A stretch of 64,000 bases of DNA from Desulfobulbaceae bacterium UBA2273. GTDB lineage: Bacteria > Desulfobacterota > Desulfobulbia > Desulfobulbales > Desulfurivibrionaceae. Positions within the stretch are counted from its first letter, which is position 1. Every line of letters starts with the position of its first letter. Shown piece by piece: positions 1 through 64,000 of the stretch. The notes under the pieces are model-generated. The model was not told where the DNA came from. It made no database searches and was given only the letters and a program-made list of their open reading frames with translations. The stretch lies in NCBI GenBank assembly GCA_002347095.1, contig DDWZ01000016.1:124001-188000 (forward strand), read 5' to 3'. Made by a program: the position numbers and the translations under genes.

Positions 1-1292
1 TGCATCTCCTGCATCTGTCCCCGCAGCATCCCCAGCCGTTCGATGACCGCTCCGGCGTACTGCTCGTCCACATCAATGGTCAGCTCTTCGTAGGGTTCCA
101 GGGTAACGCCGCCTTCCTCTTTCATGATGACCTGGGGGCGGGTGACCTGGAGCTCGAAGCCTTCGCGGCGCATCTTTTCAATGAGGATGGAAAGATGCAG
201 CTCGCCGCGGCCGGAAACCACGTAGCCCACGCCTTCCGTCATGGGCTCGACCCTGAGGGCCACGTCAGCCAAAGTCTCTTTCCTGAGGCGGTCCTCCAGG
301 TGACGGGAGGTGACGAATTTTCCTTCCAGCCCGGCAAAGGGCGAGTCGTTGGGGATGAAGTTCATCGAGATGGTGGGCGGATCGATTTCGATCAGGGGCA
401 TGGGCATGGGGTTGTCCGCGTCGGTGAAGGTCACGCCCACGGTAACGTCGTCCATGCCTGCCACTGCAACCAACTCGCCGACTCCGGCCGTATCGGTGGC
501 CACTTTTTTATCGGACTCGAAGCGGAAGATCTTGGTGAGCCGCGCCGGCGAGACGCTGCCGTCGCGCTTGACCACGGCAATGGGCTTGTTGATGCTCAGG
601 GTGCCGTTTGTCACCTTGCCGATGCCCAGCCGCCCCAGGTAGGGGGAGTGGTCCAGGGAGCTGACCTGCATCTGCAGGGGCGCATTGGGGTCGCCGGATG
701 GCGGGGGCACATGGGTGGCGATCAGTTGGGAGATCGGCTCCATGGTGGTGGAATCGTCGGTGAGGTGATGCTTGGCGTAGCCCTGCTTGGCCGAGGCGTA
801 GACCACCGGGAAATCAAGGAGGTGGTCCGGGGCCTCAAGCTTGACAAAGAGGTCGAAAACCTGATCAACCACCCAGGGGCAACGGGCCGCGGGCTTGTCG
901 ATCTTGTTGATCACCACGATGATGCGCAGCCCTGCGGCCAGCGCCTTTTTCAAAACAAAATAGGTCTGGGGCATGGGGCCTTCCTGGGCGTCCACCAAAA
1001 GGAGGCAGCCGTCCGCCATGCGCAGAACCCGTTCCACCTGGCCGCCGAAATCGGCATGCCCAGGGGTGTCGATGATGTTGATCCAGTAATCCTTGTAGCA
1101 GTATGAGCCGTTCTTGGCGGTGATGGTGATGCCGCGTTCCCTCTCGAGATCTCCGGAGTCCATGAGGCGCTCTGCTACTTCCTGATTTTCCCGAAACATG
1201 CCGCTTTGCTGGAACAACTGGTCGACCAGGGTGGTTTTTCCGTGGTCAACGTGGGCAATGATGGCGACGTTTCTGATTGTGCTTTGTTCCAT
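1..1292 (-). CDS. typA: Ribosome-associated GTPase TypA/BipA (3' part outside the window)
   Basis: Translation GTPase of the EF-G superfamily that binds 70S ribosomes and supports growth under stress. The minus strand reads from ATG at 1292 into [20 protein letters not shown], which includes the P-loop, followed by [11 protein letters not shown] (switch I), [10 protein letters not shown] (G3) and NKIDKP (G4). That order is typical of TypA rather than EF-G or LepA. About 430 of roughly 600 expected residues are present. The frame is still open at base 1, where the residues [14 protein letters not shown] match the C-terminal half of the family. It is transcribed divergently from the dcw cluster, and no clear promoter was found for it in the shared intergenic region. 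The start at 1292 is preferred because family proteins begin just before the P-loop. Confidence 0.95.
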
Positions 1293-1648
1293 AACTTTTC
1301 AACTTTCCATGAAGAAGGGTTTGGTCCCGGCTTGGGGAAAAAAAGGGGCACCTTAAATGAAAGTCGGTGGAAAGGCAAGGAAAAAACCAAAAAAACAGCC
1401 AGATAAAGAGATGGAGTGTGCCGGGGCATGGCATTGCGGGAGATTTGCTTTTTTTGGGAAAAAATCCAGCAGGTGTTTAATTTTCACCCCACCTTGCCCC
1501 ACAAAAAAAATATTTGGACGAAAGGAGGATGGGCGTCCCTCTATATGCCACTTTATGTGGTGGTCTTGCGCTTTGGTTACCGCTATATGAGGTGCTTTTC
1601 GCTGTTCTCGAAGGGGAGGGTGAATAAGTGGTCTCACATGTTTTTTCC

Positions 1649-1678
1649 TTGACACTGATCAGCCATTTTCACTATAAG
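1649..1678 (+). promoter_or_regulatory. Sigma-70-type promoter of the dcw cluster
   Basis: A perfect -35 TTGACA (1649-1654) is followed after 18 bases by TATAAG (1673-1678). Transcription would start near 1685, inside or next to the MraZ-type repeats, which fits an autoregulated promoter. No other equally good promoter was seen upstream of mraZ. Confidence 0.75.
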
Positions 1679-1685
1679 GGTACAT

Positions 1686-1705
1686 AAAGTGGTGTAAAGT
1701 GGGTA
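1686..1705 (+). promoter_or_regulatory. MraZ-type operator: two direct repeats ahead of mraZ
   Basis: Two copies of AAAGTGG(T/G) lie exactly 10 bases apart (AAAGTGGTGT at 1686-1695 and AAAGTGGGTA at 1696-1705), immediately downstream of the -10 box. MraZ of other bacteria represses its own dcw operon by binding tandem GTGG-containing repeats spaced about one helical turn apart. Position, spacing and core all fit. A related AAGTGGT lies at 1626-1632, upstream of the -35 box. Confidence 0.7.
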
Positions 1706-1730
1706 ATCGGGGAGAAAGAAGGAGCTGCGT

Positions 1731-2207
1731 GTGGTTGAAGGGAGTGTCACAAATCCGGTCTGTCATTTTCGCGGGCGCTCCGAGCATGCCCTCGATGCCA
1801 AGGGCAGGCTGAATATCGCGACCCGGTTCCGGGAGTCCCTGCGCAGTCAGGGCGACGAACGGCTCATGGTCACGCCCTGGCACAACTGTATCCGCGCTTA
1901 CCCGCTGCCCCACTGGGAAGAGCTGGAGATGACCCTTTTGGCGCAAGGCCAGAAAAGGCCGGAAACCGTCAAGCTGATCCGGTACATGATCGGCGGCGCC
2001 GAGGAGTGCACCCTGGACAAGCAGGGAAGAATCCTGCTCCCCGCCACCTTGCGGGAAGATTGCCGGATCAGGAAGGAAGTCGTCGCCAACGGCATGATCA
2101 CCTATTTTGAAATCTGGGATAAGGAGATTTGGGAGGCCGAGAACAAACCGACCGGCGAGAATTTTCAGAATTTCGAGCAGGTTCTTTTGGAAATGGGGCT
2201 GTTCTGA
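1731..2207 (+). CDS. mraZ: Transcriptional regulator MraZ
   Basis: DNA-binding repressor at the head of the dcw cluster, 158 residues (family about 140-160). It has the two tandem SpoVT/AbrB-like folds of the family: the first around FRGRSEHALDAKGRLNIATRF (residues 13-33), the second around GGAEECTLDKQGRILLPATL (88-107). The DxKGR and DxQGR signatures mark each repeat. The start is GTG with GGAG six bases upstream. Operator-like repeats lie between promoter and start codon, so autorepression is likely. rsmH follows after 6 bases, so the two are co-transcribed. Confidence 0.95.
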   Translation: MVEGSVTNPVCHFRGRSEHALDAKGRLNIATRFRESLRSQGDERLMVTPWHNCIRAYPLPHWEELEMTLLAQGQKRPETVKLIRYMIGGAEECTLDKQGRILLPATLREDCRIRKEVVANGMITYFEIWDKEIWEAENKPTGENFQNFEQVLLEMGLF

Positions 2208-2213
2208 TACTCT

Positions 2214-3101
2214 ATGCAGCCCTCTCATCTCCCGGTCATGCTCGAGGAAGTGGTCACCTGTCTGGCCCCGGTGGATGGAGGTGTATATGTTGACGGCAAT
2301 CTGGGGCTGGGAGGGCATACGGAAAGGATTCTTGAGGTCTGCGGTCCCACGGGCCGGGTTGTTGGCTTTGACTGGGATGCTGCGGCTCTGACCTTGGCGC
2401 AGGAACGGCTGGCCCGGTTTTCAGGCCGTGTCCGTTTTGTGCATGAAAATTTTGCCTCGATAAAGGAGACCCTGATGGAGCTTGGCATTGCCACAATTGA
2501 CGGCCTGCTGCTCGATCTGGGTCTTTCTTCTTTGCAGCTCGATGCAAGCGGCCGCGGCTTCAGCTTTAAAGGCAGCGAGCCGCTTGATATGCGAATGGAC
2601 CAGCGTCAGGCCACCACGGCCGCCGAACTTGTCAACGGGGCCTCCGAGGAGGAGCTGGCGGATATTTTTTTCTACTATGGCGAAGAGCGTCAGGCAAGAA
2701 GGATTGCCGAAGAGATTGTCGAGGCGCGGCGGAAAGAGAAGATCGTTTCCACCGATCAGCTTGTCGCCCTGGTGGACCAAGCCATTCCCAAGCGGTTTCA
2801 TCCCAAGAAAATTCATGTGGCCACCAAGGTGTTTCAGGCGTTGCGCATCGCGGTCAACCGCGAGCTGGACAGCCTTGAACGAATTCTGGCCGATGGCGCA
2901 ACCCTGCTCGCGCCCGGCGCCAGATTTTGCGTCATCTCCTTTCATTCCTTGGAGGATCGTCTGGTGAAGCAGGCCTTCCGGGAAAATCCCCTGCTCGAGG
3001 TCGTCACCCCGAAGCCCCTTACCCCTGGCCGCGCTGAGTGTCTGCGCAATCCCAGGGCAAGAAGCGCCAAGCTGCGGGTTGCGGCAAGAGGAAGAACCTA
3101 A
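2214..3101 (+). CDS. rsmH: 16S rRNA (cytosine-1402-N4)-methyltransferase RsmH
   Basis: SAM-dependent enzyme that N4-methylates C1402 of 16S rRNA in the decoding centre; 295 residues, the usual size. Visible motifs are the N-terminal HLPVMLEEV, the SAM-binding VDGNLGLGGHTERIL, LLDLGLSSLQLD, the GRGFSF and LDMRMD stretches, and the C-terminal FHSLEDRLVKQ signature. It is the second gene of the dcw operon, 6 bases after mraZ, and its stop lies one base before the ftsL start. Confidence 0.97.
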   Translation: MQPSHLPVMLEEVVTCLAPVDGGVYVDGNLGLGGHTERILEVCGPTGRVVGFDWDAAALTLAQERLARFSGRVRFVHENFASIKETLMELGIATIDGLLLDLGLSSLQLDASGRGFSFKGSEPLDMRMDQRQATTAAELVNGASEEELADIFFYYGEERQARRIAEEIVEARRKEKIVSTDQLVALVDQAIPKRFHPKKIHVATKVFQALRIAVNRELDSLERILADGATLLAPGARFCVISFHSLEDRLVKQAFRENPLLEVVTPKPLTPGRAECLRNPRARSAKLRVAARGRT

Positions 3102-3102
3102 G

Positions 3103-3447
3103 ATGCGCGATTACGCGAAAAAATATTCCAGCACCTCCGGCAACAGGCAGAAGGTTGCCGGCAGGCGGACGGGCGGATCGGATCGGGAACGGCCGTTCAA
3201 GATCATCGGGGCAATTGCGGTTGTCGCCATGCTGCTGGGGGTAGTCAGCAGCCTCTGGTTTGGCGTTGCCTTGCGGGACGGGCTGGGCAGGCTTGGCAAG
3301 GGCCAGCAGGAAAAAGCCGAACTCGTTGCGGCCAATATGGCGCTTGCCGCGGAAAAGGACGCGCTGCTGCAACAGGAAAAAATCGAAGCTGCGGCAGGAG
3401 AGCTGGGATTGTACCCGCCTTCCGCGAAGCAGATGAGAAGGCCATAG
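3103..3447 (+). CDS. ftsL: Cell division protein FtsL-like
   Basis: Small bitopic membrane protein of the divisome, normally forming the FtsQLB complex that activates FtsWI. The 114 residues comprise a basic cytoplasmic tail (about 1-37), one transmembrane helix (about 39-60, IIGAIAVVAMLLGVVSSLWF), and a periplasmic segment with alanine, glutamate and lysine heptads (about 67-100) compatible with a coiled coil. Sequence is poorly conserved in this family, so the call rests on position between rsmH and ftsI, size and topology. The ATG at 3103 is preferred over 3079 because the latter lies inside rsmH; AAGAGGAAG lies about 10 bases upstream. Confidence 0.8.
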   Translation: MRDYAKKYSSTSGNRQKVAGRRTGGSDRERPFKIIGAIAVVAMLLGVVSSLWFGVALRDGLGRLGKGQQEKAELVAANMALAAEKDALLQQEKIEAAAGELGLYPPSAKQMRRP

Positions 3448-3454
3448 GCCCGGC

Positions 3455-5482
3455 ATGATGAGGCGGGGAATTGAGGGAAAAGACCGGCGCCCTCTCGTGG
3501 TGGGAGTAATTCTCTTGTTGGTGGCGGCGGTGTTTGCCGTGATCGCCATAAAAAGTCATTTTTTTGGGGAAAGCGGGCAACAGGCGCAGGGAGACAAGCA
3601 AAGGGACGAACAGGTCAGCGCCGTGCAAGGTGGCGGCCGGAGAAACATCTATGACCGGAATTTCATGGAGCTGGCAGTGAGTTTTCAGCGAAGTTCCCTC
3701 TACGCCAGGCCATTGGAACTCGAGGCGCCCGAGAAGGTCGCCCGTGAGGTTGCAAAGATTCTCGGACTTGATGAAAAAAATGTGCTCTCCGCTCTGAAAG
3801 GGGAAAGAAGTTTTGCCTGGCTCGGCAGGGATCTGAGCCGCGAGAAAGCGGTGAAAATCGCGGACCTTAACCTGAAAGGGGTGTACCGCATCAATCAGGT
3901 GCAACGATTTTATCCGGGCAACCAGCTTGGCGCCCATGTCATTGGCTTTTTAAAGGACGAGCAGGGGCTGGCCGGGGTTGAGTTTTATTATGACAGTGTT
4001 CTTCGGGGCGGCGGGGTGTATGACCCGAGGCTGGCCGCCGCCGGAGTGAGCAGGAAAATAGCCGAAGGGAGTGACAGCGCAAGCCTCATTCTGACCCTTG
4101 ACAGCCATCTCCAGAATACTCTGGAGCAAAAACTCGCGGGGCTGGTACACAGCACGGAGGCAAAAGCCGGAGTGGCGGTGATCATGGTCCCGTCCACCGG
4201 CGAGATTCTCGGCTTGGCCAACCTGCCGGATTATGATCCCAATCGATTTTGGGAGTTCAGCGCCGACGCGCGGAGGAATCGGGCCATTGAAGATCTCCTT
4301 GATCTTGGCGTGATGGAGCGCCTGTTTCAGGAAGCGGCGGCACTGGATAGCCGGAGTGGTGGGGGCGGGAACGGGGCTGCGGGCGGCGAGGCCATGCCTG
4401 AGCCGGAGGTGATCCAGCGCGGCCCCTGGAATATGGTGGCGGACGGCAGGTATATTTCCCCGGAAGGGGTCGGCCTGGGCCAGACCGTGGTGGGGCGTGG
4501 CGAGTTCAGCGCCTTTGCCGAAAAGATCGGGTTGACAGTCAAGGGAGAGGTGGATTTGCCCGAGGCGATGTTCTCCTTAAAGGAGGATGCGGATGCCGGT
4601 CCGGTTATCAAAAAAGAAGAAGGGGGCCAAGTGACGCATCCTCCCCCGACGATACAGGCCAAGCCGCTGCATGGTGACAAGGATTCTATTCCGACGGCAA
4701 CCCCTCTGGCGTTGCTGTCGGCGTTTTCCCGGTTGATCAACGGAGGGCAAGTGATGACCCCCCATGTTCTCCGGGCGGTCTGGCAGGATGAGCAGGTGTG
4801 GGATGTGCCGGTCCGGCGCGGGATCGGGGAGTTTGCCGTGCGCCCCGATGTGAGCGCGGGCATGCGGAGCGAAATGAAGAAGGCCGCCGGATCGGGCCGG
4901 GGGGTTTTCGTCATCGAATCGCTGCTGCAGAAAGAGCCCTTCCCTGAGGGGCAGGCAAAGACGCCAAGCGATAGCGCGGCGCCGCCGGCAAACGATGGTG
5001 GAGAACAAGCGAAAGCCGGCCCGGCGGTAATGGAGAGTATTCTTCTGGGCATGGCCCCGCTGGACAACCCTGAAATCGCCATGATTGTCGTGCTTGAGGG
5101 AGCGCATATCGATCCGCAGGCCAAGTCGCCGGTTCGGGATCTTGCCGAAGAGATGATGCCGCAGGCGAGAATCGCGCTGCAGAATCAGGTAAAGCCTCCC
5201 ACCGCCAAGGAGTTGGCTGTGCGCGAAGTCGGCTATTACAAAAAAATGGAAACGATTCAAGCGCAATCCGCCCTGCCCGCTGCCTTGGCGCAAGGGCCCC
5301 AGGGCCTGATCATGCCCGATGTGCGGGGCTTGAGCGGGCGCAAGGCGATGCAGGTTTTACAGCCCTACGGGGTGCGGCTGCAGATTGTCGGCTCAGGGCA
5401 GGTGGCAAGTCAGTATCCCTTGGCCGGCTCTGCCCTGCGGGGCGTTGAGCAGTGTGTGCTGCGCCTGAAAACGATGCAATAG
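3455..5482 (+). CDS. ftsI: FtsI-like class B penicillin-binding protein homologue lacking all catalytic motifs, with PASTA tail
   Basis: 675 residues with FtsI architecture: TM anchor about 13-33, N-terminal PBP domain from RRNIYDRN (62-69), a transpeptidase-like region about 230-575, and a PASTA domain about 618-672. Active FtsI crosslinks septal peptidoglycan through SxxK, SxN and KTGT. Here the first motif aligns as D283-L-G-V-M-E-R289 in place of (E/D)PGSTxK, so the nucleophile is Val286 and the lysine is Arg289. The SxN region (ISPEGVGLGQTVVGRG, 334-349) is shortened and has no SxN. The KTGT region is replaced by GRGVFVIES and a Pro/Ala-rich linker. The surrounding fold signatures (ATPLALLSAFSRLINGGQVM, LLGMAPLDNPEIAMIVVLEG) remain. 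The frame is intact and neighbouring frames do not restore SxxK. I infer a pseudoenzyme kept as a divisome scaffold. It is not an obvious pseudogene. Confidence 0.85.
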   Translation: MMRRGIEGKDRRPLVVGVILLLVAAVFAVIAIKSHFFGESGQQAQGDKQRDEQVSAVQGGGRRNIYDRNFMELAVSFQRSSLYARPLELEAPEKVAREVAKILGLDEKNVLSALKGERSFAWLGRDLSREKAVKIADLNLKGVYRINQVQRFYPGNQLGAHVIGFLKDEQGLAGVEFYYDSVLRGGGVYDPRLAAAGVSRKIAEGSDSASLILTLDSHLQNTLEQKLAGLVHSTEAKAGVAVIMVPSTGEILGLANLPDYDPNRFWEFSADARRNRAIEDLLDLGVMERLFQEAAALDSRSGGGGNGAAGGEAMPEPEVIQRGPWNMVADGRYISPEGVGLGQTVVGRGEFSAFAEKIGLTVKGEVDLPEAMFSLKEDADAGPVIKKEEGGQVTHPPPTIQAKPLHGDKDSIPTATPLALLSAFSRLINGGQVMTPHVLRAVWQDEQVWDVPVRRGIGEFAVRPDVSAGMRSEMKKAAGSGRGVFVIESLLQKEPFPEGQAKTPSDSAAPPANDGGEQAKAGPAVMESILLGMAPLDNPEIAMIVVLEGAHIDPQAKSPVRDLAEEMMPQARIALQNQVKPPTAKELAVREVGYYKKMETIQAQSALPAALAQGPQGLIMPDVRGLSGRKAMQVLQPYGVRLQIVGSGQVASQYPLAGSALRGVEQCVLRLKTMQ

Positions 5483-5499
5483 CGGGACCGGGTCCTGGA

Positions 5500-7095
5500 A
5501 TGGGGAAAAACAACAACCTTGTTGCGGTATCGTTACGGAAATTGGCCGAGGAGGTAGAGGTCGTGAACCTGGACATGCTGCAGGATACAGCGATACGCAG
5601 CATCACCGCCGATTCCCGCCAGGCCGGGCCGGGCTCGTTGTTTGTCGCCATCCCCGGTTTGACCGTGGATGGCCATGAGTATCTTGAGGCTGCCGTAAAG
5701 AAAGGGTGCGCCGCCGTGCTGGTGGGCAAGGACCGCTGCCGGGGCTGGAAGCATGGCAAGGTGATCTGTCTGGAGACGGCTGATACGCCAAAGGCGCTGG
5801 GGCAGGCGGCGGCAAGCTTTTATGGCCATCCTGCCCGCCGGATGTGCATGATCGGGATAACCGGGACCAATGGGAAGACTACGACAACCTATCTCCTGGA
5901 ATCGATAATCCGAAAAAACGGCGGCCAGCCCGGGGTGATCGGCACCGTGAATTACCGGTATGGCGCCGTGGAAATTGCCGCCCCGTTCACCACCCCTGAT
6001 CCGGTAAGTCTGCACCGGATTTTAGCCGAGATGGCGGCAAACGGCGTCACCCATGTGATCATGGAGACCTCCTCCCATGCCCTGGAACAAAAAAGGGTGG
6101 GGGGGATCAGCTTCGATGTGGCCCTGTTCACCAACCTGAGCCGCGATCACCTCGATTTTCATGGGGATATGCTCAGGTATTTCGCGAGCAAAAAGAAGCT
6201 CTTTACCGAGTATCTGAAACAAGACGGCAAGGCGGTGGTTCTCTGTGACAGCCATGACGACTCCGGCATCGACTGGGGGAGGCGGTTGCTGGCTGAACTG
6301 CGGGCAGACAAAACCTTGGGGTACGGGGGAAAGAAGGGGAGAACCCTGATTGACTGCGGCCTGAGCGAAGCCGAGGTGGCCGTGCGGGAGGCTCGGGAGA
6401 GCCTTGCCGGAACGGTGGCCAGCCTGACGACTCCGGCGGGAGAGTTGGAGCTCCGTTCCGAACTGGTTGGAAATTTCAACCTGAAAAATATCCTCGGTGC
6501 GGTGGGGGTGGCAATGGCTCTGCGCATTTCCGGGGAAAAGATTGTGGATGGTCTGGCCCAAGCACAGGCCGCGCCCGGGCGGCTGGAGCGGGTCCCTGCC
6601 CCGGCAGGGGTCAGCGTGTTTGTTGATTTTGCCCATTCTCCGGACGCGCTGGCCAATGTCTTGCAGACTATGCGGAGCCTGACCACCGGCCGCTTGATTG
6701 CGATTTTCGGCTGCGGCGGGGATCGCGATCGCGGGAAGCGCCCGCTGATGGGCAAGGTTGCCGGGGCGTTGGCCGATGTGGTCGTGCTCACCTCGGATAA
6801 TCCCAGGAGTGAACGGGCGGCCGATATCCTGCGGGACATCGAGGCGGGGATATTGGAAACCACCCTGCCGCGGATGCGAATTGAGACCATCCTTCGGGGA
6901 GAAGCACTGCGGGGATATGATATTGTCCCCTCCCGCCGGGAGGCGATCAGGGAAACCATCCGTCATGCCCTGCCCGGCGATGTGGTGTTGCTGTGCGGGA
7001 AAGGGCACGAAACCTATCAGATAACCCCGGAAGGGAGATTTTTTTTCGATGACAGGCTTGAAGCCGCGGCCCAGGCTGCGGTGATCAACTGGTAA
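5500..7095 (+). CDS. murE: UDP-N-acetylmuramoyl-L-alanyl-D-glutamate-2,6-diaminopimelate ligase MurE
   Basis: Cytoplasmic ATP-dependent ligase adding the third residue of the peptidoglycan stem peptide; about 531 residues. The P-loop ITGTNGKTTTT is near residue 125, followed by HVIMETSSHAL and, near the C-terminus, SDNPRSE. The DNPR motif is characteristic of meso-diaminopimelate-adding MurE, so mDAP peptidoglycan is predicted. The frame is open from an ATG at 5452 inside ftsI. I chose 5500, just after the ftsI stop, because the first 16 residues of the longer form are not conserved-looking and overlap ftsI. The SD sequence is weak for either start. Confidence 0.95.
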   Translation: MGKNNNLVAVSLRKLAEEVEVVNLDMLQDTAIRSITADSRQAGPGSLFVAIPGLTVDGHEYLEAAVKKGCAAVLVGKDRCRGWKHGKVICLETADTPKALGQAAASFYGHPARRMCMIGITGTNGKTTTTYLLESIIRKNGGQPGVIGTVNYRYGAVEIAAPFTTPDPVSLHRILAEMAANGVTHVIMETSSHALEQKRVGGISFDVALFTNLSRDHLDFHGDMLRYFASKKKLFTEYLKQDGKAVVLCDSHDDSGIDWGRRLLAELRADKTLGYGGKKGRTLIDCGLSEAEVAVREARESLAGTVASLTTPAGELELRSELVGNFNLKNILGAVGVAMALRISGEKIVDGLAQAQAAPGRLERVPAPAGVSVFVDFAHSPDALANVLQTMRSLTTGRLIAIFGCGGDRDRGKRPLMGKVAGALADVVVLTSDNPRSERAADILRDIEAGILETTLPRMRIETILRGEALRGYDIVPSRREAIRETIRHALPGDVVLLCGKGHETYQITPEGRFFFDDRLEAAAQAAVINW

Positions 7096-7138
7096 TGGTC
7101 GGGAGAAGCAGGCAGGATCTCAGAGAGGGGGAAGCGGA

Positions 7139-8629
7139 ATGGATCTGGCAATGGTGCGAAAAACAGGTGCTTGCGGCATGCAAAACGGAAGGACGGTAAA
7201 AAAATCTGACGCTGGCGCCATGCAAAATCCGGTCTGGACGTTGTCCCAGGTTCTTTTGGCCACTGGGGGCAGGTTTCTTTCCGGCCGGACCGAGGCGGGG
7301 TTTCGCCGGGTTTGCACGGACAGCAGGGCCATCGAGCCGGGGGATCTGTTCGTGGCCTTGCGTGGAGAGAACTTTGACGGCCATGCCTACCTGGCGCAAG
7401 CCGTGCAGAAAGGGGCGGCCGGGCTGGTGGTTGATGCGGTGCCCGAGAAGATGCCGCCTGTTCCCGTGGTGCTGGTAACGGACACCCTCCGCGCCCTTGG
7501 CGATCTGGCCGCCTACCGGAGATCGCTGATGCCGGACCTGCAGGTGGTGGCGATAACCGGAAGCTGCGGCAAAACCACGGTCAAGGAGATGATCGCGGCG
7601 ATTATAAGCAGAGAATACAGCGTGTTGAAGACGCAAGGCAACTTTAACAACCTGATCGGTCTGCCGCTTTCCCTGTTGCCCGTCGAATTTCACCACGACT
7701 TCGCGGTGATGGAGATGGGCATGAATCAGCCCGGCGAGATCGCCCGGCTCACCGAAATCGCGGATCCGGACATCGCCTGCATCACCAATGTGCAGGACGC
7801 CCATCTTGCGGGCTTAAGCGACATCTCCGGGGTGGCCAGGGCCAAGGGCGAGCTCTTTAACGGGATCAAGGCCTGGGGCAAGCTGGTGGTCAATATCGAT
7901 GACAAAAGGGTGCGGGGCATCGCCCGGCGGTGCAGCCAGAAAAAAATCACCTTCGGCCGCAATCCCAAGGCGGAGGTCCGAGGCCTTCGGCTGCGCAGCC
8001 TGGGCGAACGCGGGATGGCGTTTACCCTGCAGATCGGCGCCAACGAGGCCAGGGTGAAAATTCGCGGCCTTGGGGCGCATAATGTGCAGAACGGGCTGGC
8101 CGCGGCTGCCATGGCCCATGCGGCCGGGGTGAAGTTTGCCGATATCGTGGCCGGGCTTGAGAGTTTCGCGCCCTTTGAAAAACGGCTTCAGGTGCAGAAG
8201 CTCATCGGCGGAATCAGGCTGGTGAACGACGCGTACAATGCCAACCCCTCTTCGATGCTGGCCGCGCTTGAGACCCTGCGCCAGATGGACCGCACCCACA
8301 AGAAGGTGGCTGTCCTCGGCGACATGCTGGAGCTTGGGACACAGAGTATCGCCGCCCATCAGGACATCGGCAGGGCTGTGGCGCGGCTCGGCTTCGATGG
8401 GTTGCTGGCAGTGGGGGAATTTGCCGAAACCCTGGTCGGAGCGGCCTGGAAGGCTGGAATGAGCAAGAAAAAGGCGATGTTTTTCAGCACGAAGGAACAG
8501 ATCGGCGATTGGCTGCGCGAGAGCATCGGCGCGGGCCTTTTGCGGCAGGGAGATTGGGTGCTGGTAAAGGGGTCACGCGGGATGCGGATGGAAACAATCA
8601 CTCACGATCTGCTTGAGAAGCAGGGCTAA
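7139..8629 (+). CDS. murF: UDP-N-acetylmuramoyl-tripeptide-D-alanyl-D-alanine ligase MurF
   Basis: Adds D-Ala-D-Ala to UDP-MurNAc-tripeptide to finish the cytoplasmic precursor. 496 residues with P-loop AITGSCGKTTVKEM, the substrate domain CTDSRAIEPGDLFVALRG, the central MEMGMNQPGEI and the C-terminal NDAYNANPSSMLAAL, all MurF hallmarks. The GAGGGGG tract upstream of ATG 7139 supports this start, although the N-terminal extension of about 27 residues before WTLSQVLLATGG is longer than usual and an internal ATG at 7220 is possible. mraY follows after 10 bases. Confidence 0.95.
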   Translation: MDLAMVRKTGACGMQNGRTVKKSDAGAMQNPVWTLSQVLLATGGRFLSGRTEAGFRRVCTDSRAIEPGDLFVALRGENFDGHAYLAQAVQKGAAGLVVDAVPEKMPPVPVVLVTDTLRALGDLAAYRRSLMPDLQVVAITGSCGKTTVKEMIAAIISREYSVLKTQGNFNNLIGLPLSLLPVEFHHDFAVMEMGMNQPGEIARLTEIADPDIACITNVQDAHLAGLSDISGVARAKGELFNGIKAWGKLVVNIDDKRVRGIARRCSQKKITFGRNPKAEVRGLRLRSLGERGMAFTLQIGANEARVKIRGLGAHNVQNGLAAAAMAHAAGVKFADIVAGLESFAPFEKRLQVQKLIGGIRLVNDAYNANPSSMLAALETLRQMDRTHKKVAVLGDMLELGTQSIAAHQDIGRAVARLGFDGLLAVGEFAETLVGAAWKAGMSKKKAMFFSTKEQIGDWLRESIGAGLLRQGDWVLVKGSRGMRMETITHDLLEKQG

Positions 8630-8639
8630 GGAACGCACC

Positions 8640-9719
8640 ATGCTCTATCATCTTCTCTATCCGCTCCACAGCTACTTCAGCGCGCTGAATGTTTTTCGCT
8701 ATATCACCTTCCGCGCCATCGGCGCCACGCTGACCGCTTTTTTGATCCTGCTGCTGTGCGGCAACCGGTTCATCAAGATGATGCAGGAAAACCAGATCGG
8801 CCAGGTGGTGCGGGACGACGGCCCGGCCAGCCATTTCAGCAAGCGGGGGGTTCCCACCATGGGGGGGGTGCTCATCCTCTTTGCCGTGACCGTGACCACC
8901 CTGCTCTGGGTCGATTTGTCGAACTCCTTTGTCTGGATCATCCTCGGGGTGACCTTGTGGTTCGGGGGTATCGGCGCGTATGACGACTACCGCAAGATAA
9001 AAAAGCAGAACAGCAAAGGCTTGAGCGCCCGGGGCAAGATGTTCTGGCAGATCCTCGGCGCTTCCATTGCCGGGTTGCTCATCTATTTCAACCCGAATTT
9101 TGACGGACACTTGAGCTTTCCATTTTTAAAGAATATCCAGCCCGACCTGGGCACCTATTATGTGGCTTTCGCCATCCTGGTGGTGGTCGGCGCCTCCAAC
9201 GCGGTGAATCTCACCGATGGCCTAGACGGCTTGGCCACCGGGCCCACGGTGGTGACGAGCAGCGTCTATCTGCTTTTTTCGTATCTGGCCGGGCATGCCG
9301 GGCTGGCGGCATATCTGCAGATTCCCTATGTGCCTGGGGCCGGAGAGGTTGCCATTCTGTGCGGCGCCCTGGTGGGGGCCAGCCTCGGTTTCCTCTGGTT
9401 TAACGCCTATCCGGCCCAGATTTTCATGGGGGATGTTGGCTCCCTGGCCTTGGGCGCCGCCCTGGGCATGGTGGCGATCATCATCAAGCAGGAGATGCTG
9501 CTGGCCATTGTCGGCGGGGTCTTTGTCATGGAGGCGCTTTCGGTCATCCTCCAGGTGGGTTTTTTCAAGATGACCGGCGGCAAAAGGATCTTTCTCATGG
9601 CCCCGTTTCATCACCATTTTGAGAAGAAGGGGTGGACGGAGCCCAAGGTGGTGATTCGGTTCTGGATCGTTTCCATCGTCCTGGGCTTGAGCGCTCTGGC
9701 AACCTTGAAGTTGCGTTAG
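8640..9719 (+). CDS. mraY: Phospho-N-acetylmuramoyl-pentapeptide-transferase MraY
   Basis: Polytopic inner-membrane enzyme forming lipid I from UDP-MurNAc-pentapeptide and undecaprenyl phosphate. The 359 residues match the usual 360, with about ten hydrophobic helices. Catalytic signatures are FGGIGAYDDYRK (the DD pair), NLTDGLDGLATGP, FMGDVGSLALG and the C-terminal APFHHHFEKKGW. The ATG at 8640 follows TAAGGAA at the murF stop. An upstream in-frame start inside murF (8613) is not needed. Confidence 0.97.
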   Translation: MLYHLLYPLHSYFSALNVFRYITFRAIGATLTAFLILLLCGNRFIKMMQENQIGQVVRDDGPASHFSKRGVPTMGGVLILFAVTVTTLLWVDLSNSFVWIILGVTLWFGGIGAYDDYRKIKKQNSKGLSARGKMFWQILGASIAGLLIYFNPNFDGHLSFPFLKNIQPDLGTYYVAFAILVVVGASNAVNLTDGLDGLATGPTVVTSSVYLLFSYLAGHAGLAAYLQIPYVPGAGEVAILCGALVGASLGFLWFNAYPAQIFMGDVGSLALGAALGMVAIIIKQEMLLAIVGGVFVMEALSVILQVGFFKMTGGKRIFLMAPFHHHFEKKGWTEPKVVIRFWIVSIVLGLSALATLKLR

Positions 9720-9741
9720 GAAAATCGGAGAAGATGAAAGG

Positions 9742-11166
9742 ATGAATTGGAACCTCAAGGAAATACTGCAGCCCGGAGCCCATGTTGTCGTGGTGGGTCT
9801 TGGCAAGTCCGGTGTTTCCGCGGTGCGGTTCCTGCTTAATCTGGGTGTGAAAATATCGGTTTCAGAGGGTGGCCGTCAGGAGAACCTTGAAGGAGACTTG
9901 GTTCGGTGGCTGAAGGAGAAAAGAGTTTTTGTTGAAACTGGCGGCCATACCTCTGAGCTTTTAACATCGGCGGATTGTATTCTGGTAAGCCCGGGCGTCC
10001 CGCTCGACATAGCGCCCCTTGCCGCTGCCCGGCAAAAAGGCATCCCGGTGGTGGGCGAGCTCGCCCTGGCCAAGGATTTCCTGAAAGGGACCCTGGTGGC
10101 GGTGACCGGCACCAACGGCAAGAGCACGGTGACTACCCTGATCGGCGATCTGCTGGCCGGTAGCGGCAAGAAGGTCTTTGTGGGCGGCAATCTCGGGACT
10201 CCCCTGGCCGAATATCTTGCCGGGCCCCAGGAATGTGAGGTGGTGGTTCTTGAGGTGAGCAGCTTTCAACTGGACAGCGGTGGAGAGTTCCATCCCCGGG
10301 TGGGAGTGCTGCTCAATATCACCCCGGACCACCTGGATCGGTATGCCTCCTATGAGGCCTATGTCGATTCCAAGATGTCGCTCTTTAAAAACCAGCAGCC
10401 CGGCGACGTGGCCGTGGTCAACGGGGACGATCCTGTCATTGCCGGATGGCTGGGCAAAGAGTCGGAAAAAACGAGCCCCTGGCCGCTACTGGGCGAAATC
10501 CGGCAATACAGCGCCTGCGAAACGACCGGGATGGCGGCCTTCCTCAGCGGAACCAAGGTCCGCATTGTCGCGAAGGGCGAACCGGGCAAGAAAACCGAGG
10601 AATACGAATTGGCGGGAACCCCTCTTGACCAGGCGCCAAACACCGAAAACGCCATGGCGGCAATTCTCGCGGTCCGGGCCCTGGGGTGCAGCCCGGCGGA
10701 TATTCAGCAGAGCCTGGCCGGATTCGCGCCGTTGCCGCACCGGCTGGCCCTGGTGGATGAGATCAATGGAATCTCCTACTACGACGATTCCAAGGCCACC
10801 AATATCGGGGCGGTGTATTCCGCCTTGGGCGGCATGAAGCAGCAGGTGGTGCTCATTGCCGGAGGCCGGGGCAAGGGCGGGGGGTACGAGATGCTGCGCC
10901 CCTTGGTGCGGGAAAAGGTTCGGGCCATGGTTCTGATCGGCGAGGCAAGGGAAGAAATGGCCAGGGCTTTCGCCGAGACCACCCGGATAGCCTTTGCCGC
11001 GGAAATGGACGAAGCGGTAAGGCTGGCAAGTTCAATGGCGGAGAAGGGAGACGCGGTGTTGCTCTCACCTGCCTGCGCGAGTTTTGACATGTTCAGAAGC
11101 TACAGCCACCGGGGCGAGGTGTTTGCCCAGGCGGTCAGCAGATTGGCGGGGCAGGAAGCGCGCTAG
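9742..11166 (+). CDS. murD: UDP-N-acetylmuramoylalanine-D-glutamate ligase MurD
   Basis: Adds D-glutamate to UDP-MurNAc-L-Ala. 474 residues with the N-terminal Rossmann motif VVVGLGKSGVSAV (residues 14-26), P-loop VTGTNGKSTVTTL, ITPDHLDRY and the C-terminal SPACASFDMFRSYSHRGEVF, which is diagnostic for MurD. It starts with ATG after AAAGGATG-like spacing, 22 bases past mraY. In most bacteria ftsW follows here; in this window a 62-residue ORF does. Confidence 0.97.
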   Translation: MNWNLKEILQPGAHVVVVGLGKSGVSAVRFLLNLGVKISVSEGGRQENLEGDLVRWLKEKRVFVETGGHTSELLTSADCILVSPGVPLDIAPLAAARQKGIPVVGELALAKDFLKGTLVAVTGTNGKSTVTTLIGDLLAGSGKKVFVGGNLGTPLAEYLAGPQECEVVVLEVSSFQLDSGGEFHPRVGVLLNITPDHLDRYASYEAYVDSKMSLFKNQQPGDVAVVNGDDPVIAGWLGKESEKTSPWPLLGEIRQYSACETTGMAAFLSGTKVRIVAKGEPGKKTEEYELAGTPLDQAPNTENAMAAILAVRALGCSPADIQQSLAGFAPLPHRLALVDEINGISYYDDSKATNIGAVYSALGGMKQQVVLIAGGRGKGGGYEMLRPLVREKVRAMVLIGEAREEMARAFAETTRIAFAAEMDEAVRLASSMAEKGDAVLLSPACASFDMFRSYSHRGEVFAQAVSRLAGQEAR

Positions 11167-11249
11167 CGGCAACGGTCGGGAAAACGCCTGGAAGCCAAGT
11201 CTCTGAGGGGGGCACGGCTTGGGGGCGACAACAGGGCGAGGACGGGTTT

Positions 11250-11438
11250 ATGCAAACAGTGTGCTGTGTGTGCCAGAAAACCAAGAGCCGGACCGGGTGG
11301 ATACAGGGACAATCAAGCAAGGAAACCAGGGTTTCCCATGGCTACTGCCCGGATTGTTTTCACCAGACCATGGCGCGGGCGCAGGATTGGCTGCTGGCGA
11401 GAAGTGGCGGAAACCGCAGCCTGGCTGTCGGGCAATAA
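11250..11438 (+). CDS. Small zinc-ribbon-like protein (CxxC...SHGYCPDC) in the usual ftsW position
   Basis: 62 residues with no close functional assignment. It has two cysteine pairs, Cys5-x2-Cys8 and Cys33-x2-Cys36, the second in SHGYCPDCFHQTM. This resembles the C-terminal tail often seen on sensory proteins (CxxCxxxR ... SHGICPEC), where four cysteines probably bind a metal. Here the module stands alone. GAGGA lies 8-12 bases before the ATG, and the ORF fits neatly between murD (83 bases upstream) and murG (17 bases downstream), so it is likely translated within the operon. The C-terminal 20 residues look unstructured. It could be a metal-dependent adaptor or redox-sensitive factor, but that is speculation. 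Confidence 0.6.
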   Translation: MQTVCCVCQKTKSRTGWIQGQSSKETRVSHGYCPDCFHQTMARAQDWLLARSGGNRSLAVGQ

Positions 11439-11455
11439 GGAATGGGTGGCTGTCC

Positions 11456-12532
11456 ATGCGGATGATCGTGACCGGAGGCGGAACAGGAGGGCATCTTTTT
11501 CCCGGCATTGCCGTGGCCGAAGAGATGCTGCGCCGGTTTCCCCAAGGGAAGGTCCTCTTTGTCAGCACGGACCGGGCCATAGACAACAAGACCCTGGCTG
11601 ACCGCGCCTTTGAGAAGAAATCAATCGTTTGCCTGCCCTTGAAGGGGAAATCGCTTTTGGGGACAGTCAAGAGCATGGCCCAGCTTCCCATCAGCCTTTG
11701 GCAGGCGTTGCGACTGGTCCGCGCCTTCAAGCCGCAGTTGGTTTTGGGGGTGGGCGGCTACGTGACCGGGCCGGTGGTGCTGGCGGCACGACTTTTGGGG
11801 GTGAAAACCTGCATCCATGAGCAGAATTCAATTCCGGGAATGGCCAACAGGATGCTTGGAAAAATCGTCGACCAGGTATATATTTCCATCCCCGGCTCCG
11901 AGGATTTTTTCCCCCGGGGCAAGGCGGTGCTGACCGGCAATCCGGTGCGGGCGGAACTGCTCCAGGAGGCCGGCCGGCGGAAGGATCAGGTTGCAAGCAA
12001 GACGGTGCTGGTTTTGGGTGGCAGTCAGGGCGCGCACCGGGTCAATTCCCTGATGGTGGAGGCCTTTGCCCAGAACCAGTCCGGGGAGCCGGTTCAGATC
12101 CACCACCAGACGGGAAACAGTGATGAAGAGTGGGTGCGCAAGGCTTACGCTGCGGCAGGGGTCACGGCCCAAGTCTCTTCCTTTATCAGCGATATGGCGG
12201 CGGCCTATCGGGATGCGGACCTGGTTGTCTCCCGGGCCGGGGCGACCACCCTGGCGGAGCTGGCGGTGCTGGGCAGGCCGGCGATTTTGATCCCCTTTCC
12301 GTATGCGGCCGATGATCACCAGACGACCAATGCGGCGTTTCTGGTGGCTGGCGGGGCCGCCCTGATGTTTCAGGAGCGGGACCTCGATGGCCCGAAGCTG
12401 CGGGAGGCGATATGGGGGCTGTTGAACGATGTGCCCCGGCTGCAGTCCATGGCAACGCGGATGAAGGAATTTGCCCGGCCGGAGGCGACAGCCGCCATTG
12501 TGGAAAAAAGCATAGCGTTGTTGGCCGCTTGA
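11456..12532 (+). CDS. murG: UDP-GlcNAc:lipid I N-acetylglucosaminyltransferase MurG
   Basis: Peripheral inner-membrane GT28 glycosyltransferase that converts lipid I to lipid II. From ATG 11456 the protein has 358 residues, the family size, beginning MRMIVTGGGTGGHLFPG with the glycine-rich loop. Further signatures are GVGGYVTGPVVLAA, HEQNSIPGMANR, LVLGGSQGAHRVN and SRAGATTLAELAVLGRPAILIPFPYA. The frame stays open to 11219, but the upstream extension is in another frame from the zinc-ribbon ORF and is not conserved. GGTGG lies about 6 bases before 11456. murC follows after 26 bases. Confidence 0.96.
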   Translation: MRMIVTGGGTGGHLFPGIAVAEEMLRRFPQGKVLFVSTDRAIDNKTLADRAFEKKSIVCLPLKGKSLLGTVKSMAQLPISLWQALRLVRAFKPQLVLGVGGYVTGPVVLAARLLGVKTCIHEQNSIPGMANRMLGKIVDQVYISIPGSEDFFPRGKAVLTGNPVRAELLQEAGRRKDQVASKTVLVLGGSQGAHRVNSLMVEAFAQNQSGEPVQIHHQTGNSDEEWVRKAYAAAGVTAQVSSFISDMAAAYRDADLVVSRAGATTLAELAVLGRPAILIPFPYAADDHQTTNAAFLVAGGAALMFQERDLDGPKLREAIWGLLNDVPRLQSMATRMKEFARPEATAAIVEKSIALLAA

Positions 12533-12558
12533 GCGGCGCGGATTAAGGACAGAGGTCC

Positions 12559-13950
12559 ATGTATAAGAAAACGCAACATATCCATTTCGTGGGCATCGGC
12601 GGTATCGGCATGAGCGGCATCGCCGAGCTGCTCCTGAACCTCGGCTACACCGTGAGCGGTTCGGACCTGCGGGAAACCGAGATAACCAGGCGGCTGGCCG
12701 ATCTGGGCGGCACGGTCCACACCGGGCATCAGGGGCAATGGATTGCCGGGGCGGATGTGGTGGTGATTTCCTCGGCGGTGCGGGAGAATAACCCGGAAGT
12801 GCAGGCGGCCCGGTCCGCGCATATCCCGGTCATCCCCAGGGCGGAGATGCTGGCCGAGCTCATGCGTCTTAAAAAGTACGGCATCGGCGTGGCCGGCAGC
12901 CACGGCAAGACCACCACCACCTCCATGGTCGGCTGGCTGATGGCCGAGGCAGGCCTTGATCCCACGGTGGTGATCGGCGGCAAGGTGAACAGCCTGGGCA
13001 CCAACGCCAAGCTGGGCGAGGGGGAATTTCTGGTTGCCGAGGCGGACGAGTCCGACGGCTCTTTCCTGAAATTGTCCCCGGTGCTTGAAATCGTGACCAA
13101 TATCGACCTGGAGCATCTGGACCATTACCGGGATATCGAGGAGATCAAGGGCGCCTTCCTGGAATTCATCGAAAAGCTCCCCTTTTACGGGGCCGCGGTT
13201 GTCTGTCTGGATGATGCCAATGTTGCCTCGATCCTGGCCCAGATCAGGAAAAGGGTGATCACCTACGGCCTGACCAGTCAGGCCGATGTCCACGCCAGGG
13301 CCGTGACGGCCCGGGGCTTGACCTCGGTGTTCGAGGTCTGCCGGAATACGGAGGTGCTGGGGGAGATAACCCTCAATGTTCCGGGGCTGCATAATGTCTA
13401 TAACGCCCTGGCCGCCATAACCGTGGCCCTGGAGCTGGAGATTCCCTTTGCGGTCATTCAGAACGCCCTGAAGACATTCAGCGGTGTCCAGCGGCGCTTG
13501 CAGATCAAGGGAGAGGTCGATGGGGTCATGGTTATTGATGATTATGGCCACCATCCCACGGAAATCAGGGCGACCCTGGCCGCCATGCGCTCGGCCTGGC
13601 CGAGAAAGCGGCTCATCGTCATGTTCCAGCCCCATCGCTACACGCGCACAGCCGGATTGTTCAAGGAATTCAGCACTGCCTTCCACGAGGCGGATGTCCT
13701 GCTGCTGACGGAAATATATGCGGCCAGCGAGAGCCCCATCGAGGGAATAAGCGGCTCGGCGCTGTTGCAGGAGATCAAGCTGCACGGCCAGAAAAATGCC
13801 CATTTTGTCGCGGATGTCGGGTCCCTGCCGCGTACGGTGCTGGCCATGGTGCAGCCGGAAGATATAGTCTTGACCTTGGGGGCCGGGAATATCCACCAGG
13901 CCGGCGAGGAACTTCTCCGGAAAATGGAGCAGGCGCATGCTGCCTGCTAA
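12559..13950 (+). CDS. murC: UDP-N-acetylmuramate-L-alanine ligase MurC
   Basis: First amino-acid-adding ligase of peptidoglycan synthesis. 463 residues with the N-terminal [18 protein letters not shown] motif, P-loop [36 protein letters not shown] and the C-terminal [12 protein letters not shown] plus [10 protein letters not shown], all diagnostic of MurC. It sits between murG and murB, the common dcw order. Confidence 0.97.
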
Positions 13951-14011
13951 GGTCTGTGGCTTGCAACGGCGTCCGGCAAGGACGGGGTTGCAATTATTGG
14001 AACAGAGGCCG

Positions 14012-14938
14012 ATGAAAAAAGGGGTAGACAAGGGGTGGCCGGAGCAACTGCGTGCGCGGTGGCCCGGGGAGATCGAATGGGACAGCCCCATGGCCCGCTG
14101 GTGCACCCTGCAGGTGGGCGGTCCGGCCAGGGCCATCGCCATGCCGGCCAGCCTGGAAGAGTTGCAAAGCCTCATCGCTGTGCTGGCGCGACTCGGGGTT
14201 TGTTGGAGGGTGGTTGGCCGGGGCAGCAATCTCCTTGTTTCCGATGCAGGCTATGCCGGTGTCATTGTCATGCTGGGCCGGAAGTTCGCAACCATTGCGC
14301 AGCGGGCCGGGGAAAAGCCCGGAGAGTTTCTGGTCCGGGTTGAGGCTGGTTGCAGTCTGATGAAGCTGGTCAACTGGTGCACCGGGCAGGGATTGCAGGG
14401 GCTGGAGTTTGCCGCGGGGATTCCGGGTTCGGTGGGCGGGGCGGTGGTCATGAATGCCGGCGCCTGGGGCAAGGAGATGGGAGAACCGTTGTCCTCGGTA
14501 ACGTTTTTGGCCCAGTCCGGGGAGTGGGTGGAACGGGAAAAATCCGGTCTGTGTCTTTCATATCGGCACCTGGAAACAGAAGGGATGCTCGTGGCGGCCG
14601 CGGAGTTTTTGCTGCTGGCCGGTGATCGGCAGGAGATTGAGGCACGATGCGCCCGGTTGATGGGCGACCGGAAAGGCAAGCAGCCCCAGGGGTTGGCCAA
14701 TGCCGGGTCGTTTTTTAAAAATCCGGCAGGCTTGCCCGCCGCCGGAAAACTCATCCAGGATGCGGGACTCAAGGGCGTTCGGGTGGGTGGCGCCGAGGTT
14801 TCCGAGGTGCATGCTAATTTTCTGGTGAATACCGGATCTGCCACGGCCCAGGATTTTCTCGGCCTGATGCAGTTGGTGCAGGAAAAGGTGGCAGCGCGAT
14901 TCGGTGTGTGGCTGGAGCCGGAAGTGCATATTCTGTAA
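14012..14938 (+). CDS. murB: UDP-N-acetylenolpyruvoylglucosamine reductase MurB (type II)
   Basis: FAD enzyme that reduces UDP-GlcNAc-enolpyruvate to UDP-MurNAc. From ATG 14012 the protein has 308 residues, a type II MurB length without the extra loop of the E. coli enzyme. FAD-binding segments GRGSNLLVSDAGYAGVIVML and GIPGSVGGAVVMNAGAWG are present, as are the catalytic-serine segment NAGSFFKNP and EVSEVHANFLVN. AGAGG precedes 14012. An in-frame ATG at 13937, overlapping murC by 14 bases and having GGAG seven bases upstream, would add 25 non-conserved residues and is a real alternative. No ddl gene follows. Confidence 0.93.
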   Translation: MKKGVDKGWPEQLRARWPGEIEWDSPMARWCTLQVGGPARAIAMPASLEELQSLIAVLARLGVCWRVVGRGSNLLVSDAGYAGVIVMLGRKFATIAQRAGEKPGEFLVRVEAGCSLMKLVNWCTGQGLQGLEFAAGIPGSVGGAVVMNAGAWGKEMGEPLSSVTFLAQSGEWVEREKSGLCLSYRHLETEGMLVAAAEFLLLAGDRQEIEARCARLMGDRKGKQPQGLANAGSFFKNPAGLPAAGKLIQDAGLKGVRVGGAEVSEVHANFLVNTGSATAQDFLGLMQLVQEKVAARFGVWLEPEVHIL

Positions 14939-14968
14939 GCGATACAGACCAAAAGGGCACAAACGGTT

Positions 14969-15787
14969 TTGCGAAAGGAAAAGTCCATACAGCAGCGTTA
15001 CGGGAGCGGCAGAAAAAGCCGGAGCCTGGATCTCAGGAAAAAACTGGCCATTCTCGGGGTTGGTTTTCTGCTGCTGGTGGCAGGCTTTGGCGCGGTCGGC
15101 TTTATTGTTTATAAAGCCTTGGGGCGGGCGGATTTTTTCCAGATAACCGCCACCAACATTGAGGGGTGCCGGAGGACCACCAAGAATCTCATCCTTGAGA
15201 TGAGTGGGGTGGATGTGCACAGCAATCTGCTGGCCTTGGACATCAAGCGGGTGAAGGCTGGGATTGAGGCCCATGAATGGGTCGAGTCGGTGGAGATTGC
15301 AAGGGACTGGCCCAACCGTTTGACCATTGTTGTCAAAGAGCGGTTGCCGGTGGCCATTGCCAGCCTCGACAACGGGTTGTTCTATCTTGACCAGAACGGC
15401 GTAGCCTTTGCCCAGGTGCTGCCGCCCGAGGATATGGACTATCCCATCATCACCGGGATGAAAAGGGAGGAATGGCCGAGGAACCTCAAGGATTCGCAAC
15501 TGGGCGCGGCCCTGCAGTTCATCAAATACGCGGGGCAGGGGAGTTCCATTCTGCCGAAGCAGAATATCTCGGAACTCCACGTGGACGGGGACGAAAATAT
15601 CATCCTCTATCTGGTGGACCGGCCTTTTCCCATCGATCTGGGAACAGGCAATGTGGGGACCAAATATTACTGGCTGACCAAGGTGCTGTACAAGTTGTAC
15701 AAGAGCAAGGAGTTTGAAAAAGCCGCCTATGTCAGGATGGACTATGGGCGCAACCAGGTGCTGGTGGGTTTTGACGAGGCGGGATGA
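14969..15787 (+). CDS. ftsQ: Cell division protein FtsQ
   Basis: Bitopic divisome protein that recruits FtsL/FtsB and late proteins. 272 residues: basic cytoplasmic tail (about 1-25), one TM helix (about 26-50), POTRA domain from FQITATNIEGCRRTTKNLI through WPNRLTIVVKERLPVAIA (about 57-130), then the FtsQ/DivIB beta domain (FYLDQNGVAFAQ onward). The start is TTG with a weak SD, 30 bases after murB. The stop codon lies inside an 11-bp hairpin that begins the ftsA leader. Confidence 0.88.
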   Translation: MRKEKSIQQRYGSGRKSRSLDLRKKLAILGVGFLLLVAGFGAVGFIVYKALGRADFFQITATNIEGCRRTTKNLILEMSGVDVHSNLLALDIKRVKAGIEAHEWVESVEIARDWPNRLTIVVKERLPVAIASLDNGLFYLDQNGVAFAQVLPPEDMDYPIITGMKREEWPRNLKDSQLGAALQFIKYAGQGSSILPKQNISELHVDGDENIILYLVDRPFPIDLGTGNVGTKYYWLTKVLYKLYKSKEFEKAAYVRMDYGRNQVLVGFDEAG

Positions 15788-15806
15788 GGTGGTAACCATC
15801 TCATCC
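15782..15806 (+). promoter_or_regulatory. Hairpin across the ftsQ stop, start of a 149-base ftsA leader
   Basis: GGATGAGGTGG (15782-15792), loop TAA, then CCATCTCATCC (15796-15806): ten Watson-Crick pairs and one G-U. It contains the ftsQ stop codon and is not followed by a T tract, so it is not a classic terminator. The rest of the gap to ftsA (15807-15936) has no ORF. Possible roles are mRNA processing or setting the FtsQ:FtsA ratio. Confidence 0.5.
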
Positions 15807-15936
15807 GACCTTCGCGCAGGGGCATGAAAGCATGTCCGGCGGGAACGGGCACCGGTTGGCAGCAAAGAAGCAAAGGGTGGGATTGTGATAACCGTCGGTG
15901 GCGTGACGTGTCGCGGAATCGACTAAAGGTGAACAA

Positions 15937-17169
15937 ATGGCACATGAAGAACGTGGCGATCTAATTGTCGGGCTGGATATCGGCACCACCAAGATCTGCG
16001 TGGTGGTCGGCGAGGTCCATGACACCCGGATTGATATCATCGGCATAGGCAGGCATCCCTCGGTGGGACTGCGCCGCGGGGTGGTGGTCAATATCGAGAG
16101 CACCGTCCACTCGATCCGGCAGGCGGTGGAAGAGGCGGAACGCATGGCCGGCTGCGAGATCGGTTCGGTGTATGTGGGCATTGCCGGCAGCCACATCAAG
16201 AGCTTCAACAGCCACGGCTTGATCGCCATCAAGCATAACGAGATCAGACAGGACGACATCGACCGGGTGGTGGATGCGGCCCGGGCCGTGCCCATTCCGC
16301 CGGATCAGGAGGTAATCCATGTGCTGCCGCAGGAGTTCATGGTGGACGGCCAGGCCGATATCCAGGACCCCATCGGCATGACCGGCGTCCGCCTCGAAGC
16401 GGATGTGCATATTGTGACCGGTTCGGCAACCGCGGTGCATAACATTGTCAAATGCTGCAACCGCGCCGGCTTACAGGTGACGGATGTGGTGCTCGAGCCC
16501 TTGGCTTCGGCGGGTGCGGTTTTGACCCGGGAAGAAATGGAGCTGGGGGTTGGACTGCTGGACATCGGCGGCGGCACCGCCGATCTGGCGATCTTTGCCG
16601 ACGGGACCATCAAGCATACTTTTGTTTTGGGATTGGGCGGCCAGAATCTGACCAACGATCTGTCCATCGGCCTGCGCACTCCGCAGAAGGAGGCGGAAAG
16701 GCTCAAGGAGGAGTACGGTTGCGCCCTGGCCTCGCTCATCGACAAGGATCAGGTCATCGAGGTTCCCAGCGTGGGGGGGAGAAAGAATCGAAAGCTTTCC
16801 CGCAGGGTCATGGGAGAGATCCTTGAACCCCGGGTTGAGGAGATGCTCACCCTGATCAACCAGGAATTGCTCGATTCCAAGCACAAGGAAATGATCAACG
16901 CCGGCATGGTACTGACCGGGGGCTCGTGCCTGCTGGACAACATGGAAGAGCTGGCGGAGCAGATTTTTGACCTGCCGGTCCGCATCGGCCGTCCGGAAAA
17001 TATCGGCGGGGTAGTGGATGTGGTGGGCACGCCGCAGTGGGCAACCGGCGTTGGTCTGGTTGTCTATGGCATGAAGAATGGGCCGGGGGAAAGATTCAAA
17101 CGGCCCAAGGGGGGAATGGTAGGGAGATTTACCGGTCGGATGAAGGACTGGTTTAAGGGGATAGTGTAA
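15937..17169 (+). CDS. ftsA: Cell division protein FtsA
   Basis: Actin-family ATPase that tethers FtsZ filaments to the inner membrane. 410 residues with VGLDIGTTKICVVVGEV (phosphate 1), the 1C subdomain around SVYVGIAGSHIKSFNSHG, LLDIGGGTADLAIF (phosphate 2), VLTGGSCLLDNMEELAE, and a C-terminal amphipathic helix (VGRFTGRMKDWFKGIV) that serves as membrane target sequence. AAAGGTG precedes the ATG. ftsZ follows after 66 bases. Confidence 0.97.
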   Translation: MAHEERGDLIVGLDIGTTKICVVVGEVHDTRIDIIGIGRHPSVGLRRGVVVNIESTVHSIRQAVEEAERMAGCEIGSVYVGIAGSHIKSFNSHGLIAIKHNEIRQDDIDRVVDAARAVPIPPDQEVIHVLPQEFMVDGQADIQDPIGMTGVRLEADVHIVTGSATAVHNIVKCCNRAGLQVTDVVLEPLASAGAVLTREEMELGVGLLDIGGGTADLAIFADGTIKHTFVLGLGGQNLTNDLSIGLRTPQKEAERLKEEYGCALASLIDKDQVIEVPSVGGRKNRKLSRRVMGEILEPRVEEMLTLINQELLDSKHKEMINAGMVLTGGSCLLDNMEELAEQIFDLPVRIGRPENIGGVVDVVGTPQWATGVGLVVYGMKNGPGERFKRPKGGMVGRFTGRMKDWFKGIV

Positions 17170-17235
17170 ACACGCTCATCAGGCGCCAGGCGATGTTGGG
17201 AGCAGGTCAATGACCTTGAACAGGGAGAGCAGGAT

Positions 17236-18405
17236 ATGACTTTTAAATTCGCGGAAACAGAATCACGGGCAAAGATCAGGGTTTTTGGCGTTGGTGGCGG
17301 CGGGGGCAATGCGGTCAACACCATGGTGGATAGCAATATCCTCGGGGTGGAATTCATTGCCGGCAACACCGATATCCAGGATTTGGAAAAATCCAAGGCC
17401 GATGTCCGGCTGCAGCTTGGCAAAAATGTCGCCAAGGGGCTTGGGGCCGGAGCCAACCCTGAAAGGGGCCGGGAAGCGGCGGAGGAGTCCATCGACGAAA
17501 TACGAAAGCAGTTGAAGGACTGCGACATGGTTTTTGTCACCTGCGGGTTGGGCGGCGGCACCGGCACCGGAGCCGCGCCGGTGGTGGCCAGGATTGCCAA
17601 GGAGCTGGGCGCGCTGACCGTGGGTGTCGTGACCAAGCCCTTTGCCTTCGAAGGCAGGGCCCGGATGAAAAACGCCGAGCTCGGCTGGAAGAACCTGAAA
17701 GAGCATGTGGACACCATCATCACCATTCCCAATGACCGGCTCATCTCCCTGAGCCAGAAGGGAACCCGTTTCATCGACGGGATGAAGATGGCCGACGATG
17801 TCCTGGTGCAGGCGGTCAAAGGCATCACCGACCTGATCAATCTGCCCGGCTACATCAACCCCGACTTTGCCGACGTGCGGGCAATTATGAACGAGATGGG
17901 CCAGGCCCTCATGGGCTCCGGTTACGGGGTGGGCGAAAACCGGGCCGTGGAAGCGGTGAACATGGCGATCAACAGCCCGCTCTTGCAAGATATCAGCATC
18001 GACGGCGCCAGGGGGGTTTTGGTCAATATCTCCGCCAGCCGGGAGACCCTGACCATGCCCGAGGTGACCGAGGCCACCACCAAGATTTACCAGGAAGTGC
18101 ACGAGGATGCCAATATCATCCTGGGTGTGATCTTTGACGAGAATCTGGGCGATGAGCTGCAGGTAACGGTTATTGCCACGGGTATCCGCGATACCGTGGA
18201 GGAGATCGAGGAGCTGCCGGACAAGGTGCAGCTCATGCCCAAAAAGCGGGAGCCCGCCGCGCAGCCGCTGCCGTTTAGAAAAGGGGAGCAAGGCATGGCC
18301 GCAGGCCGCGCCGTGGCCAACGGCATACAGAGATCCTACGCCAACAATATCTTAAACGAGCAGGACTACGACCGGCCGACCTTTTTGCGCAGGAATGAAA
18401 GTTAG
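17236..18405 (+). CDS. ftsZ: Cell division GTPase FtsZ
   Basis: Tubulin-like GTPase forming the Z ring. 389 residues with VFGVGGGGGNAVNTMV near the N-terminus, the tubulin signature GLGGGTGTGAAPV, NDRLI, and the T7 synergy loop NPDFADVRAIMNEMGQA with its catalytic acidic residues. A short linker leads to a C-terminal conserved peptide, DYDRPTFLRR, that binds FtsA and other partners. All functional elements are intact, in contrast to FtsI upstream. It is the last gene of the dcw cluster, followed by a terminator-like hairpin at 18561-18590. Confidence 0.98.
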   Translation: MTFKFAETESRAKIRVFGVGGGGGNAVNTMVDSNILGVEFIAGNTDIQDLEKSKADVRLQLGKNVAKGLGAGANPERGREAAEESIDEIRKQLKDCDMVFVTCGLGGGTGTGAAPVVARIAKELGALTVGVVTKPFAFEGRARMKNAELGWKNLKEHVDTIITIPNDRLISLSQKGTRFIDGMKMADDVLVQAVKGITDLINLPGYINPDFADVRAIMNEMGQALMGSGYGVGENRAVEAVNMAINSPLLQDISIDGARGVLVNISASRETLTMPEVTEATTKIYQEVHEDANIILGVIFDENLGDELQVTVIATGIRDTVEEIEELPDKVQLMPKKREPAAQPLPFRKGEQGMAAGRAVANGIQRSYANNILNEQDYDRPTFLRRNES

Positions 18406-18630
18406 AAGAGGGTAACAGCGAAAGAAACAACGCGGAGACGCAAAGGCGCGACGAATTGTTTACACAAAACAAAGAGTTGTTCGCGTGAGCTTGCGTTGTT
18501 GCAGCGTGACGCCGTGCTGTTTTTGCATAATCGACTGTGTCATGTAGGAAAATCAAGACAAAGCGGGTGATCAGTGGCTGCCCGCTTTTAACCGCTGCCG
18601 GAGTTTCCGCTGCTTTCCGGCAGATTCGAT
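18406..18630. other. Non-coding gap after ftsZ with repeat-like text and two hairpins
   Basis: 225 bases with no supported gene. The segment near 18430-18455 (ACGCGGAGACGCAAAGGCGC) resembles the purine-rich repeats scattered through many proteobacterial genomes; no second copy is present in this window. Two hairpins follow: a terminator candidate at 18561-18590 and an 8-bp stem at 18595-18602 / 18616-18623 just before the next gene, possibly lowering its translation. Confidence 0.5.
18561..18590 (+). terminator. Rho-independent terminator candidate of the dcw cluster
   Basis: AAGCGGG (18561-18567) pairs with CCCGCTT (18581-18587) across a 13-base loop and runs into TTTTAA. The T tract is short, so termination may be partial, but placement after ftsZ fits. 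Confidence 0.55.
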
Positions 18631-20367
18631 GTGGACCCTATGCGCCAGCGCCAGCCTGCATCCGATGACTTCCTTGCCAGCGAAAAAGGGACGCAGCGCA
18701 AAAAATGGAAAGGGTTGCTGCCGGTTGCCCTCATCTTTCCAAACCGGTACGGCCTGGGTAATTCCAACCTGGGTTTTCAGCTCGTTTATGCCCTGGTAAA
18801 CAGCCTGCCTGGCTTTGTCTGCGAGCGTTTTTTTTATCAGGACAATCAGCCCCCGGTTTCCCTGGAATCGGGCCGCCCCCTCCGCGATTTTCCTGTCATC
18901 CTCTGTTCCCTCAGCTTCGAACAAGACTTCTTCAATCTACTGGCCTTGTTTTCGGCCGGCGGCATTGAACCTCTGGCCGAAAGGCGCAGTGCAACCACCA
19001 GCAGGTACCGGCCTGGCCAGCCCCTTGTCATCGGCGGCGGCGTTGCCTCCTTTATCAACCCGGAACCCTTGGCCCCCTTTGTGGATCTGTTTGTGGTCGG
19101 GGAAGCGGAGCCGATTCTCCCGCAACTCATGGCCCATCTTGCCGACCACCTGAGCGCGGAAGAGCCGGAAGCGCTGCTCAGGGGAATCGTCCGGGAGTTC
19201 AGCGGCTGTTATGTCCCGCGCTTCTATGCCATGCGATACGGAGAGGACGGCATTCTGGCCGGTATCGATGCCGATCCGGAAGCGCCGGCCCGGGTGCGGC
19301 GGGTGGTGCTTGAGCAAGCCCGGGTGGCTGGGCACTCGAAGCTCTTGAGTCCGGAGGCCGAATTCGCAAACCTGTTCCTCACCGAACTTGGCCGCGGCTG
19401 CAGCCGCGGGTGCCGGTTTTGCGCGGCCGGATTCGTGTATCGCCCGCCCCGTCTCTGGCAGGCGGAAAGCATCCTTGCCGCCCTGGCCGAGCGGCCCAAG
19501 GAGATACAGCGGGTGGGTCTGTTGGGGATGGAGATGGCGCGGGGCGAGGACCTCGCCCGGATTGCCGAGTATCTGTTGCGCGAAGGCTGCACCCTGTCGT
19601 TTTCCTCCTTGCGGGCTGATGCGATCAGCAACGAACTCTGCGGCCTGCTTGCGCAAAGCAGGCTGAAAAGTGCGGCCATCGCGCCGGACGGCGGTTCGGA
19701 AAGGCTCCGGAGGGTAATCAACAAAGGGATCAGCGAGCAGGATGTTTTGTGTGCGGCAGAGGCCCTGGCCAGGGCCGGGATCAATCATCTCAAGCTCTAT
19801 TTCATGATCGGCCTGCCAACCGAAACCGAAGACGACCTGGTGGAATTGTTGCACTTGACGGACAAGGTGAGGAAAACCTTGCTCGGGGTAGGGCGGGAGA
19901 CGGGGCGCATGGGCAATATAACCCTCAGCGTCAACAGCTTTGTGCCCAAAGCCTGGACACCCTTCCAGTTTCATGGCTTTGCGCCATTGACAACGCTTAA
20001 AAACAGCATAAAATTCCTGCGCAAGGGGGTCACGGGGATGGCCAATACCCGCCTGGTTGTCGATCAGCCCGGCAATGCTTTTTATCAGGCCGTGCTCGCC
20101 CGGGGAGACCGCAGGGTCGGCATGGCGCTGTATGCCATGCTCCAGGGGCGGCAAAACTGGCGGCAGACCATGCAGGGATGCGGTATAGAGCCGGAAGCGT
20201 ATGCCATGCGCCAGCGCGGCCAGGAGGAGATTTTCCCCTGGGAGATCATCGACCATGGGATTAACCGGCAGTATCTTTGGGCTGAATACCGGAAGGCGCT
20301 GGAAGAAAAATCAACGATTGCCTGTGACACATCACAGTGCAGGCGATGTGGGGTGTGTCATGATTGA
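18631..20367 (+). CDS. Radical SAM protein with N-terminal cobalamin-binding-like domain (TIGR03960-like)
   Basis: 578 residues, function not established. The first about 200 residues resemble the B12-binding Rossmann region of this class (LIGGGVASFINPEPLAPF, FVVGEAEPIL). The radical SAM core has the 4Fe-4S/SAM motif Cys257-x3-Cys261-x2-Cys264 (GCSRGCRFCAAG), then PDGGSERLRRVINKG and LYFMIGLPTETEDDL. The C-terminus ends CDTSQCRRCGVC, a cysteine cluster shared with the TIGR03960-type family, which often travels with a DUF2344 protein involved in tRNA or heme-like chemistry; none is seen here. The start is GTG 18631 or ATG 18640, both with poor SD. The stop overlaps the kinase start by 8 bases. 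Confidence 0.85.
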   Translation: MDPMRQRQPASDDFLASEKGTQRKKWKGLLPVALIFPNRYGLGNSNLGFQLVYALVNSLPGFVCERFFYQDNQPPVSLESGRPLRDFPVILCSLSFEQDFFNLLALFSAGGIEPLAERRSATTSRYRPGQPLVIGGGVASFINPEPLAPFVDLFVVGEAEPILPQLMAHLADHLSAEEPEALLRGIVREFSGCYVPRFYAMRYGEDGILAGIDADPEAPARVRRVVLEQARVAGHSKLLSPEAEFANLFLTELGRGCSRGCRFCAAGFVYRPPRLWQAESILAALAERPKEIQRVGLLGMEMARGEDLARIAEYLLREGCTLSFSSLRADAISNELCGLLAQSRLKSAAIAPDGGSERLRRVINKGISEQDVLCAAEALARAGINHLKLYFMIGLPTETEDDLVELLHLTDKVRKTLLGVGRETGRMGNITLSVNSFVPKAWTPFQFHGFAPLTTLKNSIKFLRKGVTGMANTRLVVDQPGNAFYQAVLARGDRRVGMALYAMLQGRQNWRQTMQGCGIEPEAYAMRQRGQEEIFPWEIIDHGINRQYLWAEYRKALEEKSTIACDTSQCRRCGVCHD

Positions 20368-21808
20368 AGGGAAAAAAACGCAGGACGACGCGGCCAGTAT
20401 CGCCAGTCTGAAACCGTTTCGGCTGGTCAAGTTTTTTTCCTATACCGGCTTTGCGGTTTTTCTCCTTTTCACCCTGGTCCTTTCCTGGATTATTTCAAAT
20501 CACGCCAAAAAGGTTCTCCTTGAGCGGAGCGAGGCGTACGCCTTTGTTGTTGCCGAAAACCTCAGCCACCAGGTGTTTCAGCAATTTGTCCTGCCCACGG
20601 TGGTGCGTTATGGAAAGATTGCCCTGCGCAAGCCCGAACAGTTTGCCCGGCTTGATGCCGTTGTGCGCAATGCCACGCACGGCATGCGGATTCAGGCGGT
20701 TACCATTTTCGATTCCAAGGAAAACATCATCTCCTACAGCACGATGGCCTCCCGCATCGGCCGCACCGGAGAAGGCGGGATAGAGTACCGCAAGGCCCTG
20801 GCCGGCAACAACAATTCCGTTGTCCGTTCCACCGGCACCCTGCTAAACCTGCTTCCCGGCGCGCAGCCCATTTCCTCGCAATTGAGCACCTTCATTCCTT
20901 TTCGGCAGTACCAGGTCAACAACCAGAAACGGGACGTGATCATGGGGGTTATCGAGGTTGTTCAGGATCTCTCGGAGGATGTGGTGGCGATCACCAAATT
21001 GCAGGGCACCATCATCCTCACCTCCATGCTGATCATGTCGGCGCTGTTTGTGGTGCTCGGGTTTATTGTCGCGCGGGCGGACCGGATCATCGAGGCGCGG
21101 GCTGAAGAACGTCGCCGTCTTGAGCAGCAACTGCACCAAAGTCAGAGGCTTGCCACCCTCGGCAAGATGGTGGCCTCGGTTTCCCATGAGATTAAAAATC
21201 CGCTGGGCATTGTCCGCAGTACCGCGGATATTCTCGGGAAACGACTTAAGAGCGTGGCGCCGGGCAATGAACACCTGGCTGAGATTATCGTGGAGGAAAC
21301 AGGCAGGCTTGACGGAATCGTGCGCGAATTTCTGGATTTTGCCCGGCCCCAGGAGCCGAAAATGGCGCCGGCCTCGGTGAATGAGCTTTTCGATAAGCTG
21401 CTTAGATTTATGGCGCCGGAGCTGGAGCAGCGGAACATTGTTCTGAAAACCGCGTTGAGTGAAAATATACCGCGGATTTCCTTGGATCAGGGACTGATGT
21501 ACAGAGCCTGTCTCAATATTCTGGTCAACAGTGTGCAGGCAATGCCGGAAGGAGGAAAACTTTCGGTGGAAACGAGATATGAGAAGGCAACGGGCATGGC
21601 GCTGCTGATTGTCACCGATACCGGGGAGGGGATGTCCCTGGAAAAACAGGGCCATATCTTTACCCCGTTTTATACGGACAAAAACCGGGGTACCGGGCTT
21701 GGTCTGGCCATCGCCAAAAACATCGTCGACAGCCACCAGGGAACAATAACCGTGGACAGCAAGGAAGGGGAGGGAACCACCTTTACGATTGCCCTCCCCG
21801 TTGGGTGA
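20360..21808 (+). CDS. Membrane sensor histidine kinase
   Basis: 482 residues. TM1 (about 28-46) and TM2 (about 218-238) flank a periplasmic sensor region of about 170 residues whose central part (AVTIFDSKENIISYS) looks PAS/Cache-like. A cytoplasmic HisKA domain carries the H-box VSHEIKNPLG (His276), followed by the N box (LNILVNSVQAMPEGG), G1 (DTGEGMS), F (FTPFYTDK) and G2 (GTGLGLAI). The ATG at 20360 lies in the last codons of the radical SAM gene, implying translational coupling. No response regulator is adjacent, so the partner is unknown. It resembles NtrB/ZraS-type kinases that signal to sigma-54 activators, but that is not provable here. Confidence 0.9.
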   Translation: MIEGKKTQDDAASIASLKPFRLVKFFSYTGFAVFLLFTLVLSWIISNHAKKVLLERSEAYAFVVAENLSHQVFQQFVLPTVVRYGKIALRKPEQFARLDAVVRNATHGMRIQAVTIFDSKENIISYSTMASRIGRTGEGGIEYRKALAGNNNSVVRSTGTLLNLLPGAQPISSQLSTFIPFRQYQVNNQKRDVIMGVIEVVQDLSEDVVAITKLQGTIILTSMLIMSALFVVLGFIVARADRIIEARAEERRRLEQQLHQSQRLATLGKMVASVSHEIKNPLGIVRSTADILGKRLKSVAPGNEHLAEIIVEETGRLDGIVREFLDFARPQEPKMAPASVNELFDKLLRFMAPELEQRNIVLKTALSENIPRISLDQGLMYRACLNILVNSVQAMPEGGKLSVETRYEKATGMALLIVTDTGEGMSLEKQGHIFTPFYTDKNRGTGLGLAIAKNIVDSHQGTITVDSKEGEGTTFTIALPVG

Positions 21809-22777
21809 TCAGCTTTTCTTTTCAACTTTTTTCTGCGTTTCGATTTTCTTCTTGAGCAGATCATGGTCGCGGCGAAGCTCTTCGTAGGTTTCCATGGCCT
21901 GTTTTTCCACCTCGCCTTGGTTGGCTTTGTTCTTCTCCACCCGTTCCTTGACCTTTTCCGCCTTTATGGCCAGATCCTTGGTCCCGAAGATGGAAGAGGC
22001 CAGATATTTGCAGGAGAATTTCATGAGGGCGATATCGTCGGTCTTGATCTTCGCCAGGGTTTCCTCGTCGACATCATAGGTCTCCAGAAAGGAGCTGTTG
22101 AAAACAAAATCCCTGAATTTATCAAGATCGGTGCTGGCCATGAAAAACATCTTCTGGGCCGGTTCGCTCAAGGTTGCCTGCAGGCCGAACGACTTGCGGC
22201 GCATGACGATTTCCATCCATTCCCGGTTCATCTCGTCTGATTCGTCAATCCCCTGGTCAATCCGCCACTCGCGGATGGTTTGCTCCTTCGGCTCTTCGTG
22301 CCCCTTGCAATAGGGCTCCTTGACGAGGAAGTAGAATTCCTCCGCCGCTGTTCCCTCGTTGCCGGCCGCGTGAAAGTAAGACATTCCCACCGGATAATAG
22401 CGGCAGGTCGTCGGCCTGTACGGATAGATGGTGCAGCCTTCCTCCGTAACAAAGGGGCAGCGGCCATTCTCGTCGAGATGGATCTTTACCCCGGGGAGAT
22501 CCGTCTTCTCAAGGTATACGGGGGTGGTGAAGCGCAGGAGAAATTCATCGGCGGTCAGGTTTAACGGTCGTCTGATGCGCAGAATATCATACGGGGTCAA
22601 TATGATATTGATATTGCCGCAGCAATTGGTAAAGCAGGAAACTCCGGGATGGCAGCGGAATTTCAGGGTGCTGTCGGCCGTGAGCTTGGCAGGCATGATA
22701 TTGCTGGGGTTGTTGTCCGAACCGAACAGGGACTTGCTAAAAGGGGCGGATTGCGGCGTCTGTTGTGACTTGCTCAT
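21809..22777 (-). CDS. YkgJ-type cysteine-cluster protein with C-terminal charged helix
   Basis: 322 residues. The N-terminal half has the zinc/iron-chelating cysteine pattern of the YkgJ (CxxxCxxCC) family: CHPGVSCFTNCCG, then CPFVTEEGCTIYPYRPTTCRYYP. The C-terminal third is rich in Glu and Lys with heptad spacing (KAEKVKERVEKNKANQGE and onward), suggesting a coiled coil, and ends in a lysine-rich tail. Function in this family is unknown. It converges with the kinase gene with no gap. The ATG at 22777 (MSKSQQTPQ) has AAGG upstream; the frame stays open to 22849 but that part looks unconserved. Confidence 0.85.
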   Translation of the reverse strand: MSKSQQTPQSAPFSKSLFGSDNNPSNIMPAKLTADSTLKFRCHPGVSCFTNCCGNINIILTPYDILRIRRPLNLTADEFLLRFTTPVYLEKTDLPGVKIHLDENGRCPFVTEEGCTIYPYRPTTCRYYPVGMSYFHAAGNEGTAAEEFYFLVKEPYCKGHEEPKEQTIREWRIDQGIDESDEMNREWMEIVMRRKSFGLQATLSEPAQKMFFMASTDLDKFRDFVFNSSFLETYDVDEETLAKIKTDDIALMKFSCKYLASSIFGTKDLAIKAEKVKERVEKNKANQGEVEKQAMETYEELRRDHDLLKKKIETQKKVEKKS

Positions 22778-23490
22778 GGTAAGGACCTTCATGGAATCTA
22801 TTGTTAAGGCAGAAAAGGCGAGCACATCGAAGAAGTCGGGATGCTGCAAGCATGGAGCCTTGGCTTACGGAAGGGAAATCCCTCCGGTTCTTTCTGCGGT
22901 TTCTGCCCGGCATATCGACACAGCGTGACGATGTCCGGGTCGATTTTGGCAACACAGTAACCACGGGAACGCTCTCTGTCAAATTCATTTCTTGCGGGGA
23001 AAGAAGAGGCCTGGAAAGCTTGGGGGAATGGCTTTTTCAAAGCGCCTCGCAAAGAGTGCCTTGTCCACATGCGCTCTGCGAAAAGGCAAGGTCCTGGTGA
23101 AGAATCTCGGCCGGGAAATAGGAAAACAGGGGCAAAAGAGATCGCGCCTGCGGGCTCCGCGGAGGAGGGTGCGGGCAATGTTTTTTTCTTGACTTTTATC
23201 AGGTGAGAAATTATACAGACCAATGTTCTAAAAAATGAGTCGCTCTTCAGTTTTATGCAAACCGGTGGAAAAAATACGTGAAATTAGCCGTTTGTGTGCG
23301 CGGCAGGGAAAGCTCCAGAGCCTTTCCGAAATGCGGTTCGGTAGTCCAGATAGTCAAGAGGGTGAAGGTCTGTCTTCGAAGGCACGTGCTTCGAGCCGGC
23401 TTGAGCCAGGGCGACTGTCCTTGATAAGGTAAACGCGAATTTCGTACAATCGGAGTTCGGAAAATTCAATCCAAGTGAGGAGGTTAGTGA
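22778..23490. other. Long intergenic region upstream of aprB
   Basis: About 710 bases. The left part (22778-23185) has only small ORFs with no family resemblance. The right part holds a near-consensus promoter (23189-23217) and a leader of about 265 bases before aprB. Within the leader a hairpin TCGAAG / CTTCGA with a 7-base loop lies at 23376-23394. No recognised riboswitch class was matched. Confidence 0.55.
23189..23217 (+). promoter_or_regulatory. Sigma-70-type promoter of aprBA
   Basis: TTGACT (23189-23194), a 17-base spacer, then TATACA (23212-23217), with a T tract just upstream of the -35. It lies about 270 bases before aprB, giving a long untranslated leader. The near-consensus boxes fit a gene pair that is among the most abundant in sulfate reducers. 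Confidence 0.75.
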
Positions 23491-23919
23491 ATGCCAAGTT
23501 ACGTAGATCCTTCTAAATGTGACGGCTGCAAGGGTGGTGACAAAACTGCCTGCATGTACATCTGCCCCAATGACCTGATGGTCTTGAACAAAGAGGAGAT
23601 GCGGGCGTACAATCAGGAGCCCGATGCATGCTGGGAGTGTTACTCCTGTGTAAAGATCTGTCCGCAGGGTGCCATTGCCGTTCGTGGCTACAACGACTTC
23701 GTACCCATGGGTGGCCAGGTTCATCCGATGCGGAGTTCCGATTCCATCATGTGGACCGTTAAGTTCCGTAACGGCAACATGAAGCGTTTCAAGTTCCCCG
23801 TGCGGACCACCGCTGAGGGTGCTGCCAATGCATATCCGGCGCTGAAATGCACGAACCTGGACGACGAGTTGCTCTCCACCGAGAAGCAGTTGCCCGCGCC
23901 GACCATGCTTGCCAAGTAA
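23491..23919 (+). CDS. aprB: Adenylylsulfate reductase beta subunit (ferredoxin-like) AprB
   Basis: Electron-transfer subunit of APS reductase, passing two electrons to the FAD of AprA in the cytoplasm. 142 residues. Eight cysteines bind two 4Fe-4S clusters: Cys10, 13, 21, 25 and Cys47, 50, 53, 57, in the AprB-specific spacing CxxCx7Cx3C and CxxCxxCx3CP. A C-terminal tail (about 90-142) wraps around AprA in known structures. GGAGG lies 8 bases upstream of the ATG. aprA follows after 50 bases. Confidence 0.98.
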   Translation: MPSYVDPSKCDGCKGGDKTACMYICPNDLMVLNKEEMRAYNQEPDACWECYSCVKICPQGAIAVRGYNDFVPMGGQVHPMRSSDSIMWTVKFRNGNMKRFKFPVRTTAEGAANAYPALKCTNLDDELLSTEKQLPAPTMLAK

Positions 23920-23969
23920 GTTTTTTGGATAATCAACTGAATTAATACAATTTCTTAAGGAGATTTACT

Positions 23970-25985
23970 ATGGCGTTACCTAATAAGCCGCTGGGTGAGT
24001 TGCCCGCCGTTGCCAACCCTGAGGTTGTCGAGCACGATGTAGACGTTCTGATCATCGGTGGTGGTATGGCCGCATGCGGTACTGCTTTCGAGATCAAGAA
24101 ATGGGCACCCGCCGACATGAAGATCAAGCTGGTGGACAAGGCATCCATGGAGCGTTCCGGCGCTGTTGCCCAGGGCCTTTCCGCCATCAACACCTACATT
24201 GGCGACAACAAGATCGAGAACTATGTAAAAATGGTTCGTAACGATCTCATGGGCGTTGTTCGTGAAGACCTGATCTACGATCTGGGTCGTCACGTTGACG
24301 ATTCCGTACATCTTTTCGAAGAGTGGGGCCTGCCCGTTTGGAAGCTCGATGCCAACGGCAACAACCTCGACGGCGCACAGCCGGCTCCGAAGTTGACCGA
24401 AGGCGGCAAGCCGGTTCGTACCGGTAAGTGGCAGATCATGATCAACGGTGAGTCCTACAAGTGCATCGTTGCTGAGCCCGCCAAAACCGCTCTCGGCGAC
24501 GAGAACATCATGGAGCGCGTGTTCATTGTTAAGCTGATCCTTGACAAGAACAAAGCAAACCAGATCGCTGGCGCTGTTGGTTTTTCCACCCGTGAGAACA
24601 AGGTTCACGTTTTCCGTTGCAAGACCGCTCTGTGTGCATGCGGCGGCGCAGTAAACATCTTCCGTCCCCGGTCCACCGGTGAGGGTAAGGGCCGCGCCTG
24701 GTACCCCGTATGGAATGCTGGTTCCACCTACACCATGTGTGCACAGGTTGGCGCCACCCTGACCATGATGGAAAACCGCTTCACGCCCGCTCGTTTCAAA
24801 GACGGCTACGGACCGGTTGGTGCATGGTTCCTTCTCTTCAAGGCCAAAGTACAGAACGGCCTGGGCGAGTTCTACGCCAACAGCGATGCAGTAAAGGGTG
24901 AGCTCGAGAAGTTCATGCCGTACGGCGCTTCTGCCGTAACCCCGACCTGTCTGCGTAACCACCTGATGCTCAACGAGCTGAAGGCTGGCCGCGGCCCGAT
25001 CTACATGGCTACCGACGTAGCGCTGAACGCGTTCCTCGAGGCGAAGAAGGCTGCTGGTCTCGACGAGAAGGAAGTGAAGAAGTACTGGAAGCACCTCGAG
25101 TCCGAGGCTTGGGAAGACTTCCTCGACATGTCCGTTGGTCAGGCTGGTCTCTGGGCCGGTGCGAACATCGAGCCCGAGAAGGTTGGTTCCGAGATCATGC
25201 CGACCGAACCGTACATGCTCGGTTCTCACTCCGGTTGTTGCGGCATCTGGACCTCCGGTCCGGATGAGGCTTGGGTACCCACTGTTGACGGTCCCCGTAG
25301 CCATCAGTACAAGTGGGGCTACAACCGCATGACCACCGTTGACGGTCTGTTCACCGCAGGTGACGGCGTTGGCGCATCCGGTCATAAGTTCTCCTCCGGT
25401 TCTCATGCCGAGGGTCGTATCGTTGCCAAGCAGATGGTTAAGTTCTGCCGCGACAATGCTTCCTTCAAGCCCGAGCTGCCGAAGTCCGCTCAGGAGTACG
25501 CTGACGAAGTATACGCACCGGTTAAGCGTTACCTCCAGCATGTTGGCGCTTCCACCGCTGCCGACGTTAACCCCAACTACTGCAAGCCTGCCGGTATCAT
25601 GATGCGCCTGATGAAGGCCACCGATGAGTACGGCGGCGGTGTTGCAACCTACTACATGACCTCCGGCAAGCTGCTGAACATCTGCCTCGATCTTCTCCGC
25701 ATGCTGCGTGAAGATGCCGAGCTGATGGCTGCCGGCGATCTGCATGAGTTGATGCGCGCTTGGGAAAACTACCATCGTATCTGGTGTGTAGAGACCCACA
25801 TCCGTCACATCGAGTTCCGGAAAGAGAGCCGCTACCCCGGCTTCTACTACCGGTCTGACTACCCGACCTGTGACGATGCCAACTGGAAGGCATTTGTTAA
25901 CTCCACCTTCGACCCTGCAACTCAGGAGTGGAAGTGTGAAAAGGTTAACTGCATCAACATCGTTGAGACCGAGCCGTGGATCTAA
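23970..25985 (+). CDS. aprA: Adenylylsulfate reductase alpha subunit AprA
   Basis: Flavoprotein that reduces APS to sulfite and AMP, the second step of dissimilatory sulfate reduction, or the reverse in sulfur oxidisers and disproportionators. 671 residues, family length. FAD Rossmann motif LIIGGGMAACGTAFE (28-42), GAVAQGLSAINTY, RPRSTGEGKGRAWYP and GDGVGASGHKFSSGSHAEG are present. TAAGGAG lies 8 bases before the ATG. Codon choice is strongly restricted (GTT, CGT, TCC, GGT favoured), pointing to very high expression. Direction of catalysis cannot be read from sequence alone, but qmo linkage favours the reductive type. Confidence 0.98.
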   Translation: MALPNKPLGELPAVANPEVVEHDVDVLIIGGGMAACGTAFEIKKWAPADMKIKLVDKASMERSGAVAQGLSAINTYIGDNKIENYVKMVRNDLMGVVREDLIYDLGRHVDDSVHLFEEWGLPVWKLDANGNNLDGAQPAPKLTEGGKPVRTGKWQIMINGESYKCIVAEPAKTALGDENIMERVFIVKLILDKNKANQIAGAVGFSTRENKVHVFRCKTALCACGGAVNIFRPRSTGEGKGRAWYPVWNAGSTYTMCAQVGATLTMMENRFTPARFKDGYGPVGAWFLLFKAKVQNGLGEFYANSDAVKGELEKFMPYGASAVTPTCLRNHLMLNELKAGRGPIYMATDVALNAFLEAKKAAGLDEKEVKKYWKHLESEAWEDFLDMSVGQAGLWAGANIEPEKVGSEIMPTEPYMLGSHSGCCGIWTSGPDEAWVPTVDGPRSHQYKWGYNRMTTVDGLFTAGDGVGASGHKFSSGSHAEGRIVAKQMVKFCRDNASFKPELPKSAQEYADEVYAPVKRYLQHVGASTAADVNPNYCKPAGIMMRLMKATDEYGGGVATYYMTSGKLLNICLDLLRMLREDAELMAAGDLHELMRAWENYHRIWCVETHIRHIEFRKESRYPGFYYRSDYPTCDDANWKAFVNSTFDPATQEWKCEKVNCINIVETEPWI

Positions 25986-26019
25986 GCTTCACCACGCAAC
26001 TGGTATAACGGTAATTAGA

Positions 26020-26056
26020 AATCTCCAGGCACCCAAAAGGTGCCTGGAGATTTTTC
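26020..26056 (+). terminator. Strong Rho-independent terminator after aprA
   Basis: AATCTCCAGGCACC (26020-26033) pairs perfectly with GGTGCCTGGAGATT (26039-26052) across a 5-base loop, followed by TTTC. A 14-bp perfect stem would largely separate aprBA from qmoABC transcription. Confidence 0.9.
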
Positions 26057-26074
26057 TATGAGGTGGGCGGCCGG

Positions 26075-26134
26075 TTTTTTTGGCTGAGAAGGCCAGGCGA
26101 AATCAGGACCTTTCTGGTCGGTTGAGCCAAAAAA
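26075..26134 (+). promoter_or_regulatory. Long inverted repeat in the qmoA leader
   Basis: TTTTTTGGCT (26076-26085) is complementary to AGCCAAAAAA (26125-26134). The 39-base interior has a second, weaker stem (GGCCAG near 26091 with CTGGTC near 26114). The structure sits between the aprA terminator and the qmoA start. No convincing -35/-10 pair was found near it. It could be a protein-binding palindrome or an RNA element. Confidence 0.45.
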
Positions 26135-26178
26135 GCACGTTTTCACACCTAAATAATTTTACTTAAATGGAGGAAGGC

Positions 26179-27441
26179 ATGACAGACGAACGCAGCGCAC
26201 CCGCAGGTGCTGTACTTGTCGTTGGCGGTGGCATAAGCGGGCTTACGGCCGCCTTGGAAGCCGCTGAAGTCGGAAAAGATGTTTTTCTGATCGAGAGAAA
26301 TCCGTACCTGGGTGGCCGGGTTGCGCAGTTGAATCAATACTTCCCGAAGCTCTGTCCGCCGAGTTGCGGACTGGAGATCAACTTTCAGCGCGTCAAAAGC
26401 AATCGTCGGGTCCGGGTCTACACCATGACCGAGGTCAAGAGCGTGTCCGGCGGTCCTGGCAATTACCAGGTTACCCTGGAGAGTAAGCCCCGTTTCATCA
26501 ACAACAACTGCACCGCTTGCGGCGCCTGCGCCGATGCCTGTCCCGACGAGCGGGACAATGATTTCAACTTCGGCATGGACAAGAGCAAGGCAGTGTACAA
26601 GCCCCACGACATGGCTTTCCCCATGAAGTATGTGCTTGACAAGAGCGCCTGCAGTGCAGCCGGGTTGCAGGCAGTTAAGGATGCCTGCAAGTATGACGCG
26701 GTTGATCTTGATATGGCAGCCAAGGAATTCACCGTCGACGTAAGCGCCATTGTCTGGGCTACGGGCTGGAATCCCTATGATCCGACCAAGATGACTAACC
26801 TTAAGTACGATTCCAGCAACGCCATCATCACCAACATGATGATGGAGCGTCTGGCCGCACCCAACGGTCCCACCGGTGGCAAGATTCTCCGTCCCGGCGA
26901 CAACAAGGAGCCCGCAAGCTTTGCCTTTGTACAGTGTGCCGGTTCTCGCGATGAAAATCATCTGGAGTACTGCTCCTACATCTGCTGCATGGCTTCCATG
27001 AAGCACATCAACTACATCCGCGAGCAGTATCCCACCGCCAAGATCACGGTTTTCTACATCGATCTCCGGACTCCCGGCAAGTACGAGAAGTTCCGCGAAA
27101 AGCTGATGGCTGACGCGAATATCACCTGGGTAAAGGGCAAGGTTGCGGATATTGTTGCCGAAGCCGACGGCTCCGTGACCCTGGTTGCTGAAAATGCCGT
27201 GACTGGTGAAAAGGTCAAGGAAACGGTCGATCTGGCCATCCTGGCCACCGGCATGGAGCCTGCGGCCAAGGCCCAGGCTGCAGCGCTTGGACTTTCAGTT
27301 GACAGCAATGGATTTATTCTGGCCGATGCGAATGGCGGGATGGTGTCCGCCGGTTGCGCCAAAAAGGCAGCCGACGTCGTAACCTGTGCCCAGAGTGCAA
27401 CGGCAGCAGCCATGAAAGCTATTCAAGCGTCCAGGAGGTAA
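26179..27441 (+). CDS. qmoA: Quinone-interacting membrane-bound oxidoreductase subunit QmoA
   Basis: Soluble HdrA-like flavoprotein of the Qmo complex, which is thought to deliver electrons from menaquinol to AprBA. 420 residues: FAD motif VLVVGGGISGLTAALEAAEV near the N-terminus, RNPYLGGRVAQLNQYFPKLC with PPSCG, a 4Fe-4S-like CTACGACADACPDE, then FVQCAGSRDENHLEYCSYIC. ATG 26179 is preferred because GGAGG lies 5 bases upstream of it; an earlier in-frame ATG at 26167 overlaps that SD. qmoB starts 5 bases after the stop. Confidence 0.96.
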   Translation: MTDERSAPAGAVLVVGGGISGLTAALEAAEVGKDVFLIERNPYLGGRVAQLNQYFPKLCPPSCGLEINFQRVKSNRRVRVYTMTEVKSVSGGPGNYQVTLESKPRFINNNCTACGACADACPDERDNDFNFGMDKSKAVYKPHDMAFPMKYVLDKSACSAAGLQAVKDACKYDAVDLDMAAKEFTVDVSAIVWATGWNPYDPTKMTNLKYDSSNAIITNMMMERLAAPNGPTGGKILRPGDNKEPASFAFVQCAGSRDENHLEYCSYICCMASMKHINYIREQYPTAKITVFYIDLRTPGKYEKFREKLMADANITWVKGKVADIVAEADGSVTLVAENAVTGEKVKETVDLAILATGMEPAAKAQAAALGLSVDSNGFILADANGGMVSAGCAKKAADVVTCAQSATAAAMKAIQASRR

Positions 27442-27446
27442 GGTAA

Positions 27447-29705
27447 ATGGATAAGAAATACGGTGCATATATCTGCACAGGTTGTGGTATAGGAGATGCC
27501 CTCGACGTTGCGGCGCTGACAAAGGCGGCAAGCGAGAACGGCATGGAGGCCAAGACCCACGAGGCGCTTTGCAGCAAGGCCGGTCGTGAGTTGATTGAAA
27601 ATGACATCACCAACGACGGCGTGAACACCATCGTTGTCTGCGCCTGTTCCCCCCGGGTCATGAAGGACGAGTTCAATTTCGGCGACGACAAGTACGTTAC
27701 CCGCGCCAATTTGCGCGAAGGTGCTGCTTGGTGTGCCGAGGAAGTCTCCGAAAAACGCAGCGCCGAGAAAGTGAAGGAGTTCGCCACTGAAAAGGGGCAG
27801 GACTATGTGCGCATGGCTTGTGTTCAGGCGAAGAAAGGTGACGTGCCTGATCCGTTCAAGTTGGAGAGCATCAACAAGAAGATCCTGGTCATGGGTGGCG
27901 GTATTGCCGGCATGACCGCGGCCATGGAAGCAGCCAAGGCCGGGTATGCGGTGACGATCATTGAAGCCCAGGATAAGTTGGGCGGCAAGGCCCTTGGCTG
28001 GCGGAAGCAGTTCCCCACCGCCGCGCCGTGGACCGATCTGGAAGAGCCCACGGTGCAGGCCATGGTTGATGCTGTTCAGGCCGAGGCTGGGATCACGGTC
28101 AAGGCTTCCACGGAAGTTGCTCGTATCGCCGGTGCTCCGGGTGCCTACAAGGTAACCCTCAAGGCTGCTGGCACCAAGAGCGAGTGGGATGCCCCGAAAA
28201 AAGTTGGCGTTGACGAGCAGGACAAAATCTCCAAGGGCGAGATGGAAGATCCCAACGCTGGTCTGCAGCCCTATATGAGTGCGGATGCCGCGGCCGAGGA
28301 TTTCGGCGCGGTTGTTCTGGCCACGGGTTGGAATCCGGCGGATGTTTCCGAGTATGCCCATCTTGGCTATGGCAAGCTGAAAGGCGTGGTCACCAACGCC
28401 GAATTTGAAAAATTGGCCAAGACCGGCAAGGTTCCGGCCAATGTCGCCTTTGTTCAGAGCCCCGGCGGCGCAGAGCATGATCAGGATTTCCCGTACTGCA
28501 ACTCGGTTACCAGCATGGTTGCCCTGAAGCAGGCCCGTTATGTCCGCGAGGACAATGCCGCAGGCAAGGCGTATGTTTTGTACCAGCACATGCGTACCCC
28601 CGGCAACATGGAGATGTTTTACAAGGGCGCCCAGAACGACGACGGCATCTTCATGACCAAGGCCACCGTGACCCAGGTTGAAGAAGCCGGCAACGGTCTG
28701 GCTGTGCACCTGAAAGATACCCTGCTCAACGAGGATGTTACCCTGAACGTGGATATGGTTGTTCTGGCCGCGGGCATGGTTCCCACCACCTCCGACAAGC
28801 CGACCATCAATCTTGCCTATCGTCAGGGCCCGGCTTTCCTTGATCTGGAGCTGTTCGACGGGTATGCCGATTCGCACTTCATCTGCTTTCCGTACGAAAC
28901 CCGCCGGACCGGCGTGTATGCCTGTGGCGGCGTGCGCAAGGCCATGAACATGGAAGAAACCATTGACGACGCCTGCGGCGCAGCGCTCAAGGCGATTCAG
29001 TCCATCGAATCCGCGGATCGCGGCGTGGCTGTGCATCCCCGCTCCAACGACGGCACCTATCCGGAGTTCTTCTTTCAGCGTTGCACCCAGTGCAAACGGT
29101 GCACGGAAGAATGTCCGTTCGGCGCCCTTGACGATGACGAGAAGGGAACTCCCAAGCCTAACCCCACCCGGTGCCGCCGTTGCGGAACCTGTATGGGCGC
29201 TTGTCCCGAGCGGATCATCGGCTTCAAGAACTACAACATCGACCAGGTCGGTTCCATGGTCAAGAGCATTGAAGTTCCCGACGACGATGAGGACAAGTTG
29301 CGCGTCATCGTTTTTGCCTGTGAAAATGACGCCTACCCGGCTCTGGACATGGCGGCCATGCGTAAGCTTCCGCAGAACGCCCTCATCCGGGTCGTTTCTG
29401 TCCGTTGCCTTGGCTCGGTGAACATGGCCTGGATCAAGGATGCGCTTTCCGCCGGTATGGATGGGGCGCTTCTCCTGGGCTGTAAGTTCGGTGACGACTA
29501 CCAGTGCCATTTTGTTAAGGGCAGTGAGTTGGCGGACAAACGTATGGCCAACATCGGCGAAACCCTGGGCAGCCTCGGGCTTGAGCCGGAGCGTTGCGCG
29601 GTGCGGCAGATTGCCATTAACGAGTACAATAAGGTCGATGCAATCATCAACGAGTTTGTTGAAGCGATCGTCGATCTCGGCCCGAACCCCTTCAAGGGTT
29701 TTTAA
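27447..29705 (+). CDS. qmoB: Quinone-interacting membrane-bound oxidoreductase subunit QmoB
   Basis: 752 residues. The N-terminal part carries an HdrA-like cysteine region (YICTGCGIGD, VVCACSPRVM) and the FAD motif VMGGGIAGMTAAMEAAKAGY. Two 4Fe-4S motifs follow near residue 555 (CTQCKRCTEECPFGAL, CRRCGTCMGACPERII). The C-terminal about 130 residues form an MvhD/FlpD-like iron-sulfur domain (VFACENDAYPALDM, VRCLGSVNMAWIKDAL, LLGCKFGDDYQC), the fusion typical of QmoB. Together with QmoA it forms the soluble arm of the complex, with electron bifurcation or confurcation proposed for the family. Confidence 0.97.
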   Translation: MDKKYGAYICTGCGIGDALDVAALTKAASENGMEAKTHEALCSKAGRELIENDITNDGVNTIVVCACSPRVMKDEFNFGDDKYVTRANLREGAAWCAEEVSEKRSAEKVKEFATEKGQDYVRMACVQAKKGDVPDPFKLESINKKILVMGGGIAGMTAAMEAAKAGYAVTIIEAQDKLGGKALGWRKQFPTAAPWTDLEEPTVQAMVDAVQAEAGITVKASTEVARIAGAPGAYKVTLKAAGTKSEWDAPKKVGVDEQDKISKGEMEDPNAGLQPYMSADAAAEDFGAVVLATGWNPADVSEYAHLGYGKLKGVVTNAEFEKLAKTGKVPANVAFVQSPGGAEHDQDFPYCNSVTSMVALKQARYVREDNAAGKAYVLYQHMRTPGNMEMFYKGAQNDDGIFMTKATVTQVEEAGNGLAVHLKDTLLNEDVTLNVDMVVLAAGMVPTTSDKPTINLAYRQGPAFLDLELFDGYADSHFICFPYETRRTGVYACGGVRKAMNMEETIDDACGAALKAIQSIESADRGVAVHPRSNDGTYPEFFFQRCTQCKRCTEECPFGALDDDEKGTPKPNPTRCRRCGTCMGACPERIIGFKNYNIDQVGSMVKSIEVPDDDEDKLRVIVFACENDAYPALDMAAMRKLPQNALIRVVSVRCLGSVNMAWIKDALSAGMDGALLLGCKFGDDYQCHFVKGSELADKRMANIGETLGSLGLEPERCAVRQIAINEYNKVDAIINEFVEAIVDLGPNPFKGF

Positions 29706-29728
29706 AGGCCGGTTTGTCAGGAAAAACC

Positions 29729-29794
29729 TCGTTCAGCAGGCCAAATCGGTCTGCTGAACGATTGATTTTCGGGAAGGGATGCGCTTTGGCGCAT
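29729..29794 (+). promoter_or_regulatory. Two hairpins in the qmoB-qmoC spacer
   Basis: An 11-bp perfect stem (TCGTTCAGCAG at 29729-29739 with CTGCTGAACGA at 29751-29761) is followed by a TTGATTTTC stretch. A second stem with a 4-base loop follows, ATGCGC-TTTG-GCGCAT (29779-29794). The 144-base gap contrasts with the 5-base gap between qmoA and qmoB. It may act as an attenuator or an mRNA-stability boundary. Confidence 0.5.
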
Positions 29795-29849
29795 GAGTCA
29801 TGGGTCAGTGCGAGCTGACATTTTGAGGGAGAAATACTGGAGGCGTATC

Positions 29850-31064
29850 ATGGCTGAAGGAATGAGGGTTGAACCTGATTTAGAGTTTATAAAGTACGTG
29901 AAGAATGCCGGCGGAGACACCTTGAAGAAGTGCTATCAATGTGCCACCTGTTCGGTTGTCTGTCCGCTGTCCAGCGATACCAAGCCCTTCCCCAGAAAGG
30001 AAATGATCTGGGCGCAGTGGGGCTTGAAGGACAAGCTGGTTGCCGACCCCGATATTATGCTTTGCCATCAGTGCGGCGACTGTACCGCCTATTGTCCCCG
30101 CGGCGCCAAGCCCGGTGATGTTCTCGGAGCAATCCGGGCCTATGCCTATACGTACTATGGTTTTCCTTCCGGCCTTGCCAAGCTGGTGAGCAAGGGCAGC
30201 AACCTGCCGCTCATTATCGCTCTGCCTGCCTTGGTAATTCTGGCGGTGTGGTGGTTGTCCGGCGGCATGTCCCTGCCCGCGGCCGACGCCATTGATTTTG
30301 GCATGTTTTTTGATTCCCACAAAGATCATCCGACCCTTATCGGTGGGCTGACCCTGAATGTTTTGCTCATTGACGCCATTTTTGTTCCGGCCCTCGGCTT
30401 TGCGATTTTCGCGGCCTACAAGGGGGTTTCGAACATGTGGAACAACATGGCTGCCAATCTGCCGGTGAAGAGCGAGTTCCGTCCTTCCGCCCTGCAGTTT
30501 GTCTCCCAGTTCCTGGTGCCCTCGCTCAAGGAAATCCTTGCCCACAAACGGTTCAAGGAATGCGGAGCGAATCATAACCGGGTCAATGGGCATCTGCCCC
30601 TGCTCTTGTCCTTTATCGGACTGTTCATCGTTACCACCTATGGCATGATCCGCAAGGATATCCTTGGGATGTTCATTGAAGGGATGCATGGACCGATTCC
30701 CCTTGCCGATCCCTTCAAGCTGCTGGCCAATATCAGCGCCATCGCCTTGATTGTCGGGGTGGGGATTCTTTGGATGAACCGCGCCCACATGGAAGAGGAA
30801 AACAATACTACCCCGACATTCTATGATTGGTTTTTGATCGTCAAGATCATGACCGTCGGCATAACCGGTCTTTCCGCGGAATTGGCCCGGTTGATCGGGA
30901 TTCCCGTGTTGGCGTATCTTTTCTACTACATGCATCTGGTGTCTGTCTTGATGCTGTTCTTGTACATGCCGTATTCCAAATTTGCCCATATGGTATATAG
31001 GACGTTTGCCATGGCTTTTGAGAAATACCGCGAGAGTGCGTTTGCCAAGAACATCGAAGATTAA
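29850..31064 (+). CDS. qmoC: Quinone-interacting membrane-bound oxidoreductase subunit QmoC
   Basis: Membrane subunit of Qmo, a fusion of an HdrC-like ferredoxin domain and an HdrE-like heme b membrane domain. 404 residues. Two 4Fe-4S motifs lie within the first about 100 residues (CYQCATCSVVCP and CHQCGDCTAYCPRG), followed by about six hydrophobic helices with candidate heme-ligand histidines, ending in the YMHLVSVLMLFLYMPYSKFAH region. The ATG at 29850 has GGAGG 6 bases before it; an upstream in-frame ATG at 29793 lacks a better SD. Confidence 0.96.
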   Translation: MAEGMRVEPDLEFIKYVKNAGGDTLKKCYQCATCSVVCPLSSDTKPFPRKEMIWAQWGLKDKLVADPDIMLCHQCGDCTAYCPRGAKPGDVLGAIRAYAYTYYGFPSGLAKLVSKGSNLPLIIALPALVILAVWWLSGGMSLPAADAIDFGMFFDSHKDHPTLIGGLTLNVLLIDAIFVPALGFAIFAAYKGVSNMWNNMAANLPVKSEFRPSALQFVSQFLVPSLKEILAHKRFKECGANHNRVNGHLPLLLSFIGLFIVTTYGMIRKDILGMFIEGMHGPIPLADPFKLLANISAIALIVGVGILWMNRAHMEEENNTTPTFYDWFLIVKIMTVGITGLSAELARLIGIPVLAYLFYYMHLVSVLMLFLYMPYSKFAHMVYRTFAMAFEKYRESAFAKNIED

Positions 31065-31080
31065 GCAAATCGTAGTATCC

Positions 31081-31121
31081 AATCAGGCGCTCTTTCTCTG
31101 GACGGAGCGCCTGATTGTTTT
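31081..31121 (+). terminator. Rho-independent terminator after qmoC
   Basis: AATCAGGCGCTC (31081-31092) pairs perfectly with GAGCGCCTGATT (31105-31116), followed by GTTTT. It closes the sulfur-metabolism block before the tRNA-tuf operon. Confidence 0.88.
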
Positions 31122-31157
31122 CGCCTCTGTGAATGTCTGCGCCGGTTAAAAAATAAG

Positions 31158-31186
31158 TTGATATTTCGGAATGAAGCGATTAGTAT
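31158..31186 (+). promoter_or_regulatory. Promoter of the tRNA-tuf operon
   Basis: TTGATA (31158-31163), 17-base spacer, TAGTAT (31181-31186), followed by a GC-rich discriminator TGCCCG. GC-rich discriminators are typical of stringently controlled stable-RNA promoters. It lies about 15 bases before the first tRNA. Confidence 0.6.
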
Positions 31187-31201
31187 TGCCCGTCTTATCA
31201 A

Positions 31202-31277
31202 GCTGGCGTAGCTCAATTGGTAGAGCAGCTGATTTGTAATCAGCAGGTTGCGGGTTCGAGTCCCATCGCCAGCTCCA
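31202..31277 (+). tRNA. tRNA-Thr (TGT)
   Basis: 76-base cloverleaf with acceptor GCTGGCG / CGCCAGC, D-arm GCTC/GAGC, anticodon stem GCTGA/TCAGC around loop TTTGTAA (anticodon TGT at 31235-31237), T-arm with GTTCGAG, and encoded CCA. First of four tRNAs upstream of tuf, the same order (Thr, Tyr, Gly, Thr) as upstream of tufB in E. coli. Confidence 0.97.
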
Positions 31278-31347
31278 CTTATGTGAAGCGGGCGATGGTT
31301 TGATATAGCGAGTAACCGGTCGCGCTTGCGCGGCCTTGTGGTTTTGT

Positions 31348-31432
31348 GGAGGGGTTCCCGAGTGGCTAAAGGGAACAGACTGTAAATCTGTCGGCAATGC
31401 CTTCGGAGGTTCGAATCCTCCCCCCTCCACCA
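31348..31432 (+). tRNA. tRNA-Tyr (GTA)
   Basis: 85-base class II tRNA with acceptor GGAGGGG / CCCCTCC, anticodon loop CTGTAAA (GTA), a long variable arm (GGCAATGCCTTC region), T-loop GTTCGAA and encoded CCA. It sits 70 bases after tRNA-Thr. Confidence 0.96.
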
Positions 31433-31517
31433 TTGAAATCATGGTGGGAACGCGGCAAAAAAGTAAAGCGGTTGCCGTCATATTCCTGCTTTTTCATCTG
31501 GTTGCTGATACGGGAAA

Positions 31518-31593
31518 GCGGGAATAGCTCAATTGGTAGAGCATCAGCCTTCCAAGCTGAGGGTTGCGGGTTCGAGACCCGTTTCCCGCTCCA
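31518..31593 (+). tRNA. tRNA-Gly (TCC)
   Basis: 76-base cloverleaf with acceptor GCGGGAA / TTCCCGC, anticodon stem TCAGC/GCTGA around loop CTTCCAA (TCC), T-loop GTTCGAG and encoded CCA. Confidence 0.97.
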
Positions 31594-31666
31594 GTTATGG
31601 CGCAATTACCTGGCTCAGCGATAGGGTGAGCAAACTGGCTTCTTTTTTTGTTTGGACTGTTTGGTT

Positions 31667-31742
<76 letters not shown>

Positions 31743-31811
31743 TTTATTTGGTAGCTTCAAGCATTATTAGGTTGGGAAGTTAAGCGCAACCGTTGAGAAA
31801 TCCGGGCTGAG

Positions 31812-33013
31812 GAGGAAAGGACATGGCAAAAGAGAAATTTGAACGCAAGAAACCGCATGTAAATATTGGGACGATCGGCCACATCGACCATGGCAAGACC
31901 ACCCTGACCTCGGCCATTACCCGGGTATTGGCGACCAAGGGCTTCGCCAAGGCCACCGCGTTTGACCAGATCGACAAGGCTCCGGAAGAAAAGGAGCGTG
32001 GTATCACCATTGCGACCGCCCATGTGGAATACGAATCCAACAAGCGCCATTACGCCCACGTTGACTGCCCCGGGCATGCGGATTACATCAAGAATATGAT
32101 TACCGGTGCGGCGCAGATGGACGGCGCCATCCTGGTTGTTGCCGCCACGGACGGCCCCATGCCGCAGACCCGTGAGCACATCCTGCTTGCTCGTCAGGTA
32201 GGTGTTCCCTCGGTTGTGGTCTTCATGAACAAGTGCGACATGGTTGATGATCCCGAGCTCCTGGAGCTGGTGGACATGGAGCTGCGCGAGCTGCTCTCCA
32301 AATACAATTTTCCCGGCGACGACACCCCGATCATCCAGGGGAGCGCCCTGAAGGCTCTTGAGAATCCTGAAGACGAGGCTGCGGCCAAATGCATCTGGGA
32401 TCTGATGGATGCTTGCGACAGCTTTATTCCCGAGCCTGCCCGTGATATCGACAAGCCTTTCTTGATGCCGGTGGAAGATGTCTTCTCCATCTCCGGTCGT
32501 GGCACGGTAGCCACCGGTCGTATCGAGCGCGGCAAGGTGAAGGTTGGCGAGGAAATCGAGGTAATCGGTATCCGCGATACCGCCAAGACCACGGTCACCG
32601 GGGTTGAGATGTTCCGCAAGCTCCTTGATGAGGGCATGGCCGGCGATAACGTTGGCGTGCTGCTGCGCGGCTTGAAGCGTGAGGATATCGAGCGCGGTCA
32701 GGTATTGGCCAAGCCGGGTTCCATTACCCCGCACACGAAGTTCATGGCCGAGGCCTACATCCTGTCCAAGGATGAGGGTGGCCGTCATACGCCGTTTTTC
32801 AACGGGTATCGCCCGCAGTTCTACTTCCGGACCACGGACGTGACCGGGGTTGTGAACCTGCAAGAGGGTGTAGAGATGGTAATGCCTGGAGACAACGTGA
32901 CCATAGAAGCGAAGTTGATTACCCCGATCGCCATGGAAGAAGGTCTGCGTTTCGCGATTCGCGAAGGCGGCCGTACCGTGGGCGCCGGTGTTATCAATAA
33001 AATTATCGAATAA
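31812..33013 (+). repeat. Duplicated tuf sequence, copy 1 (with 48669-49870)
   Basis: About 1.2 kb direct repeat. Similarity starts at the shared GAGGAAAGGAC ribosome binding site and ends exactly at the stop codon. Differences are synonymous (for example aatatgattacc against aacatgatcacc). The sharp ends at gene boundaries suggest ongoing gene conversion. Confidence 0.95.
31823..33013 (+). CDS. tuf: Elongation factor Tu (copy 1)
   Basis: GTPase that brings aminoacyl-tRNA to the ribosomal A site. 396 residues with [10 protein letters not shown] (P-loop), [14 protein letters not shown] (switch I), DCPGHADY (G3), NKCD (G4) and a SALKALE segment (G5), then domains II and III ending [22 protein letters not shown] precedes the ATG. 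The protein is the same as that of the second copy at 48680-49870; the genes differ only at scattered synonymous sites. Gene order tRNAs-tuf-rpmG-tRNA-Trp-secE-nusG is widely conserved. Confidence 0.99.
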
Positions 33014-33052
33014 TCGCCAGCACGGTTGCGACTGCAAAAAAAAGGAAGCTAG

Positions 33053-33202
33053 ATGCGAGACATAATTACATTGGGTTGTCAGACCTGCAAGAGACGGAAT
33101 TACACCACGACCAAGAACAAGCGGTCTACTCCGAGCAAGCTGGAGTTTAAGAAATTCTGCCCTTTTTGCAGATCGCATACCCTGCACAAGGAAACGAAAT
33201 AG
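33053..33202 (+). CDS. rpmG: 50S ribosomal protein L33 (zinc-binding form)
   Basis: 49 residues starting [17 protein letters not shown]. Cys9, Cys12, Cys36 and Cys39 form the C+ zinc ribbon of one L33 type. AAAGGAAG precedes the ATG at 33053. It lies between tuf and tRNA-Trp, the standard position ahead of secE. Confidence 0.96.
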
Positions 33203-33207
33203 TTTTT

Positions 33208-33283
33208 AGGCCAGTAGCTCTAATGGTAGAGCATCGGACTCCAAATCCGAGGGCTGGGGGTTCGAGTCCCTCCTGGCCTGCCA
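33208..33283 (+). tRNA. tRNA-Trp (CCA)
   Basis: 76-base cloverleaf with acceptor AGGCCAG / CTGGCCT, anticodon stem TCGGA/TCCGA around loop CTCCAAA (CCA), T-loop GTTCGAG and encoded CCA. It begins six bases after the rpmG stop. Confidence 0.97.
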
Positions 33284-33303
33284 GAGACTTGAGATTGTGA
33301 TTG

Positions 33304-33335
33304 CTTCGCCCTTTTTCCGCTTTGAGGGGGCGAAG
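33304..33335 (+). other. Hairpin between tRNA-Trp and secE
   Basis: CTTCGCCC (33304-33311) pairs with GGGCGAAG (33328-33335) over a 16-base loop, followed by TAGTTATTT. It could be a weak terminator or a processing structure between the tRNA and secE. Confidence 0.4.
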
Positions 33336-33427
33336 TAGTTATTTGGATAATCGGCGCATGGTCCTGGCCGACCTCCACCCCCATCGTGTGTAAGAACGAT
33401 CAGCCTGTGCAGGAAGAGACGATCATT

Positions 33428-33688
33428 ATGGCAAGTAAGGAAGACCGATTGGCCAAAAGCAAAAAAGCAGTTGGCAATGAACCAGAGCAGGAATCCGTAT
33501 TCCGGCCGGGTCGGGTTAAGGAATTTGCCACCGAAGTGAAAAATGAATTCGGCAAGATCGTTTGGCCGGCCAAAAAACAGACTGTTGGCACTACGGCGGT
33601 AGTTGTAGTACTGGTGATGATCATCTCCTTTTATTTGGGGGCTGTTGATCTGCTGCTGGGGAAAATAATCGGTTATGTTTTGCGGTAG
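33428..33688 (+). CDS. secE: Preprotein translocase subunit SecE
   Basis: Essential subunit of the SecYEG channel. 86 residues: a charged N-terminal part, the amphipathic SecE signature VKNEFGKIVWPAKKQTVGTT, and one C-terminal TM helix (about 58-80). This is the single-TM form found outside gammaproteobacteria. The ATG at 33428 (MASKEDRL) is preferred over one at 33386, since the extra 14 residues look unconserved. Confidence 0.95.
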   Translation: MASKEDRLAKSKKAVGNEPEQESVFRPGRVKEFATEVKNEFGKIVWPAKKQTVGTTAVVVVLVMIISFYLGAVDLLLGKIIGYVLR

Positions 33689-33721
33689 GAAACCAGCGTA
33701 AGCCGGGAGAGAGACAGCATT

Positions 33722-34252
33722 ATGGCACGTCACTGGTATATTGTTCATACATACTCCGGCTTTGAAGAGCAGGTGAAAACCAGCATGCTTGAGCGCGTTA
33801 AAAACGCGGGTCAGGAAGAGATGTTTGGGGAAGTTCTGGTCCCCACCGAGCAAGTTGTCGAGATGGTGAAGGGTGCACGGAAAACCTCATCCCGTAAATT
33901 TTTCCCGGGATACATCCTGGTAAATGTCGATCTCAATGATGAGACCTGGCATACGGTTCGTGATACCCCGAAGGTCACAGGTTTTGTCGGCAACGACATG
34001 AGTCCGGTGCCGCTATCCGATGAAGAGGCCATGAAGATTATCGGCCGCATCAAGGATGGCGCTCTCAAGCCGAAGCCAAAGGTTTCTTTCGAGTTCGGCG
34101 ATGTGGTTCGGGTTATTGATGGCCCATTCACCAATTTTCAAGGGGTGGTGGACGAGGTTTTCCCAGACAAAGGTCGGGTTCGGGTAATGGTTTCCATCTT
34201 CGGCAGGGAAACACCGGTGGAACTGGAATATATTCAGGTGAGTAAAGGCTGA
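33722..34252 (+). CDS. nusG: Transcription termination/antitermination factor NusG
   Basis: Binds RNA polymerase and couples it to Rho or the ribosome. 176 residues: NGN domain (HWYIVHTYSGFEEQVKTSM through FFPGYILVNVDLNDETWH) and a C-terminal KOW domain (FEFGDVVRVIDGPFTNFQG). It has no extra insert domain. GGGAGAG precedes the ATG by about 10 bases. Confidence 0.98.
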   Translation: MARHWYIVHTYSGFEEQVKTSMLERVKNAGQEEMFGEVLVPTEQVVEMVKGARKTSSRKFFPGYILVNVDLNDETWHTVRDTPKVTGFVGNDMSPVPLSDEEAMKIIGRIKDGALKPKPKVSFEFGDVVRVIDGPFTNFQGVVDEVFPDKGRVRVMVSIFGRETPVELEYIQVSKG

Positions 34253-34496
34253 TTCTGTTTTTTGCAATTTTGAAAAGAATTGCGCATCATATAGAGGTTG
34301 TTTGTTCCGCTAAGCCGTTATGTGGAAAAAATCGTAAAATTGTAAGATCGTGATCGGCAGAAGTGGCCGTAACGAATTGAGTTGCAATGGAATGGTTGTT
34401 TCGTAACGGCCACTAAATTTATGATGTCGGGCTGACTGGGTTTCTGTTGCAGAGAAACGAGCAGGAAACGGTTTCCGATATGTGGGAGTTCCAGCG
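34253..34496 (+). promoter_or_regulatory. rplK leader with two hairpins
   Basis: 244 bases without a gene. An 8-bp stem with a GAAA loop lies at 34264-34283. A larger stem pairs 34362-34376 with 34400-34414 (15 positions, one A-A mismatch, 23-base loop) and is followed by AAATTTATG. This may be an attenuator or RNase III site for the rplKA operon. Binding by L1 is possible, but no L1 target motif was confirmed. Confidence 0.5.
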
Positions 34497-34922
34497 ATGG
34501 CTAAGAAGATTGAAGGATACATAAAGTTACAGATTCCCGCCGGCAAAGCGAATCCGTCCCCCCCTGTCGGCCCGGCCCTTGGCCAGCGCGGCGTCAACAT
34601 CATGGAGTTTTGCAAGGCGTTCAATGCGAAAACCCAGGCAGAGGGCGATACGGTAATTCCCGTTGTGATCACCGTCTATGCTGACCGGTCATTTACCTTT
34701 GTCACCAAGACTCCTCCCGCCTCAACCCTGCTTTTCAAGGCATGCAATCTGGGCAAGGGATCAAGCAACCCCAAGAAGGATCGTGTGGCCAAGATCACCC
34801 GCGATAAGATCAAAGAGATTGCCGAGAGAAAACTTCCCGATCTGAATGCGTACGATATCGACGCCGCAATGCGGATTATCGAAGGAACTGCAAGGAGCTG
34901 CGGAATTACAATCGTTGATTGA
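34497..34922 (+). CDS. rplK: 50S ribosomal protein L11
   Basis: 141 residues, the usual size. It starts [20 protein letters not shown], then [23 protein letters not shown], and ends in the rRNA-binding domain with GTARSCGI. It forms the GTPase-associated centre with L10-L7/L12. ATG 34497 is chosen over the in-frame 34482 because GGGAG is well placed and the family begins MAKK. Confidence 0.98.
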
Positions 34923-35011
34923 TCGTGATTTCGGCTTTTTTAAAATAGATGTATTAATGGGTTAACCGTAGCACTTCTGATGTGGGAAGGCTTGAATGTT
35001 TGGAGATCGCC

Positions 35012-35722
35012 ATGGCAAAGAAAGGCAAACAATATAAAAACAGTGTGGCACAGCTTGATCCGGTCAAGGCCTATAACCTTGAGGAGGCTGTTACTCTTGC
35101 GTTGCAGAGCAAGTACGCAAAATTTGACGAGTCGGTTGACCTGGCTCTCAATCTTGGCGTTGATCCTCGTCATGCCGAGCAGATGGTGCGAAGCAGTGTT
35201 GTTTTGCCAAACGGCACCGGCAAAACCGAGCGTGTTCTTGTTTTCGCCAAGGGTGAAAAGGTTCAGGAAGCTCTTGACGCCGGCGCGGATTATGCCGGTG
35301 GCGATGAATTTCTCGAAAAAATTCAAGGCGGCTGGCTGGAGTTTGACAAAACCATCGCCACCCCTGATATGATGGGTACCGTCGGCAAGATCGGTAAGAT
35401 TCTCGGACCCCGCAACTTGATGCCCAACGCCAAGCTCGGCACGGTTACCTTCGATGTTGGCCGGGTCGTCAAGGAAATCAAATCCGGTAAGGTTGATTTC
35501 AAGGTTGATAAGGCTGGGGTTCTCCACTGCATGGTAGGGAAGTCCTCCTTTGGCACGGAAAAATTACAGGAGAATATCCTGGCCTTTGTTGACAAGGTTA
35601 TCCAGCTCAAGCCCTCTTCCAGCAAGGGGGTTTACTTGAAGGCGGTATTCTTGTCCACCACCATGGGGCCAGGTCTGAGACTCGACCCCATGGAGCTGCG
35701 GGTTCTCTGTAAGCATGCCTAA
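35012..35722 (+). CDS. rplA: 50S ribosomal protein L1
   Basis: 236 residues (family about 230). Motifs include [34 protein letters not shown] and the C-terminal [16 protein letters not shown]1 forms the mobile L1 stalk and in many bacteria represses its own operon. GGAG lies 6 bases before ATG 35012. The 246-residue reading from 34982 adds an unconserved tail. Confidence 0.98.
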
Positions 35723-35735
35723 TTGGCGGTGTTCC

Positions 35736-35758
35736 CGCTGGTTGTATCCAGCGTTTTT
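35736..35758 (+). terminator. Attenuator/terminator between rplA and rplJ
   Basis: CGCTGG (35736-35741), loop TTGTAT, CCAGCG (35748-35753), then five Ts. It is a compact intrinsic terminator 13 bases after the rplA stop, probably partial, so that L10/L7/L12 can be set at a different level. Confidence 0.7.
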
Positions 35759-35779
35759 ATATATTTTGTTTTAAGCAGT

Positions 35780-35876
35780 TAAGTCGTCAAAGACCGTGGG
35801 TACCACAAGGTTTAATCGGCGCATGGGGCTCAGTAAGACCCATGCGCGGGCCTGCCGAGGCGAAATGTCATTGCTT
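35780..35876 (+). promoter_or_regulatory. L10 leader (autoregulatory mRNA element before rplJ)
   Basis: The segment contains GACCGTGGGTACC, a 9-bp perfect stem GCGCATGGG / CCCATGCGC (35819-35827 with 35839-35847), then CCTGCCGAGG, the closing sequence typical of L10 leaders. In other bacteria the L10-(L7/L12)4 complex binds such a leader and represses rplJL. The remaining leader to 36000 has no ORF with family resemblance. Confidence 0.7.
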
Positions 35877-36015
35877 TTTCGCAGTGTCGTCACATGGGTT
35901 GTTTCCGCCAGCAGCAGCTTGCGCAGGATGGAAGGAGCTCATTCGTCTGTACCGGTCGACCTCGACTGCTTCTCGCTAACCCTAATATGCAGTTAGTTTA
36001 AAGGAGGTAGAGGAT

Positions 36016-36543
36016 TTGAATCGAGACGATAAGGTTGCGGTAGTCGAGGAACTCAGCAGCAGATTGGCCCATGCCAAGTTTGCCGTTGTTTCCGATTATC
36101 GTGGTCTGACCGTGCCTGTCATCTCACAACTCCGCCGTGACCTCAAGCAGAGCAACGCCGAAATCCGTGTCGCAAAAAATACCTTGCTGCGTCGGGCCAT
36201 CAAAGGAACCCCCTTTGAGCCCATGGATAAGTTCCTGGAAGGGACAACGGCCGTTACCTTTGCGGATGGGGATCCGGTGGCGCCGGCGAAAGTTTTGGTT
36301 GAGTTCATCAAGACGAACCCAAAGCTTGAGATCAAGGTGGCTGTGTTAGATGGCAAATTACTTACGGCAGACGATCTGAAGGCATTGTCCACATTGCCTG
36401 GCAAGGACCAGCTCCGCGCGCAACTGCTTGCAGTCATGCTCGCTGTTCCGACCAGCTTTGTACGGGTGCTCAGCGCTGTTCCGCAAAAGGCGTTGTATGC
36501 ATTGCAGGCAATAAAGGACCAGAAAGGTCAGGGCGACAACTAA
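36016..36543 (+). CDS. rplJ: 50S ribosomal protein L10
   Basis: 175 residues. N-terminal rRNA-binding part with FAVVSDYRGLTVPVISQLRRD and KNTLLRRAIKGT; C-terminal helix that carries L7/L12 dimers. The start is TTG at 36016, supported by AAGGAGG eight bases upstream and by family alignment; no in-frame ATG exists nearby. It is preceded by the L10 leader, so autoregulation with L7/L12 is expected. Confidence 0.97.
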   Translation: MNRDDKVAVVEELSSRLAHAKFAVVSDYRGLTVPVISQLRRDLKQSNAEIRVAKNTLLRRAIKGTPFEPMDKFLEGTTAVTFADGDPVAPAKVLVEFIKTNPKLEIKVAVLDGKLLTADDLKALSTLPGKDQLRAQLLAVMLAVPTSFVRVLSAVPQKALYALQAIKDQKGQGDN

Positions 36544-36571
36544 ACAAGAATAGTATTTGGAGGATATAGCA

Positions 36572-36955
36572 ATGGCAGTATCAAAACAAGATGTAATCGA
36601 TTTCATTTCCAACATGACAGTTCTCGAGCTTTCCGAGCTCATCAAGGAACTTGAAGATAAGTTTGGTGTTTCCGCTGCTGCTCCGGTGGCAATGGCTGCC
36701 GCGCCTGCTGCTGGCGGTGATGCTGGTGCCGCTGCGGAAGAGAAAACCGAATTTGACGTAATTCTTGTTACCGCTGGCGACAAGAAGATCGGGGTTATCA
36801 AAGAGGTTCGCGCCATCACCTCTCTTGGTCTCAAGGAAGCAAAAGATATGGTCGAAGGCGCACCCAGCCCGATCAAGGAAGGCGTTTCCAAGGATGAGGC
36901 TGCCGACATCAAGGCCAAGATCGAGGCTGCCGGCGGAACTGTAGAGATCAAGTAG
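36572..36955 (+). CDS. rplL: 50S ribosomal protein L7/L12
   Basis: 127 residues: N-terminal dimerisation helix pair ([20 protein letters not shown]), an alanine-rich hinge (about 33-55) and the C-terminal factor-binding domain ([20 protein letters not shown]). GGAGG lies 8 bases before ATG 36572. It recruits translation GTPases such as the EF-Tu and EF-G coded nearby. Confidence 0.98.
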
Positions 36956-36978
36956 TGTGAACTTCGTATGGTTTTTTT

Positions 36979-37092
36979 GCTGAGCTTCTCAGCTTTCAGC
37001 AAGGAAAATATAGCATATTCTGGGGCTGACCAAGCCCCAGGGATCAACAAGAGATGCAGCGACGCTACGGGGGAAACCCCGTAGCGTTCTTG
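36979..37092 (+). terminator. Stacked hairpins in the rplL-rpoB spacer (attenuator)
   Basis: Three stems: GCTGAG/CTCAGC (36979-36993), CTGGGGCT/AGCCCCAG (37020-37040), and an 11-bp stem with a GAAA tetraloop, ACGCTACGGGG / CCCCGTAGCGT (37062-37087), followed by TCTT. In E. coli the same spacer has an attenuator that lowers rpoBC relative to rplL, and an RNase III site. The 257-base gap here has no gene, and its position and structures suggest the same role. Confidence 0.7.
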
Positions 37093-37212
37093 CGTTCTTA
37101 TCAAAGGGAGAGATTTGGCCTCCGTAATTTATGGCACAAAGCATCTCCTGACGCTCCACACCGGGGAGCCCGTTCCCATCCGCTACCGCTAAACAGATGA
37201 GGGTATTGCTGC

Positions 37213-40200
37213 ATGCAAACTATCAAACGAGTTCGGAAAAGTTTCGCTAAAACCAAGAGTATTGTTGATATACCACATCTCATCGAGATGCAGCGGCTGT
37301 CCTATGAAAAGTTTCTCCAAATGGACACCGAGCCGGATCAGCGTTCTGACAGTGGCCTGCAGGGGATTTTTAAAAGCGTTTTCCCCATTCAGGATTTCAA
37401 CGGCACCTGTTCTCTTGAGTTTGTGCGGTACAACTTTGGAGAGCCGAAATATTCCGTGGATGAGTGCATCCAGCGGGGCATGACCTACGAGGTTCCGGTC
37501 AAGATTACGGTCCGCCTTGTTTCCTACGACACCGATGCCGAAACCGGTGTGCAGAATATCCGCGATATCAAAGAACAGGCGGTTTATCTGGGCAGCATGC
37601 CGCTGATGACTAAAACCGGGGTCTATGTAGTCAACGGGACCGAGCGGGTTATTGTCAGTCAGTTGCAGCGGTCGCCCGGCCTTTTCTACAGCCATGACGG
37701 CGGCAAGACCCATTCTGGCGGCAAGCTCCTCTACTCCGCCAGGATTATCCCGGTGCGCGGCTCCTGGATTGATCTCGAATTTGACGCCAAGGACATCCTC
37801 TACGTCCGCATCGACCGGCGCCGCAAGTTTCCGGTAACCACCCTGCTCAAGGCCTTAGGCTACAGCGGGGATGAACTGCTGCGTTATTACTACGACACGG
37901 AGAAAATCTCCGTGAGCCGGAAGAAATTCAAGAAGGAATTTTCCCCCGACGTCATGGTCGGACAAAAAGTAACCCATGATATCGTTGATCCGAAAACCGG
38001 GGAGGTTATTGCCAAGGAAGGCCGCAAGATCGGCAAGGTTTTGGCCAAAAAGATTTTCGAGGCCGGGGTCACCCATTTTGACATCGAGGCGGAAAGTCTG
38101 GTCGGCAAGTTCCTTGCCCGCGACATCGTGGACCCCAAGAGCGGCGAGATCATTTTCCCGTGCAACACCGAGCTGACCGAGACGATGCTTGAGGAGATTG
38201 TCGCGGCGAAGATCTCGGAATTCGAACTGCTCTTCATCGACGGCATCAAGGTTTCCGATTCCTTCCGCAAAACCCTGGCCCTGGACAAAGTGAATACTCC
38301 GGAAGAGGCCCTGCTTGAAATATACCGCAGGCTCCGGCCCAGCAGTCCGCCGACCCATGAGATCGCCACGGCCTTTTTTGAGAATCTGTTTTTCAGCGCC
38401 GACACCTACGATCTTTCCGAGGTTGGCCGTTTTAAAATAAATGCCCGGCTGGGGGTGAACACCGATATCGAACACCGCACCCTGACCAAGGATGACATCA
38501 TGCTGGCGGTACGGTACCTGGTCCGTCTTAAGGACAGCCAGGGTCCCATCGACGACATTGATCATCTTGGCAACCGTCGGGTCCGCACCGTCGGCGAGCT
38601 GGTGGAAAACCAGTACCGCATGGGACTTGTCCGCATGGAGCGCGCCATTCGTGAACGGATGAGCATTCAGGAGGTTGAGGCTCTGATGCCCCATGACCTG
38701 ATCAATCCCAAGCCGATCACCGCCGCGATCAAGGAATTTTTCGGCACCAGTCAGCTTTCCCAGTTCATGGATCAGACCAACCCCCTGTCCGAGGTTACGC
38801 ACAAGCGCCGCTTGAGCGCGCTTGGACCGGGCGGTCTTTCCCGGGAGCGGGCTGGCTTTGAGGTGCGCGATGTTCATCCCACCCATTACGGGCGGATTTG
38901 TCCGGTTGAAACACCGGAGGGCCCGAACATCGGTCTTATTGTTTCACTGGCCACCTACGCCCGGGTCAATGAATTCGGGTTTATCGAAACGCCGTACCGC
39001 AACGTGAAGGGGCGCAAGGCGACAAAGGAAATTGCTTACATGACGGCCCTGGACGAACAGGAGCATGTCATCGCCCAGGCAAAAACCGAGCTGGATGGGA
39101 AAGGCAAGATCGTGCCGGACACCCTCATCGCCCGGCAGGACGGCGAGGTTCTCTCCACCGAGGCCGATGCCGTAACGCAGATGGATGTTTCCCCCAATCA
39201 GTTGGTGAGTGTTGCCGCCTCGCTTATTCCCTTTTTGGAGAATGACGACGCGAACCGGGCCTTGATGGGCTCCAACATGCAGCGCCAGGGCGTGCCGCTT
39301 CTGCGGCCGGAGGCCCCTTTGGTCGGAACGGGCCTTGAGTTAACCGTTGCCAAGGATTCCGGCGTCTGCTTGCTGGCCGGAGGCGATGGGGTGGTGGAAG
39401 AGGTGGATGCCAATCGGGTCGTGGTTCGCTACGACAAGCCTGGCACAGATGGTTTTACCACCGGCATCGGCATCTATCGCCTGGAAAAATATAAGAAATC
39501 AAACCAGAACACCTGCTTCACCCAGCGCCCGTTGGTAAATCCCGGGCTCCGGGTTAAAAAAGGCGATATTCTTGCCGACGGCCCTGCCTGTGACCTGGGC
39601 GAACTGGCCTTGGGCAAGAATGTGACCATCGCTTTCATGCCCTGGCGTGGGTACAACTTCGAGGACTCCATCCTGATCAGCGAGAAGATGCTGAAAAAGG
39701 ATACCTATACTTCGCTCCATATCGAGGTGTTCGAGACCGTTGCCCGGGATACCAAATTGGGTAAGGAAGAAATCACCCGCGACATCCCCAACGTGAGCGA
39801 GGAAGCGCTGCGCAATCTCGACGAGTCCGGGGTAATCCGGATCGGGGCCGAGATCAAATCCGGCGATATTCTGGTGGGCAAGGTGACGCCCAAGGGGGAA
39901 ACGCAGCTTTCTCCTGAGGAGAAGTTGTTGCGCGCCATCTTCGGGGAAAAGGCCGGCGATGTCAAGGATACCTCCTTGCGCGTCCCGCCCGGGGCCGAAG
40001 GGGTGGTCATTGATGCCAAGGTCTTTTCCCGCAAGGGCGTGGAAAAGGATGAGCGCACCCTGGCCATCGACGAGTTTGAGATCAAGACCCTTGAGCGGGA
40101 CATGGAGGATGAGGTCAACTGTCTGAAGAAGGGGGTCCGCAACAGCCTGGCCGACCTGCTGGACGGGAAGACCGCCACTGCCGCGATCAAGGACAAAAAA

Positions 40201-41313
40201 GGCGAGGCGTTGCTGGCCAAGGGCAAGAAGATCTCCCGCGAGGTGATTGAGCGGTTGTCTCTCTCGTCCATCAAGTTGATCAGCTATGCGGAAAAGGACA
40301 AGTTTGAAGGCGAGGTGGCGCTTCTGTTCGAGCGGTATGAAAGCCAGGTCAAGCTTGTCCGGGATCGGTATGAAGCACGAATCTCCCGGCTCAAGAAAGG
40401 CGACGATTTGCCGCCTGGGGTTATCCGGATGGTCAAGGTCTATGTCGCCACCAAGCGCAAGCTCTCCGTGGGCGACAAGATGGCCGGCCGCCACGGAAAC
40501 AAGGGCGTTGTTTCCCGGATCATGCCCGAAGAGGACATGCCCTATTTTGCCGATGGCACCACGGTGGATATTGTGTTGAACCCGCTGGGTGTTCCCTCGC
40601 GTATGAACGTGGGGCAGTTGTTGGAGGTGCATCTTGGCCTGGCAGCCAAAAGACTTGGCCAGCAGATCCAAGATCTTGCCGATCTGCAACAGGTTGCCGC
40701 GGTGAAGGAAAAACTGAAAACGGTATATTCCGCTGAGGAATATGGCCAGTTGACCGAAGGGTTGTCGGATGATGACCTGTTGCGTCTAGCCAGGCGCATG
40801 GGCTCCGGCCTGCACATGGCCACTCCGGTATTTGACGGGGCCCATGAAAGCGAAATCCGCAATCTTCTGGTGCAGGCGGGCATGGACGAGGTTGGTCAGG
40901 CCACCCTGTATGACGGGCTGACCGGCGAAAAGTTCGACAACCCGGTAACCGTGGGCACCATGTACATCCTCAAGCTCCATCATCTGGTTGATGACAAAAT
41001 CCATGCCCGTTCCACCGGGCCCTATTCGCTGGTTACCCAGCAGCCCCTCGGCGGCAAGGCGCAGTTCGGTGGGCAGCGTCTTGGCGAAATGGAGGTCTGG
41101 GCCTTGGAGGCGTATGGCGCGGCATATACTTTACAGGAATTTTTAACAGTCAAGTCCGACGATGTAGGCGGCAGAACAAGGACATACGAGCGGATCGTCA
41201 AGGGCAATAACTTTCTGGAGGCAGGCTTGCCTGAATCTTTCCATGTTTTGGTGAAAGAACTCCAGGGGCTTTGTCTGGATATGGAACTGCTCGACGAGAA
41301 ACCGGAAGTTTAG
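37213..41313 (+). CDS. rpoB: RNA polymerase beta subunit
   Basis: 1366 residues, typical for proteobacteria. The rifampicin-binding region (about residues 508-575) reads [19 protein letters not shown], then [13 protein letters not shown], with the key Asp, His and Ser positions unmutated. Later signatures are [12 protein letters not shown], the [13 protein letters not shown] active-site segment and the C-terminal [20 protein letters not shown]. It is followed 60 bases on by rpoC, as usual. Confidence 0.99.
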
Positions 41314-41373
41314 GTCCAGCGTATCTCGCCGTTCGAAGTGATTTGATTATTCAACATAGATAAGGGTGCTGCC

Positions 41374-45435
<4,062 letters not shown>

Positions 45436-45447
45436 TATATATTTGCC

Positions 45448-45476
45448 TTGACAAGCATTGGCCCTTCGAGTAAATA
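45448..45476 (+). promoter_or_regulatory. Candidate promoter of the str operon
   Basis: Perfect TTGACA (45448-45453), 17-base spacer, then TAAATA (45471-45476), a weak -10 match. It lies about 85 bases before rpsL in the 123-base rpoC-rpsL gap, where a str operon promoter is expected. Confidence 0.5.
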
Positions 45477-45558
45477 TGCCGTTTTCCTATGCCGAGCAGC
45501 GAGATTCCGGCAGAGGAGATGCTACTAATTAATATCAGTAATATGGGAGTCGATTTCA

Positions 45559-45930
45559 ATGCCAACCATTAACCAACTGGTGCGGCACGGACGGAAAACC
45601 AAGATCAGCAAAACCAATACGCCTGCGTTGAAGGGTTCTCCGCAGAAGCGTGGTGTTTGCGTCCGTGTATATACCACTACCCCGAAGAAGCCGAACTCAG
45701 CCTTGAGAAAGGTTGCCAGGGTGCGGCTGACCAACGGGATCGAGGTTACCTCGTACATCCCCGGTATTGGCCATAACCTTCAGGAGCATTCCGTGGTCCT
45801 GATTCGCGGTGGTAGGGTGAAGGATCTTCCCGGTGTCCGCTACCATATTATTCGTGGTACCTTGGATACCCTTGGTGTTGCTAACCGTAAGCAGGGTCGT
45901 TCCAAGTACGGCGCCAAGCGGCCGAAATAA
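45559..45930 (+). CDS. rpsL: 30S ribosomal protein S12
   Basis: 123 residues. Decoding-centre loops are [19 protein letters not shown] (with the lysine targeted by streptomycin-resistance mutations unchanged) and [20 protein letters not shown]. The C-terminus is [14 protein letters not shown]. First gene of the str operon. Confidence 0.99.
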
Positions 45931-45965
45931 GCGGTTTGCCTACTGCCTGAGAAGGAGTTTTAGAG

Positions 45966-46439
45966 ATGCCTAGGAAAAGACTTGTTGCAAAGCGTGGAAT
46001 TGAGCCGGATCCGCGTTTTAATAGTGTGCTGGTTTCCAAGTTTGTTAATGGCCTGATGGAATGCGGCAAGAAGAGCATCGCCCGGGGCATTTTTTACGGC
46101 GCCATGGATATGATCGAGAGCCGCATCACCGAGGCCGATCCCATCGTGGTTTTTGAGAAAGCCTTGGAAAAGGTGCGTCCCCGTCTTGAGGTGAAATCCC
46201 GTCGGGTGGGTGGCGCTACGTATCAGGTGCCGGTTGAGGTTCGTCCTGAAAGGAGAAACGCTCTGGCTATCCGCTGGTTGGTTACCTTTGCTCAGAAAAG
46301 ACCCGGGAAAACCATGGCTGATAAGCTGGCTGGCGAACTTGCCGATGCCTACAATAACCGTGGCGCGGCAGTGAAGAAACGCGAGGATACGCACCGCATG
46401 GCCGATGCCAACAAGGCATTTGCCCATTACCGCTGGTAA
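45966..46439 (+). CDS. rpsG: 30S ribosomal protein S7
   Basis: 157 residues beginning [20 protein letters not shown], with [24 protein letters not shown] split across the rRNA-contact helices and the C-terminal [20 protein letters not shown]. It nucleates assembly of the 30S head. GAAGGAG precedes the ATG. Confidence 0.99.
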
Positions 46440-46558
46440 TTCTCGGGCTCTTGGTTTTCCTTGGTTGACAAAACCGCGGGGAGGAGGTATTAACACCAAT
46501 CCTTGTCGGGCGGGCTGGATTTAAACATCCCGTAAAATAAGTGACCAGGGGAAAATCA

Positions 46559-48643
46559 GTGGCTGGGAAAGATACGTTGCGGTACCTGCGCAATATAGGC
46601 ATCATGGCCCATATTGACGCAGGCAAGACAACAACAACGGAACGCATTCTTTATTATACAGGGCGTTCACACCGGATGGGCGAGGTTCATGATGGCAATG
46701 CCGTTATGGACTGGATGGAGCAGGAGCAGGAACGCGGCATTACCATTACGTCGGCGGCCACAACCTGTCAGTGGCAAGACCACACCATCAATATAATAGA
46801 TACACCGGGGCATGTTGATTTCACCGTTGAGGTGGAGCGTTGCCTCAGGGTTTTGGACGGTGCCATCGCAATTTTTTGTGCGGTGGGAGGGGTTGAGCCC
46901 CAGTCTGAAACCGTATGGCGGCAGGCGGATCATTATAAGATCCCCAGGATTGCCTACATAAACAAGATGGACCGGCTCGGGGCAAATTTTTCTCGTTGCG
47001 TCGAGATGCTTGAGGAGAGGTTGGGAGCAAATCCCTTGCCCCTTCAGTTGCCGGTTGGGAAAGAAGAAACATTCAGAGGCATCATTGATCTCGTTCAAGA
47101 GAAAATGATGCGCTTTGATGAGGATACAAAGGGATCCAGGATTGAGTACGAGCCTGTCCCTGATGAGTTCAAACAAGAGTCTGCGGCCGCACGAATGGCC
47201 CTTATCGAGAAGTTGGCCGACTTCGATGATTGGGTCATGGAAAAATTTCTGAATGAGCAACCTGTGACGGTTGATGAGATCAACCGGGCTATCAGGACTG
47301 CAACTCTGAACCTTGATGTCGTGCCTGTCTTGTGTGGCAGCTCCTTTAAAAATAAAGGGGTGCAGCCATTGCTTGACGCAGTAGTCGCATATCTGCCTTC
47401 GCCTGTCGATGTCCCATCGGTGCAGGGCGTCAATGCGGATGGTGCGACGGAAACGAGAAGGGCAAGCGACGACGAAAGTCTGTCCGCCCTTGTTTTCAAG
47501 CTGACATCGGATCCTTTTGTGGACATTCTGGCGTATGTGCGCGTTTATTCCGGCGTAATGAAAGTCGGGGATAGGGTGTACAATCCAGGAAAGAAAAAGA
47601 AGGAAAAGATAGGCCGAATAGTCAAGATGCACGCCAACAAGAGGGAAGAGATTGGCGAGCTGAGGGCTGGTGACATCGGGGCTGTGGTTGGGTTGCGCTT
47701 TTCCATTACCGGGGATTCGCTCTGTGAATCGGGAGAGACCTTTACTCTCGATACCATGGAATTTCCCGAGCCGGTTATAAGCGTTGCCATCGAGCCAAAG
47801 GGTAAGGCAGACGAAGAAAAGTTGAGGGAGAGTCTGGCAAAGATTGCTTTGGAGGATCCCTCCTTTTCCGTGTCCATCGATCCGGATTCGGGCCAGACTC
47901 TTATTTCGGGGATGGGCGAGCTTCACCTTGAAATCATAGTTGATCGGCTTGTCCGAGAATTCAAGGTCGGCGCCAATATCGGTAAGCCCCAGGTCGCGTA
48001 TAAGGAAACCGTGACCGGCCAGGGGAGGGCGGAAGGGAAATTCGAGCATCCGACCACTGCCGGCAAGAGTCAGTATGGCCATGTCTGGTTGCAGATTGAG
48101 CCACTTGAGCGCGGAGAAGGTTTCCGCTTTGAAAGTACTATTGCCGAGGATGTTATTCCTCCGGCGATTGTTCCGGCAATCGAAAAAGCGGTACACGATA
48201 GTCTGGATGCTGGAACCTTGATCGGCTTTCCGATTGTTGACCTGAAGGTCACGTTGGTCGACGGGTCTTACCGGGATGAGGATTCAACCGAGCAAGCCTT
48301 TGGGGTTGCCGCCGCCATGGCCTTTCGCAAGGCGGTTTCGGAAGCGGGCCCGGTTTTGCTGGAGCCGGTGATGGATGTTGAGATAACCCTGCCTGAAGCA
48401 TATCTCGGCGAGGTTATTTCCGATCTCACCGCCAAGCGGGCGAAGATTCACGGCATGGACAGCCGGGACGGCGGTTTGCAGGTGGTGAAAGCGCAGGTGC
48501 CACTGGCAGAGATGTTTGGTTATTCAACGGTGTTGCGTTCCGGAACCCAGGGACGGGCAAATTTCACCATGCAATTTGCCGCATACGACAGGGTGCCGGA
48601 TCAAATGAGTGCAAAGATAATTAAGCGGATTCGAGGCCTTTAA
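46559..48643 (+). CDS. fusA: Elongation factor G
   Basis: Translocation GTPase, 694 residues from GTG 46559 ([14 protein letters not shown]). Motifs: [16 protein letters not shown] (P-loop), [15 protein letters not shown] (switch I), [14 protein letters not shown], and the domain IV tip around [10 protein letters not shown], with [17 protein letters not shown] at the C-terminus. GGGG lies 7 bases before 46559; the frame also opens at GTG 46541. Its N-terminus lacks the usual ExTRNIG form, and it uses AGG/AGA and other non-preferred codons more than flanking tuf and ribosomal genes. Some deltaproteobacteria have divided EF-G paralogues (spdEFG1/2), so this could be one of two. Confidence 0.95.
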
Positions 48644-48668
48644 CTCGAACGAGACGCAAGCAAATAAA

Positions 48669-49870
48669 GAGGAAAGGACATGGCAAAAGAGAAATTTGAA
48701 CGCAAGAAACCGCATGTAAATATTGGGACGATCGGCCACATCGACCATGGCAAGACCACCCTGACCTCGGCCATTACCCGGGTATTGGCGACCAAGGGCT
48801 TCGCCAAGGCCACCGCGTTTGACCAGATCGACAAGGCTCCGGAAGAAAAGGAGCGTGGTATCACCATTGCGACCGCCCATGTGGAATACGAATCCAACAA
48901 GCGCCATTACGCCCACGTTGACTGCCCCGGGCATGCGGATTACATCAAGAACATGATCACCGGTGCGGCGCAGATGGACGGCGCGATCCTGGTTGTTGCC
49001 GCCACGGACGGCCCCATGCCGCAGACCCGTGAGCACATCCTGCTTGCCCGTCAGGTAGGTGTTCCCTCGGTTGTGGTCTTCATGAACAAGTGCGACATGG
49101 TTGATGATCCCGAGCTCCTGGAGCTGGTGGATATGGAGCTGCGCGAGCTGCTCTCCAAATACAATTTCCCCGGCGACGACACCCCGATCATCCAGGGCAG
49201 CGCCTTGAAGGCTCTTGAGAATCCGGAAGACGAGGCTGCGGCCAAGTGCATCTGGGATCTGATGGATGCCTGCGACAGCTTTATTCCCGAGCCTGCCCGT
49301 GATATCGACAAGCCTTTCTTGATGCCGGTTGAGGACGTTTTCTCCATCTCCGGCCGTGGCACGGTAGCCACCGGTCGTATCGAGCGCGGTAAGGTGAAGG
49401 TTGGCGAGGAAATCGAGGTAATCGGTATCCGCGATACCGCCAAGACCACGGTCACCGGGGTCGAGATGTTCCGCAAGCTCCTTGATGAGGGCATGGCCGG
49501 CGATAACGTTGGCGTGCTGCTGCGCGGCTTGAAGCGTGAGGATATCGAGCGCGGTCAGGTATTGGCCAAGCCGGGTTCCATTACCCCGCACACGAAGTTC
49601 ATGGCCGAGGCCTACATCCTGTCCAAGGATGAGGGTGGCCGTCATACCCCGTTTTTCAACGGGTATCGCCCGCAGTTCTACTTCCGGACCACGGACGTGA
49701 CCGGGGTTGTGAACCTGCAAGAGGGTGTAGAGATGGTAATGCCTGGAGACAACGTGACCATAGAAGCGAAGTTGATTACCCCGATCGCCATGGAAGAAGG
49801 TCTGCGTTTCGCAATTCGCGAAGGCGGCCGTACCGTGGGCGCCGGTGTTATCAATAAAATTATCGAATAA
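48669..49870 (+). repeat. Duplicated tuf sequence, copy 2 (with 31812-33013)
   Basis: Partner of the repeat at 31812-33013. The two ends coincide with the ribosome binding site and the stop codon. Divergence is limited to synonymous positions. Confidence 0.95.
48680..49870 (+). CDS. tuf: Elongation factor Tu (copy 2)
   Basis: 396 residues, the same protein as the copy at 31823-33013, including [16 protein letters not shown] and NKCD. It lies in the classical str operon position after fusA and 12 bases before rpsJ, so it also links the str and S10 operons. SD: AGAGGAAAGGAC. The start is unambiguous because the upstream sequence diverges from copy 1 just before the SD. Confidence 0.99.
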
Positions 49871-49882
49871 GGTGGAGCGAGC

Positions 49883-50194
49883 ATGATTCAGACACAGAAA
49901 ATACGCATCAGGCTTAAGGGGTACGACCATAAGCTTATCGATCAATCCACTTCCGAGATTGTTGATACTGCTAAGCGTACTGGTGCAACTGTTGCTGGCC
50001 CGATTCCTCTGCCGACCACCATCAACAAGTTTTGTGTGTTGCGCTCTCCGCATGTGGATAAGAAATCCCGTGAGCAGTTTGAGATGCGCACCCACAGAAG
50101 GTTGCTGGACATTCTTGAGCCAACGCAGCAGACCATTGATGCGCTTATGAAACTCGAGCTTTCCGCTGGAGTTGACGTGGAAATCAAGCTTTAG
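49883..50194 (+). CDS. rpsJ: 30S ribosomal protein S10 (NusE)
   Basis: 103 residues: [37 protein letters not shown] and [18 protein letters not shown]. Besides its ribosomal role S10 acts as NusE in antitermination and bridges NusG to the ribosome. GGTGGAG precedes the ATG, 12 bases after tuf. Confidence 0.99.
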
Positions 50195-50262
50195 GATTAT
50201 GAAACGGTTGTGCCGGTCAACGGTACAGTTGATGTCAGAGAAGAAAAAAACAGGTAGGAACA

Positions 50263-50892
50263 ATGCCTAAAAAATTAGGATTACTGGGTAAGAAGATTGG
50301 CATGACCCGGATCTATTCCGAGGACGGCACTGCTGTCGCGGTAACGGTCATTGAAACTGGACCATGTGTGGTGCTTCAGAAAAAATCCGTTGCCAAGGAA
50401 GGGTACGATGCCATCCAGGTCGGGTTCGGCGCCAAGAGGGAATCTCGTTTGAACAAGCCGGACGCCGGTCATGCTAAGGCTTCAGGAAAGGGCGGATTTT
50501 ACCATATTAAAGAGTTCCGGATTGCGGATCCCAGCCAGTTTGAAGTGGGGCAGGCAATATTGGTTTCGGATCTTTTCAAGGTCGGCGACATCATTGATGT
50601 GAGCGGTGCCGTTAAAGGACGTGGTTTTCAGGGTGTTATCCGAAGACACGGCTTTAAGGGCGGCCCTTCCGGCCATGGTTCGATGTTTCATCGTGCTCCT
50701 GGCTCCATTGGTTGTAGCGCCTGGCCGAGCCGGGTTATTAAAGGGAAGAAGATGCCTGGGCATATGGGCACGAATATGGTCACCAAGAAAAGCGTGACCA
50801 TTATGGATATCCGGCCTGAGCAAAATGTGCTTGTCGTCAAAGGCGGCGTGCCTGGTGCAAAGCAGGGTTTGTTGCATATTTATACAAAATAA
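50263..50892 (+). CDS. rplC: 50S ribosomal protein L3
   Basis: 209 residues starting MPKKLGLLGKKIGMTRIYSE. The central loop FKGGPSGHGSMFHRAPGSIG and the GKKMPGHMG segment contain the site methylated in some bacteria. It follows rpsJ by 68 bases in normal S10-operon order. Confidence 0.99.
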   Translation: MPKKLGLLGKKIGMTRIYSEDGTAVAVTVIETGPCVVLQKKSVAKEGYDAIQVGFGAKRESRLNKPDAGHAKASGKGGFYHIKEFRIADPSQFEVGQAILVSDLFKVGDIIDVSGAVKGRGFQGVIRRHGFKGGPSGHGSMFHRAPGSIGCSAWPSRVIKGKKMPGHMGTNMVTKKSVTIMDIRPEQNVLVVKGGVPGAKQGLLHIYTK

Positions 50893-50934
50893 TGAGTCTT
50901 AGTTGCCTTAAGATTTATTTTGGGGGTGCCGGAA

Positions 50935-51558
50935 ATGGCAGTTACTGAAATATTCAATGTTGAAAATGTGAAAGTGGGCGATCTTGAGTTGAACGACAAT
51001 CTGTTTGCCGTTCCAGTCAATCCCCATATCATTCATGAAATTGTACGGATGCAGCGCGCTGCCCGCCGGGCTGGTACTGCCTGCACGAAAACACGGACCG
51101 AGGTCCGTGGCGGCGGCAAGAAGCCCTGGAAACAAAAAGGCACCGGCCGTGCACGTTCCGGCACCAGAACTTCTCCCCTGTGGCGAGGTGGTGGTGTGGT
51201 TTTTGGCCCGAAGCCCCGCGATTATTCCTTCAAGCTTCCCAAGAAGGTTAAAAAGCTCGGTCTCCGCATGGCTTTGAGCTCACGCTTCGGTGATAAGCTC
51301 TTGTTGGTTCTTGATAATTTCAAAATTGAAGAAATCAAGACCAAGAAATTTATCGGGGTCATGAACGCCCTGAAGATCGATAACGCCTTGATTGTAATTC
51401 CGGAGCGTGATGATCATCTCGAGCGTTCGTCCCGCAATGTTCAGGGCTTTAAGGTTATTCCGACGGCAGGGCTGAATGTCTATGACATTTTGCTCCATAA
51501 GCACATTGTCTTACTGCAGCCTTGTATTGGCCAGCTGGAAGAGAGGTTGTTGTCATGA
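50935..51558 (+). CDS. rplD: 50S ribosomal protein L4
   Basis: 207 residues from ATG 50935. Exit-tunnel loop TRTEVRGGGKKPWKQKGTGR and WRGGGVVFGPKPRDYSFKL are clear. The upstream in-frame TTG at 50920 would include the GGGGG ribosome binding site and is rejected. The stop overlaps the rplW start (ATGA), so translation is coupled. In E. coli L4 represses the S10 operon. Confidence 0.98.
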   Translation: MAVTEIFNVENVKVGDLELNDNLFAVPVNPHIIHEIVRMQRAARRAGTACTKTRTEVRGGGKKPWKQKGTGRARSGTRTSPLWRGGGVVFGPKPRDYSFKLPKKVKKLGLRMALSSRFGDKLLLVLDNFKIEEIKTKKFIGVMNALKIDNALIVIPERDDHLERSSRNVQGFKVIPTAGLNVYDILLHKHIVLLQPCIGQLEERLLS

Positions 51559-51845
51559 AAGATATGTTCAGTATTATCAAAAAACCTTGCCTGACGGAAA
51601 AGGCCCTTGGTTTGCAGGAAATGCACAATCAGGTTGTTGTCAAGGTTGATCCCCGCGCCAATAAAATTGAGATCAAGGATGCTGTCGAAAAGCTCTTCAG
51701 CGTTAAGGTCGCCACGGTGCGGACCGCGAACATGCACGGCAAGAAAAAACGTGTTGGCAAGAATTTCGGACAGCAGTCAGACTGGAAAAAGGCCATTGTT
51801 ACTCTTGAAGAAGGGAATAAGATCGATTTCCTTGAGAAGATTTAA
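51555..51845 (+). CDS. rplW: 50S ribosomal protein L23
   Basis: 96 residues: IIKKPCLTEKALGLQEMHNQ, KIEIKDAVEKLFSVKVATVRT and GKKKRVGKNFG. It lies at the tunnel exit, docking trigger factor and SRP. The ATG overlaps the rplD stop by 4 bases. Confidence 0.98.
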   Translation: MKDMFSIIKKPCLTEKALGLQEMHNQVVVKVDPRANKIEIKDAVEKLFSVKVATVRTANMHGKKKRVGKNFGQQSDWKKAIVTLEEGNKIDFLEKI

Positions 51846-51916
51846 GGGAAGTCTCGTCGGCAAGAGCTGTAATTTTTTGTTACGAATACGGAATTTAAAT
51901 ATTATCGGGGTTTGAA

Positions 51917-52738
51917 ATGGCATTAAAGACCTATAAACCTACATCACCGGGCAGAAGAACACTTGTTACAGTTGTCAATCCCGAGTTGTCAAAGGATAAA
52001 CCGCAGAAATCGTTGGTTCGCCCCATCAGCAAGACCGGGGGACGGAACAACAATGGGCGCATTACATCCAGGCATATTGGTGGGGGTCATAAGCGGAAAT
52101 ATCGTTTGATCGACTTTAAACGGGAAAAGATGGATATCCCTGCAAAAGTCGCTGCTATAGAATACGACCCGAATCGTTCGGCGAATTTGGCCCTGCTGAA
52201 CTACGTGGATGGCGAAAAACGCTATATCCTTTCTCCTCTGGGAATCAAGATTGGAGATACCGTTGTCGCGGGTGAGGCTGTTGATATTAAGCCAGGCAAC
52301 TGTTTGCCCATGGGCAACATGCCGCTCGGCAGCATCATTCATAATCTCGAGATGAAAATCGGCAAGGGTGCGCAACTCGTGAGAAGCGCTGGTGTCTCCG
52401 CGCAGCTTATGGCCAAGGAAGGCGAGTATGTTACGGTGAAATTGCCTTCGGGCGAGGTTCGCAAATTTCACCGGAAATGTCGGGCCTGTATTGGTCAGGT
52501 AGGCAACAATGAACACGAGAGCCAGAAGCTCGGCAAAGCTGGACGGAGTCGTTGGAAAGGAAACCGTCCCAAGGTTCGTGGTGTTGCCATGAACCCGCTT
52601 GATCATCCAATGGGTGGTGGTGAGGGTAAAAGCTCTGGTGGTCGCCATCCTTGTACCCCGTGGGGTGTTCCCACCAAGGGTTATAAAACACGCGGCAAGA
52701 AGTCATCCGATAAATTTATCGTTAAGAAAAGATCATAA
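51917..52738 (+). CDS. rplB: 50S ribosomal protein L2
   Basis: 273 residues, starting [20 protein letters not shown], then [18 protein letters not shown] and the peptidyl-transferase-proximal [20 protein letters not shown], which contains the conserved histidine. It is required for subunit joining. It starts 71 bases after rplW. Confidence 0.99.
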
Positions 52739-52753
52739 TTAGGGGGTATACAA

Positions 52754-53029
52754 GTGGGACGTTCAGTTAAAAAAGGTCCATTTGTAGATGACCATTTGAT
52801 GTCAAAGGTCATGAAGGCCAAGGATGAAGGCTCCAGGAAGGTTATCCAGACCTGGTCCAGACGTTCTGATGTAATTCCGGAAATGGTTGGGCTCACTTTT
52901 GCCGTGCACAACGGCAAAAAGTTCATCCCGGTTTTTGTGACGGAAAACATGGTAGGACATAAGCTTGGTGAGTTTTCGCCGACTCGTACCTACTACGGTC
53001 ACGCAGCGGACAAGAAGAAAAAGAAATAA
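52754..53029 (+). CDS. rpsS: 30S ribosomal protein S19
   Basis: 91 residues from GTG 52754 ([19 protein letters not shown]). [20 protein letters not shown] and [20 protein letters not shown] are diagnostic. AGGGGG lies about 8 bases upstream. Confidence 0.98.
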
Positions 53030-53078
53030 AAGCTGCTAAACCGCACACGGTCTTCAGGTAAAGAAAGGAGTTCATTCG

Positions 53079-53411
53079 ATGGAAGCAAAAGCGCTTGCTC
53101 GTTATATAAGGATTTCACCGCAAAAAGCCAGGCTCGTTGCCGATCTGGTCCGCGGAAAAAGTGTTGATCATGCCATTAACGCACTGCGGTTTTTGCCTAA
53201 AAAAGGCGCCCGGTTGCTGAAAAAAGTTATTGAGTCAGCAGTGGCCAATGCCAGCCAGAATGAGAGTATCGACGTGGATACCCTCTATGTGAAGTCTATT
53301 TTTATAGACGGCGGGCCGATGCTGAAAAGAATCATGCCGCGTGCCCAAGGGCGGGCGAACAGAATTCTGAAAAGAACGAGCCACATCACTGTTGTTTTGG
53401 ATGAGCAATAA
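53079..53411 (+). CDS. rplV: 50S ribosomal protein L22
   Basis: 110 residues: [19 protein letters not shown], then the tunnel-lining beta hairpin [28 protein letters not shown] precedes the ATG. Confidence 0.98.
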
Positions 53412-53480
53412 CAGAATACAGAAGTAATAGGGTATTCATCAGTACTTTGATTTGCATTTCAATGAGAATGGAGGAAGGTT

Positions 53481-54128
53481 TTGGGCCAGAAAGTTAATCC
53501 GATAGGTTTACGACTGAATATTATACGTACCTGGGACTCCATCTGGTACGCCGACAAGGATTATGCCAAAAAATTTCTTGAGGATCAGAGCCTGAGGAAA
53601 TTTCTAAAAAAGCGGCTCTATCATGCTGGCATTTCCAAAATTCAGATAGCCAGAACCGGCGATAAGCTCCGGATTAAGCTCCATACCGCCCGTCCAGGCA
53701 TTGTTATCGGCAAAAAAGGGACAGAGATCGAGGTTCTGAAGGCTGAAATTGACAAATTGACCGGCAAGGAGTGCGTTCTTGATATTCAGGAGGTTCGTCG
53801 TCCTGAGGCAGATGCGCAACTGGTGGCGGAGAACATTGCTTTGCAGCTTGAAAGACGGGTAGCCTTCCGGCGCGCCATGAAGAAGTCAGTAAATATGGCC
53901 TTGAAGTTCGGCGCCAAAGGTGTTAAAATCGCGTGTTCAGGACGGCTGGGTGGTGCGGAAATAGCTCGTCAGGAATGGGTGCGCGAGGGTCGAGTCCCCC
54001 TGCATACTCTTCGTGCTGATGTGGATTATGGTATTGCCGAGGCGAATACTACCTATGGCAAGATCGGCGTTAAGGTCTGGATCTTCAAGGGTGAAGTTCT
54101 GAGTGCTGCCGACCAGATTGCCGAATAA
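53481..54128 (+). CDS. rpsC: 30S ribosomal protein S3
   Basis: 215 residues from TTG 53481 ([20 protein letters not shown]), with GGAGGAAGG upstream. KH domain ([35 protein letters not shown]) and C-terminal [20 protein letters not shown]. It forms part of the mRNA entry site. Confidence 0.98.
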
Positions 54129-54182
54129 CTCGTTATCGGGTGAAACGGCTTTAAATAAGTCAGTCACAGATAGGATATACCG

Positions 54183-54599
54183 ATGTTAAGTCCAAAAAAA
54201 GTAAAACATAGAAAGATGTTTAAGGGCCGCCTGACTGGCGCAGCGTATCGCGGGTCTGGATTTTCTTTCGGTGAATATGCCCTAAAGGCTGTCGGCTGTG
54301 GCAAAATGACCGCCCAGCAGATTGAGGCGGCTCGTATTGCAATCAATAGAAAGATTAAGAGAACCGGACAACTGTGGATCCGGATTTTTCCGGATAAGCC
54401 CATTACCAAGAAGCCTGCTGAAACCCGGATGGGAAAAGGCAAGGGTAATCCGGAATATTGGGTCGCCCAGGTAAAGCCGGGCCGCATACTGTATGAACTG
54501 GCCGGGGTTGATGATGATTTGGCCAGGGAGGCGTTGCAGTTGGCCGCCAATAAGTTGCCTTTCCCGACTAAAGTAATTTATGTGGGGGAAACCTTATGA
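54183..54599 (+). CDS. rplP: 50S ribosomal protein L16
   Basis: 138 residues starting [17 protein letters not shown], with [20 protein letters not shown] and the [19 protein letters not shown] loop near the A site. Its stop overlaps the rpmC start (ATGA). Confidence 0.98.
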
Positions 54600-54784
54600 A
54601 AATGAAAGATATACGCGAGCTTGGAAAAGATGAGCTTGTTGCCAAGGTTCGGGAATTGTCGGAGGAGCATTTCAGGCTGAAGTTCCAGCACGGCATTCGT
54701 CCCTTGGAAAATACGGCAAAATTGCGGCAGTTGCGTAAAGAGATTGCCCGGATGCAAACCGCTCTTACTGCGCATACCGCGTAA
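54596..54784 (+). CDS. rpmC: 50S ribosomal protein L29
   Basis: 62 residues, [20 protein letters not shown] then [20 protein letters not shown], the two-helix L29 fold at the tunnel exit. It overlaps rplP by 4 bases. Confidence 0.96.
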
Positions 54785-54866
54785 CGTATAGCTGGTTTCT
54801 GGCCAAGATTACTGGTGGTTTTTAGTGCTTGCGCCAATCGATAACGCTATTTGGTAGGATACTTTC

Positions 54867-55127
54867 ATGGTTGATGGAAAATCGAATAAGAAGACTCGGG
54901 TTGGTTTCGTAGTCAGCACCAAGATGGACAAAAGTGCTATTGTTCAGACCGAGCGCCTTGTCCCGCATAAACTGTATGGGAAGTTCATGCGCCAGCATAA
55001 TAAATGCATGGTCCACGACCCGGAAAACAGTTGCAGCGTTGGTGACAGGGTTTTGATAGAAGAGTGCCGTCCGTTGAGCAAGAATAAACGGTGGCGGATT
55101 ATGGAAGTCATCGAGAAAGCCGTATAA
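54867..55127 (+). CDS. rpsQ: 30S ribosomal protein S17
   Basis: 86 residues: GFVVSTKMDKSAIVQTERLV, VGDRVLIEECRPLSKNKRWR, an OB fold. The start follows GGTAGGATAC; the gap from rpmC is 82 bases. Confidence 0.97.
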   Translation: MVDGKSNKKTRVGFVVSTKMDKSAIVQTERLVPHKLYGKFMRQHNKCMVHDPENSCSVGDRVLIEECRPLSKNKRWRIMEVIEKAV

Positions 55128-55201
55128 TCTGCGGTTTTTGATAACTAAGTTCCCGGCAGCTTGCTTGGGTACTTCTAAAGTGTTCTGCGGTTGGTGAAGA
55201 A

Positions 55202-55570
55202 ATGATACAAACAGAAACCGTACTTAATGTAGCAGATAATTCAGGCGCCAAAAAGGTTCTTTGCATAAGAGTCTTGGGCGGAACAAGGCGTCGGTATGCC
55301 TCTGTTGGTGATGTTATTGTTGTCACCGTTAAAGAAGCAATTCCCAACGCCAAGGTGAAGAAGGGTGATGTTCTCCGGGCTGTTGTGGTCAGGACCGTCA
55401 AAGAGATTCGTCGCACGGACGACACCATCGTCCGGTTTGATGATAATTCAGCCGTGTTGCTTGCAAATTCCGGGGAGCCGATTGGAAGCCGTATTTTCGG
55501 TCCGGTTGCCAGGGAGTTGCGGCCGAAGGGGTATATGAAAATTATATCGTTGGCCCCTGAAGTTCTGTAA
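55202..55570 (+). CDS. rplN: 50S ribosomal protein L14
   Basis: 122 residues starting [20 protein letters not shown], with [20 protein letters not shown] and [20 protein letters not shown]. It is part of the intersubunit bridge near the GTPase centre. Confidence 0.99.
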
Positions 55571-55645
55571 CCGAGGTTAAAACGAAGAGCTGGATGTTCA
55601 AAGAGAGTTCCCGCCCACATCTTGGGTGGTTGAGAGGCTGAAGGT

Positions 55646-55978
55646 ATGAGAGCAAAAACACATCTGAAAATTAATGATCAGGTTGAGGTGATCGCCGGTA
55701 AGGACAAAGGTCGTGTCGGCAAGGTCATCAAGGTCAACGCCACCGATGGTAAAGCCATTGTTGAAAAGATCAACATGATAAAGCGGCACACGAAGCCCAG
55801 TCAAATGAACCAGCAGGGCGGGATCATTGAGAAGGAAGCGGCTCTTGATGCTTCCAATCTGATGGTGATCTGTCCTAAATGTTCCAAGACTTCACGTGTA
55901 GGCAAAAAAATACTGGAAGATGGATCTAAGGTTCGCATTTGCAAGAAATGTAATGAATCTTTAGAGGCGAAAGCCTAA
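55646..55978 (+). CDS. rplX: 50S ribosomal protein L24
   Basis: 110 residues: KOW motif [20 protein letters not shown], then [19 protein letters not shown]. The C-terminal part has a [11 protein letters not shown]...CKKC zinc-ribbon-like four-cysteine arrangement seen in many L24 proteins. Confidence 0.98.
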
Positions 55979-56007
55979 TAGGTCCTGATTTTTTTTTGGA
56001 GGCAAGA

Positions 56008-56547
56008 ATGGCTGGGGTAAAAGAGATATATCAGGGCGAGTGTGTCCCGCAGCTCATGAAGGAATTCGGCTATCAGAACATCATGCGGGTGCCGAAGATA
56101 ACCAAGATCGTGTTGAACATGGGCTTGGGAGAAGCGGTGCAGAACCCGAAGATCATCGACAGTGCGGTACAGGAGCTGACTTTGATTGCTGGGCAGAAGG
56201 CCGTTGTTACCAAGGCCAAGAAGTCCATCGCCGGTTTTAAGTTGCGTGCCGGGGTGCCCATTGGTTGCAGGGTCACGCTTCGCGGCGACCGGATGTATGA
56301 TTTTTTTGCCAAGCTGGTGCATATTGCCTTGCCGCGGGTCCGTGACTTCCGCGGGTTATCCATGAAGGCCTTTGATGGGCGTGGGAATTATGCCATGGGC
56401 ATCAAGGAGCATATTATTTTCCCTGAGATTGATTACGACAAAATCGACAAGATCAAGGGACTCAATATTGCGATTACTACGACCGCCGAGACAGATGATG
56501 AAGGCCGGTTTCTTTTGAAAGCAATGGGAATGCCCTTTAGGAAATAG
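56008..56547 (+). CDS. rplE: 50S ribosomal protein L5
   Basis: 179 residues from ATG 56008 ([14 protein letters not shown]). [36 protein letters not shown] and [18 protein letters not shown] are diagnostic. It binds 5S rRNA. The SD GGAGG lies 7 bases upstream; the in-frame TTG at 55996 overlaps it and is rejected. Confidence 0.98.
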
Positions 56548-56568
56548 CACAGGGTAAGGAGGAAGAAG

Positions 56569-56754
56569 TTGGCTAAAAAGTCTTTGATAGCAAAGTGCAA
56601 GCGGACGCCGAAGTTTCCAGTGAGGGCATATAACCGTTGCGGTTTATGCGGCCGGTCGAAAGCTGTTTATAGAAAATTCGGCGTCTGCCGTATCTGTTTC
56701 CGTAATTTGGCTAATCGTGGTGAAATTACCGGTGTTACCAAGTCAAGTTGGTAA
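56569..56754 (+). CDS. rpsN: 30S ribosomal protein S14, zinc-binding type
   Basis: 61 residues from TTG 56569 ([20 protein letters not shown]), SD AAGGAGG. The short form with CGLCGRSK and [12 protein letters not shown] cysteine pairs is the zinc (C+) S14. The longer zinc-free paralogue is not seen in this window. Confidence 0.97.
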
Positions 56755-56824
56755 TAGTGTTGATTGTACTCGCCGTAGATATGTTAACTGTTTGTTTTAA
56801 AAATCATCATAGGGAGCAAGGACT

Positions 56825-57223
56825 ATGTCCATGACTGACCCCCTGGCTGATATGCTGACCAGGATAAGAAATGCCGGTATGGTCAAGTTTGAGACTGTGG
56901 AAATGCCGCTTTCGAAAGTGAAAACCGGTGTTGCTGCGATCCTGAAGAAGGAAGGCTTTATCAATGACTATCAAGTCCTTGATACGGACACGCAAGGTGT
57001 TTTGCGTATTGAAATGAAATACGACCAGAACAATGAGCGGATTATCACCAACCTGAAGCGGGTCAGCAAGCCTGGTCGCCGTATCTATGTGAAGCACGAC
57101 CAGATCCCCAAGGTAATGAGTGGCCTTGGTATCGCGATTATCTCGACCTCCAAGGGGATATTCACAGATAAAGAGGCCCGGGCCATGAAGATTGGCGGCG
57201 AGCTTCTCTGTGAAGTTTGGTAA
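56825..57223 (+). CDS. rpsH: 30S ribosomal protein S8
   Basis: 132 residues: [20 protein letters not shown], the C-terminal [20 protein letters not shown] and GGELLCEVW. In E. coli S8 represses the spc operon. A second in-frame ATG six bases on (56831) is equally possible; AAGGA favours the first only slightly. Confidence 0.97.
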
Positions 57224-57277
57224 GTCGAATTTGTAATTGCTAACTATTGAGTATTACGTAACAAGTGGAGAATCGCC

Positions 57278-57820
57278 ATGTCTAGGATTGGCAATCAACC
57301 TATCCCTGTCCCTAAAGGGGTTAAGCTTGATATAAATGGAACATACGTTAAAGTCGCCGGGCCCAAAGGTACGCTGGAACGGACTATCCGCCCCGAGATT
57401 GCTTTGCAGGCAGAAGGGGACAACCTGATCGTTGTCCGTAAGGATAATAGCAAACGGACCAGGGCCTTTTCCGGACTCACTCGTACCTTGGTCAACAACA
57501 TGATTGTTGGCGTGGACAAGGGTTTTCAGAAAAAATTAGCCATCGAAGGCGTTGGTTACCGGGCCGAGGTTAAAGGCTCTGTTTTAAACCTGAGCGTGGG
57601 CTATTCAAATCCGGTTGAGTTTGATCTTCCTAAAGGTGTTTCTGCTGAAGTTGATAAAGCAAATAATGTCACCTTGGATTGTATTGATAAAGAGTTGCTG
57701 GGTGAAACTGCCGCTAAAATCCGTGCTGTGCGTCCGCCTGAGCCTTATAAGGGCAAGGGAATTCGTTACGCAGATGAATATATAGCCCGGAAAGCTGGTA
57801 AGTCTGCTTCCAAAAAGTAG
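57278..57820 (+). CDS. rplF: 50S ribosomal protein L6
   Basis: 180 residues, MSRIGNQPIPVPKGVKLDIN, two related folds, with IEGVGYRAEVKGSVLNLSVG and PPEPYKGKGIRYADEYIARK near the sarcin-ricin loop contact. The start follows AAGTGGAGA. Confidence 0.98.
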   Translation: MSRIGNQPIPVPKGVKLDINGTYVKVAGPKGTLERTIRPEIALQAEGDNLIVVRKDNSKRTRAFSGLTRTLVNNMIVGVDKGFQKKLAIEGVGYRAEVKGSVLNLSVGYSNPVEFDLPKGVSAEVDKANNVTLDCIDKELLGETAAKIRAVRPPEPYKGKGIRYADEYIARKAGKSASKK

Positions 57821-57877
57821 AAATGACGCCTAGGCTTTTCGCGGGTTGCAAGAGATAAATATTTATAAGGCAAAACA

Positions 57878-58243
57878 ATGGGTAAGATAAATCCGAAAGA
57901 AAGTGCTCGTATCAAGCGGGTTAAGCGGATCAGGAAGAATATTGTCGGGACTCCTGAGAGACCTCGTTTGCGTGTTTTTAAAAGCGCAAAACATATCTAT
58001 TGCCAGATTATAGACGATGTTGCCGGCAACACCTTGGCTGCCATGTCCACTGTTGATAAGGGGATGATTGCCGCCGATATCAAGGGCAAGTCTGAGAAAG
58101 CGCGTCAGGTAGGGTTGAAAATTGCCGAACTTGCCAAAGGCAAAGGGATCGAAAAGGTGGTTTTCGACAGAGGCGGATACATCTATCATGGCCGGGTCAA
58201 GGCTCTGTCTGAAGGCGCCCGCGAAGGCGGTCTTGATTTCTAG
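57878..58243 (+). CDS. rplR: 50S ribosomal protein L18
   Basis: 121 residues: [60 protein letters not shown]. It carries 5S rRNA to the central protuberance. Confidence 0.98.
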
Positions 58244-58306
58244 TTAACTGTACGAAGAAAAATTATTATCCCTGTGAAAAATTCCAAAGCAATTTGGGGG
58301 TGAACC

Positions 58307-58816
58307 TTGTCAGATTTTAATAAGAACACGAGCGGCGATGACCAGTTTATTGAAAAGATTGTTCATATCAATAGAACTGCGAAGGTAGTGAAAGGTGGAC
58401 GTCGTTTCAGCTTCAGCGCCATCGTTGTTGTGGGTGATGGAAAAGGAAAGGTCGGTTGCGGTCTTGGTAAAGCCAATCAGGTGCCTGAGGCGATCAGGAA
58501 AGGCGTTGAGCAGGCGCGTAAGGATATGAAGCGTGTTTCCATCACCGACCTGAGCATTCCGCATGAGGTTTACGGGAAATTCGGCGCAGGGAATGTAATG
58601 TTGAAACCCGCAGTTGAGGGTACCGGGGTTATTGCCGGTGGTGCTGTTCGCGCCGTGCTGGAAGCGGCCGGGGTGCATAACATACTGACCAAGTGTATCG
58701 GCTCGCATAACCCCCATAATCTGGTTAAGGCCACCATGGACGGTTTGCATCGGCTCCGGACTCCTCAGCAGATCGCAACGAGTCGTGGGAAATCCGTCGA
58801 GGAAATTTCTGCCTGA
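58307..58816 (+). CDS. rpsE: 30S ribosomal protein S5
   Basis: 169 residues from TTG 58307, [50 protein letters not shown] and [20 protein letters not shown] cover the spectinomycin-proximal loop and the KH-like fold, all intact. Confidence 0.98.
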
Positions 58817-58924
58817 ACTGTTTCTTACGCCCCCCGGGAATGTCATTGTCCGGGACGGATCGAGCCAGCGGTAATTGTGTGCTGAAAACAGCATGACTTT
58901 AATGAAGAGCGAATAGGTATCTAT

Positions 58925-59104
58925 ATGGCAAATCAGCTCAAAGTGACCCTGAAAAAAAGCAAGATCGGGAGCACTGAAAAAATACGTGCGACGTTGATCG
59001 GCCTGGGGCTGACCAAGATGAATAAAACTGTAATCCGGCAGGACACCCCTGAGATTCGGGGGATGATCAAAAAAGTCGAACATCTGGTTGAGGTGGAGGA
59101 TTAA
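58925..59104 (+). CDS. rpmD: 50S ribosomal protein L30
   Basis: 59 residues: [20 protein letters not shown], then [20 protein letters not shown]. Read directly from the DNA because it is short. It lies between rpsE (108 bases upstream) and rplO (3 bases downstream), its standard spc position. Confidence 0.97.
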
Positions 59105-59107
59105 TTT

Positions 59108-59548
59108 ATGTTGACGTTAAGCAATTTGTCGCCGCAGCCAGGTTCAAGAAAGCCGAGAAAAAGAGTGGGCCGGGGTCTTGGTTCCGGTCATGGTAAGACA
59201 GCAACCCGTGGGCATAAAGGCCATAAGGCCCGCTCCGGCGGCGGCATCAAGCTGGGATTCGAAGGCGGTCAGATGCCTCTCCAGCGCCGGTTGCCCAAGC
59301 GCGGCTTTAACAATATCTTCAAGAAAGTCTACGCCATAGTGAATGTGCAGGATCTTGAGCGGTTTGCCGCCGACACCCGGATTGATCGAGAGGCCCTGAT
59401 TGCTGCCGGCCTTGTTTCCAAGAGTGATGATCTCGTGAAAGTCCTCGGAAACGGCGAATTGAAGCATGCTCTTACCCTTGCCGTCGATAAGGTGAGCGGA
59501 TCTGCGCGTCAGAAGATTGAAGCAGTTGGCGGAAGGATTGAGGAATAA
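59108..59548 (+). CDS. rplO: 50S ribosomal protein L15
   Basis: 146 residues: [60 protein letters not shown]. It sits immediately before secY (4 bases), so translation is likely coupled. Confidence 0.98.
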
Positions 59549-59552
59549 CTAG

Positions 59553-60863
59553 ATGCGCGCTGGGGTTCAGAATGCTGCGAACATCCCGGAATTAAGGCGC
59601 CGGATTTTATTCACTGTCATAATGCTTGCCGTGTATAGAGCCGGGGTGCAGATCCCGACTCCAGGCATCAATGGCGAGGCGGTCAACCAATTTTTTCAAA
59701 AAAGCGCTGGTTCGCTGTTTGACATGTTCAACATGTTTTCCGGCGGGGCCTTGGAAAATTTTTCCATTTTCGCCCTCGGCATCATGCCTTACATCAGCGC
59801 CTCGATCATTTTCCAATTGTTGACCGTGGTTGTTCCCCAGCTTGAAGCTCTTTCAAAAGAGGGCGAGGCTGGACGCCGTAAGATCACCCAGTATACCCGC
59901 TACGCCACGGTTGTTTTAAGCTTGATTCAAGGATTGTTCATCAGCATCGGACTGGAAAGCATGACCGCGCCCGGAACAGGGGAGATGGTGGTTATTGCCT
60001 CCGGTTGGCATTTTCGTTTGATGACGATGCTGACCTTGACCTCCGGCACCGCGTTTATCATGTGGCTTGGGGAGCAGATTACCGAACGGGGGATCGGCAA
60101 CGGTATTTCCATGATAATCTTTGCCGGTATTGTGGCGAGTATGCCTGCCGCGCTGGTGAACACCTTCAAGATGGCCAGCGCCGGCGAAATCGCCTATATC
60201 ATGCTCCCTGTTTTGCTGGTCATGATTGCCGCGGTAATCGCATTTGTCATCTTTTTTGAGACGGCGCAGCGGCGGATTCCCATTCAGTATGCGAAGCGGA
60301 TGGTCGGACGGCAGATGTACGGGGGGCAGCAATCACACCTTCCTCTTAAAATCAATATGTCCGGGGTTATTCCTCCGATTTTTGCTTCGTCAATCATGAT
60401 GTTTCCCGCCACCATCGGTCAGTTTATCCAGGTTGATTGGGTACAGAAGGTGAGCGCAGCCCTGAGCTGGGGAAGCCTGCCGCACACCTTGCTTTTTGTT
60501 GGCTTCATCGTCTTTTTCTGCTTTTTCTATACTGCGGTTACATTTAACCCGGTTGACATCGCGGAAAACCTGAAAAAACACGGTGGTTTTGTGCCAGGAA
60601 TCAGACCCGGCAAGAAAACCTCCGATTTTATCGATAAGATTGTGGTGCGGATGACGGTGATCGGTGCTGCGTATATCAGCGTTATCTGCGTGTTGCCGAC
60701 CATTTTGATTAACAAGCTGCATGTGCCTTTTTATTTCGGGGGCACCGCTCTGCTGATTGTCGTTGGCGTGGCGATTGATACAATAGCGCAGATCGAGTCC
60801 CATACGGTTATGCGTAATTATGATGGTTTCATGAAGTCAGGTGGCTTTAAGGGGCGCTCATAG
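59553..60863 (+). CDS. secY: Preprotein translocase channel subunit SecY
   Basis: 436 residues with ten TM helices. [12 protein letters not shown] (plug region), the [15 protein letters not shown] helix, the [19 protein letters not shown] segment and the C-terminal loop region [20 protein letters not shown] are typical. It works with SecE coded at 33428-33688. In many bacteria adk follows; here map follows directly. Confidence 0.98.
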
Positions 60864-60880
60864 CGTTTTGTGATGGGAAC

Positions 60881-61639
60881 ATGGCAATTATACTGAAGTC
60901 GCCTCGAGAAATTGCGTTGTTGCAGGAGGCGAATCAGATTGTTGCCCGAACCTTGGCCCTGCTTGCCGAGAAGATTGAGGTTGGCTGCACCACCTTGTAT
61001 CTGGATGCCTTGGCTGAGAAGTTTTGTCGTGATAATGGCGCTGAGCCAGCCTTTAAAGGGTATCGCGGTTTTCCTGGCAGTTTATGTGTTTCCATCAACG
61101 AACAGGTTGTGCACGGGATTCCATCCAAGAAGGTGGTTGTCCGGGATGGCGATGTTGTCAGCATTGATTTTGGCGTGAAATATAAGGGGTATTACGGGGA
61201 TGCAGCAGTCAGCATTCCTGTGGGGAAGGTGGCTCCGGAGCGTCGGTCCTTGCTTGAGGTTACGCGTGCCGCCCTGTATAAGGGTATTTCTCAGGCAATC
61301 CCTGGGAATCGCATAAATGATATATCGCAGGCCGTGCAGGAACATGTTGAAAAGCACGGCTTTTCAGTGGTCCGCCAGTTTGTCGGCCATGGCATCGGGA
61401 GCCAGCTCCATGAGGAGCCGGAAATTCCAAATTATGTCCGGGCCGAACGTACACCCAAGCTCATGCCCGGCATGGTGCTGGCCATAGAGCCCATGGTGAA
61501 TCTCGGCACCCATTCGGTAGATGTGCTGCGAGACGGTTGGACTGTTGTGACAAGGGACAGGAAAGTCTCTGCGCATTTTGAGCATTCGATTGCGGTGACA
61601 GAAGGTGAGCCCCTCATTCTGAGCGAACTTTCTGGGTAG
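60881..61639 (+). CDS. map: Methionine aminopeptidase, type I
   Basis: Removes N-terminal Met from nascent proteins. 252 residues: FPGSLCVSINEQVVHGIPSK, metal ligands in VSIDFGVKYKGYYGDAA, FVGHGIGSQLHEEPEIPNYV (His), LAIEPMVNLG (Glu) and SAHFEHSIAVTEGE (Glu). It has no N-terminal extension. It starts 17 bases after secY. A weak SD (GATGGGAAC) is present. Confidence 0.97.
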   Translation: MAIILKSPREIALLQEANQIVARTLALLAEKIEVGCTTLYLDALAEKFCRDNGAEPAFKGYRGFPGSLCVSINEQVVHGIPSKKVVVRDGDVVSIDFGVKYKGYYGDAAVSIPVGKVAPERRSLLEVTRAALYKGISQAIPGNRINDISQAVQEHVEKHGFSVVRQFVGHGIGSQLHEEPEIPNYVRAERTPKLMPGMVLAIEPMVNLGTHSVDVLRDGWTVVTRDRKVSAHFEHSIAVTEGEPLILSELSG

Positions 61640-61772
61640 CTATTTTTGTCTTTATGAAAAAATATAAGGCAAAAAAAAATAAATAAGGTAATATCCTCTG
61701 CTTTCTGTCTGCCTGAATATCGCATGTGTGGATATCGGCGGAAAGAAGTGTTTTGTAGGAAATAAGGGGTTT

Positions 61773-61997
61773 ATGTCCAAAGAAGAAGCTATTCAGGTTG
61801 AAGGGACCATCGTAGAGCCGCTCCCCAATGCAATGTTTCGGGTCGAGCTCGATAATGGCCATCGGATTTTAGCCCATATTTCCGGAAAGATGAGGATGCA
61901 TTTTATTAAGATTCTCCCGGGAGATCGTGTCACTGTCGAGTTATCTCCTTATGATCTCACACGGGGAAGAGTGACATTCAGGGCAAAGAAGAAGTAG
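61773..61997 (+). CDS. infA: Translation initiation factor IF-1
   Basis: 74 residues from ATG 61773 ([20 protein letters not shown]). It is a single OB fold: [20 protein letters not shown], then [26 protein letters not shown] lies just upstream. The in-frame ATG at 61728 would add 15 unconserved residues. The 133-base gap from map is AT-rich with an A tract near 61670-61680 and may hold a promoter, but no good box pair was found. Confidence 0.97.
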
Positions 61998-62031
61998 TTG
62001 ATTCTTTGCCGCATAACAAAAGGGTTGCGTA

Positions 62032-62145
62032 ATGAAAGTAAGATCTTCTGTGAAGAAAATTTGTAGTGACTGCCGGGTGTTCAAACGGAAAGGCGTCTTG
62101 CGTGTTTCATGCAAGATAAAAAAGCACAAACAGCGGCAGGGATAA
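62032..62145 (+). CDS. rpmJ: 50S ribosomal protein L36 (zinc-binding form)
   Basis: 37 residues read from the [23 protein letters not shown] then [17 protein letters not shown]. Zinc ligands Cys11, Cys14, Cys27 and His32 are present. It lies between infA and rpsM as usual. Confidence 0.97.
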
Positions 62146-62182
62146 TTTTTTCATTTATTTTGACTAACAAGGGAGGCATGCC

Positions 62183-62551
62183 TTGGCACGTTTAGCTGGT
62201 GTTGATTTACCAAGAAATAAGCACATGGTTATTGCTTTAACCTACATCCATGGAATTGGCAGAACCTCTGCCCGTAAAATCCTGGATATGGTTGGTTTGC
62301 CGCATACAACGAACAGCGATGATTTGTCGGAAAGTGATGTTACCAACATCAGAAAAATCATGGATGATCAGTTCGTTGTCGAGGGCGATCGTCGTCGGGA
62401 AGTGGCCATGGATGTCAAGAGGCTGACCGATGCGGGATGCTATCGCGGGATCCGTCACCGTAAGGGGCTTCCCTGTCGGGGACAACGCACCAAGACCAAT
62501 GCCCGGACCAGAAAAGGGCCGAGGCGGTCAGCGATCAAAAGTAAAAAGTAG
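62183..62551 (+). CDS. rpsM: 30S ribosomal protein S13
   Basis: 122 residues from TTG 62183, [48 protein letters not shown] and [17 protein letters not shown] are diagnostic. An ATG at 62178 is out of frame. It contacts the P-site tRNA. Confidence 0.98.
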
Positions 62552-62590
62552 AGATTAAATAATCATTCTGGATTGTTTATAGGAGTTATA

Positions 62591-62983
62591 ATGGCTAGTC
62601 CGAAAGCGAGTCGTCCGAAGCGCAAGGAAAAGAAAAACGTACCCGAGGGGATATGTTTTATCCACTCCACCTTTAACAACACCTTGGTTACTTTTGCGGA
62701 CAGGCAGGGGAATGTGATCTCCTGGTCCAGTGCCGGTTGTCTGGGGTTTAAGGGGTCACGGAAGAGCACCCCTTTTGCTGCGCAGAACACGGTTGATGCC
62801 GCGGCCAAAAAAGCCCAGGAACATGGGATGCGCAAGGTTGAGGTTAGGGTCAATGGGCCTGGACCTGGACGTGAATCCGCTATTCGGGCTTTGCAGACCA
62901 ATGGATTTGATGTCAGCGTTATCCGTGATGTGACCCCAGTGCCGCATAATGGCTGCAAGCCACCCAAGAGACGAAGGGTGTAG
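62591..62983 (+). CDS. rpsK: 30S ribosomal protein S11
   Basis: 130 residues from ATG 62591: [40 protein letters not shown] and the C-terminal [23 protein letters not shown] is 5 bases upstream. The in-frame earlier ATG at 62573 lacks an SD. Confidence 0.98.
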
Positions 62984-63052
62984 CAAAGCAGGCGGGTTGC
63001 AGGGTATTTGACAATTAAAGTATGATTGAGTGAGATTGAGTGGAGGTCCAAA

Positions 63053-63682
63053 TTGGCCAGATATAGAGGCGCGGAATGCCGGCAGTGTCGGCGGGAAAAA
63101 CTCAAGTTGTTTTTGAAAGGCGACAGATGTTATTCGGACAAGTGTGCCTTTGAAAGGCGTTCTTTTGCCCCAGGCCAGCATGGGCAGGCCCGTATGCGCA
63201 AGGTTTCCGACTATGCCATTCAGTTGCGGGAAAAACAAAAGGTCCGTCGGATCTATGGCATGCTGGAAGGCCAGTTCCGCAAATATTTTGAGATTGCCGA
63301 GCGTATCAAGGGCGTTACCGGTGAAAACCTGTTGATGCTCCTGGAAAGCAGGCTCGATAACGTAATTTACCGCCTTGGTTATGCAAACTCCCGGAATCAG
63401 GGACGTCAATTGGTGCGGCATAATCATATTGAGGTAAATGGCAGGAAGGTGAACATTCCTTCCTTCCGGGTTTCTGTGAATGACGTCATTACCTTGAAGG
63501 AAAAAAGCCGCAAGGTCGGTGCCATCAATGAGAGCCTTGAAGCCGTTGTGCGTCGGGGTGTGCCAAGCTGGTTGGAGCTTGATAAGGATAACTACAAGGG
63601 AACTGTGAAAGCATTGCCGGTTCGGCAGGAAATCACCATGCCGATTCAGGAGCAGTTGATTGTAGAGCTTTATTCCAAATAA
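63053..63682 (+). CDS. rpsD: 30S ribosomal protein S4 (zinc-finger form)
   Basis: 209 residues from TTG 63053 ([20 protein letters not shown]), SD GGAGG 7 bases upstream. Cys9, 12, 26 and 31 match the zinc site known from Thermus S4. The S4 RNA-binding domain is [20 protein letters not shown], then [20 protein letters not shown]. The longer reading from 63026 is unconserved. Confidence 0.97.
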
Positions 63683-63710
63683 TTAGCCAACCGTGGAGCA
63701 TTAGGAAACC

Positions 63711-64000
63711 ATGACACTTGCGTCTGATCCGTTTTACAGAAATTGGCATGAGCTTATCATTCCTGAAAGACTGGAAGTAGACCAGGACAGCCATACAAAA
63801 AGTTTCGGCAAATTTATCTGTCAGCCTTTGGAGCGGGGTTTTGCCACGACTATCGGGAATTCCCTGCGGAGGATTCTTTTGTCTTCCATCCAGGGGGCGG
63901 CTATTACCTCGGTGAAAATAGATGGCGCCCTGCATGAGTTGTCAACCATTCCCGGGGTTAAGGAAGACGTTACCCAGATCATCCTTAATCTGAAAGAAGT
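63711..64000 (+). CDS. rpoA: RNA polymerase alpha subunit (5' part)
   Basis: The first 96 residues of the alpha N-terminal domain: [13 protein letters not shown], then [20 protein letters not shown] and [18 protein letters not shown], followed by [19 protein letters not shown]. It continues beyond the window. AGGAAACC precedes the ATG. Alpha-operon order rpsM-rpsK-rpsD-rpoA is standard. Confidence 0.98.

What the first reader, a model, noticed from the sequence alone, without database searches (positions are those of the whole stretch)
4295..5190. FtsI homologue in the dcw cluster has lost all three penicillin-binding motifs
The protein aligns with class B PBPs on both sides of each motif, so the losses are specific. 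DLGVMER stands where (E/D)PGSTxK is expected: Ser to Val286 (codon 4310-4312) and Lys to Arg289. The SxN segment is shortened by several residues, and KTGT is replaced by a Ser/Pro/Ala-rich linker. The reading frame is intact over 675 codons and the N-terminal domain and PASTA tail are preserved, so it looks selected as a non-catalytic divisome component. Catalytically dead FtsI in the native dcw locus is, as far as I know, unusual.
Basis: partly seen in the sequence, partly recalled or inferred. Interest (0 to 1): 0.85.

Follow-up and report, generated by a model that had tools for sequence, protein, structure and literature searches.

The report
Dead FtsI in FtsW-less bacteria
The gene for the cell-division wall enzyme FtsI in this sulfur bacterium encodes a protein that has lost its active site and its usual partner FtsW, a state shared by its sampled relatives and apparently reached more than once, so these bacteria must build the dividing wall with some other enzyme while keeping the dead one for another job.

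Summary
In detail: the 675-aa FtsI homologue at 3455-5482 lacks SxxK, SxN and KTGT. It is no one-genome oddity. 38 homologues aligned from the window's order (Desulfobulbales; 13 families; genus of Thiovibrio) and 9 from elsewhere lack PGSxxK; 13 of 13 active FtsIs have it. Of 65 dcw loci with murD and murG, the 10 with a recognisable SEDS gene have intact FtsI; none of the 55 without does. A dcw tree puts the dead state in three places; one clade is rejected (AU p 5e-5). Within the genus the N-terminal domain (dN/dS 0.058) and PASTA tail (0.083) are constrained, the transpeptidase-like domain less so (0.217). Best reading: a pseudo-transpeptidase kept as a non-catalytic divisome adaptor, the septal wall being made by another synthase, most likely a class A PBP, otherwise RodA-PBP2. 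Absence of ftsW in four Desulfobulbaceae is in print; the passages read treat FtsI as active. Syntrophorhabdus-like families have a probable pseudo-FtsW beside a stub FtsI. Function is inferred, not shown.

The parts
3455..5482 (+). pseudo-FtsI gene, 675 aa, class B PBP fold without the three catalytic motifs
3488..3562 (+). predicted transmembrane helix, residues 12-36; poorly conserved in the dead proteins
   Evidence: AF2 helix; identity 0.180 dead vs 0.310 active
3635..4150 (+). N-terminal (pedestal/PBP_dimer) domain, residues 61-232, strongest purifying selection
   Evidence: Pfam PF03717 62-185; dN/dS 0.058
4301..4321 (+). DLGVMER (residues 283-289) where (E/D)PGSTxK is expected; V286 and R289
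4694..5122 (+). second part of the transpeptidase-like domain, residues 414-556, KTGT missing
   Evidence: PF00905 match; motif columns
4931..5023 (+). S/P/A-rich low-confidence linker in place of the KTGT strand, about residues 493-523
   Evidence: pLDDT under 50 at 497-508 and 512-518; dN/dS 0.334 over 488-530
5291..5479 (+). PASTA tail, residues 613-675, strongly conserved
   Evidence: PF03793 619-661; dN/dS 0.083; present in 39 of 39 dead rows, identity 0.451, against 9 of 12 active rows, 0.333
3103..3447 (+). ftsL by position (weak similarity only, NCBIfam 28.6 bits against a cut-off of 55)
11167..11455 (+). murD-murG junction where ftsW is missing; no convincing remnant
9742..11166 (+). 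murD, upstream border of the ftsW gap
11456..12532 (+). murG, downstream border of the ftsW gap
14969..15787 (+). ftsQ, kept divisome component
   Evidence: POTRA_1 and FtsQ_DivIB_C
15937..17169 (+). ftsA, kept
17236..18405 (+). ftsZ, kept (Pfam matched on 17224-18402)

Best explanation
The gene encodes a pseudo-transpeptidase: an FtsI that lost catalysis together with its polymerase partner FtsW and is kept as a non-catalytic divisome part. Most likely its N-terminal domain still docks on FtsL/FtsQ at the Z-ring and its PASTA tail touches nascent wall, so that it places or switches on another synthase that builds the septum. The likeliest synthase is the PBP1A-type class A PBP; RodA-PBP2 is the alternative. 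Shown here by sequence: loss of all catalytic motifs, no FtsW found, a single SEDS (RodA), purifying selection on the N-domain and PASTA tail, retention across the sampled order, coupled loss in three places of the dcw tree. Inferred: the docking, the sensing and the identity of the septal synthase. My confidence is about 0.95 that it is dead as a DD-transpeptidase, 0.85 that it has a non-catalytic division role, and 0.5 that a class A PBP is the septal synthase; the score is for the whole chain with the synthase left open between the two.
Against: No experiment. In f35/f65 the stub FtsI has lost the pedestal and keeps TP-like helices plus PASTA, and in f39, f40 and f66 the PASTA tail is missing, so no single retained part explains all lineages. 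RodA, PBP2 and MreB are kept in nearly all FtsW-less genomes searched (MreB 17 of 18; MrdA-type hit 16 of 17; the miss in both is G156, best read as an assembly gap), which fits RodA-PBP2 double duty at least as well. Class A PBPs also occur in FtsW-containing genomes, so their presence does not discriminate. In C. difficile FtsQ, FtsL and FtsB are dispensable for normal division (PMC10693644 abstract and passages), so the precedent does not explain why FtsQ and FtsL are kept here.
Confidence: 0.65

Rival explanations
1. RodA-PBP2 serves both elongation and division; pseudo-FtsI is an adaptor that brings this shared SEDS complex to the Z-ring.
For: MreB in 17 of 18 and an MrdA-type PBP in 16 of 17 FtsW-less genomes searched, the miss being a likely assembly gap; SEDS beside mrdA in 30 of 30 loci. 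By contrast the four genomes G071, G203, G075 and G193 (f29, f33, f79), with one SEDS and an FtsI-type class B PBP, have no strong MreB match. At least one SEDS is found in 155 of 158 phylum genomes.
Against: The same retention is expected if RodA is simply needed for rod shape; the helix with which FtsI would grip a SEDS is the least conserved part of the dead protein; a related precedent uses a class A PBP (PMC10693644, PMC12539705).
Confidence: 0.33
2. Pseudo-FtsI is a decaying relic without function, carried along in the dcw operon.
For: Shorter and shorter forms in other families, open frames of 643 down to 248 aa; relaxed TP-like domain.
Against: No stop inside any of the matches listed in 58 genomes; N-domain and PASTA constraint like that of MraY and MurC; PASTA present in 39 of 39 dead rows and more conserved than in the 9 of 12 active rows that have it.
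Confidence: 0.04
3. The protein is still an enzyme or a beta-lactam-binding protein, with a different nucleophile or a non-canonical reaction.
For: The class B PBP fold is kept.
Against: No SxxK, SxN or KTGT at the expected places; no shared replacement residue seen at these columns across the order.
Confidence: 0.03
4. The genome has another intact FtsI and this copy is a spare paralogue.
For: None found.
Against: PF00905 hits in the genome are MrdA, two class A type proteins and this gene; PF03717 finds only MrdA and this gene. The assembly is 97.81% complete in 33 contigs, and 55 of 58 genomes have a single SEDS.
Confidence: 0.02

Closest known systems
FtsI / PBP3 / PBP2X, septal class B penicillin-binding proteins
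   Different: no SxxK, SxN or KTGT; no FtsW partner; transpeptidase domain relaxed instead of best conserved
Clostridioides difficile divisome without canonical FtsW/FtsI (PMC10693644 abstract and passages; PMC12539705 abstract and section 12)
   Same: no canonical FtsW-FtsI pair for vegetative division, FtsQ and FtsL genes present, class A PBP available, a class B PBP that can act without catalysis
   Different: there the dcw enzymes are SpoVE/SpoVD used in sporulation, FtsQ/L/B are dispensable for normal division, and PBP3 was made inactive by mutation; here the dcw protein itself is naturally without an active site and ftsW is gone
ftsW-less Desulfobulbaceae (cable bacteria, Desulfobulbus) in PMC7873302 (passages read)
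   Same: class Desulfobulbia; absence of ftsW, ftsN and zipA reported for four genomes
   Different: the passages read describe septal synthesis by FtsI activity; none mentions loss of its active site or a wider distribution. The FtsI of those four genomes was not examined here by name

Membership tests
FtsI (septal DD-transpeptidase) | dcw locus between ftsL and murE | tested here: met
FtsI (septal DD-transpeptidase) | single N-terminal TM helix plus PBP_dimer (pedestal) domain | tested here: met
FtsI (septal DD-transpeptidase) | penicillin-binding transpeptidase fold | tested here: met
FtsI (septal DD-transpeptidase) | SxxK catalytic serine and lysine | tested here: not met
   V286, R289
FtsI (septal DD-transpeptidase) | SxN motif | tested here: not met
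FtsI (septal DD-transpeptidase) | KTG motif | tested here: not met
FtsI (septal DD-transpeptidase) | cognate FtsW in the genome | tested here: not met
   genome 97.81% complete
FtsI (septal DD-transpeptidase) | binds penicillin / cross-links peptidoglycan | not testable with these tools
   needs protein
FtsW/FtsI-independent divisome as in C. difficile | no canonical FtsW | tested here: met
FtsW/FtsI-independent divisome as in C. difficile | class A PBP present | tested here: met
FtsW/FtsI-independent divisome as in C. difficile | class A PBP makes the septum | not testable with these tools
   needs genetics or inhibitors
FtsW/FtsI-independent divisome as in C. difficile | class B PBP acts in division without catalysis | not testable with these tools
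   inferred from retention and constraint

The most novel reading that the evidence does not exclude
A large part of the Thermodesulfobacteriota divides with a divisome whose core synthase has been turned into a scaffold: FtsI, and in Syntrophorhabdus-like families apparently FtsW too, persist as dead pseudo-enzymes at their ancestral dcw positions, a change that happened apparently three times, each time with a non-FtsW synthase taking over the septum.
Probability: 0.45. Interest if true: 0.9.

Novelty: new variant of a known kind. Interest (0 to 1): 0.8.

Why it matters
FtsW and FtsI are considered universally essential for septal wall synthesis (words of the abstract of PMC10693644). Here all sampled members of an order, and several other families of the phylum, lack a recognisable FtsW and carry a dead FtsI. 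This gives natural, repeated experiments on what FtsI does apart from catalysis, on whether a class A PBP or RodA-PBP2 can build a septum in these bacteria, and on why FtsQ, FtsL and the PASTA tail persist. It also predicts (inference) that drugs specific for FtsI should not block division in these organisms.

Tried and rejected
Sequencing error or pseudogene: rejected, since the state is shared by all homologues of the order that were aligned and the frame is under purifying selection. Second intact FtsI or FtsW elsewhere in the genome: none found. ftsW remnant at 11101-11500 of the window: only chance-level hits (best E 0.19, and that is RodA). A genome with no SEDS at all (G156) as proof of class A PBP-only growth: it lacks RodA, MrdA and MreB, but 21 of the 23 genomes of its genus have a SEDS match (the other miss, G222, is 72% complete) and the neighbouring hemH is missing too, so it is best read as an assembly gap and is not used. 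Other genomes without a SEDS match: G003 and G011 in the window's genus (75 and 88% complete), G095 and G137 elsewhere in the phylum; not followed. The split RodA of the single-contig genome G036 is left open. Sequence-profile proof that the murD-murG ORF of f35/f65 is FtsW: failed (hhalign probability 0.4% and 0.7%; no Pfam or PDB-sequence hit); only fold and position support it. Literature searches: (open-licence PMC only); of the papers listed only PMC7873302 was seen to address ftsW in this order, and I read passages of it; its Table 2 was not seen. PMC8406291 (passages) had nothing on this order. The AF2 alignment A1 mixes dead and active homologues, so the modelled pocket geometry was not interpreted.

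Rows dropped: one search hits L082, L084 and L086 were left out of the alignment and read (L082 dead; L084 and L086 active), and most near-identical genus members were represented by three rows there. Partial ORFs L121, L122, L123 and L125 (f2, f5, f10) were left out of the counts, as were the six f35/f65 stubs and f39. In some searches the active set is 12 (L083 left out). In the dcw tree loci with fewer than 6 of 9 genes were left out (55 of 63 kept). dN/dS used 16 of 18 loci for FtsI (two partial), and leaves out pairs with dS outside 0.05-2.5. The alignment of the f35/f65 murD-murG ORF leaves out L128. The loci include many near relatives and are not independent.

Full report

THE OTHER HALF: FtsW IS GONE. 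There are 289 bases between murD (ends 11166) and murG (starts 11456), with no convincing ftsW remnant. The genome assembly (97.81% complete, 33 contigs) has one SEDS protein. It scores as RodA (NCBIfam 423.7 bits against a cut-off of 336.7; the FtsW model gives 297.2 against 337.5) and lies beside MrdA (716 bits against 455). Other PF00905 proteins are a PBP1A-family class A PBP and a divergent 946-aa GT51-type protein.

ACROSS THE ORDER. The genus is that of Thiovibrio frasassiensis: P0027 lies on a contig of 2,800,286 bases, the length of G007:C1, a genome of the window's genus, and NCBI places it in Desulfobulbales. Homologues occur in 55 of 58 genomes, own included (the three misses are 60, 77 and 86% complete). 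One SEDS match was found in 55 of 58, two abutting halves in one, none in two. The 30 SEDS loci handed out (own plus 29) all lie beside mrdA and none beside murD or murG. In an alignment of 60 rows PGSxxK is present in 13 of 13 active and 0 of 47 dead proteins. The 47 are 38 from the order (13 of its 15 sampled families, the window included), L085, a genome contigs record titled Desulfobacterales, and 8 from six other families. The order's families f2 and f10 were seen only as partial ORFs (L121, L125, L123), without the motifs in the parts read.

WIDER STILL. In 158 phylum genomes most carry two SEDS proteins. Families f28, f35, f39, f40, f65, f66, f72, f75 and f76 show one SEDS in each genome drawn, no recognisable FtsW in the dcw loci read, and a dead or eroded open frame at the ftsI position: 643 aa (f28), 569 (f76), 560 (f72), 538 (f66), 457 (f75), 440 and 412 (f40), 340 (f39), 299-335 (f65) and 248-267 aa (f35). 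Thermodesulfatator species carry a 449-451-aa form related to f75 (P0133 read). Of 80 dcw loci, 65 hold both murD and murG: 10 with a recognisable SEDS gene, all with live FtsI; 55 without, none live (46 scored dead, 9 without a BLAST hit for FtsI and read). Many of these loci are close relatives, so the count overstates independence. A tree of nine concatenated dcw proteins (55 loci, 3586 columns) puts dead rows in three places: Desulfobulbales with f39, f40, f66, f72, f75, f76; f28; and f35+f65. Holding all dead rows as one clade is rejected (p-AU 5.4e-5), also when the f28 rows are not held in it (p 0.001). Caveats: LG+G4 without mixture, long branches, uneven composition, and no outgroup, so three losses is my reading of three changes of state, not something the tree dates.

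SELECTION. Within the genus (16 sequences, 120 pairs) median dN/dS is 0.163 overall: 0.058 for residues 61-232, 0.083 for the PASTA tail, 0.217 for the transpeptidase-like part, 0.334 for the linker and 0.263 for the first 60 residues; MraY 0.064, MurC 0.070, MurE 0.123, FtsL 0.217. Across families, mean identity with gaps ignored in active FtsI (12 rows) is TM 0.310, N-domain 0.402, TP 0.457, PASTA 0.333 (9 of 12 rows have it); in dead FtsI (39 rows) it is TM 0.180, N-domain 0.401, TP 0.239, PASTA 0.451 (39 of 39 have it) (one search gives the values with gaps counted). With the N-domain alike in both sets, the catalytic domain and the TM helix have lost conservation and the PASTA repeat has gained it.

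MECHANISM. In the solved FtsWIQBL complex the FtsI helix packs on FtsW TM8/9 while the pedestal binds FtsL (PMC7614612, passages). A kept pedestal and a relaxed helix are what loss of FtsW with retained FtsL docking predicts. Which enzyme builds the septum is not decided by sequence. A GT51 protein occurs in 52 of 52 genomes searched, just one in several FtsW-less families, and in all 18 genomes also searched with PF00905 one frame carries both class A PBP domains. C. difficile, which lacks functional FtsW and FtsI orthologues, uses the class A PBP1 for division; when PBP1 is transpeptidase-dead, PBP3 with serine 299 replaced still promotes septum formation (PMC12539705, abstract and section 12; PMC10693644, abstract and passages). 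Against this, FtsW-less genomes keep MreB (17 of 18) and an MrdA-type PBP (16 of 17), the miss (G156) being a likely assembly gap, as expected if RodA-PBP2 does both jobs. I put class A PBP at about 0.5 and RodA-PBP2 at about one third.

NOVELTY. Absence of ftsW in four Desulfobulbaceae genomes is in print, where septal synthesis is still ascribed to FtsI activity (PMC7873302, passages). I found no report of the dead FtsI or of the wider pattern (searches, open-licence PMC only). Dispensable catalysis of a class B PBP and FtsW-less division are known kinds; a natural pseudo-FtsI in the native locus across an order, coupled to loss of FtsW and found in three places of the tree, is a new variant.

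Noticed in passing
L127 8695-9501 (-), L129 8653-9453 (-), L130 10287-11090 (+), L137 9088-9897 (-), L138 9110-9910 (-): About 263-aa multi-helix ORF at the ftsW position between murD and murG in f35/f65 (Syntrophorhabdus-like); the predicted fold resembles RodA/FtsW, sequence profiles do not. Probable pseudo-FtsW beside a stub FtsI.
   Followed up: partly
G071, G203 (f29), G075 (f33), G193 (f79): Reciprocal state: one SEDS, no strong MreB match, one class B PBP; the FtsI read is intact (L136, L147, L148) and a SEDS gene is in the cluster in L136 and L147.
   Followed up: partly
G036:C1:137697-138757 (in L167): The only SEDS gene of a single-contig Desulfobulbales genome is split into two abutting pieces: sequencing error or early decay of RodA.
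   Followed up: no
G156: 99%-complete genome without RodA, MrdA, MreB and the neighbouring hemH; best read as an assembly gap.
   Followed up: yes
G000:C20 (L157 6284-9121 -): Divergent 946-aa GT51 plus transpeptidase protein, far below the PBP1A family cut-off; GT51 proteins of 908-1076 aa with similar scores occur in 11 of 52 genomes searched, own included.
   Followed up: no
L096, L101, L102, L106, L110, L111, L115, L116, L118, L119, L131, L142, L154: A single open frame of 982-1102 aa at the murE/murF position and no separate second gene, which looks like a MurE-MurF fusion.
   Followed up: no
G218:C371 and C106: Three SEDS matches, two of them on one contig: possible tandem RodA or assembly duplication.
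   Followed up: no
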